This document shows positions 1 through 41,715 of a DNA stretch of 41,715 nt, piece by piece. Where the stretch lies: positions 1 through 41,715 of the IMG/VR virus record IMGVR_UViG_3300024346_000162, one strand, 5' to 3'. Each line of letters starts with the position of its first letter. The stretch's first letter is position 1. Origin of the DNA: a virus. The position numbers and the translations under genes are program-made. The notes below the pieces were generated by a model. That model had not been told where the DNA came from. It searched no databases and saw nothing but the letters and a program-made list of their open reading frames with translations.

Positions 1-3
1 TCC

Positions 4-1131
4 TTAGATGGTATCTTCATTGTCGATGGGAGCGGCTTCGATCGGAGTGTCATCGTCAACCTTGTCGAACAAGTCGGCAAAGGCGACGCGAGTAACTTCG
101 TCGAACCGGTTGATGCAGAGCTCTACGGCTTTCTTCTTGTCCTTGAAGATCGAGAAGGCTCGTACGATGTGAACCAACCGCCGAGTCGTGATGGTCTCGT
201 CCACACCGCCATCAGCGAAGGTACGACGGATGGCGTCGGCCCACTTGACCAAGGTGTCGCAGAAGACCTCGTCGATGCAACCATAGGAGGTCATCAGGTT
301 CATGACGATCTTCTTCTCAGCAGCCGGGGTTGGGTACTCCTGGTTGAAGGTGACGGCGAATCGCTCGAGGAAGGCCTCGTTCAAGATGTTGGTGCCGATG
401 TAACGACCATCATCTGAACCTTTACCCTTGGTGTTCGCGGTAGCGAAGATCGTAAAGCCGGGCGCGGGATAGATCATCTCGTTCTTGAGCTTGAAGTAGT
501 AGGGCTTACCCTCAAGGATGGGCTGGAGGCAGAGCAATGTATTGGCACCACCAGCGTCGATCTCGTCAAGCAGCAGGGCGATACCGGCTCGCATCGCGAT
601 CAACACCGGACCCTCTACGATCACGACGTTTCCATCGATGAGCGTCTTAGACCCGATGAGCTGGTCCTCGTCAGTCATCATGTTGAGGTTGACTCGGATC
701 AAGGGACGCTTGTTCTTGGCAAAGATCTGTTCCACCATCGTGGACTTCCCGTTTCCAGTTGGTCCCGAGATGTAAGAGGGATAGAACTGCAGAGACTTCA
801 CGATGACTTCTACGTCCTTGTGGTTGCCAAAGGGCACGTAGTTGGAGTCAACTCGTGGCACCAGTGAGGAGTCGATGGGAGTGTGTTCGATGACTGGTGC
901 TGGAGCTAGTGTAGGCCGCTGTGCCCTGGGTTGGATCGCGTGGACTTGAGCCGTCATGTCGATCGCGTAGACACCACGCGAGATGCGTGACTGAGGATTG
1001 CTCAGCCAGCTTGGGTACTTTGTGGTACCCAGTATCTGCATGACCTCGGTAACCTGTGCTCGAGTGCACTGGTTGCTCGTGATGGTGTCAGGGAACCGCG
1101 CGTAGAGCGCGTCAATGAAAGTTTGTTGCAT
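4..1131 (-). CDS. MoxR/CobS-type AAA+ ATPase
   Basis: The 375-residue protein has Walker A GPTGNGKST (residues 123-131), Walker B LLLDEID (186-192), sensor TAN (231-233) and an arginine-finger-like ERF (256-258). This is the layout of the MoxR/CobS AAA+ group, which works as hexameric rings with VWA partner proteins. Residues 1-60 look like a small helical, possibly winged-helix, domain. The open frame reaches 1167, but that ATG lies inside the TATAAT box of a promoter. The ATG at 1131 follows an AAGGA Shine-Dalgarno about 10 bases upstream, so it is taken as the start. T4-like cyanophages carry a related gene called cobS (cobaltochelatase subunit). Here the nearby VWA-metallopeptidase gene suggests a MoxR-VWA remodelling machine equally well. 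The AAA+ call is firm; the substrate is unknown. Confidence 0.85.
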   Translation of the reverse strand: MQQTFIDALYARFPDTITSNQCTRAQVTEVMQILGTTKYPSWLSNPQSRISRGVYAIDMTAQVHAIQPRAQRPTLAPAPVIEHTPIDSSLVPRVDSNYVPFGNHKDVEVIVKSLQFYPSYISGPTGNGKSTMVEQIFAKNKRPLIRVNLNMMTDEDQLIGSKTLIDGNVVIVEGPVLIAMRAGIALLLDEIDAGGANTLLCLQPILEGKPYYFKLKNEMIYPAPGFTIFATANTKGKGSDDGRYIGTNILNEAFLERFAVTFNQEYPTPAAEKKIVMNLMTSYGCIDEVFCDTLVKWADAIRRTFADGGVDETITTRRLVHIVRAFSIFKDKKKAVELCINRFDEVTRVAFADLFDKVDDDTPIEAAPIDNEDTI

Positions 1132-1165
1132 GATAACCAAGTTTCCTTGTTGATTTGATAAAACC

Positions 1166-1194
1166 ATTATACCCAGATCTGGAATTACTGTACA
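1166..1194 (-). promoter_or_regulatory. Promoter TGTACA-N17-TATAAT for the AAA+ gene
   Basis: On the minus strand a TGTACA -35 box (1194-1189) and a TATAAT -10 box (1171-1166) are separated by exactly 17 bases. Transcription would start near 1159 and run into the AAA+ gene at 1131. The same architecture recurs upstream of the 57-residue gene, gp55 and uvsY. Confidence 0.75.
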
Positions 1195-1198
1195 CAGG

Positions 1199-1300
1199 CT
1201 ATGCTAGTAGTTGACTAAAACGGTCAACTACTTCAAGTGCACCAGGTGTCATGGAGGCCTGAAAAGTGGGGATCCACCCACTTCTGGTGATTCTATGCAT
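1199..1300 (-). CDS. Possible 33-residue protein between VWA and AAA+ genes
   Basis: A short frame starts at ATG 1300 and ends at TAG 1199-1201. It has an AGGAAGG Shine-Dalgarno 7 bases upstream, better than many genes here. The product begins MHRITRSGWIPT and ends FSQLLA, with no recognisable domain. A longer version from ATG 1336 (45 residues) has no clear ribosome site. It fills most of the otherwise empty gap 1132-1343. However, its 3' end is encoded by the hairpin and runs up to the promoter of the next gene, so coding by chance is possible. Confidence 0.35.
   Translation of the reverse strand: MHRITRSGWIPTFQASMTPGALEVVDRFSQLLA
1206..1232 (-). terminator. Stem-loop upstream of the AAA+ promoter
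   Basis: AGTAGTTGAC (1206-1215) and GTCAACTACT (1223-1232) form a perfect 10-bp stem with a 7-base loop. On the minus strand no U-tract follows, so it is not a classical intrinsic terminator. It could be an operator, a processing site or a weak terminator for the VWA transcript. Confidence 0.45.
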
Positions 1301-1343
1301 TCTAGCACCTTCCTGCATTCTAAGTTGTTGATTCATATGGCTT

Positions 1344-3530
1344 TTAAGCCACTTGGGCAATGAACTTGCTTAGGACGACCCGTGAGGAGATTCCTGCGTT
1401 CATGGCAGCAGTAAAGTTCTTAGCGATCTGTCTAGAGTTCATCTTGGAGGTAGCCACGACATCCGTGGACTTGAGCTTGACGTTGCTGGACAGGATATAC
1501 ATCTCGTCAACCCCCGGCATGTTGTCGATAGCCACACATGAAGTCTTACGCATCGTCGACACGATCTCTTCGGCATTGATCTGCCTGAAGAGTGGCGAAT
1601 CAGGATCAAAGTTGTCACGAATAAACATCTTAATGTCACGTATCGTAGGCGTCGTGATGAAGAACCGGATGTTCGTGGTGTTGTACTGATCTTTGATGAC
1701 CGACATCAATGTACCAGTCTGGAGCCGACCATTATTTTCAAGGTCATATTGCTTCTTAGTCACTGTGTCGATAAGATAGGACTTTTGTCTACGCCTAACA
1801 CCTTGGAATCCGTAACCCTCCCAGATTGGGCCGTTCTTAACAGGATTACTCTGGTTGCAGATCGTGCCACCATTGCCATCTGTAAGTACGATCAAGGAGT
1901 TCTTCTCGGTCTGATTGGCCATGATGAACTTACCCATGTAGGTAGTCAGAAATATTAATGCTTCGTTCAAGGGTGTACCATTGAGAAGGTACTTGTCAAT
2001 ACAGTACTGAGGTTGACTCAACAGCGAAGACATCATCGTATTGAACTCAACTGAGGACATCTTGTTCGAGAAGAGTTCAAGCATCGATAACTTGTAGTCA
2101 CACCCTATGCCAGTGACGTTCTCAGTCTTGTTCTCAATCATTTCTTGGTAGGTCTTACCCTCATGTTGATACCCATCTGAGAAGGCAAACACTTGGTAGG
2201 GGATGTTGGTACGATGACAGAACATCGCAAGGTTGATGACCTGTTCTACTGTCTCTTGGATGCAATTGGTCATAGAACCCGACCAGTCAAGGAGGAACAC
2301 CATGCCGTGTTTCTGTCCGTCCATGACTTGCATGACCTGCTTGAAGAGGTCATCTTTCAATTTGTAGGCATAGAGCTTACGCGAGTCGAGTTGACCGAGC
2401 TTTGCAACCTTAGAGCGCTTGTAGGCCGTAGCCGACTTACGCATCTCAAATTCCTTGATTAGGTAACCAACGATCCGGTTTGAAGACGACTTGAACGCCT
2501 TGATCCTATCACCGTTCCACTCGATGCGTTCATCCAACGCTTCAGAGCGCCTGAAGTCTTTTAGGATCTGAGTGTAGGGGACTATCACGTCTGAACCACT
2601 CGTCAAGTTGAACCGCGGTTCGTAGTACTTGATGATCAGGTTCTCGTCAGCACGCAGTTCAAGCTTGTCATCAAAGCTACGCATCGTGGTAGGCTCGTCA
2701 AGCTCAGGCTTTTCTTCTTCTTGCAACTCAGGCTTATCGCTACCCTTGGTACCATTACTAGGTATGTTGAAGGGCTTGCTATCTTCGCCCTCTTCTTCAT
2801 CGTCCTCTTCAGACTCGGCCGGCTCAGAACCTTGATCGCCTTCTTCATCGCAGTCTTCGTCTTCTTCGAAGGTGTCACCATCTTCTTCAGACTCTTCGCC
2901 GGATTCTTCACCTGATTCTTCTTCGGCTAGCTTCTCTAGTGCCTTCTCCTTAGCCTCCTCTTCTTCCTTCTGCTTTTGCAGACTGTAGGTGTAGATTTCT
3001 TCGGCTAGAGCGATGACCTCTTCAACCGTCTCAGTGCGATCCACACGACGAAGCATGTTGGTCTCAACGTCGTTGAACTTAACACCACAGTTGAACCCCA
3101 CCTTGTAGTAGAGGTTGATGCGGTCGATCAACTGGAACTCATTGACGTCAGCGCCGCGAACACCAAAGAAGTCACGTTCATTGACGCTTTTGTAACCAGC
3201 CGCGAAGAACTTACGCGAACCAGGATACCGGACCTTCATCTTACGCTCGATGCGGACGTCTTCAAGGACGTTGGCGTAGGACTTGAGGTGGCGACGACCC
3301 TTCTCAAAGACATTGCTGTACTCGTCGTAGCCAGTGAATAGGGCATGTCCCACTTCGTGAAGAAGAAGCATTTCCTCCTCAGCATCCAACATGTCCTGCC
3401 ATCTGGGCAGCATCAGCGTACGGTTCTTGATGTCAAAGGACGCGGTCTTAACGTTCGACCGGATCACGTTGATGTTCTCGGTCGCCAAGAGGCGAGCCGA
3501 CTGGTCTCGTGTTTGTGTTGTGCTTGTCAT
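1344..3530 (-). CDS. Metallopeptidase-like / VWA-domain protein with acidic linker (CobT-like)
   Basis: The 728-residue protein has three parts. Residues 1-185 hold a zincin-like motif HEVGH (58-62) followed by NVLEDVRIE (87-95), which could give the third metal ligand. Residues about 188-282 are an extreme Glu/Asp/Ser linker. Residues about 408 to the end form a VWA domain with a complete MIDAS: DWSGS (415-419), then TPLNEAL and LTDGNGG. This matches DUF2201/CobT-like partners of MoxR/CobS AAA+ ATPases. The frame stays open to 3590. ATG 3530 is chosen because it sits one base after the stop of the 57-residue gene (TAACATG). The neighbours suggest it is the adaptor, and perhaps protease, of the AAA+ ring encoded next. 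The substrate is unknown. Confidence 0.8.
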   Translation of the reverse strand: MTSTTQTRDQSARLLATENINVIRSNVKTASFDIKNRTLMLPRWQDMLDAEEEMLLLHEVGHALFTGYDEYSNVFEKGRRHLKSYANVLEDVRIERKMKVRYPGSRKFFAAGYKSVNERDFFGVRGADVNEFQLIDRINLYYKVGFNCGVKFNDVETNMLRRVDRTETVEEVIALAEEIYTYSLQKQKEEEEAKEKALEKLAEEESGEESGEESEEDGDTFEEDEDCDEEGDQGSEPAESEEDDEEEGEDSKPFNIPSNGTKGSDKPELQEEEKPELDEPTTMRSFDDKLELRADENLIIKYYEPRFNLTSGSDVIVPYTQILKDFRRSEALDERIEWNGDRIKAFKSSSNRIVGYLIKEFEMRKSATAYKRSKVAKLGQLDSRKLYAYKLKDDLFKQVMQVMDGQKHGMVFLLDWSGSMTNCIQETVEQVINLAMFCHRTNIPYQVFAFSDGYQHEGKTYQEMIENKTENVTGIGCDYKLSMLELFSNKMSSVEFNTMMSSLLSQPQYCIDKYLLNGTPLNEALIFLTTYMGKFIMANQTEKNSLIVLTDGNGGTICNQSNPVKNGPIWEGYGFQGVRRRQKSYLIDTVTKKQYDLENNGRLQTGTLMSVIKDQYNTTNIRFFITTPTIRDIKMFIRDNFDPDSPLFRQINAEEIVSTMRKTSCVAIDNMPGVDEMYILSSNVKLKSTDVVATSKMNSRQIAKNFTAAMNAGISSRVVLSKFIAQVA

Positions 3531-3531
3531 G

Positions 3532-3705
3532 TTACTCAAAGAAGAGTTCAAAGAGGCGGGTCTCGGTGACACCGATGAAGGCCGCTTCACGAACAGCCAT
3601 GTCGCGCAGGAGTCGAGCTTTGTCTGCTGCCATGGCCGTGGGACGTCCCTCCATCAGGGTACGTGCTTGGCACAGGAGGGAGAATGCGGGGGCGAGAGCT
3701 GACAT
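3532..3705 (-). CDS. 57-residue protein heading the VWA unit
   Basis: The frame starts at ATG 3705, about 24 bases after the inferred transcription start of the second cassette promoter, and ends in TAA one base before the VWA ATG. The product begins MSALAPAFSLLCQARTL and ends TRLFELFFE. It is predicted mostly helical and amphipathic, with no signal or family that I recognise. The ribosome site (AAGAAAG) is weak. Tight coupling to the VWA gene and first position behind a dedicated promoter argue that it is real and works with the VWA/AAA+ pair. Confidence 0.65.
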   Translation of the reverse strand: MSALAPAFSLLCQARTLMEGRPTAMAADKARLLRDMAVREAAFIGVTETRLFELFFE

Positions 3706-3735
3706 TTCGTGTTGCTTTCTTGATTTGATAGAACC

Positions 3736-3764
3736 ATTATACCCAGATCACGAATTGTTGTACA
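3736..3764 (-). promoter_or_regulatory. Promoter TGTACA-N17-TATAAT for the 57-residue/VWA unit
   Basis: On the minus strand TGTACA (3764-3759) and TATAAT (3741-3736) are 17 bases apart. The first ATG downstream is at 3705. Confidence 0.75.
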
Positions 3765-3775
3765 CAGGCTATGCT

Positions 3776-3802
3776 AGTAGTTGACCATTCTTGTCAACTA
3801 CT
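3776..3802 (-). terminator. Stem-loop after gp46
   Basis: The stem (AGTAGTTGAC / GTCAACTACT) is identical to the one at 1206-1232, but the 7-base loop is quite different. This indicates selection on the stem. It lies 5 bases past the gp46 stop, so it may end or process the gp47-gp46 transcript. No U-tract follows. Confidence 0.45.
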
Positions 3803-3807
3803 CTTCG

Positions 3808-5523
3808 CTACACGATGGTGGAGAAGTCGTTCTTCTTCTCAAAGCGGATGGTCTGCCCAAATTTATCCACTAATTGATCACCCTTATGCGATATTACGAA
3901 GATATTAGAATTCTCAGATACTGAATTCATAATATTTAAGAAACAGTCTGTGCCATTATTATCTAAACTAGAATCAAATATCTCGTCTAGTATCAGGAGG
4001 TTAGTATTAACTGAATTCTTCATCTTAGCTATCTGTCTCCAGGTAAACAGTATGGCTAGGTCGATCTTCATCTTCTCACCTTCCGAGAAGCTAGCATAGG
4101 TGAACTCGTCGCGGAAGCGGGATTTAATGACCTCGTTGAAGGATTCGTCGAGCTCAAAGTGGACATAGAAGTCCATCGAGGTAAGGTACCCATTGATCAG
4201 TTTGTTCATCACGGGGAGGTATTCCTTGATGATCGCTGTCTTAATACCTGTGTCTTTGAGGAGAATAGCCGACACGTCTTGAATGACACGAACAGTAGAT
4301 ACCTCGTTTCGCTTGTCGATGAGCTTGAGTGCTTCATCTGCAGCTTCCTTGAGTTTAATCTTTTCAAGGTTGATGTCACCATTGTCGAGCTTAGCGTCAT
4401 CGATCTGCTTGAGTAACTTCTTGTTCTGAGTCGTCAACAACTTAGCTTGACTATTTATGACAGCACATCGATTCACCAGCGTTAACATCTCTTTGTTTGC
4501 AACGTCTATTACATCCTGTCGTTCCTGAAGACTAATTAACGCGGTCTCTAGCATTGCAATGTTAACCGCGTTCTCCTGCTTATCAAGTTCTACAGTAGAC
4601 ACTACAGTTGCTTTATGTTCATCGTTTATACTTTGCATACAAGATGGACAGTGCACATAGTCCTTGAAGAACGTCAGTGTCTTGTTTAGTTGATCATCCT
4701 TTGCTGATAGCTTTGACTTGAGTCGATTTGCCTTCACACTGTCAACCTTGACAGTGTCAGCCCCTATAGTGGCCTGCAGTAATTCTGATACCTTGTTGTT
4801 TAACTCAAGCAACTCTTCATATGCTTTAGCGTTCTCAACCTCATTCTCCGCGATCTGTAGTCGTATAGTGTCAACTTGTTCCTGCTTAAAGGACACCATC
4901 GTACTAATGAGTTTCTTCTGTGCTGATACTGAAGACTTCGCCACTTCAATCAACGAGTCTATCGAGGTTAGTTCTGATTTAGATTCTGAGATGCGTTCTT
5001 TAAGAATGCCATTCATTGTTGAGAACACACCAATGTCAAGAATGTCCTCAATGACTTCACGGCGTTGCCACACTGGGAGTTGCATGAAGGGCACAAAGGA
5101 TGCAGAACCAAGGATCACTACTTGTGTAAAGGTCTTGTAGTTCAACCTTAAGATCTGTTGTTCAAGAACTTTTTGATAGTCCTTAGACGCAGCGTCTTGG
5201 TTGATCATCTCGCCGCTACAATATATCTCAAACACTGTAGGTTTGATGCCTCGTATCACTTTATACTGAGTAGTACCTATCTCAAACTCTATGGTGACTA
5301 GACAGTTCTTTTGATTGATAGAGTTGATGAGTTGTGGTTTATTAACTGATCTAAATGCTTTACCAAACAAGGCAAAGGTCAAGGCATCCAACATTGTTGA
5401 CTTACCCTCTCCATTACTACCTACAATCAAAGTACTCGCAGAAGTGTTAAGCGTGATCTTGTTAGAAACATTACCCGTAGAGAGGAAGTTCTGCCACTCT
5501 AGAGTCTTAAAGATTATGCTCAT
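3808..5523 (-). CDS. 46: Recombination endonuclease subunit gp46 (Rad50/SbcC-like)
   Basis: The 571-residue protein (T4 gp46 is about 560) is an SMC-type ATPase that pairs with gp47 to resect DNA ends for recombination-dependent replication. It has Walker A GSNGEGKST (35-43) and a long coiled coil interrupted by a zinc-hook CPSC (292-295). The C-terminal half carries signature SFSEGEK (478-484) and Walker B LLILDEIF (509-516), followed by a switch histidine in ISHKGD. The start codon overlaps the gp47 stop by one base (TAATG), giving a coupled 47-46 pair. Confidence 0.95.
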   Translation of the reverse strand: MSIIFKTLEWQNFLSTGNVSNKITLNTSASTLIVGSNGEGKSTMLDALTFALFGKAFRSVNKPQLINSINQKNCLVTIEFEIGTTQYKVIRGIKPTVFEIYCSGEMINQDAASKDYQKVLEQQILRLNYKTFTQVVILGSASFVPFMQLPVWQRREVIEDILDIGVFSTMNGILKERISESKSELTSIDSLIEVAKSSVSAQKKLISTMVSFKQEQVDTIRLQIAENEVENAKAYEELLELNNKVSELLQATIGADTVKVDSVKANRLKSKLSAKDDQLNKTLTFFKDYVHCPSCMQSINDEHKATVVSTVELDKQENAVNIAMLETALISLQERQDVIDVANKEMLTLVNRCAVINSQAKLLTTQNKKLLKQIDDAKLDNGDINLEKIKLKEAADEALKLIDKRNEVSTVRVIQDVSAILLKDTGIKTAIIKEYLPVMNKLINGYLTSMDFYVHFELDESFNEVIKSRFRDEFTYASFSEGEKMKIDLAILFTWRQIAKMKNSVNTNLLILDEIFDSSLDNNGTDCFLNIMNSVSENSNIFVISHKGDQLVDKFGQTIRFEKKNDFSTIV

Positions 5524-6572
5524 TAAACGACGTCCTTATTTAACGCCTCAAGGTATAGGGATTTCATAAAGTCTTTGATAACTTTTTTATCTACATCTGT
5601 ATGAATAGACTCAATGTAGTTCTCTAGTACACTACCTGTGTCCTCAAGATCAATGTTATTTTCTACCTGACCCTCATTAAATTCAGTGAAGTCTTCAATG
5701 ATCTTAACATCTAATGGATCTGATGAATACACCTTGTTGATGAACTGATCAAATTTGTATTGATTCGTCTTACTAATCACAACGACCTTAACATACTTAT
5801 CTTTGAATATAGTAGGATCAAAAGACTCAGATGTAGCATCAGAATATTCAATGCGCTCAAACAAGGTATAGGGATTGACAATGAACTCCAGTTCACGTGA
5901 CTCTAAGTCAAAGAGATGAAAACCACGAGGATCTTTGTAGTCATTCCATGTAAGCTCATAGGGATTGCCAAGGTAGTAGACATGACCATCGTCTGACTTA
6001 TGATGGTAGTGGCCTGAGAAGACCATGTCAAACTTTTGTAGTAGTGACTTTGACAAGCCCTCGTGTGACTGCATGCCACGATACATAGCAAAACCTGCAA
6101 CCTCAAGGTGACCCATACAGATCTTGGCGACACTGCCATTGATCTCTTCCATTGAGTCACTCATGTTATCAGCACATATCCAAGGGAGGAAACAGATAGG
6201 TACGCCATGAACATTGAAGGTCTCAGGCTTAGAGACTGCAATGATGTTGTCGTACTCTACTAGAGTCAACTGAGGACTATTGACTAAGTTGGTGTTTCTA
6301 TAGTATGCATCATGGTTGCCGGTAATCATTATAACATCAATGCCTGATGCATAGAGTTTATTGAAGAACATCTCTTTACTACGGTAGAGCGTATTGAGGT
6401 TAATAAACTTACGGCGATCAAAGGTGTCACCGAGTATGATGACCGTCGTGATGTTTTCTGACTTAAGCTTTGGAAAGAACACTGTGTTGTAGAACTTCTC
6501 ATAGTAGTCTAAACACTGTGCACTGTCACCCCTAGCACCGAAATGTTGGTCAGTTATCAGTGCCACCCTCAT
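5523..6572 (-). CDS. 47: Recombination endonuclease subunit gp47 (Mre11/SbcD-like)
   Basis: The 349-residue protein (T4 gp47 is about 339) is a calcineurin-like metallophosphoesterase. All metal-binding motifs are present: DQH (8-10), GDTFDRR (48-54), GNHD (85-88), GHLE (154-157) and GHYHH (187-191). It forms the nuclease core of the gp46/gp47 complex. The start ATG overlaps the stop of the preceding 51-residue gene (ATGA) and the end abuts gp46. Confidence 0.95.
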   Translation of the reverse strand: MRVALITDQHFGARGDSAQCLDYYEKFYNTVFFPKLKSENITTVIILGDTFDRRKFINLNTLYRSKEMFFNKLYASGIDVIMITGNHDAYYRNTNLVNSPQLTLVEYDNIIAVSKPETFNVHGVPICFLPWICADNMSDSMEEINGSVAKICMGHLEVAGFAMYRGMQSHEGLSKSLLQKFDMVFSGHYHHKSDDGHVYYLGNPYELTWNDYKDPRGFHLFDLESRELEFIVNPYTLFERIEYSDATSESFDPTIFKDKYVKVVVISKTNQYKFDQFINKVYSSDPLDVKIIEDFTEFNEGQVENNIDLEDTGSVLENYIESIHTDVDKKVIKDFMKSLYLEALNKDVV

Positions 6573-6724
6573 GGATTGCCCTTTGGTTCAAGTGATTGGA
6601 CGTAACCATACGCTTTGTAGAGGAACTCAATGAATCTATCGATCTCTACTTCATTGGTGTTTGGTAGTTCGCAGTATACTGATGCAGCTAGTGCCACCTT
6701 GTCGAGCCAGTCTTTATCACCCAT
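6569..6724 (-). CDS. 51-residue protein between gp55 and gp47
   Basis: The frame begins MGDKDWLDKVALAASVYCEL and ends EPKGNP. It overlaps the end of gp55 by 8 bases and the gp47 start by 4 (ATGA), so all three genes are coupled. The product is acidic and probably a short helical bundle. I do not recognise a family. Small genes at this position are common in T4-like phages, and the tight overlaps support coding. Confidence 0.7.
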   Translation of the reverse strand: MGDKDWLDKVALAASVYCELPNTNEVEIDRFIEFLYKAYGYVQSLEPKGNP

Positions 6725-7265
6725 GTTGTGTATCCTCATCGATGAATCCTTCGAGTGACTGCTTGGTGTTTACAGGAATTTTCTTTTCCTTCTTGGCACC
6801 GTAATTAGCGTCGAAGTTCTGGTTAGTTTGAATGAATGCTGCATAGGCATTACGAAAGTCAGTGTCGTCGTCATGTCCCTGCGTGTCAAAGCTGTCAAAG
6901 GGCATGTCTTGAATAAGACGACCACGGATGTATGACTGCTTCTTCTCTTTAGCGATTCGTCTAAGGAAGGCGAACCATATTACTTGAGTGAAGTAGGAGA
7001 AGGGGTTGGACGACTTAGCAGGATCAAAGCTATGCATACACTGCATACAGTTCTCAATTCCATCAAGAATCATGTCGTCTTTATAGGAGTATCCTGAGAA
7101 GTTGGGTCGGCGCGCCAGACGATTGGCGATATTGAGTATGCACTCTCCGATGTACTCAGGTATCCTAGGTGCTTCTGTGTCATTAGTCTTAGACGCGTCT
7201 AATCTTTGTCTATAGTCTATGACTGCTATTAAGAACTCAGCATTGTTTACGTAGTGTGTCGCCAT
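6717..7265 (-). CDS. 55: Late-transcription sigma factor gp55
   Basis: The 182-residue protein (T4 gp55 is 185) is the phage sigma factor that directs host RNA polymerase to late promoters. The middle part has the sigma region-2-like stretch around YKDDMILDGIENC, then FSYFTQVIWFAFLRR. The C-terminus has QSLEGFID, resembling the sliding-clamp-binding tail of T4 gp55 and gp33. The frame reaches 7322. ATG 7265 is chosen because it follows a GAGGAG ribosome site by 7 bases and lies downstream of the promoter at 7293-7322. The TATAAATA/GATAAATA boxes before the structural genes are the expected targets. Confidence 0.92.
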   Translation of the reverse strand: MATHYVNNAEFLIAVIDYRQRLDASKTNDTEAPRIPEYIGECILNIANRLARRPNFSGYSYKDDMILDGIENCMQCMHSFDPAKSSNPFSYFTQVIWFAFLRRIAKEKKQSYIRGRLIQDMPFDSFDTQGHDDDTDFRNAYAAFIQTNQNFDANYGAKKEKKIPVNTKQSLEGFIDEDTQHG

Positions 7266-7292
7266 ACATGGGCTCCTCGATGTGTTGGATCT

Positions 7293-7322
7293 ATTATACA
7301 ACAATCCAACCATCCTGTACAA
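7293..7322 (-). promoter_or_regulatory. Promoter TTGTACA-N17-TATAAT for gp55
   Basis: On the minus strand the -35 TTGTACA (7322-7316) and -10 TATAAT (7298-7293) are 17 bases apart. It would drive gp55, the 51-residue gene, gp47 and gp46. Confidence 0.75.
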
Positions 7323-7350
7323 TCTTGTACCTCAATATTAGATTGTACAG
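7315..7350. repeat. 11-bp inverted repeat joining two divergent -35 boxes
   Basis: CTGTACAATCT (7315-7325) and AGATTGTACAG (7340-7350) are perfect inverted copies separated by 14 bases. Each arm contains the -35 box of one of two back-to-back promoters. A further TTGTAC lies between them at 7325-7330. The symmetry suggests a binding site for a dimeric regulator or a shared activator. Confidence 0.7.
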
Positions 7351-7372
7351 ACTCTAGCAGTGATGGTATAAT
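7343..7372 (+). promoter_or_regulatory. Plus-strand promoter TTGTACA-N17-TATAAT
   Basis: TTGTACA (7343-7349) and TATAAT (7367-7372) are separated by exactly 17 bases, as in the minus-strand copies. Transcription would start near 7379 and run rightward. No plus-strand gene follows, so the product would be a small RNA or a transcript antisense to the 120-residue gene and uvsW. Confidence 0.6.
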
Positions 7373-7378
7373 GTATCT

Positions 7379-7430
7379 TCCGGTAACAAACAATATAATA
7401 AACCAGTCAATGGTACAACCCCGAAGGGGT
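7379..7430 (+). ncRNA. Possible short RNA from the divergent promoter
   Basis: From the expected start to the hairpin ACCCC-GAA-GGGGT (7418-7430) gives an RNA of about 50 bases. No U-tract follows the hairpin, so a longer antisense transcript is equally possible. A 17-codon frame beginning at the ATG near 7411 has no ribosome site. The hairpin could instead serve the minus-strand transcript ending at 7440. Confidence 0.3.
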
Positions 7431-7439
7431 AACAGAGTA

Positions 7440-7802
7440 TCAATGCATCTTGTCTGTCAATGACTTACTAGCCATCATAACTTCTTCGCTTGGTTCATCA
7501 TCAGTGGATTGATCTTCATCAGACTCAAAGGCCATTACCAACTTCTTATAGAAGGGGACGAGAGCTGGGTGAAGTGGTTTGATAAAGATGATATTGTTTG
7601 GATTAAAAGTAAATTCTTTTTCAATAGTCAACCTACAGTAAGGCGCAGTTGACGTCTGTTGGATCATTCCTCCGTCTGACTGTATGTACGTTGATACGAT
7701 CTTTACTGGATTGGATAAAACCGTTCCAACTCTGGTGTCAGCTAATAGTTCTGCAATCACCAGTTCATCTGTGATTAACTTAAGTACTACGTAGTCACTC
7801 AA
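7440..7802 (-). CDS. Small protein downstream of UvsW, possibly Sm-like
   Basis: About 120 residues. The N-terminal half (VVLKLITDELVIAELL, then VGTVLSNPVKIV) is a run of short beta strands resembling the Sm/Lsm fold. The C-terminal third is acidic (ESDEDQSTDDEPSEE). There is no ATG: two TTG codons lie at 7808 and 7802. The TTG at 7802 is preferred because it lies 7 bases after a GGAG ribosome site; the other would leave only one base. It overlaps the uvsW stop, so it is translationally coupled. The Sm-like assignment is inference and the function is unknown. Confidence 0.65.
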   Translation of the reverse strand: MSDYVVLKLITDELVIAELLADTRVGTVLSNPVKIVSTYIQSDGGMIQQTSTAPYCRLTIEKEFTFNPNNIIFIKPLHPALVPFYKKLVMAFESDEDQSTDDEPSEEVMMASKSLTDKMH

Positions 7803-9270
7803 TTTCAATCTCCAATATCTTAAAGTTAAACTTCTCTTCAGCGTATATCTTAACGCGTTCTGCGAGATGATTCAACGTATGGTTCTTCTTTGACTTCCAA
7901 TGTAGGTCATCCGACATATCGAATAGGTTACAGTGGGACTTACCTTCCTTTAACCGCAATCCACGACCAATAGACTGAAGGTTTCTGATCTTTGACTTAG
8001 TTGGACTAGCGAAGATCACGTTCTCAATAGATGGGATATTTACACCTGTACTGAAGACACCAAAGCTAGCTATGATAATAGCATTAGATTCTTTGTCTGT
8101 GAGCTCACGTGCTGATTCACGTGCATCAACGTCTGTACCACCATAGATGAAGAATACCTTCCTGTCCTCAGCCACCCTACTACTTATCATGTCGTAGAGG
8201 ATCTTTCCATGCTTCTCAACGTATTGGAATAACACCAAGGTGTTACCCTCGCAGCTGATCGCCAGGTTCTGTATGAACTTGTTTCGTTTCTCGTGTGTTA
8301 CGATGAAGTCCATCTCCTGTTGATAGGTATTGTGCGTGTTGGCCTTGCGCGTGATCTCGTCGTACTTGAGTAGCACACACTTGATCTTCAGGTCGGCGAC
8401 TTGGTTGGCGTTCATCAACTCGCGAGTGGTGATCACTCGATGTACTGGACCAAAGCAACCCTCGAGGACCAACTTATTACACTTCACGTTGTCGATCGTG
8501 CCTGTGGTTCCTATTCTGTAACGAACATTGACCATCTTCTCCATGATGGTGGTCAGAGACTTCGCCTTGAACTGGTGAGCCTCGTCACCAAACAAGACGT
8601 CAAACTGTGCGAACCACTGTGCTGGCTGCTTGTAGATCGACTGCCATGTGGTAACAAGAACGTCCTTAGTAAAGTCCTTAGTGAACCCCGAGTATAGTAT
8701 CTGACAATGCTTGTCGGCGCGCCAACCATTCTCAGCGGAGTAGTCCTCAAAGTCCTTGTATAGTTGAGCCACGAGTGATGTAGTGGGTACGATCACGATA
8801 CATTTACGACCTAGATCTAGGTGATGTCTCATCGCAGTGTAGATGATTAGCGACTTACCTGACGACGTAGGTGATAGCAATACAACTCGTTCATCTGTCA
8901 ATGCCTTTGCGATTGCCTGTAGTTGATACTCGCGTATTTCTATCTTTTGTCCACGGGCACAGAGGTTTAACCAGTCTGTGTACTCACGAACGGTCTCAAC
9001 TGTTACTGCAGTCAACTCCTGCTGATATGACTTGACCTCATATTGGTTCCTTACAGCAAAGTCCATGACGTACTTTACTAGTCCAACATAGAGTGTCTTC
9101 CGTTGAAGGTTATATAGACGCAGTTTACCGTCCCACACACCGCTGCGATACGCCGGCATAAACTTATAGCCATCAACCTGAAAGGTGAAGTAGTCTGACA
9201 GTTCCTGCTCAATGTCCGGATCTGAGTACACTCGAACATGTACCTCGTTTACCTTCTCAATTGTTATCAT
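7795..9270 (-). CDS. uvsW: RNA-DNA/DNA helicase UvsW
   Basis: The 491-residue protein (T4 UvsW is about 503) is a superfamily-2 helicase that unwinds R-loops and branched recombination intermediates and helps shift replication from origin to recombination mode. Motifs: SPTSSGKS (133-140), DEAH (229-232), GTTGT (254-258) and QSIGRGLR near 440. Residues 1-90 match the N-terminal UvsW domain, with VWDGKLRLYN. The frame extends to 9345 inside uvsY. ATG 9270 is chosen, right after the uvsY stop (TAATATG). Confidence 0.93.
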   Translation of the reverse strand: MITIEKVNEVHVRVYSDPDIEQELSDYFTFQVDGYKFMPAYRSGVWDGKLRLYNLQRKTLYVGLVKYVMDFAVRNQYEVKSYQQELTAVTVETVREYTDWLNLCARGQKIEIREYQLQAIAKALTDERVVLLSPTSSGKSLIIYTAMRHHLDLGRKCIVIVPTTSLVAQLYKDFEDYSAENGWRADKHCQILYSGFTKDFTKDVLVTTWQSIYKQPAQWFAQFDVLFGDEAHQFKAKSLTTIMEKMVNVRYRIGTTGTIDNVKCNKLVLEGCFGPVHRVITTRELMNANQVADLKIKCVLLKYDEITRKANTHNTYQQEMDFIVTHEKRNKFIQNLAISCEGNTLVLFQYVEKHGKILYDMISSRVAEDRKVFFIYGGTDVDARESARELTDKESNAIIIASFGVFSTGVNIPSIENVIFASPTKSKIRNLQSIGRGLRLKEGKSHCNLFDMSDDLHWKSKKNHTLNHLAERVKIYAEEKFNFKILEIEIE

Positions 9271-9271
9271 A

Positions 9272-9709
9272 TTAATGTCCGGAGATAAACTTCTTAAACT
9301 CGATCGCGTTTCGGATCTGCCAGTCACGAGCTTTGATCTGACCAAGGATAGCTTCTATGGCCTGAACCATGCAGTTGATGTATTCACGCTTGATAGACAC
9401 CCGGTTCAGGTCAATGTCACCCTCTAGGAATTCCATCATCTCGTTCTTAAGTGGTTTAATGCCCTGCCATTGTGACCAACTCAATTCTTCAAGTTCCGTC
9501 TTACCCATCTCACCTCTATAGTAGCGAAACTTCTTCTGGCGTAGAGTATCGTAGTCGACTGCCAGCGCAGCGAGCTTCATCTTGTGCTGGATGAGGTGCC
9601 GCAGGTATTTGGCGTGTAGGTTGGGTGTTCTTACTGATTCACGATCGAGATGGTTGTCGTCGAGCGCGCAATCGACGTCCCATAGGTCGTGTAAGTCATC
9701 TAATGTCAT
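9272..9709 (-). CDS. uvsY: Recombination mediator UvsY
   Basis: The 145-residue, helix-rich protein (T4 UvsY is 137) shares the start pattern MTLDDLHDLW and the ending GQIKARDWQIRNAIEFKKF with T4 UvsY. UvsY loads the UvsX recombinase onto gp32-coated single-stranded DNA. It stands first in a unit with uvsW and has its own promoter at 9736-9765, set apart from the late genes upstream. Confidence 0.85.
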   Translation of the reverse strand: MTLDDLHDLWDVDCALDDNHLDRESVRTPNLHAKYLRHLIQHKMKLAALAVDYDTLRQKKFRYYRGEMGKTELEELSWSQWQGIKPLKNEMMEFLEGDIDLNRVSIKREYINCMVQAIEAILGQIKARDWQIRNAIEFKKFISGH

Positions 9710-9735
9710 TCTGTATCCTCATCACGATTTCGTCC

Positions 9736-9765
9736 ATTATAACATGGACAAGATATATTGTACAA
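9736..9765 (-). promoter_or_regulatory. Promoter TTGTACA-N17-TATAAT for uvsY-uvsW
   Basis: On the minus strand TTGTACA (9765-9759) and TATAAT (9741-9736) are 17 bases apart. The -35 box begins immediately after the stop codon of the upstream tail gene. The ATG of uvsY is 27 bases beyond the -10 box. Confidence 0.75.
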
Positions 9766-10293
9766 TTAAATAAATTTATAGAGTGCGTACCTAAATGTAG
9801 CGTTTCCAACTAGGTACTGAACGTCAGTAGACGTAGAGGAGAACTGTAGCGATTCTATTGAAATAGGCACACAGTCCACGAATTGGATAGTCTGTACTGG
9901 TTCATTGTTGCTACCAAGAATGGTGAGCGTTGCGTCTGATAGAACCGCTGCATTATAAGGAAGGTTCAATGTTGAGTTAGTAGCAGTAGTATATTGCGAG
10001 TACGACTCTGGAAACCCAAGGCCTTTAATCCAATCAAAGATAGCTTTATAGTTTGCCATCGCTGAGTCAACGAGAAACTGAACACTAAGTTCAGCAAACA
10101 CGATCTTATCGCCAGGCACTGGATAGTCAACAAATGGTGTAGCTACATCAATGACACCAAGTGATGCCGATGGAATGGCTACACTCTGACAGAAGTACGT
10201 CATCTCTGGAATCTTCTGAATAGAGAACATGAACCCATTGGGTGACAGTGGTGTTATGTTTGCAGGGGTTGGTCCCGAGATTAGTGTAGCCAT
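9766..10293 (-). CDS. Tail-tube-like / tail completion protein (gene 3 position)
   Basis: The 175-residue protein has features of the gp19/gp54 tail-tube fold: TPFVDYPVPGDKIVFAELSV, NYKAIFDWIKGLGFPESYSQ, and a C-terminal strand set around VDCVPISIESLQF. In T4-like cyanophages the gene between 23 and uvsY is usually annotated gp3 (tail completion and sheath stabiliser), and its length (T4 gp3 is about 176) fits. The tail-protein call is good; choosing between gp3 and a second tube-like protein is not possible here. It has a late promoter 25 bases upstream and a GAGG ribosome site. Confidence 0.7.
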   Translation of the reverse strand: MATLISGPTPANITPLSPNGFMFSIQKIPEMTYFCQSVAIPSASLGVIDVATPFVDYPVPGDKIVFAELSVQFLVDSAMANYKAIFDWIKGLGFPESYSQYTTATNSTLNLPYNAAVLSDATLTILGSNNEPVQTIQFVDCVPISIESLQFSSTSTDVQYLVGNATFRYALYKFI

Positions 10294-10317
10294 ATGACCT
10301 CAAGTCTGTTCATATTG

Positions 10318-10325
10318 TATTTATA
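10318..10325 (-). promoter_or_regulatory. Late promoter TATAAATA
   Basis: A perfect T4-type late box lies on the minus strand 25 bases upstream of the gene ending at 9766. It directly abuts the U-tract of the gp23 terminator. Confidence 0.8.
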
Positions 10326-10326
10326 T

Positions 10327-10354
10327 AAAAAAAGGACCCTCGAAAGGGTCCTTT
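10327..10354 (-). terminator. Intrinsic terminator after gp23
   Basis: On the minus strand AAAGGACCCT and AGGGTCCTTT form a perfect 10-bp stem (10354-10331) closed by a UUCG tetraloop. It runs into seven U residues (10333-10327). This is the only clear intrinsic terminator in the window and caps the capsid transcript. Confidence 0.93.
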
Positions 10355-10392
10355 GAAGTATCCAGTCTACGCTGGATTTGTCAACCTTACTA

Positions 10393-11664
10393 TTACATCA
10401 AGTTTGTGACTTGAACTTTACGATAGTAGATGTTGGCGCCAGTTGTGATGGCGGTGAAAGGATTTGAGACCATGCCGTAGCGAGTCTTAAAGCCAATCTT
10501 TGGCTGGAAGGTAGCAGGATCAATGGCACGAACCTTCTCTAGAGGAACGTAAGGGCAATAGAAGAGACCAGCATCAAATGCTGAGGTACCCTTGTAGCCC
10601 ATGACGAAGAACTGAGCGGCTGCTTGGTTAGCTGCAAACGGATCGATGTAGACCTTGTACTTGCCGTTTAGAACACCAGCAAAAGTGGTGCTTGACTCGT
10701 CAACGTTTAGGTTGTTAGCAAGAGCAGGTGCATAGTCAAGAACACCAGCCATGGCCAATGCTGAAGCAACATCGCTTGAGCAGATCATGAAGTTACCACG
10801 GCCACGACGTGTAGTCTGGGCAATAGCATTGGCTTCACGTTCGATCTGGAACATTAGACCCTTGAACTTCTCAACTGACCAACGACCGTTAGCATCAACG
10901 TCTAGGTCAAAGGTGCCAGCAGTGGCGGTACCGATTTCTGCACCAACCTTAGCGGCTAGATACACAGTACGAATGACTTCACGGTTGATCTCAGCAAGAA
11001 TTTCTGTTGAGAGGATGTTGGTTAGTTCGCCTTCAGCGTCTAGACCATGAACTGCCCTCAAGTCTTGAGCTAGTTCTGTTGAGTACTCAGCACGTAGTGC
11101 ACGAGTCTTAGCAGTAACAGTAGCCTTGTCGATCTTGAATGCCATCTGGTTGAAAGTAACGCCAGCGCCAAGATCTTCAGCGTTTGCCGTGGTTAGGCCT
11201 GTGCCGAATGTCTTAGTAGCAAGGTTGCTACCATCTAGACCGGTCTGGTGGGTACCAGTGCCGCCGAAGCCAGTATCAGCTTCATTGAATAGAGCTTCTG
11301 CACCTGACTGGCTGGTGTAGAGACTCTTCAATGCGAAGATCAAACCGGTAGGCTGAGTCATTGGCTGAACGCCAGCGATGTCATAAGCGATTAGTTGAGG
11401 AGCTGCACGACGAACTAGACTGATTAGGACTGGGTCGTAACCTTGAACAGCATTGCTACCAGCACCAGCGCCGCCTAGGGCAAGACCAGCACCGCCTGAG
11501 TTGGTAGGAGCAGTTTCATAGAGTGCTTCGGCGCTCTTAGCTAGTTCACGCTCTTGATTCTCTAGGAGAACGGCTGTGACTTCGCGACGATAAGCGTCTT
11601 TGATTTCAGGACCATGTTCTAGGACAGGGGCCCACTTCTTAAGTAGTTCTTGACGGGTTTGCAT
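10393..11664 (-). CDS. 23: Major capsid protein gp23
   Basis: The 423-residue protein matches gp23 of the exo-T-even phages. It begins with a delta domain (MQTRQELLKKWAPVLEH) that should be removed during maturation. ALYE-TAP at residues 47-53 fits the gp21 protease consensus L/I-x-E, so cleavage after E50 is inferred. The mature part starts Gly/Ala-rich, followed by VRRAAPQLIAYDIAGVQPM, typical of the gp23 HK97-like fold. It follows gp22 closely, has an AAGGAAA ribosome site and is followed by a strong terminator. Confidence 0.95.
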   Translation of the reverse strand: MQTRQELLKKWAPVLEHGPEIKDAYRREVTAVLLENQERELAKSAEALYETAPTNSGGAGLALGGAGAGSNAVQGYDPVLISLVRRAAPQLIAYDIAGVQPMTQPTGLIFALKSLYTSQSGAEALFNEADTGFGGTGTHQTGLDGSNLATKTFGTGLTTANAEDLGAGVTFNQMAFKIDKATVTAKTRALRAEYSTELAQDLRAVHGLDAEGELTNILSTEILAEINREVIRTVYLAAKVGAEIGTATAGTFDLDVDANGRWSVEKFKGLMFQIEREANAIAQTTRRGRGNFMICSSDVASALAMAGVLDYAPALANNLNVDESSTTFAGVLNGKYKVYIDPFAANQAAAQFFVMGYKGTSAFDAGLFYCPYVPLEKVRAIDPATFQPKIGFKTRYGMVSNPFTAITTGANIYYRKVQVTNLM

Positions 11665-11688
11665 TTTATTTCCTTTGTGTTAATGGGA

Positions 11689-12684
11689 TTACTTCATGTT
11701 GCTCAAAGTGCGTAGGTAGTGTGCCATCTGAGGGGTATGAACCACCTCTTCAGTCAAAGCAACTGGAGCGTCTGTGACAACTGATTGCACCGTAGGTGCG
11801 GTCTGCTTCTTACCAAAATAATTCTCTTTAATAGTCTGAAGTTTTGCCTTGAATGTCTCGGCATCATCATATGCTAACTCTTCAGCTAGAGACTTAAACT
11901 TCTCCGCTTCTGTGTCGGCCATTCCTACAGCGAACTCATCGATAGAGGCTGTACGCTTCATCTCATTGAGTTGCTTCGATAGTGCAACGTTCGCTGCGAG
12001 TTGCTCGTCCAACTTGGCCGTAACGGCTTCAGTCTTTAGTTGCATCTCACCTAGGACGTCAAACTTCTCTTCTGGTACTTCAATATAGTGCTGCTCAAAC
12101 ACACCCTTCATGCTTGAAACAAAACTCTCAAGGATTTCATTCTTCATACCACTCTCAAGGGCAAGCTCATTATCTGTCATCCACTGCTCAACTACGTAGT
12201 TGAGGTATCCATCAACTTTTTCAACAAGACCCTCTTTGATTGACTCAACTTGTTCATCAAGCTGAGCGTCAAACTCTTCCGCGAGACGAGCGATTTCGCT
12301 CTTAACGCGTGTTACTACGGCTGCCTCAAAGATCGTGGCGGCCTTAGTCTTAAACTCTTCGCTGAGTTCTTCACCATTAGTTAGCGCGGCGATGTCTTCT
12401 GACATATCCACTGTATACTCTGCTTCTTCCTTCTTCAAGCGGCCACCAGCTTCGGCGCTCTTGAGCATGTCAATGCGGTCCTTATAGCCAGCAATGCCAG
12501 GCTTCATGTCTTTAGCAGCCTTCTTCTCACCTGCAGTAGTATTCTTAACGTGCTTCATCGTGGTGTCGGCTTGATGACTTTCATCAACCGTCTCTTCGGC
12601 AACAACCGCCTCTTCAGCGACTTGTTCGACTTCTAGCTTGTTTGCTTCTTCGAGAAGATCAGCGATCTTTTGTTCGATAGACAT
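11689..12684 (-). CDS. 22: Prohead scaffold core protein gp22
   Basis: The 331-residue protein is highly charged and rich in Glu, Lys and Ala, and largely coiled coil, as expected for the prohead core protein that gp21 digests to peptides. Its place between protease gp21 and capsid gp23 settles the assignment. It ends MAHYLRTLSNMK. It has an AGGAG ribosome site and a perfect late promoter about 32 bases upstream. Confidence 0.85.
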   Translation of the reverse strand: MSIEQKIADLLEEANKLEVEQVAEEAVVAEETVDESHQADTTMKHVKNTTAGEKKAAKDMKPGIAGYKDRIDMLKSAEAGGRLKKEEAEYTVDMSEDIAALTNGEELSEEFKTKAATIFEAAVVTRVKSEIARLAEEFDAQLDEQVESIKEGLVEKVDGYLNYVVEQWMTDNELALESGMKNEILESFVSSMKGVFEQHYIEVPEEKFDVLGEMQLKTEAVTAKLDEQLAANVALSKQLNEMKRTASIDEFAVGMADTEAEKFKSLAEELAYDDAETFKAKLQTIKENYFGKKQTAPTVQSVVTDAPVALTEEVVHTPQMAHYLRTLSNMK

Positions 12685-12715
12685 TATTAGTTCTCCTATT
12701 TCTAGATGATTAGTT

Positions 12716-12723
12716 TATTTATA
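12716..12723 (-). promoter_or_regulatory. Late promoter TATAAATA for gp22-gp23
   Basis: A perfect T4-type late box lies on the minus strand between gp21 and gp22. It would boost the scaffold and capsid genes. Confidence 0.8.
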
Positions 12724-12735
12724 CGATGTACGTAT

Positions 12736-13392
12736 TTACTTTAGATGTTTCAGAAAACTCTGAAATGCCATAATCGAAGCTTCGGTTAACCGCTTCTTTG
12801 GAGTAGACTCAATAAACTCCTTAGTACGATCTATCTGCTTCTGTTCAAATTTTCCATCAACAAAGATCCAGTCAACCGACTCCATAATGCCCCTTACGAA
12901 TGCATCAGGAGCGGATGGATCCGCAACAATGTCTGCCGCTGTCGAGAGCATGAAATCGTCTTGAACGACTTGTACACCCTCTTTGTTCATACGAAGAGTA
13001 CCAAGAGCTCGACTAGAAACTCCTAGATTAGCACCACCCTCGAGTAGACCACGTGCAATCTTACCCATAGGTGTTTCAAGGATCTTAGCCTTACCGATCC
13101 AGTTTGTTCCCTCTTTCCTAAGTCCAGTGATCATATGTGACACGCGATCTAGGTTGATGGAGGGACTATCAGGATGGCCTAGTTCGCCATACGCACGATT
13201 CTTTTCAACATATTCCTTGACGTAGCGATTGACTTCGTTGTCCATCGTATTTTCAGGATACATGCGTCCATTCTTATTCTTGAGATTAGACTGAAGGAAC
13301 ACACCCTCGATGTAGTACTGCTTCTCCTTGGTGTCCTTAATAGCTTCGGTGATACATTTCACCGACTCTACGTACTCTTTAATGAGTTTCAT
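12736..13392 (-). CDS. 21: Prohead maturation protease gp21
   Basis: The 218-residue protein (T4 gp21 is 212) belongs to the herpes-protease-like serine proteases that cut gp22, gp23 and core proteins. The catalytic histidine lies in GELGHP (H73) and the serine in GVSSRALG (S126 or S127). NGRMYPENTM near the N-terminus is typical of the family. A GGGAG ribosome site precedes the ATG. Confidence 0.92.
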   Translation of the reverse strand: MKLIKEYVESVKCITEAIKDTKEKQYYIEGVFLQSNLKNKNGRMYPENTMDNEVNRYVKEYVEKNRAYGELGHPDSPSINLDRVSHMITGLRKEGTNWIGKAKILETPMGKIARGLLEGGANLGVSSRALGTLRMNKEGVQVVQDDFMLSTAADIVADPSAPDAFVRGIMESVDWIFVDGKFEQKQIDRTKEFIESTPKKRLTEASIMAFQSFLKHLK

Positions 13393-13395
13393 GTA

Positions 13396-13818
13396 TTAGC
13401 TCCCAACTAGCGTAGTGTTGTCGTAGACGCTGTACTCAGCGGTCTCGATCTTATTAGACCAACCACCTGGCAACTTACGAAGCACGATGTATACCTGCAT
13501 GGTGCCTACACTAGTAATGATGATGTCAGAACTATTGTTGATGTTGTCTGTAAATTCTTGATCAACGAACTGAAATGCACTCGATGCATCAGCTGATAGG
13601 TTCATGATGATTGCGCCGCCACGTGTGATGATTGCTGTTGCACCTACAGTGCCAGTCCAGAACACGCTCATGATGTTAGCACGAGGTGTACCACCTGCTG
13701 TCAACGCTTGGTTTGATGCTAGACAGTCTACAGCCATCGTAATAGTTTCATTCAGCGTAGTGCCGTACAGCTTAAAGGCTGCCTTGCCATCATTTAGTTT
13801 TAACACTGCTTTTGTCAT
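13396..13818 (-). CDS. Small beta-rich protein of the head module
   Basis: 140 residues with alternating strands and many Thr, Gly and Ile. It contains WTGTVGATAIITRGGAIIMN and ends SVYDNTTLVGS. No catalytic motif or membrane segment is seen. It sits between a gene-68-position protein and gp21, one base after the upstream stop and 3 bases before gp21. T4-like aquatic phages often carry a structural or decoration-type protein here. A virion or prohead component is likely but unproven. Confidence 0.65.
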   Translation of the reverse strand: MTKAVLKLNDGKAAFKLYGTTLNETITMAVDCLASNQALTAGGTPRANIMSVFWTGTVGATAIITRGGAIIMNLSADASSAFQFVDQEFTDNINNSSDIIITSVGTMQVYIVLRKLPGGWSNKIETAEYSVYDNTTLVGS

Positions 13819-13819
13819 C

Positions 13820-14353
13820 TTATTCCCCGAGTTTTCTAACTACGTGCATGAAGTTTTCCTTCGACACGCGCATGTACTTCACTATTGAGTATTTATCTTC
13901 AAGGAGTGTCGTTAACATTGACTGTGTTTCTTCGCTTATCGCGACAACGCTACCGTCATTAAGTGTATACTCAGTCTTATCTGCGAAGTTTGAAGACATA
14001 CGTCGACGAACCTCAGTGATTACTGGGTCTAGCGAGAACTCACGTGAATTCAGTTGATACTTATACGACTCCAGCATCGTGTCAGTTATCTTTACATCGT
14101 GTGTAGAAGATATAATAGAGACTAACTTCTCGTCAGACACTGTGTAATGAGCAAGAAGCTGATTAGATGAAATGCTCATCTCAGCTTGACTGCGAGCTTC
14201 GTTTAAGTCGGCGTATGTTCCAATCAGTTTATCGTCGATCGTCACGTCGAGTGTGTCGAACACCCGTACATAAGACCCCCGATAGATGAAGCTATCAAGT
14301 AGGCCTGCGCTTTCTCGTAGGTTCTTTCTAAACTGACTAAAGAATAGACCCAT
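13820..14353 (-). CDS. Head-assembly protein at gene 68 position
   Basis: 177 residues, starting MGLFFSQFRKNLRESAGLL, mixed helical and charged. In T4 the genes between 20 and 21 are 67 and 68, both prohead core components. This one follows gp67 and is of similar size (T4 gp68 is 141). I cannot show sequence similarity to gp68 by eye. EVRRRMSSNFADKTEYTLND and the C-terminal VRKLGE show no enzyme motif. Confidence 0.6.
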   Translation of the reverse strand: MGLFFSQFRKNLRESAGLLDSFIYRGSYVRVFDTLDVTIDDKLIGTYADLNEARSQAEMSISSNQLLAHYTVSDEKLVSIISSTHDVKITDTMLESYKYQLNSREFSLDPVITEVRRRMSSNFADKTEYTLNDGSVVAISEETQSMLTTLLEDKYSIVKYMRVSKENFMHVVRKLGE

Positions 14354-14356
14354 AGC

Positions 14357-14524
14357 TTACTCTGCGGCCTCTTCTTCAGGCTTATTAAACATTGTCTGCG
14401 CTACTTGAACTCGATAGTCGTCCATCGCGCCTGACATCTTCTCAGAGATGGCGGCGTTAAAGCTGTCTTCAATCGCTAGAGAGTCTCCAGCAATCAGTGC
14501 GTCTACTAAGTCTCGTGTGCTCAT
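14357..14524 (-). CDS. 67: Prohead core protein gp67
   Basis: A 55-residue frame starts MSTRDLVDALIAGDSLAIED, continues DDYRVQVAQTMF and ends in an acidic EEEAAE tail. This pattern (short N-terminal helix, R-V-x-V-A-Q-x-M-F, acidic end) fits the small prohead core protein gp67 (T4 has 80 residues). Its ATG overlaps the portal stop by 4 bases (ATGA), the same gene order as T4 (20-67-68-21). Confidence 0.8.
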   Translation of the reverse strand: MSTRDLVDALIAGDSLAIEDSFNAAISEKMSGAMDDYRVQVAQTMFNKPEEEAAE

Positions 14525-16047
14525 TTTGTTCCCTGTGTAGTATCTGGCGGGGCGTCTGCATCAATACCCTGCATCACTTGTTGGTGAGCCATGATGGCTT
14601 CACGATTGTTTTCCATCTCTCCGTCTATCTCTTTGATGTCCTCGTCAGTCTGCTTGAGGATGTTCTTACGTACCCACTCGATGGAGTAGTACTTACCGAC
14701 AAAGGGATCGAGTGTCTGAAGGATGTTCATGCGACCCTGGATGATCTCATTATCTTTGAGTTCGGCGAAGTTGTTGTCCTTCATATAGTCAAGACGGATT
14801 CCACTTCGAATCTCATCCCACTCATCAGGATTAATGATGCCCTTCAGCACCAGCTGCATACGCATGGCATCTAGGAACAAGTTGGAGAACTTCTTACGAA
14901 TGCGCTGAACAAACTTATTGAACTTTATCTCATCACGGGTGATCTCTGAAGACCTACCAATATTGAAGCCACCGTCACCTTTAAGGCGACTCATAGGCAC
15001 GTTAAGCGCTTGAAACAACTTGTTTTGAAAAAATTGAATGTCTTCGATTTGACCTAGTGTTTGTCCACCCGGTAGAGTTGTAATCTCTGTGCCCTTGCCA
15101 CCTTCGCGTCGTGGCATCCAGAAGTCTTCCATCAAGGACATGTGTTTACGATCATCACGAACCTCGCCGGTAGTGGCGTCATACACCACCTTGTTCCGGA
15201 ATTTGTTCATCATGTCGTTTACATACTGCTCAGCTTTAAGCTTAGGCAGATTACCAACGTCAATGTAGAAGATCCTGCGTTCAGGAGCACGTGAGATGCG
15301 ATAGATGACTAGTGAGTCCTCCATCATCTTAAGCTGATTGACGATCTTAATCGCCTTGTGTAGGTACGACATCATCAAGCCGGAGTTCGCGTCGGCCAGA
15401 CCCGAAGGGGTGTAGATCACCGAGTCTAGAGGAAGCCTGACACCTTGAACCGTGGTCTCGGTGATACCCTTGTCATTGTAGAGGTAGTACTCATCAATGC
15501 TCTCAATAATCTCAACACCTTTGGCGTTCTTGGTCTTCTTGATGTTCTTGATCTTACGAATCTTACGAGGATCGATTGGACGTAGTTCAACGATGCCATT
15601 CTTTGGATTCTTCTCGTCAACCAGTACTTGATAGTAAATGCGACCATCAACGTACCATGTACGGAACATCTCGTGGCCACGTTGATCAAACTTCAATAGG
15701 TTTAATACGTTCTCAAACTCATCGGTGATCTTTTTCTTGATACCAGCGGAGACCTTGAGGTCATCCATGTTCAAGGTGATGGTCTTTTCATCTTCTTCTG
15801 TAACGATAGCTTCATTACAGATGTCATCAATCGCTGCGTCACAGTCGCAGTAGAGCGCGATCTCCCGATACCTACGGATCAGATCGTTCTCGTTCTTTAT
15901 GTGGGCCTCAAGTTCTAGAACCTGAGCGTAGTATCCCGCTGTAGCGGAGGAAACAACAGTCGAGCCGTCATCACTGATCGGCGCGACTACTGAAACCGGG
16001 GGTAATTCCTTCTTATTAGATAGGAACTCTATCCCGAATATCTTCAT
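14521..16047 (-). CDS. 20: Portal vertex protein gp20
   Basis: The 508-residue protein (T4 gp20 is 524) is the dodecameric portal at the DNA-packaging vertex. Segments typical of T4-type portals are visible, such as RPIDPRKIRKIKNI, MMEDSLVIYRISRAPERRIF, LPGGQTLGQIEDIQFFQNKL and LNVPMSRLKGDGGFNIGRSS. The order sheath, tube, portal, core proteins and protease matches T4. A GAGA ribosome site precedes the ATG. Confidence 0.95.
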   Translation of the reverse strand: MKIFGIEFLSNKKELPPVSVVAPISDDGSTVVSSATAGYYAQVLELEAHIKNENDLIRRYREIALYCDCDAAIDDICNEAIVTEEDEKTITLNMDDLKVSAGIKKKITDEFENVLNLLKFDQRGHEMFRTWYVDGRIYYQVLVDEKNPKNGIVELRPIDPRKIRKIKNIKKTKNAKGVEIIESIDEYYLYNDKGITETTVQGVRLPLDSVIYTPSGLADANSGLMMSYLHKAIKIVNQLKMMEDSLVIYRISRAPERRIFYIDVGNLPKLKAEQYVNDMMNKFRNKVVYDATTGEVRDDRKHMSLMEDFWMPRREGGKGTEITTLPGGQTLGQIEDIQFFQNKLFQALNVPMSRLKGDGGFNIGRSSEITRDEIKFNKFVQRIRKKFSNLFLDAMRMQLVLKGIINPDEWDEIRSGIRLDYMKDNNFAELKDNEIIQGRMNILQTLDPFVGKYYSIEWVRKNILKQTDEDIKEIDGEMENNREAIMAHQQVMQGIDADAPPDTTQGTK

Positions 16048-16071
16048 AATATATCTCTCGTTCCTATGGTA

Positions 16072-16647
16072 TTAAATGGGACCGCCATTAACGCCGCTGC
16101 TCGTAGGAACAACGAAGCCAGTAGAGGTATCAGATACCCAGAAGTTGTAGAGGAACGTGACGTTGAACGTCTCGATCGCGTTACCCTGATCATAGCCTAG
16201 AGCGATGTCGCCGACTTCAGTTGGGAATGCATCAACAAAGGTATACACCTTGATGATTGCACCATTACGATCCAACTGTTGAACTTGTAGGTCAACTTGA
16301 TAGTCTAGAGGATTGGTGACACCAGTCGTTCCGTCGACGTTCTGAATACCATCAGACCATGTCTCAAGCGCGTTACGAATGTTAAAGTTGGTATCGTTAT
16401 AGATCGACACTGTCCAAGGTTGGAACGTGCGCTCGCCCGCAAAGTTGATTGGACGACCACGATACAACACAGTGATTGGATCAATGGTTGAACTAGGTAG
16501 TTGAGCTGAGTTGCATAGGAACTGAGCTTGTTCAGCTGCAGCACCACCGCCACCAACGAAATTGGGGAAGAACAGATACGCCCTAAACTGATTGGCGCGA
16601 GCACCACCACCAGCAAGGCGTGACTTGAATTCTGAAATGTTTGCCAT
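16072..16647 (-). CDS. 19: Tail tube protein gp19
   Basis: The 191-residue protein (T4 gp19 is 163) forms the inner tube of the contractile tail. It has LPSSTIDPITVLYRGRPINF, the ERTFQPWTVSIYND strand pair, NALETWSDGIQN and a terminal VTFLYNFWVSD, all typical of gp19. It lies directly after the sheath gene with an AAGGAG ribosome site and its own late promoter. Confidence 0.92.
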   Translation of the reverse strand: MANISEFKSRLAGGGARANQFRAYLFFPNFVGGGGAAAEQAQFLCNSAQLPSSTIDPITVLYRGRPINFAGERTFQPWTVSIYNDTNFNIRNALETWSDGIQNVDGTTGVTNPLDYQVDLQVQQLDRNGAIIKVYTFVDAFPTEVGDIALGYDQGNAIETFNVTFLYNFWVSDTSTGFVVPTSSGVNGGPI

Positions 16648-16667
16648 TTAATGACTCCTTTGTGGTT

Positions 16668-16675
16668 TATTTATC
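16668..16675 (-). promoter_or_regulatory. Late promoter GATAAATA for gp19
   Basis: A one-mismatch late box (GATAAATA) lies on the minus strand 21 bases upstream of the gp19 ATG. The same variant precedes the fibre genes at 33242 and 39997. Confidence 0.65.
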
Positions 16676-16704
16676 AAGAGGAGGGGCGAACCCCTCCAAT
16701 TGAA

Positions 16705-18945
16705 TTAGCCGCCGATTTCGTTGAAGTTGACGCTAGAGCGTGCAGCAACGAAGTTTAGTGTGATAAAGTTGATAGAACGATTTGGCTTGATGAAGATGCT
16801 AGCCACGAACTGATTGGCGTCAATGACGTCACCGGTGTTGTTGCTTGTATCACACTTGACCACGAAGTCGGTAATACCACGACGACCTTGTACGTTACGA
16901 AGGAAGGGCTCAATCAAGTTCTTGAACTGTGCACGTGTAAACGCGTCGTTCATCTCAAACAACTGGTACTTAGCTGCGATTGAGATTGACTTCTCGAGTA
17001 CGATGAACAGACGACGAACGTTGATGCGATCAAAGGCACTAGGCTTAGACATGAAAGTCTTGTCACCGTAGAGGATCGTACCTTGACCAGGGAACGTAAC
17101 TACTGGATTAACGTTAGCCTTGTATAGGTTGTCACGTTCAGTTTGACCAGGATTGAAGCCAAGCTTAATGACGTTCTTAACTTGACCGCGCGTAAAACCA
17201 CCAGGTGAGAACCATGGATCAGCGGTGTAGTCTGTACGAGCACATAGACCGGCGATGTCTGCGTTCAAGGGAATCCAACGATACTCATCATTGTAACGGT
17301 CATACTGATACTTCCAACCGCTGTCCATAACGACGTAGGAACTATTGGTAATAGAAGACTTCCAAGTGTTAATTGTTGAAACACCTGCAGAACCAGACGC
17401 GATGATTGGAGCGTTATTAGTATCAGTGGGTGATACAAACACAACACAATCTAGACGGGTTTCAGCAACACCAGCAATGACTGCGTTTGCTGTAGCAGGA
17501 GAAACTGCGCCTAGAGCTAGTAGCGAGATGTCATAGTTTAATGTATCAGCGAACATCAAGAATGCTTCTTGATAGTTGCCGTCAGTTGGTGAACTAACAT
17601 CAGCACCACCACTTAAGGTCATTGTGTTGAATGATGTAATCAATGCATCTAGTACTGCTGAAGGAGCTGCTGTATCAATATGTGTACCCCAGTTTACATC
17701 ACCAGGAGTAGTAAATGCTGTATCAGCAGGTGCTGATAACGCTAGAACGTACTTTGATGCAGAGTTGATTACAGTGCGCCAAAATAGATTAGTACCATCA
17801 CCGCGTACAATACCCTTAAGCTTAGACATGAACTCATATTTTTCTAGAACTTGTAAAGCAGTTCCACTAATATGCCCAGTTACAGAATCCATTACTAGAG
17901 CATGTAGTTCATCATTTGAAATGCTCTTAGCAGCAGCCTGTGCACTAGTGCCTGGTGCTTTAGTGAAGTTTGCAATAATCAATGCATTAGTTGATGACGC
18001 TGCTGTTTGAGTAAAAGTAGTATTTAATGCGCTTGCAGCTGGAATTGTTTGAACAATATTACCTTGAACAGAAGCTGCAGCAAGAGCAGAGCCAACTGCA
18101 AATGTCAAACTAGTAGTTGTACATGATAGTACAACAAAAGTACCACTATATCCAGCTGGAGTAGAACCACTGATCGTGATTGAAGAACCAATTGCGAATG
18201 GTACGTAAGTCTTAGCAGCAAAGGTAGCAGTTGCAACCAGGTTAGTGGTTGTGATTGCTGTAGTAGCAAATGAAGCTAGTGATGTAATAGTGAATGTAGT
18301 ACTTGTAGGCACAGTAGTAACAGTTGAACCACCAGATATAGCTAACGTTGGTGTAGAGATTACTGCACCAATTTTCAAACCAACGGTTGAAGGCGTTGTC
18401 ACCGTAGTTGAAGCAGCCGTAGTAGTACAAGCCAAAACAGGATTAGTACCAATCGCGGCATCTGTTACTGCAGCTTGGTACCTAGCATTATCAACTAAAA
18501 TGATTTGAATGCCATTAGCGCGTGCGCCAGGATACTTACCAACAAAAGGCCCATAAGTTTGAACTTCAGCGTCTTTATAGGTCGTTGAATATTCATTATT
18601 ATTTCGGATTTTAATACCGGCACCAGCAACACCAGGTGAAACCCATCCAGTGGTTCCCGTTGATGCATTTAATAGTCCGCTAGCATCAATACGATTAACG
18701 ATGACGTTGTTCGTGTATGATAGGAAGTTAGCCGCAGTGAAGAATGACAGATAGTTATGGCTGTTATTGGTTGGACGGCCGAAGAGACGAACTAATTCGT
18801 CTTCAGATGTAACCGTAGTGGGTTCCAATACAGGACCCCAAGAGAACGCACCGGCTGTTGCACCGGTGGATGTAGATACAGCAGGGATGACAGACGAAAA
18901 GTCTTTTTCGATTACTGTCACGCCTGGAGAGAGTGCGAATGGCAT
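16705..18945 (-). CDS. 18: Contractile tail sheath protein gp18 with an inserted region
   Basis: The 746-residue protein (T4 gp18 is 659) starts with the sheath pattern SPGVTVIEKDFSSVIP and has a conserved C-terminal half. Examples are NVIKLGFNPGQTERDNLY, INVRRLFIVLEKSISIAA and an end at SVNFNEIGG. Residues about 165-325 (roughly 17971-18453) are unlike the rest: Thr/Ala/Ser-rich beta repeats with TTVTTPSTVGLKIGAVI and GSTPAGYSGTFVV, typical of small Ig-like or adhesin modules. They would project from the sheath surface. Late promoter and AAGGAG ribosome site are upstream. Confidence 0.95.
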   Translation of the reverse strand: MPFALSPGVTVIEKDFSSVIPAVSTSTGATAGAFSWGPVLEPTTVTSEDELVRLFGRPTNNSHNYLSFFTAANFLSYTNNVIVNRIDASGLLNASTGTTGWVSPGVAGAGIKIRNNNEYSTTYKDAEVQTYGPFVGKYPGARANGIQIILVDNARYQAAVTDAAIGTNPVLACTTTAASTTVTTPSTVGLKIGAVISTPTLAISGGSTVTTVPTSTTFTITSLASFATTAITTTNLVATATFAAKTYVPFAIGSSITISGSTPAGYSGTFVVLSCTTTSLTFAVGSALAAASVQGNIVQTIPAASALNTTFTQTAASSTNALIIANFTKAPGTSAQAAAKSISNDELHALVMDSVTGHISGTALQVLEKYEFMSKLKGIVRGDGTNLFWRTVINSASKYVLALSAPADTAFTTPGDVNWGTHIDTAAPSAVLDALITSFNTMTLSGGADVSSPTDGNYQEAFLMFADTLNYDISLLALGAVSPATANAVIAGVAETRLDCVVFVSPTDTNNAPIIASGSAGVSTINTWKSSITNSSYVVMDSGWKYQYDRYNDEYRWIPLNADIAGLCARTDYTADPWFSPGGFTRGQVKNVIKLGFNPGQTERDNLYKANVNPVVTFPGQGTILYGDKTFMSKPSAFDRINVRRLFIVLEKSISIAAKYQLFEMNDAFTRAQFKNLIEPFLRNVQGRRGITDFVVKCDTSNNTGDVIDANQFVASIFIKPNRSINFITLNFVAARSSVNFNEIGG

Positions 18946-18991
18946 TATGATTCTCCTTAGAGGTTTACTGGATAGACTCTACGTCTAGAAT

Positions 18992-18999
18992 TATTTATA
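18992..18999 (-). promoter_or_regulatory. Late promoter TATAAATA for gp18
   Basis: A perfect late box lies 47 bases upstream of the sheath ATG. A second perfect TATAAATA lies at 19107-19114 inside the end of gp17, also facing gp18. Confidence 0.75.
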
Positions 19000-19002
19000 T
19001 TT

Positions 19003-20613
19003 TTAGAAATTTACTAGCACTTCCTCACGACCGTCGTCATAGAACCCGAATGGCGTCATTTGTTCTTCAATCGCCTTCATTTGGTTCTCGTATATAACTT
19101 GTCTTATATTTATATCACTTAATTCTTTGAAATATGGGTTGGTGCTTGCCCAAGCGAACAACACTAGCGGCATTACTAAGTCATCATGATACCCATCATC
19201 GGCAGCATAACTGTTCTTTACCTGAATAAACGTAGAGATCTCGCCTATGACGTCTGCATCAGGTATCAATAGTCGTTTTTCCTCGACTAGTGTCTTAAAG
19301 TTAGAACAACCAATACGTTTTACTCGTTTGTCTGTGAATACGCCAAGTTGTGTCTTTCCTCCACCAAACCCTCCCGACATAACTTGTCCATCACCAGACC
19401 TATTTATCATCAATATATTTCCATACTCGTACTCAGAGTAAAGAATGTCAGCAACTTGTTCTGAGGAGTTTATCTCAATAAGAACATACGCTTCATTGTA
19501 CTCAGTCGCTATCTTATGCAGCACAGACGGATAGAGCATGGGACTGATGTGGTTGTCCCTGTACTTACCAACCATCTTGTAAGGCATTTTCGTGATGTCA
19601 ATGATCACAAACGCCGAGTAGTCACCTCCAACTCCCTTGGCTGTGTCAGCCGCGATGAAGTAGACGTGCTCCTTCTGCTCACCAATAGCTTTGATAGGAG
19701 TCTCATAGATGTCAAGCCCATCACGACTATATATGGGCGCACCTGGTGAGAGTTGTGAGATGGTGTTGGCGTTGATGAGCGTGGCGCTGGAGCCAAGGAA
19801 ATTACAGAGGACTTCCTGATTGAACTTTAGATCACCTAGTAGTCGGTGTTGTTCCTTAGCCCAAGCGGCGTCACGACCGGGAATCTGGTCGTATGGTATG
19901 AAGAGGTGCACGAACCCGTTACGGTCGTTCTCAGCATCGTTCCAAAACTTCCAGAAGTGGTTGTATCCCATAGGCGTGGAGCTCAATAGGATCTTAGTCG
20001 TGTTACCTGCAGAGATCGTAGGATACACCGAAGCAAAGAACTGATCTGCAATCGTGTTGGGGATGATCGCGGCTTCATCGATGTAGAGCATGTTAACTGA
20101 CTTGCCTCGAATACCAGACGCCGATGTTGCTGCGGTGAATACCTTAGAACCGTTCTCCAACTCAATATCGCCTTTGTTCCATGTTGTCACACCTTGTTGC
20201 ATCCAACTAGGGAGGTGCTCATACATCAATTGATAGCGCGACAGCACTTCTCGTGCAGCAGTTGCCTTGTTCGCTAAGATCGCCACAGTCTTGCTTGACT
20301 GGAACAGAGTATACCATAGGATGTACGCAGCCGAGGTCGTAGTCTTACCAGCCTGACGTGATTCCATCAGAAGTATCTTACGGTTCTCGTGGATCACCTT
20401 GATCTTATTCTCTTGACAAGGGTAGAGCTTGAATGGTTGCAACCCGTGATCTAGGGTAACGATCTGACAGAAGTTGTTGATGAAGTAGATAGGATCATCA
20501 GCACACCTCAGGTACTCCTTGACCTGGGCCTCGGTGAACTGGACACTTACGTTAGCGCCCTTCAGGTTCGAGTTGCTATTATATACCTGAGTTGTCACAG
20601 GGTCTCTGACCAA
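19003..20613 (-). CDS. 17: Terminase large subunit gp17
   Basis: The 536-residue protein (T4 gp17 is 610) is the packaging motor. ATPase part: Walker A SRQAGKTT (85-92), Walker B MLYIDEAA (175-182), coupling SST (211-213). Nuclease part: FIAADTAKGVGGDYSAF with D323 and D331, then VLIEINSSEQVADIL and DDGYHDDLVM supplying further acidic residues. The start is taken as TTG 20613, with AGGA 7 bases upstream, overlapping gp15 by 19 bases. A GTG at 20598 is an alternative. No intron or homing gene interrupts it. Confidence 0.95.
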   Translation of the reverse strand: MVRDPVTTQVYNSNSNLKGANVSVQFTEAQVKEYLRCADDPIYFINNFCQIVTLDHGLQPFKLYPCQENKIKVIHENRKILLMESRQAGKTTTSAAYILWYTLFQSSKTVAILANKATAAREVLSRYQLMYEHLPSWMQQGVTTWNKGDIELENGSKVFTAATSASGIRGKSVNMLYIDEAAIIPNTIADQFFASVYPTISAGNTTKILLSSTPMGYNHFWKFWNDAENDRNGFVHLFIPYDQIPGRDAAWAKEQHRLLGDLKFNQEVLCNFLGSSATLINANTISQLSPGAPIYSRDGLDIYETPIKAIGEQKEHVYFIAADTAKGVGGDYSAFVIIDITKMPYKMVGKYRDNHISPMLYPSVLHKIATEYNEAYVLIEINSSEQVADILYSEYEYGNILMINRSGDGQVMSGGFGGGKTQLGVFTDKRVKRIGCSNFKTLVEEKRLLIPDADVIGEISTFIQVKNSYAADDGYHDDLVMPLVLFAWASTNPYFKELSDINIRQVIYENQMKAIEEQMTPFGFYDDGREEVLVNF

Positions 20614-21341
20614 GTCGACGTCCTAGCGCCGGTAGACAGCGTACCCGTGGCAGTCTCTGTACCGTAGGTGGGAGTGGTGGCGGGCGCCACGCCTGTGTTC
20701 ACGACAGGCACCGTAGAGGTTAGGATCACCTTGGCATCGTTGACTGGACCAAACAGCATCGTCTTGAGCGTAAAGTTCATAGTGTAGGTGATGAATCGAC
20801 GCGTCTCAAAGTCACCGTCGTACTGGTCGTCAACAGACACGCTGTTGAGTATGATAGGTACATCGGTGTTGACATTCATCTCAGACAAGCTGTTGACAAC
20901 CATGGTGTACTCAGGCGTAAAGTATGGCAGGATCTGCTCTACTATCTGGAGACCGTCTTCCTGAGTCTTGGTCAAGGCGTACAGGCTGATGTCAATGTTA
21001 TAGGGTACGGGCGAGTACACCTGAGTTGCGACGGACCCGGTGTTTGTCGAGTGCGTAGCGGTAATAGAACTCATCCTGTTAGTCTTGCGAGACGCATCAT
21101 AGCTCATGCCTGTGATCTCAAAGGACATCCTAGGAAGGATCGTGTAAGTGTGGTTCTCTAGCGTGGGGTCCTGCTCGATACGAACAACCCACTTCTCCTT
21201 GGGAGCGTACGCGATGGGTACCGCGATGGTCTGCTCTACGCCGTTCTTGGCGCGTAGGATCTTGATCCCACTGAACAGCGTACCAAAGGCGACGATCGTC
21301 TTACGCGTCGCTTGGTGATAGAAGATGTTGTTGTTCAGCAT
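20595..21341 (-). CDS. 15: Tail terminator / sheath stabiliser gp15
   Basis: The 248-residue protein (T4 gp15 is 272) caps the tail and joins it to the neck. It matches T4 gp15 in the N-terminal FGTLFSGIKI, in PIAYAPKEKW, in TILPRMSFEITGMSYDASRK and in QIVEQILPYFTPEYT. The last 35 residues are a Thr/Pro/Ala-rich tail. Its stop overlaps the gp17 start, where T4 has gene 16. Confidence 0.92.
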   Translation of the reverse strand: MLNNNIFYHQATRKTIVAFGTLFSGIKILRAKNGVEQTIAVPIAYAPKEKWVVRIEQDPTLENHTYTILPRMSFEITGMSYDASRKTNRMSSITATHSTNTGSVATQVYSPVPYNIDISLYALTKTQEDGLQIVEQILPYFTPEYTMVVNSLSEMNVNTDVPIILNSVSVDDQYDGDFETRRFITYTMNFTLKTMLFGPVNDAKVILTSTVPVVNTGVAPATTPTYGTETATGTLSTGARTSTWSETL

Positions 21342-21346
21342 GTATG

Positions 21347-21607
21347 TTACCAGGTGCCGACGCCGTGCGCCGTGCGCTTCCAGATGTTGGTGCTAGTATT
21401 AACGTAAGCCGCGGTACAGATGTAGAAGTACGTTGCGTCTACCGCAAACATACCCGCCTCATCACCTGCTACACCATAACTATGTGCTGGTACAGCGCGC
21501 GGGTAACGCTCTGTAAAGTTCGCGTTGATCTTGGTGAAGGCGGTACGAATAGGATCACCCGTACCGTCATTGGCTGCAGTGCCAACACTGATTACTTGTT
21601 TAGTCAT
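21347..21607 (-). CDS. 86-residue structural-type protein (between gp14 and gp15)
   Basis: It begins MTKQVISVGTAANDGTGDPI followed by RTAFTKINANFTE, a motif that recurs in structural proteins of aquatic T4-like phages. The remainder (FAVDATYFYICTAA, then NIWKRTAHG) looks like a small beta domain. ATGA overlaps the gp14 stop. A neck or fibre-attachment role is possible but not shown. It is not a small terminase by sequence. Confidence 0.7.
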   Translation of the reverse strand: MTKQVISVGTAANDGTGDPIRTAFTKINANFTERYPRAVPAHSYGVAGDEAGMFAVDATYFYICTAAYVNTSTNIWKRTAHGVGTW

Positions 21608-22329
21608 ACTTTATCCGATTTTATATTGGTTGAGTCTGCGTAGAGGGCTGCACTATCGGCGGTGAAGTTAAACATTGATACTTCTCCAAACGGATTGGAG
21701 GGGTTAAAGACAATGCTCTCTGCTTCCAGCTTGAAGGCGTTGTTGTCACCATAGGAGTTCACTCTATCAATGTCAGGATTCAAGGTGGTGTCAGCAGTCT
21801 TGAGTGATTGGAAGACATCGATGTCTGTTACGCCTGTATCGATTACCTCTGAGCTATACTGGAAGAGTTCAACCTGAAGCTTGTAGACGTAGAGCTTACG
21901 TAATTGATAGAACGCATCCTGGTGTTCCACGAACTTGATCTCAAACAAACCCTTCGTGAGCGGGAAGTACAGGAGGTCACCTTCAGCAGGTCGATTAGGT
22001 AACAAGTTGTTGCCATATTGGCCAACCGTCTGTTCCCACCTGCGACGAGCAAGTGTAAGGGTGGCAGATTGCTCCATCATGAGACCAAACTTATTGATGA
22101 ACGCGCCCTGACCTTCAAAGCCGTTCACAGACTCAAGATACATCTCAATCGGGAATGCCTCCTTGAACTCAGAGAGTCTGTCCTCACCAAGGATCTCGTC
22201 CTTACCGACTAGGCTGCGAGGGATGTAGAAGAAGTCACTGCCGTATATGGAGATAGACTCAATGATCAGGTCCTCAAGGAGGAACTGTTCGTTGTTTGTT
22301 CCATGACTGAAGTAGACGTTGCGTCCCAT
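21604..22329 (-). CDS. 14: Neck protein gp14
   Basis: The 241-residue protein (T4 gp14 is 256) starts MGRNVYFSHGTNNEQFLLED, contains ESISIYGSDFFYIPRSLVGK and LLYFPLTKGLFEIKFVEHQD, and ends with SNPFGEVSMFNF plus a short tail. These segments are characteristic of gp14, which with gp13 forms the neck collar beneath the portal. Confidence 0.92.
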   Translation of the reverse strand: MGRNVYFSHGTNNEQFLLEDLIIESISIYGSDFFYIPRSLVGKDEILGEDRLSEFKEAFPIEMYLESVNGFEGQGAFINKFGLMMEQSATLTLARRRWEQTVGQYGNNLLPNRPAEGDLLYFPLTKGLFEIKFVEHQDAFYQLRKLYVYKLQVELFQYSSEVIDTGVTDIDVFQSLKTADTTLNPDIDRVNSYGDNNAFKLEAESIVFNPSNPFGEVSMFNFTADSAALYADSTNIKSDKV

Positions 22330-22331
22330 TT

Positions 22332-23072
22332 TTATCCTAAGAACATTTCCAATGGGGCAGACTTGTTAATCATTTCTTCTTCTAGTGCTTTGATCTCTTC
22401 AATTGCTTCATTATAAAGTGCTTTCCCATCAATCGTTACACCACCAGGTAGTTGAAGGCCAGAAAATTTAGAAAGATTAGCTCCCCACTGCTTCTTCAGC
22501 ACAGCTGTAGTGTAATGCTTTAGGAATGGATCACCATACATCTTAACCGCGACATCAGGATCAAGTGCACGATAGACTTCAACTAGAATGTAGTTGCCTT
22601 CAATCATTTCTTCAGTCCAACTCGCCTCGATGTAGAGCCTACCAATGAGCTTATTGAATCGATAGAGTGGTTGACCATTCAAGGTCATGTCAAGAAGTGC
22701 TAGGTGACTCATGACCTGTGAATAGTAAACGATTGATGTGCTGGTTAAGTCGTAGAGATCGTTTAAGCGAAGCTGATACTGAAGATCAAAGATTGACTTT
22801 GACGTTGAAGTACCTGATGCAACGGGGAACACCCGAGTCACGCCAAAGACTAAATCGGGCAATGTGATATACTTGTTCGCAATGTCTGTAGAGGTGATCA
22901 AATGCTTCATATAGATCTTCTCGATACCATCGTAATGAAACAGACGGAAGTAGTCGATCGCCTCGTCCACTCGATCCTCGATCTGTTGGTCGTCAAGGTT
23001 GACCTCAACTACTGGTTCGCCAAGTGAACGAAGGCAGTAATCAATGAGTTGTTGTCGTGTTGCAACGGCCAT
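22332..23072 (-). CDS. 13: Neck protein gp13
   Basis: The 246-residue protein (T4 gp13 is about 309) is mostly helical. It starts with TRQQLIDYCLRSLGEPVVEV, then DDQQIEDRVDEAIDYFRLFH, and later WTEEMIEGNYILVEVYRALD and LPGGVTIDGKALYNEA. These are typical gp13 segments. It forms the connector below the portal and lies 2 bases upstream of gp14. Confidence 0.92.
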   Translation of the reverse strand: MAVATRQQLIDYCLRSLGEPVVEVNLDDQQIEDRVDEAIDYFRLFHYDGIEKIYMKHLITSTDIANKYITLPDLVFGVTRVFPVASGTSTSKSIFDLQYQLRLNDLYDLTSTSIVYYSQVMSHLALLDMTLNGQPLYRFNKLIGRLYIEASWTEEMIEGNYILVEVYRALDPDVAVKMYGDPFLKHYTTAVLKKQWGANLSKFSGLQLPGGVTIDGKALYNEAIEEIKALEEEMINKSAPLEMFLG

Positions 23073-23075
23073 GTT

Positions 23076-23372
23076 TTATCCAATTAAACTTACAAACTGA
23101 GGTATGACCACGAACGCGCCACCTGCCATGGTTGCTAGCGCGTCATTAAGTTCCACGCCATGAGGACCATGCATATAGTCACCGGTAGCCTTATAGTTAA
23201 TCCAAGCGTCATTGGCTTCCTTGCCGAAGGCGATCAATGTGACGACTATAGAGGCGATCAACGCGGCCGATGGTATATGCGCAAGTATCGCAACAGAACT
23301 AATGACAGCAGCAATTCCGGCACCATAGAAGGCGTGATTGGCTTTGTCTTGAGGTAGTGATGGTATGGACAT
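23076..23372 (-). CDS. Small membrane protein (YfiM/DUF2279-like)
   Basis: 98 residues. LPQDKANHAFYGAGIAAVI at the start leads into a hydrophobic stretch (about 15-50) ending in FGKEANDAW. A second hydrophobic stretch (about 78-98) follows NDALATMAGGAF. The pattern D-K-x-x-H, G-K-E-x-x-D, D-x-L-A-T resembles YfiM/DUF2279 small membrane proteins. In a phage an envelope or lysis role (holin- or spanin-like) is possible but speculative. It has its own perfect late promoter. Confidence 0.6.
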   Translation of the reverse strand: MSIPSLPQDKANHAFYGAGIAAVISSVAILAHIPSAALIASIVVTLIAFGKEANDAWINYKATGDYMHGPHGVELNDALATMAGGAFVVIPQFVSLIG

Positions 23373-23392
23373 GTGTTCTCCTAGTCACCACT

Positions 23393-23400
23393 TATTTATA
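23393..23400 (-). promoter_or_regulatory. Late promoter TATAAATA for the membrane protein and neck genes
   Basis: A perfect late box lies 20 bases upstream of the gene starting at 23372. Its TAA doubles as the stop codon of the preceding gene. Confidence 0.75.
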
Positions 23401-23857
23401 CTGGAGGAGTTGGTTCCACTGCTAAGTCTGGTACAATCATGACGGGATAGCGTGTCCTGATCTCGGAGACCTTCGCAAGCCACTCCTCATGGGTAGCTTC
23501 ACCGCGCTGTGACTTGAAGAACAAGGGATCTGCCTCGATGGTATACGCCGTGGCACGAGCGGCTTTGTTCTGCGTGTTGGTTGCGATAATTACATCTCGT
23601 GCCTCGTTGGCGATCTCTGTTGCAGTCTTATCCTGCACCGTAACTAGAAACACCTGTCCGTCTTCGATATACGCTGCTGAGGGCAGCAACCTCTGAGTGG
23701 CGTGATCATACGCTTTCCAGAGGTTTACCGGCAAACACGAGTTCTCGAATAAGAACTCAGAGTCTGGACCTGATGGCGGAAACGATGTATTGGGGAACAA
23801 CTGCTTATAGTCTGCGACCTCAGCCACTGCCCCGTCTTGTACTCTTGCTATTAACAT
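23396..23857 (-). CDS. Tail-fibre-associated protein, possibly an assembly factor
   Basis: 153 residues. The N-terminal part (MLIARVQDGAVAEVADYKQL, then FPNTSFPPSGPD) and the C-terminal FFKSQRGEATHEEWLAKVSE, IRTRYP pattern are common in small phage proteins encoded next to fibre genes, some annotated as fibre assembly chaperones. No membrane segment is seen. It lies directly after the giant LamG fibre gene (TAATATG junction), which fits a chaperone for it. That role is inference. Confidence 0.6.
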   Translation of the reverse strand: MLIARVQDGAVAEVADYKQLFPNTSFPPSGPDSEFLFENSCLPVNLWKAYDHATQRLLPSAAYIEDGQVFLVTVQDKTATEIANEARDVIIATNTQNKAARATAYTIEADPLFFKSQRGEATHEEWLAKVSEIRTRYPVMIVPDLAVEPTPPV

Positions 23858-23858
23858 A

Positions 23859-33224
<9,366 letters not shown>

Positions 33225-33241
33225 GACTCATCCTCCTGTCT

Positions 33242-33249
33242 TATTTATC
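33242..33249 (-). promoter_or_regulatory. Late promoter GATAAATA
   Basis: A one-mismatch late box lies 17 bases upstream of the ATG at 33224, between it and the 93-residue gene. It would drive the collagen-like and LamG fibre genes. Confidence 0.6.
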
Positions 33250-33266
33250 AGACGAGGAAGTCGCGA

Positions 33267-33548
33267 CTAGCGTTCGTCTTGCTGGATCGGTGCGGTTAGA
33301 ATAATTGTAACACGTTCTTGAGTTAGTAAACCTTTTGTCACTAACATTGGAAAGCCGGCGACTACCCTGTCTGTTGATGTTAGATCAATAGAAGATGCGT
33401 TGTCGAATCGTGTCTTCCAGAGTTCTACCTCAGCGTCAGTCTTAGCTGCGTTGATGATACCAATAAATTCAGCATCAGTCATACGGTTAAGCAATGCTAA
33501 CTTGGTGATAATGTTGGGCTTCGGGCCTGCGGTGGTGTCAATTAGCAT
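33267..33548 (-). CDS. 93-residue protein of the fibre region
   Basis: The protein is helical and contains NRMTDAEFIGIINAAKTDAE, ELWKTRFDNAS and a final GLLTQERVTIIL. Small proteins with this pattern are frequent next to phage fibre genes, with no known biochemical role that I can name. The start lies after a TAATATG junction with the upstream propeller gene. Confidence 0.65.
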   Translation of the reverse strand: MLIDTTAGPKPNIITKLALLNRMTDAEFIGIINAAKTDAEVELWKTRFDNASSIDLTSTDRVVAGFPMLVTKGLLTQERVTIILTAPIQQDER

Positions 33549-33549
33549 A

Positions 33550-35832
33550 TTATTTTACTCGCATGTAATAGTAAGTTGGGCCATTAGTATACGCAGATTG
33601 CACATTATTAATGTATTTCTGAGTATCTACTTTTAGAAAATTAGTACCGTCTGTAAAATAGTTTATGCCAGCCTGCGTAACCGGTATTGGTATAAATTGA
33701 CCGCTTCTACCATAAAAACCAGTTCTGTTTGTAACTACAGAATATCCGCTTGTGTATGATATAGTGCTAGCATTAGGATGTGCAGATGCTAGACCCACTG
33801 TATTTTGTGTTGTACCAATGCTGTAATATGTACCGTTATTGGCGTTAGTCCATGTAGAAAATGTTTGCTGAAGAGCAACTCCTAACGAAGAAGGCGTCTG
33901 TACCCAAGTTGTCCCCTTATCATAACTAGCCCATATATACAATGTTCCGCTATAATTACCTACTAAAAACACAATATCTCTAACAGCATCGTATGTCATC
34001 GATGAAAGACTATACGTTTGCCCCAAATACACCTGGCTTGACCAGACTGTAGAGTTTCCTACAGAAGATTTCCAAATTACTATACTGCCTCCAGCTGTGT
34101 TACCGCCATACATCAGCATAACATTGCCCGCAGTAACTAAGTTAAATGGGTTTGTGGCTACTAGATTTGAGTTAATTTCATAGTAGTTAGTACCATCACC
34201 ACTGTACCAAAGCTTTGTAGTAGTACTAGCAGCTACTTGATTAGTTATTATATTGTAATATGGTGCTAAGTACGCAATATCAGCAGCCCAAGTTACAGCT
34301 CCAGCAGCTGCGGTCATTGTTGCCGATGACCAAGTGATACCATCTGACGTACTAGCTGCAGTTAAAGTAGACGAACTACTTGTACCATTTGTTGCCCAAG
34401 CACAAACAATCTTACCACCTAGAAACCTAAATCCTGTGTCAGGAATGCCCATATTAGAGCTTCCTGCGCCAAGACTAATATTAGGTTTGTAGTACTTCCA
34501 TGTAACCCCGTTATCTGTAGTCTTAGCAACAACAGGCATAGCAGAAGCATAATACGGACTTTCATTGTTGTACCAATAACTACCAATTGCATAAAATGTA
34601 TTTGTTCCTCCCGCCATCAAATGCCGAAAGGCAATAAGGCTAGGTAATTGCTTTAATGCCCAATTAATGCCGTCTAGGGAATATGCTGCTCCAGCTAAAC
34701 CATCCTTAGCTACCGTAATAAAAGCAGCTAATGCAGGACTCCATTTAACATCAGCCCAATAGGCAGAAGTAGGCAGCGTACGTTGGGTCCAAGTGATACC
34801 GTCCGGACTAGTGGCGGCTATTGCGCTATCACTTGCTACTGCACACCACAGTCCAAGAGTACTACTATAAGTAATGCCAGACCAATTAGCCGATATTGGA
34901 AGAGTTCTTGCTGTCCAAGTAGTTCCATCTGCACTGCTAGCTGCGGCAGTACCGCCTGAAGAAACAGCAACAAACAGAGTGCCGCTTGACGCTACAGCTG
35001 TCCAGGCGGATGCAGACGGAAGAGTCTGCGCTGTCCAAGTAACTCCAGTTGGGGAACTTGCTGCGTTGGTTACACCGCTTCTTAATGCAACAAAAACACC
35101 ACTACCCCACGCGCAACAAGTCCAATTTCCAGATGATGGCATGTAAGAAAATGTAGGAGTATTGTTTAATCCTGCGGCATAATAATAAGAATAGTCCGCG
35201 GGCCCGCTTATGGCAATATAATTACCAGCAGGGTTACTCGCCATAGATGCTATTGAAGCGGCGCTTCTATTTTGCGAAGATGTACCAGCGCTATTAAGAA
35301 TAGATGAAGCTGGGATATAGTTAATTAAATTATTGGTAGAACCAGAAGTTAACGTTGTATCAATACCTAAACCTAAGTAGGTTTTATGATATAAAATTAC
35401 TTTATACCTATATGCCCAATTTACTTCCCCACCGACCGCGGCGCCATAATAGCCACTAGTAAGGCAATCTGAACTCGATGTAGTGCTAAGCCCCCGTATT
35501 TCTATATATGGTGCAGCACTGCTATCACTTAAAACAGTAGGATACCCTGTATCTGGGTTAATAGCAATCGATACCCAGTAACCACCAGACCCAATAGTTC
35601 CAACAGGAGCAAGTGGATTCAAATAAGCAGTAACTGTTGATGGCACTGTTGGATAGCTAGCAACAGGTGCAATAACGCCACTTTTAAGAAATGTTTTACC
35701 GTTAGGCAGCGTTAAAACATTTGTTGCTGGTAGTTGATTACTGGCAAAAAGTTGGTAATCCCCAATCGCTGTGCTAGTACTATTTGTTGAAGTGCCGCCA
35801 GGTGTTGTTCCAGTAAGTACGCCTGAATTCAT
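33550..35832 (-). CDS. Beta-propeller tail protein with WTxR-type repeats
   Basis: 760 residues. The centre has repeating units of about 40 residues such as WTAVASSGTLFVAVSSGGTA followed by ASSADGTTWTARTLP. At least five similar units (GVTWTAQTLP, GTTWTARTLP, GITWTQRTLP, GINWALKQLP, GVTWKYYKP) give an Asp-box/BNR-like propeller. This fold is found in sialidases and sugar-binding proteins. No sialidase catalytic residues can be assigned. The C-terminal part (WASYDKGTTWVQTP, then YTNGPTYYYMRVK) ends the fibre. It is probably an adhesin. Confidence 0.78.
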   Translation of the reverse strand: MNSGVLTGTTPGGTSTNSTSTAIGDYQLFASNQLPATNVLTLPNGKTFLKSGVIAPVASYPTVPSTVTAYLNPLAPVGTIGSGGYWVSIAINPDTGYPTVLSDSSAAPYIEIRGLSTTSSSDCLTSGYYGAAVGGEVNWAYRYKVILYHKTYLGLGIDTTLTSGSTNNLINYIPASSILNSAGTSSQNRSAASIASMASNPAGNYIAISGPADYSYYYAAGLNNTPTFSYMPSSGNWTCCAWGSGVFVALRSGVTNAASSPTGVTWTAQTLPSASAWTAVASSGTLFVAVSSGGTAAASSADGTTWTARTLPISANWSGITYSSTLGLWCAVASDSAIAATSPDGITWTQRTLPTSAYWADVKWSPALAAFITVAKDGLAGAAYSLDGINWALKQLPSLIAFRHLMAGGTNTFYAIGSYWYNNESPYYASAMPVVAKTTDNGVTWKYYKPNISLGAGSSNMGIPDTGFRFLGGKIVCAWATNGTSSSSTLTAASTSDGITWSSATMTAAAGAVTWAADIAYLAPYYNIITNQVAASTTTKLWYSGDGTNYYEINSNLVATNPFNLVTAGNVMLMYGGNTAGGSIVIWKSSVGNSTVWSSQVYLGQTYSLSSMTYDAVRDIVFLVGNYSGTLYIWASYDKGTTWVQTPSSLGVALQQTFSTWTNANNGTYYSIGTTQNTVGLASAHPNASTISYTSGYSVVTNRTGFYGRSGQFIPIPVTQAGINYFTDGTNFLKVDTQKYINNVQSAYTNGPTYYYMRVK

Positions 35833-36224
35833 TAGAAGTCCCCAGCACGTGTTACTAAGACATTGAAGCCCTCGGCGTTGTTAGTAGACGCTCTTAACGA
35901 GTATCCAGTAGGGATAACAAGACCTTGATTTAACAACGTGTAACTCCAAACCGCTACAGTAGTACTAGGTGTAGTTGCAGTGACTAAAATTTCTTGCCAC
36001 AGGAATCCCGCAGTACCGTTGTGTATGAATAGTCTAATCACACCAGCTGTCGTAGAAGCACCCGTAGCGACGATGTATATATCATCGATTCGTGAACCAG
36101 AGGAACCCGCAGTAAAGATCGTTGTGTATACACCGGTGGCTCCATCACGGTTGGTGTTTGCTGTGGCGGTTAGCGCGACAGATGCGGCTTTAACTGTTGA
36201 TGCGTATTGTGCTGATGTAGACAT
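35832..36224 (-). CDS. 130-residue beta-sandwich structural protein
   Basis: It contains NRDGATGVYTTIFTAGSSGS, RIDDIYIVATGASTTAGVIR and a C-terminal RASTNNAEGFNVLVTRAGDF, a recurrent small structural protein of phage fibre regions. It is all-beta with no enzymatic motif. The AAGGAAG ribosome site is good, and its stop overlaps the propeller start (TAATG). Confidence 0.68.
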   Translation of the reverse strand: MSTSAQYASTVKAASVALTATANTNRDGATGVYTTIFTAGSSGSRIDDIYIVATGASTTAGVIRLFIHNGTAGFLWQEILVTATTPSTTVAVWSYTLLNQGLVIPTGYSLRASTNNAEGFNVLVTRAGDF

Positions 36225-36233
36225 CGTTCTTCC

Positions 36234-36464
36234 TTAGGTTATTCCAAATGACTGAGTCATGTAGTCCGGGGGTCCAGCAGCAGCACTGGTCTGAACAGTA
36301 CCGTCAGGAAACTTGAAGCCTCCCGTAGTAGAGTAGATCAGCCCGGCTACACTTAACATATATGAGGTGTTAGCCGCAACACCGAGTCCTACTGGACCAG
36401 CGTAGTAACTTGATTGGTTTAGTGCTAGTGGAAAGCTAGACAGAAACTTAGCGTTGGTTGTCAT
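36234..36464 (-). CDS. 76-residue fibre-tip-like protein
   Basis: It contains GLIYSTTGGFKFPDGTVQTS, a motif found just before trimerisation or tip domains in many phage fibres. Here it is nearly the whole protein, followed only by AAAGPPDYMTQSFGIT. It may be a detached adapter segment of a larger fibre. ATGA overlaps the upstream gene's stop. Confidence 0.6.
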   Translation of the reverse strand: MTTNAKFLSSFPLALNQSSYYAGPVGLGVAANTSYMLSVAGLIYSTTGGFKFPDGTVQTSAAAGPPDYMTQSFGIT

Positions 36465-36820
36465 GTTGCTTCAGTCGGTACGGGTTGCATAACAATCCAA
36501 GCAACAGTGTCTTCATCCCACCTATACATCTTGTCATCAGTTGGACGCGCGACTGGGGGATCCCATAGGCAGGTGTCTTCATTAAGCAACCAGCTTGGAT
36601 ATGGTTTCGGGGGAATGAACGCATCCAATACGTCATCATAGGTGTATCCAATGCCAGCATAGTTCTTGCGAAGAGGTGTACCATTAGGATGTACGCCGCC
36701 ATGTGTATTATAACTAGTTTGAATCCAACCTGTGCCGAAAAGACCAGTGTCGATCACGTCCTGCTCGATGACGAGTACTTGAGTGACGATGCCGTCAACT
36801 ACTTGTGCAAAATGAGACAT
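36461..36820 (-). CDS. Conserved T4-like phage protein (MSHFAQV type)
   Basis: 119 residues. It starts MSHFAQVVDGIVTQVLVIEQ and includes WIQTSYNTHGGVHPNGTPLR, KNYAGIGYTYDDVLDAFIPP and KPYPSWLLNEDTCLWDPPVA. This family recurs in T4-like cyanophages and related aquatic phages near fibre genes. Its role is unknown. It has an excellent AAGGAAAG ribosome site. Confidence 0.8.
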   Translation of the reverse strand: MSHFAQVVDGIVTQVLVIEQDVIDTGLFGTGWIQTSYNTHGGVHPNGTPLRKNYAGIGYTYDDVLDAFIPPKPYPSWLLNEDTCLWDPPVARPTDDKMYRWDEDTVAWIVMQPVPTEAT

Positions 36821-36917
36821 GTTTTCTTTCCTTAAAATGTAATTGAACCTGAAGCAGTGCGCTGTTACTGCCTTCCAGCATCACCGCCTCTGGGGGGATC
36901 AGACCGCATTGTTGCTG

Positions 36918-37757
36918 TCATGCTGTAAAAGTTCCCGAATCGGTAAATTTGATAATTGTGTTCGCGCCCGACGTGGTGACTGTTGGACTTCCTGTTGTGA
37001 TTCCAGAGTAATCTACTGTTGGTACAGAAATAATAACTACTCCTTTTCCACCATTACCGCCATTTCCTGGGCTACCGTATAGATTTCCACCACCACCACC
37101 ACCGGACCCAGTATTAATTGCGCCGGCTCCACCTGTTCCGGAACTATTTGTACCGTTGCCGCCAATACCAGAACCGCCACTGGCGCCGCTTCCAGGATAT
37201 TGTCCACCACCTCCGCCACCACCAGCATAGGTTACTGCTGATCCTGAAATTGACGAACTTGCCCCGGCGCCACCACCACCGCCATTGCCTTGGCCGCTGC
37301 CCGCAACACCACTGTTGCCAGCGCCACCCGCACCGCCGCCCCCTCCTCCGCCTTGGCCTGCGCTACCTGCTGCGTTGCCACCAGCGTTACCTTGACCAGC
37401 AGTACCTGACCCGCCGGCGACACTACTAGAAGTACTACCGCCACCTCCTGAGCCACCAGAGTTGCCAGTTGCAAAGTTAATTGCTGCACCGCCACCAAGA
37501 GCTACTATTAAGCTAGCAATAGACGAATCGGATCCATTTGTTCCATAGACACCGGAGGATCCTGCGCTACCACCACCACCCACTACAATTGTATAAGTCG
37601 TTGACTTAAATAAAGTGGTTGATCCAGTCAACATACCGCCAGCACCTCCACCTCCACCAGTGTACCACGCACCACCACCACCACCCGCAACTACAAGATA
37701 GCTCAACGAGATAGGAATCACACGCCCAACCCTCATAACACTATGAAATGCAAACAT
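36918..37757 (-). CDS. Glycine-rich fibre/adhesin protein A
   Basis: 279 residues. After a short N-terminus (MFAFHSVMRVGRVIPISLSY) comes LVVAGGGGGAWYTGGGGGAG, then repeated GGGG runs, ending GNGGKGVVIISVPTV and a C-terminal beta strand set. The layout equals the glycine-rich core of the giant LamG protein. Poly-Gly runs suggest packed polyglycine-II helices as in the T-even gp38-type adhesin tips. ATG 37757 overlaps the upstream stop (TAATG). The frame to 37793 is not used because it would start inside that gene. Confidence 0.78.
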   Translation of the reverse strand: MFAFHSVMRVGRVIPISLSYLVVAGGGGGAWYTGGGGGAGGMLTGSTTLFKSTTYTIVVGGGGSAGSSGVYGTNGSDSSIASLIVALGGGAAINFATGNSGGSGGGGSTSSSVAGGSGTAGQGNAGGNAAGSAGQGGGGGGGAGGAGNSGVAGSGQGNGGGGGAGASSSISGSAVTYAGGGGGGGQYPGSGASGGSGIGGNGTNSSGTGGAGAINTGSGGGGGGNLYGSPGNGGNGGKGVVIISVPTVDYSGITTGSPTVTTSGANTIIKFTDSGTFTA

Positions 37758-38686
37758 TAGTATGTATACCCTTGAGCTGCAGCTCCGTACCATGCGGTAC
37801 CGTCTGAACTAAATGACAGAATGTCCATCTTGCCAACAGTTGCAGTGATAGTTGGAGCACCAGCAACACCCCACTTAACATTAGTAAAAGTTGCTGTAGT
37901 TGCTGTACCAGCTGCTGGTTGACGAAGATAGAGTATGAAGGACTTACCTGCGGCAACTGTAGGCATCGTGAACGTGCATGCAGTTGCCGAAGTAAGAGTA
38001 GCTGTAATGAATGTGCCTGCTGTAATTGCAAGAGTGGCAGTTGCAGCTACAGTACCTAGGGCAACTATAGTTTCTGTGTAGGCTGCTAAAGTTGTATCAC
38101 CACCCACCTGTAAATTCCCGGCAAGATAGTTTGCAGCAGTACCTGCCATATATAGGTTATATCGACCAGATCCTGATGGTATACCACCATAGAAACCAAA
38201 GTTAGTAGTTGCGTTTGTTAAGTTTGATTCTGCTAAAAATCCATATTGTGTTGCTATTGATGCACCAGAATATAATCCTGGAGATTGAGCATAAAAATGC
38301 TGCATAATTCCTAGGGTGGTAGCTGCAGCAACAGATACGCTAGTGCCATATACACGTGCTGCAGCAGTCGTAGTAGATGGTATTGTTCCAGTTGCATCAT
38401 AAACTATACTAACATTACTTGAAGATGGATACCATCCAAGAGCACTAACTTTAGTATATGCCGCGGGACTTCCACCAATCCCCATAGTACCACTAGTAGT
38501 AATGGCCGCAGCAGACACTGTACCAGTAAAGGTAGGAGAATTACTAAGTACTGCATTACCAGTGCCGGTTACACCAGTTAATGCAGTACTCGGTAGCTTC
38601 CAAGCGGTACCATTCCATGTCCAGGTTCTAGTACCTGAAGTGTAGGTTTGGTTAACCGTTGGGCTTGAAGGGAAAGCTAATGCCAT
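37757..38686 (-). CDS. Tail-fibre protein with FPSSPT N-terminal domain
   Basis: 309 residues. The start MALAFPSSPTVNQTYTSGTR, TWTWNGTAW is a common fibre head. The middle (NAVLSNSPTFTGTVSAAAIT) is a typical phage shaft segment. The C-terminal 90 residues (SFILYLRQPAAG, NVKWGVAGAPTITATVGKMD, SSDGTAWYG) resemble the end of the 260-residue collagen-like protein. It has a GGAG ribosome site 9 bases before the ATG. Confidence 0.78.
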   Translation of the reverse strand: MALAFPSSPTVNQTYTSGTRTWTWNGTAWKLPSTALTGVTGTGNAVLSNSPTFTGTVSAAAITTSGTMGIGGSPAAYTKVSALGWYPSSSNVSIVYDATGTIPSTTTAAARVYGTSVSVAAATTLGIMQHFYAQSPGLYSGASIATQYGFLAESNLTNATTNFGFYGGIPSGSGRYNLYMAGTAANYLAGNLQVGGDTTLAAYTETIVALGTVAATATLAITAGTFITATLTSATACTFTMPTVAAGKSFILYLRQPAAGTATTATFTNVKWGVAGAPTITATVGKMDILSFSSDGTAWYGAAAQGYTY

Positions 38687-38688
38687 AA

Positions 38689-39246
38689 TTAGTACTCCAG
38701 AACAATTAGCAAACCGCCAGCGCCAGCACCACCGGCATAACCTCCAACTGCACCGCCGCCACCTGCACCATATCCTGTTCCAGAGCCTGGAGCATATCCA
38801 TATATACGATTACCGCCTGTTCCGCCAGAACCATAAGTGCAACTTTCTCCATTAAAACCACCTTCTTGTGATGTCGAAACAGATGTGTATCCTGCTGCTC
38901 CACCATTGCCACCAACTGCAGTTAAAGTACTAAATGTTGTTGCTCCGCCTGCACTTCCATTTGAGCCATTACTTGCACCACCACCTCCACCACCGCCTAC
39001 TGAATAACTATAAGTCGTGGTTCCGGGAACAGCTATTTGCATCCAATATGATGCAGCTGCTCCAGAACTTCCTCCTCCTGACTGACCATACGTAGGTCCA
39101 CCACCGCCACCACCACCACCTCCTACAAGAGTGACATATAGCCATTTACTAGCTGCCAAAGGCGTAAAAGTACCTGATCCTGAAGTATAAGTGGTAGACT
39201 TTGTTGGAACTGAGGAGGCTCCACCAAATTGACTTAAATTACTCAT
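38689..39246 (-). CDS. Glycine-rich fibre/adhesin protein B
   Basis: 185 residues. A short head (MSNLSQFGGASSVPTKSTTY) is followed by WLYVTLVGGGGGGGGGPTYG, several further GGGG blocks and the terminal GGLLIVLEY. The pattern parallels glycine-rich protein A and the LamG core. ATG 39246 forms an ATGA overlap with the upstream stop, and is therefore preferred over 39258. Confidence 0.75.
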   Translation of the reverse strand: MSNLSQFGGASSVPTKSTTYTSGSGTFTPLAASKWLYVTLVGGGGGGGGGPTYGQSGGGSSGAAASYWMQIAVPGTTTYSYSVGGGGGGGASNGSNGSAGGATTFSTLTAVGGNGGAAGYTSVSTSQEGGFNGESCTYGSGGTGGNRIYGYAPGSGTGYGAGGGGAVGGYAGGAGAGGLLIVLEY

Positions 39247-39992
39247 ATTAATGCCCACCCAATAGTTGCGTTAAGATATCTGAGCTGCATAGTAGTATAG
39301 GTTGTAGTGTTTATTGTCATATTTTCCAAGAGGCCCATAATCTTATAAGTACCACTATACGCTATTACGTTAGTAGATAGGCTATTACCTGAGGTAATAT
39401 ACATCAAATCTCCAGCAGTAGCAGTAGCAGGCATTGTAATAGTAGTAGCTGCTACGTTAGTAATTACATAATGATTACCAGCTACAGCGGTTTGAGTAGT
39501 AGCACTAACTATAACTAAAGTAGGTGCTGGGCCTACTGCTCCAGTTGCTCCAGTTGCTCCGTTAACTCCGTTGGCTCCGTTGGCTCCGTTGGCTCCAGTA
39601 GCTCCTATGCTAGCACCTGCTTGAGATGCTTCTACCCAGAAATTTCCAGTACGTACATATAGCGAGCCATCAGTAGTATCATACCACATCATACCTTCAA
39701 TAGGTACTGCAGGTGCAGTAGATCCACTGAAACTTGCTGTGATTGATGCATCACTGGCAAAACCAATTACTTCGATCTCATCGTTAACTGCAGCACCTAC
39801 CGCTAACGTAACGGAAGTTCCTGAAGTTGCAGTATAGTCAACAACGTTCAAACGTACACCATTCTGATATACGTCTACATATGGAGGGGAGTAAGTTACA
39901 GTGAACGCCGTTTGACCAGACGTTGCAATATAGCTTCTCTTGTCTATAGCGTTCTTGCCGCTGCCTTGGATTAGTGTGCTTAATTGTGTCAT
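39243..39992 (-). CDS. Tail-fibre protein with short collagen-like segment
   Basis: 249 residues. Residues about 18-80 (YIATSGQTAFTVTYSPPYVD, VYQNGVRLNVVDYTATSGTS) are a widespread phage fibre attachment module. GMMWYDTTDGSLYVRTGNFW follows. Residues about 128-156 are GATGANGANGANGVNGATG triplets. The C-terminal domain ends NATIGWALI. A GATAAATA late box precedes it and overlaps the stop of the upstream gene. Confidence 0.8.
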   Translation of the reverse strand: MTQLSTLIQGSGKNAIDKRSYIATSGQTAFTVTYSPPYVDVYQNGVRLNVVDYTATSGTSVTLAVGAAVNDEIEVIGFASDASITASFSGSTAPAVPIEGMMWYDTTDGSLYVRTGNFWVEASQAGASIGATGANGANGANGVNGATGATGAVGPAPTLVIVSATTQTAVAGNHYVITNVAATTITMPATATAGDLMYITSGNSLSTNVIAYSGTYKIMGLLENMTINTTTYTTMQLRYLNATIGWALI

Positions 39993-39996
39993 GGTT

Positions 39997-40004
39997 TATT
40001 TATC
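39997..40004 (-). promoter_or_regulatory. Late promoter GATAAATA
   Basis: A one-mismatch late box lies only 5 bases upstream of the ATG at 39992. With the usual start about 6-8 bases further, transcription would begin at or within the first codons. It may therefore serve a downstream gene or be a chance match. Confidence 0.3.
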
Positions 40005-41028
40005 AGCGAGCATTGGAGTACTTCAGCGGATTCTCGGCGAAGGCTGCGTAGATATATGTTGAGCCGGAACCGTTTTGAGATGTGTAAGTGTTCCGCAACT
40101 TAAACCCATTTGATAGAAAGTCAAACGTCGGGGAGTTGTTTGCTTCTGCATCCGACAAATTGGGGCTAAGGTCTAGCCCGGTCACATTGGTTGTATTTCT
40201 GGATGCGTCTTCTATAAACCAGTTAAACGCGCCGCTGCTGCTTTTAATCATCAACCACCGTGGTCTAAACCCAGTGTAGATAAACGTACCATCCGCACTA
40301 CCATTGCCCGTGTAACTACCGAATGCGCTATAACCTGCTACCGGTGCCCAGCAATATGCAACCATTGTTCCAGAGTTGGCCCAAACCGCTGACCCCAATG
40401 AGAACACAGTCGATGTTGGCGCTGTGTTATTAAACGCTGTCGTATCCGTACCTGCAGCGGATGTGCCGTCTAATACTAGGTACTTAGTTGCACCTATTGC
40501 GCTATGGTAAACAGTCCAGTCGTATGCTGACGCTCTAGCTTTAATAAGGATAAGCCCAGGAGCAACCCCTAACCCATGCCCCACCGTAGCATTAGCCCCT
40601 GTGCCCGTATACGTCACCACACTGAACCCAGCAGTGGTGTTAGCACTCACCGACGATGTGATAGTCCCCGCAGTGTTGCTGACCGCTGTGCCACCGGCTT
40701 TCCATTGCCAACCGACGTAGTTTTCAGTGTTTCCATTTGAAACTGCGCTCGTGCCAACAGAAAAACCTGTTGACGTAAAAGCACTCATGTAATTTGTGTC
40801 TGTTGTTTCTACCAGCGTTCCGTTGGAAATTAGATAGTTCCCAGCGCCCCGGATAGTGTCAAAAAGAATATGACTGTAAGCCGTTGTCCTATCTTTAATC
40901 CACACCAAGTCAGGTTGGAACGACACCGTATTGACAGCATTGCTTACCGCCCGGGTAGCTCCCGTCCCCGTATAAGTCGTAGCAGCCATCGCCACTCGTC
41001 CATCCGGTACTGCAAATGTAGTTGCCAT
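40003..41028 (-). CDS. Three-module tail-fibre protein
   Basis: 341 residues. Three related beta modules each carry PxLVWIK, PGLILIKxR or PRWLMIKSS followed by a Trp or aromatic strand and a loop (FDTIRGAGNYL, YHSAIGATKYLVLDG, FIEDASRNTTNV). Each ends near YVGWQWKAGG, VAYCWAPVAG or IYAAFAENPL. This type occurs downstream of SPRY domains in fibres of aquatic phages. It has an AAGGAG ribosome site. It follows the SPRY gene after 12 bases, so the two may be a split version of one fibre. Confidence 0.75.
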   Translation of the reverse strand: MATTFAVPDGRVAMAATTYTGTGATRAVSNAVNTVSFQPDLVWIKDRTTAYSHILFDTIRGAGNYLISNGTLVETTDTNYMSAFTSTGFSVGTSAVSNGNTENYVGWQWKAGGTAVSNTAGTITSSVSANTTAGFSVVTYTGTGANATVGHGLGVAPGLILIKARASAYDWTVYHSAIGATKYLVLDGTSAAGTDTTAFNNTAPTSTVFSLGSAVWANSGTMVAYCWAPVAGYSAFGSYTGNGSADGTFIYTGFRPRWLMIKSSSGAFNWFIEDASRNTTNVTGLDLSPNLSDAEANNSPTFDFLSNGFKLRNTYTSQNGSGSTYIYAAFAENPLKYSNAR

Positions 41029-41040
41029 GATTGCTCCTTA

Positions 41041-41715
41041 TTAGATGTTGAAAGTGTTGAGTGGGAGGAAACCGGTGGGGGCGGTGTAGGTGAAGGGTTG
41101 CTGGCCGAAGTTTACGCTCTGGTTGCTCCCGTCATACGCCGCACTAGCTGCAAAAAATTGATTATTCAAAGTCAATCCAGTAACAGTTGTTTGAAGCGTA
41201 TTGTTCTTATAAACACCACAAGTCAAACTATCTACGTCTAAAGCAAAACTGATTACGTCATTTGTTGTAAAAGTTGCAAATGTTCCAACAACTACAGCCG
41301 AATTTTTGCTTATAGCGCCATTTGGTCTATATTTAAGTCCCAAAGTTGTTGAGGTAGCGGGTTCAATTGCGTTCCCACTTGCGGGGATATTGCATATAAG
41401 TCCTAGGCCAGGAAACGCCGTACTGGAGTTTAAACTTTGAACAGTTATTTCCCAATACCATTTTCCCGATGAAACACCGATAGTCCCAACATTAAGACCG
41501 CTATCGGTTGCGGTGTTTCCAAAACCTTTCAAATTACCGTTGCTTAATGTTGTGTATGAACTGTTTAAAAGCGGATTCCATGTGCAATAGTTCGCCACCG
41601 TAGTGCTGGTCAGTGTCGGCACATCAGTCAGTGAGTCGTATGTGGACCCGGTTGTGAGGCTGATGTTGTTGGGTGTCCAGTTGTTGGCGTTGCCGCTGGA
41701 GTCTGCTGTAAGGAC
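41041..41715 (-). CDS. Partial tail-fibre protein with SPRY-like domain
   Basis: The frame runs open to the right edge, so the N-terminus lies outside; 224 residues are visible. SSGNANNWTPNNISLTTGS, then DSLTDVPTLTSTTVANYCTW leads into a SPRY/B30.2-like domain: GVSSGKWYWEITVQSLNSS, GLGLI, ISFALDVDSLTCGVYKNN. It ends FTYTAPTGFLPLNTFNI. SPRY domains bind protein or sugar ligands, so a receptor role is likely. The GTG at 41622 is not the real start, because recognisable domain sequence continues upstream. Confidence 0.78.
   Translation of the reverse strand, partial: VLTADSSGNANNWTPNNISLTTGSTYDSLTDVPTLTSTTVANYCTWNPLLNSSYTTLSNGNLKGFGNTATDSGLNVGTIGVSSGKWYWEITVQSLNSSTAFPGLGLICNIPASGNAIEPATSTTLGLKYRPNGAISKNSAVVVGTFATFTTNDVISFALDVDSLTCGVYKNNTLQTTVTGLTLNNQFFAASAAYDGSNQSVNFGQQPFTYTAPTGFLPLNTFNI

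Follow-up and report, generated by a model that had tools for sequence, protein, structure and literature searches.

Two adjacent, intact genes in a 41,715-nucleotide stretch of DNA from a marine T4-like phage (IMG/VR record IMGVR_UViG_3300024346_000162; hereafter the window) encode a MoxR/CobS-type AAA+ ATPase and a VWA protein with an N-terminal zincin domain (Table 1). It is fairly likely that the two proteins form an ATP-driven protein remodeller, probably proteolytic, which acts in replication and recombination and is not a cobaltochelatase. In the proposed mechanism, the AAA+ ring would team with the zincin-VWA protein through direct binding. The C-terminal VWA domain would use its MIDAS site to grip a substrate or peptide, as in midasin and NorD, and a flexible acidic linker would join it to the N-terminal gluzincin-like metallopeptidase domain, in which the HExxH...E zinc site is intact. 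The ring may pull the protein held by the MIDAS site, and the zincin may cut it. This work would take place during phage DNA replication and recombination, and the substrate may be a phage or a host protein. Such a role is suggested by the non-late promoters and by the position of the genes in a replication and recombination cluster, where the 46/47 nuclease lies on one side and the 45/44 clamp system on the other.

Table 1. Features of the AAA+/zincin-VWA locus in the window.
Feature	Positions	Strand	Basis
MoxR/CobS-type AAA+ ATPase, 375 aa, phrog_249, phage 'CobS'	4..1131	minus	profile matches and motifs
AAA+ gene promoter, GTGTACA-N17-TATAAT	1166..1195	minus	1 mismatch to TTGTACA-N17-TATAAT
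Hairpin upstream of AAA+ promoter, 10-bp stem and 7-nt loop	1206..1232	minus	
Zincin-VWA protein, 728 aa, phrog_459, phage 'peptidase'/'CobT'	1344..3530	minus	profile match, alignments, AF2 models
MIDAS motif 1, DWSGS (D415, S417, S419)	2274..2288	minus	alignment
Acidic linker, residues ~185-283, 45% D/E	2682..2978	minus	composition
EDVRIE, residues 90-95, E90 likely third zinc ligand	3246..3263	minus	alignment
HEVGH zinc-binding motif, residues 58-62	3345..3359	minus	alignment
57-aa ORF in VWA leader, variable passenger	3532..3705	minus	no conservation
Promoter of 57-aa/VWA transcript, GTGTACA-N17-TATAAT	3736..3765	minus	1 mismatch to TTGTACA-N17-TATAAT
Hairpin upstream of 57-aa/VWA promoter, same stem, other loop	3776..3802	minus	

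The AAA+ gene was called by the ORF tool at 4-1167 on the minus strand; the ATG at 1167 lies inside the -10 box of the promoter, and the start was therefore placed at ATG 1131. The protein matches phrog_249 (E=6e-100) and exceeds the Pfam cut-offs of the AAA_5 and CbbQ_C profiles. Its Walker A (GPTGNGKST), Walker B (LLLDEID), sensor-1 (ATAN), and arginine finger (ERF) motifs are kept across 82 phage homologues, in agreement with the intact ATPase described in an earlier note on this DNA. The closest PDB sequences are those of midasin, which is the nearest, and CobS (9ujv, E=1e-27). The score against the CobS equivalog TIGR01650 is 101.2 bits, below the cut-off of 558.55 bits. In an unrooted tree with long branches, the phage proteins form a clade (100/99) apart from that of CobS (100/100).

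The VWA protein starts at ATG 3530 and not at GTG 3590, and its match to phrog_459 (E=8e-163) spans residues 24-748 in the numbering of the longer ORF. The AF2 models have pLDDT values of 78 for the full length and 93 for the N-terminal domain. Residues H58, E59, and H62 of the HEVGH motif are invariant in 57 aligned relatives, as are N87, E90, D91, and R93. HExxH and a downstream ED.RI[ED] occur in every one of 95 phage sequences whose N-terminus is intact, which were retrieved using patterns that did not include HExxH; the loss of the histidines in relatives, which the earlier note had named as evidence against its reading, was thus not observed. HExxH with a distal ligand is the signature of zincin metallopeptidases, and the alignments indicate that the VWA protein carries it. 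The first nine PDB fold matches of the N-terminal domain model are all zincins, though weak by E-value (best 0.1), and the zincin matches include selecase, abylysin, ArdC, myroilysin, and PprI. Zincin domains are sometimes structural and not catalytic. The protein-processing reading raised in the earlier note, that of a MoxR-VWA pair whose zincin is presumably catalytic, fits better than a cobaltochelatase.

The acidic linker, previously estimated at about 95 residues, is predicted to be disordered from approximately residue 206, with pLDDT below 50 at residues 207-221 and 225-272. The MIDAS site is full, as had been claimed: it is completed by T519 and D551, and among the 57 relatives D415, S417, S419, and D551 are invariant, while T519 is more than 90% conserved. 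The top fold match of the VWA domain is the MIDAS domain of midasin (8ql1_C, E=3.5e-5), and NorD is also among the matches. The AAA_5 and CbbQ_C matches, the conserved MIDAS, and the adjacency of the genes identify a MoxR AAA+ protein with a VWA partner. A PDB sequence match to CobT covers the acidic linker only (E=0.11), and a match to huntingtin is of low complexity. The profile comparisons with CobT and DUF2201 proposed in the earlier note both gave no match; for DUF2201 (PF13203/PF09967), none was found in Pfam at E up to 0.1 in the window protein or among the families listed for the 57 relatives, and membership was rejected.

In PLoS Biol 2021 (PMC8651126) the pair is named cobST and the "peptidase" label, which phrog_459 carries beside the "CobS/porphyrin biosynthesis" label of phrog_249, is considered a mistake. 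According to that paper and earlier AMG literature, the phage proteins take the place of CobST (or ChlID) of the host, form a mosaic cobaltochelatase together with its CobN, and thus provide more B12 for nucleotide synthesis. The matches to 9ujv and TIGR01650 place the AAA+ protein in the CobS group, CobT is a distant homologue by way of a conjugative-element family, and cyanobacteria are the hosts of many phages that have the pair. Nevertheless, this explanation is very improbable. Both equivalog cut-offs are failed: the VWA protein has no match to the CobT equivalog TIGR01651 (cut-off 759 bits), for which an authentic CobT control scored 1005 bits, and PF06213 matches one of the 57 relatives (E=0.03). 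The phage AAA+ clade is separate, and the zinc site conserved in phages is absent in CobT. CobN was found neither in the window, which is a genome fragment, nor in nine related virus records, and tblastn, employed in place of an uninformative megablast, detected it in two of 50,697 phage records, neither from a cyanophage; a host could still supply the subunit. The earlier note's doubt over the cobalt-chelatase label, and its observation that a CobN-like partner is missing, are therefore borne out. Furthermore, pelagimyophages generally have cobS/cobT (PMC7029224), and Pelagibacter phage HTVC008M has the pair, with HEVGH, despite the reported B12 auxotrophy of the SAR11 clade (PMC9296465).

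Homologues carried by SXT/IncC-type conjugative elements retain the zinc site as well, whereas all 33 alphaproteobacterial CobT sequences lack it; four genomes hold both a zinc-site protein and CobT. Direct hhalign comparison of the phage VWA protein with CobT was not significant (5%), and the homology therefore runs via the conjugative-element proteins, which align with the phage protein (99.6%, E=2e-24) and with CobT (99.8%, E=1e-28), the HExxH columns being aligned to non-zinc residues of CobT. Cellular CobT is homologous to these proteins but lacks the zinc site; we infer a loss of the site and not a gain. An HExxH in a CobT frame (L240) is an out-of-gene translation and not at a homologous position. 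The conjugative-element copies adjoin YqaJ/RecT recombination genes in 12 of 23 loci, and five of 13 bacterial genomes with this version have no CobN match, which is a further argument against a cobaltochelatase.

The two promoters form a near-identical 51-bp cassette, with two matches in the window and none expected from shuffles. The 10-bp hairpin stem of the cassette is kept between both copies and the loop differs; the T-run of intrinsic terminators is absent, and the hairpins were rejected as such. The core TTGTACA-N17-TATAAT, at one mismatch, has seven matches in the window against 1.56 expected, is also found upstream of UvsY (9736-9765) and gp55 (7293-7322), and represents a phage-wide class. 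The promoters that the earlier note called identical are nearly so, but the matched timing specific to the module that was derived from them does not stand. Both promoters are sigma70-type and non-late. Family-wide, TATAAT boxes precede 31 of 90 VWA genes (11.5 expected) and 36 of 66 AAA genes (10 expected), whereas the late TATAAATA precedes two of 90 and none of 66, respectively; within the window, exact TATAAATA is confined to the structural-gene region. A plus-strand promoter at 7343 was rejected as the driver of an RNA (no Rfam or tRNA match, downstream fold z=-0.10).

In the neighbourhood survey that the earlier note had proposed, the gene order gp46-VWA-AAA-gp45-gp44 is repeated over about 100 loci. 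The T4-like neighbourhood is probably one ancestral insertion, and the association with replication and recombination therefore rests on two independent contexts only. Methylophilales phage Melnitz has the same replication cluster without the pair, which is thus not essential to the replication machinery in every host.

A MoxR and metallopeptidase-vWA pair of jumbo phages was proposed in Viruses 2021 (PMC7824862) to be virion-assembly machinery, in which a chaperone and protease mature structural proteins. The HExxH...E site and the zincin-like fold model match this architecture as described for the jumbo-phage proteins, a MoxR-vWA pair cited in the same paper is needed in archaeal virus tail assembly, and large T4-like virions require processing. 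Transfer of this role to the window's pair is quite unlikely: the late promoter is absent at both genes and near-absent across the family, the genes are located in the replication/recombination cluster, homologues occur on SXT/IncC-type elements, which form no virions, and Melnitz makes a related virion without the pair. Virion maturation, one of the options in the earlier note, is therefore disfavoured. The two literature readings (PMC8651126, PMC7824862) stand unreconciled; the conserved zinc site, the equivalog scores, the AAA+ tree, the near-absence of CobN from phages, and the SAR11 phage support the MoxR and metallopeptidase-vWA architecture over cobST.

The pair could instead be a protease of host takeover or counter-defence, with a defence factor, a repressor, a nucleoid protein, or some other host protein as the target that it removes or cleaves. 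This is unlikely, even though the promoters are non-late, the pair occurs in phages as well as on conjugative elements, both exposed to the same host defences, and there are weak fold matches to the ArdC antirestriction and PprI metalloproteins. PADLOC gave no match for the phage AAA+ and VWA proteins. Counter-defence genes are usually variable. The position of the pair is very conserved, and its near-universal presence in myo-cyanophages (PMC9983427) suggests a core and not an arms-race role.

The earlier note included a 57-residue protein in the module. Its ORF does stop 1 nt upstream of the VWA ATG; however, it has no match in Pfam, PHROG, or PADLOC and no significant homologue across 104 related phage loci, and in close relatives the same slot holds unrelated ORFs of 51-66 aa. 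Its C-terminus matches AAA+ N-termini weakly (E=0.85). The protein was rejected as a third component because it is unconserved, and judging from these comparisons the gene lies outside the module.

The pair is not the undescribed system that had been supposed: both large proteins belong to large named phage families, hundreds of related phages have the pair under vitamin B12 labels, T4-like cyanophages have it in their core gene set (PMC3037559, PMC8651126), and the jumbo-phage architecture was named in 2021 (PMC7824862). More tentatively, it is possible that 'cobS/cobT' of T4-like marine phages, instead of being a vitamin B12 gene set, is the phage branch of a mobile-element-wide MoxR/zincin-VWA remodelling protease for DNA replication or recombination, with CobST as a descendant or sister with a dead protease site. 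The comparison with phages would then offer a concrete origin for CobT, as a dead zincin. cobS is treated as an auxiliary metabolic gene for B12 and serves as a community marker of myo-cyanophages (PMC9983427, PMC2984593). If it encodes the motor of a protease-remodeller, part of the standard metabolic interpretation of marine virus-host interactions does not hold, and myo-cyanophages have a function, among their few near-universal ones, that is left unexplained.

Profile matches and gene order assign the window's genes to the cyanophage core pair (phrog_249 and phrog_459; T4-GC 150 and 146), with which they share domain order and the arrangement from gp46 to gp45/gp44, at identities of about 30-35% for the VWA and 45-57% for the AAA+ protein. 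Unlike the cyanophage pair, the window's phage has the additional 57-aa ORF and the duplicated hairpin-promoter cassette, and its capsid places it nearer HTVC008M, Melnitz, and marine phages that are uncultivated. The group 2.2 jumbo-phage pair (PMC7824862), likened here by description, also combines a MoxR ATPase with a neighbouring vWA protein whose N-terminal part is a metallopeptidase; virion assembly was proposed for it, whereas promoters and context suggest that the window's pair acts in the replication phase. On SXT-type ICEs and conjugative plasmids, the CobS/DUF3150/VWA module resembles the phage pair in its CobS-group ATPase, its protein with HExxH, ED.RIE, and MIDAS, and its proximity to recombination genes, but has a shorter VWA protein (~551 aa) and additional WGR, DUF3150, and RadC genes. 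CobST shares the CobS-group ATPase and a VWA protein with an acidic linker and MIDAS, and differs in that CobT is without HExxH, the phage genomes are without CobN, and the equivalog cut-offs are failed. Midasin (Rea1/MDN1), a single giant chain of ribosome assembly, provides the closest PDB AAA+ sequence and, in the MDN1 MIDAS domain, the closest VWA fold; however, midasin and NorQ-NorD do not have the zincin domain that is part of the phage pair.

The window is a 41.7-kb IMG/VR fragment of a T4-like phage, in which UvsW, gp55, gp47, and gp46 were identified by profile matches, and UvsY and the structural genes were assigned from position and sequence. The capsid protein is closest (60–62%) to those of Pelagibacter phage HTVC008M, Methylophilales phage Melnitz, and cyanophages. 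The left end encodes, all on the minus strand, gp46, a 57-residue ORF, a VWA protein, and an AAA+ ATPase, of which the last two are real genes as judged from their strong family matches. The AAA+ start was corrected to 1131 because the ATG at 1167 lies within a −10 box, and the VWA start, an ATG, agrees with the N-terminus of the family. Elsewhere, an 1887-residue protein built of similar repeated segments is probably an adhesin or tail fiber. The collagen-like G-x-T repeat proteins are probably tail fibers, and the long plus-strand ORFs opposite them are probably repeat artefacts.

Positions of features in the window and of motifs in the VWA protein
Feature	Position	Strand	Family match
AAA+ ATPase	4-1131	minus	phrog_249, E=6e-100
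Hairpin	1206-1232		
VWA protein	1344-3530	minus	phrog_459, E=8e-163
57-residue ORF	3532-3705	minus	
Hairpin	3776-3802		
Exact TTGTACA-N17-TATAAT	7343-7372	plus	
1887-residue repeat protein	23859-29522	minus	
G-x-T repeat proteins	29486-32880	minus	
HEVGH	VWA protein residues 58-62		
EDVRIE	VWA protein residues 90-95		

The VWA protein has relatives in 463 phage records and the AAA+ protein in 562, with the same counts for both in Synechococcus (365), 'Cyanophage' (61), and Prochlorococcus (24) records. Among 104 viral or phage-in-MAG loci, the order gp46-VWA-AAA+-gp45-gp44 is found, with some rearrangements, in most of the contigs that are long enough, and it also occurs in annotated cyanophages. 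Melnitz runs from gp46 to gp45 without the pair, though its capsid is among the nearest to that of the window, and offers a natural comparison. The 57-residue protein has no significant homologue in the 104 loci, and different small ORFs occupy its slot in close relatives, which removes it from the three-gene module proposed in the earlier note. Nor is the system undescribed, as was suggested there: the two genes form an already known core pair of phages, which two bodies of literature file under different headings.

The identical promoters described previously are a 51-bp cassette with a hairpin just upstream. The two hairpins share identical 10-bp stems, differ in their loops, lack a T-run, and are perhaps an operator or processing site. 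The promoter core TTGTACA-N17-TATAAT is found before UvsY and gp55 as well, and is thus not particular to the pair. An exact plus-strand copy between gp55 and a 122-residue ORF faces no obvious plus-strand gene and possibly drives an antisense or small RNA; the site has no Rfam or tRNA match and no significant fold. Exact late boxes (TATAAATA, minus strand) are limited to the structural region of the window, and across the family the regions upstream of both genes show an excess of TATAAT boxes but not of late boxes. The promoters driving the module are therefore probably sigma70-type and non-late, which would mean early or middle expression. We found no transcriptome naming these genes.

The AAA+ motif set is complete and conserved across 82 phage homologues. 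The VWA protein contains HEVGH, a linker rich in acidic residues, and a complete MIDAS, as the earlier note had read them. The full-length VWA model (pLDDT 78) matches VWA domains, best the MIDAS domain of human midasin. The N-terminal domain modeled alone (pLDDT 93, pTM 0.87) has zincins as its first nine PDB matches, but these are weak (E = 0.1 or worse); its matches in a set of viral models are phage and halovirus proteins that carry the annotation CobT or VWFA. Judging from midasin and NorQ-NorD, the AAA+ ring probably exerts pull on a protein that the MIDAS of its VWA partner holds, and the tethered zincin could cut this protein. The machine probably works in the replication phase, because of its promoters, its gene neighbors, and the location of a conjugative-element version beside YqaJ/RecT genes (12 of 23 loci); the agreement of two independent contexts is suggestive. 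Virion maturation, proposed for a jumbo-phage pair (PMC7824862) and raised earlier for this one, is less likely given the non-late promoters and the neighbors, and host takeover or counter-defence may also be its role.

The AAA+ gene has been termed cobS, a B12 gene (PMC3037559, PMC2984593). The doubt previously cast on this label is supported: the AAA+ protein reaches 101 bits, where the CobS equivalog cut-off is 558.6, and in the CobT test authentic CobT scores 1005 but the VWA protein has no match. In an unrooted tree with long branches, the phage and CobS clades are separated with full support. CobN-like proteins occur in 2 of 50,697 phage records, Pseudomonas phage Y13 and a gut phage (OQ572414.1 and MT837301.1), either or both of which may be contaminated or misassembled. 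HTVC008M carries the pair with HEVGH, and its hosts' clade, SAR11, is described as B12-auxotrophic at the clade level (PMC9296465).

The HExxH motif, with a downstream ED.RI[ED], is kept in every phage protein whose N-terminus is intact (95 of 95); contig ends truncate two more. In a genome scan, cellular relatives lie mostly in modules of YqaJ exonuclease, CobS-like ATPase, WGR, DUF3150, VWA protein, and RadC, which from their gene content we take to be SXT-type elements. Near-identical modules (records L055–L095, e.g. L059:254-8562) occur in Shewanella, Vibrio, Marinomonas, Yersinia, and others. Plasmids carry relatives as well: 1236 records have one, and 982 of these are typed as conjugative. 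Four genomes encode both the conjugative-element protein and authentic CobT. Profile comparison links the phage to the conjugative-element protein (E=2e-24) and the latter to CobT over the CobT length (E=1e-28), with no direct link between phage protein and CobT. In the open-access literature, we found no paper joining CobT with a zincin. The correction of the phage pair to zincin-VWA rather than CobT is well supported, and the N-terminal domain is better called 'peptidase'. The zinc site is common to the phage and SXT-type proteins, whereas none of 33 authentic CobT sequences has HExxH at the homologous place, where a stretch resembling GAADAVALRLRxHD lacks the catalytic glutamate and both histidines; CobT thus appears to be a related protein from which the site has been lost.
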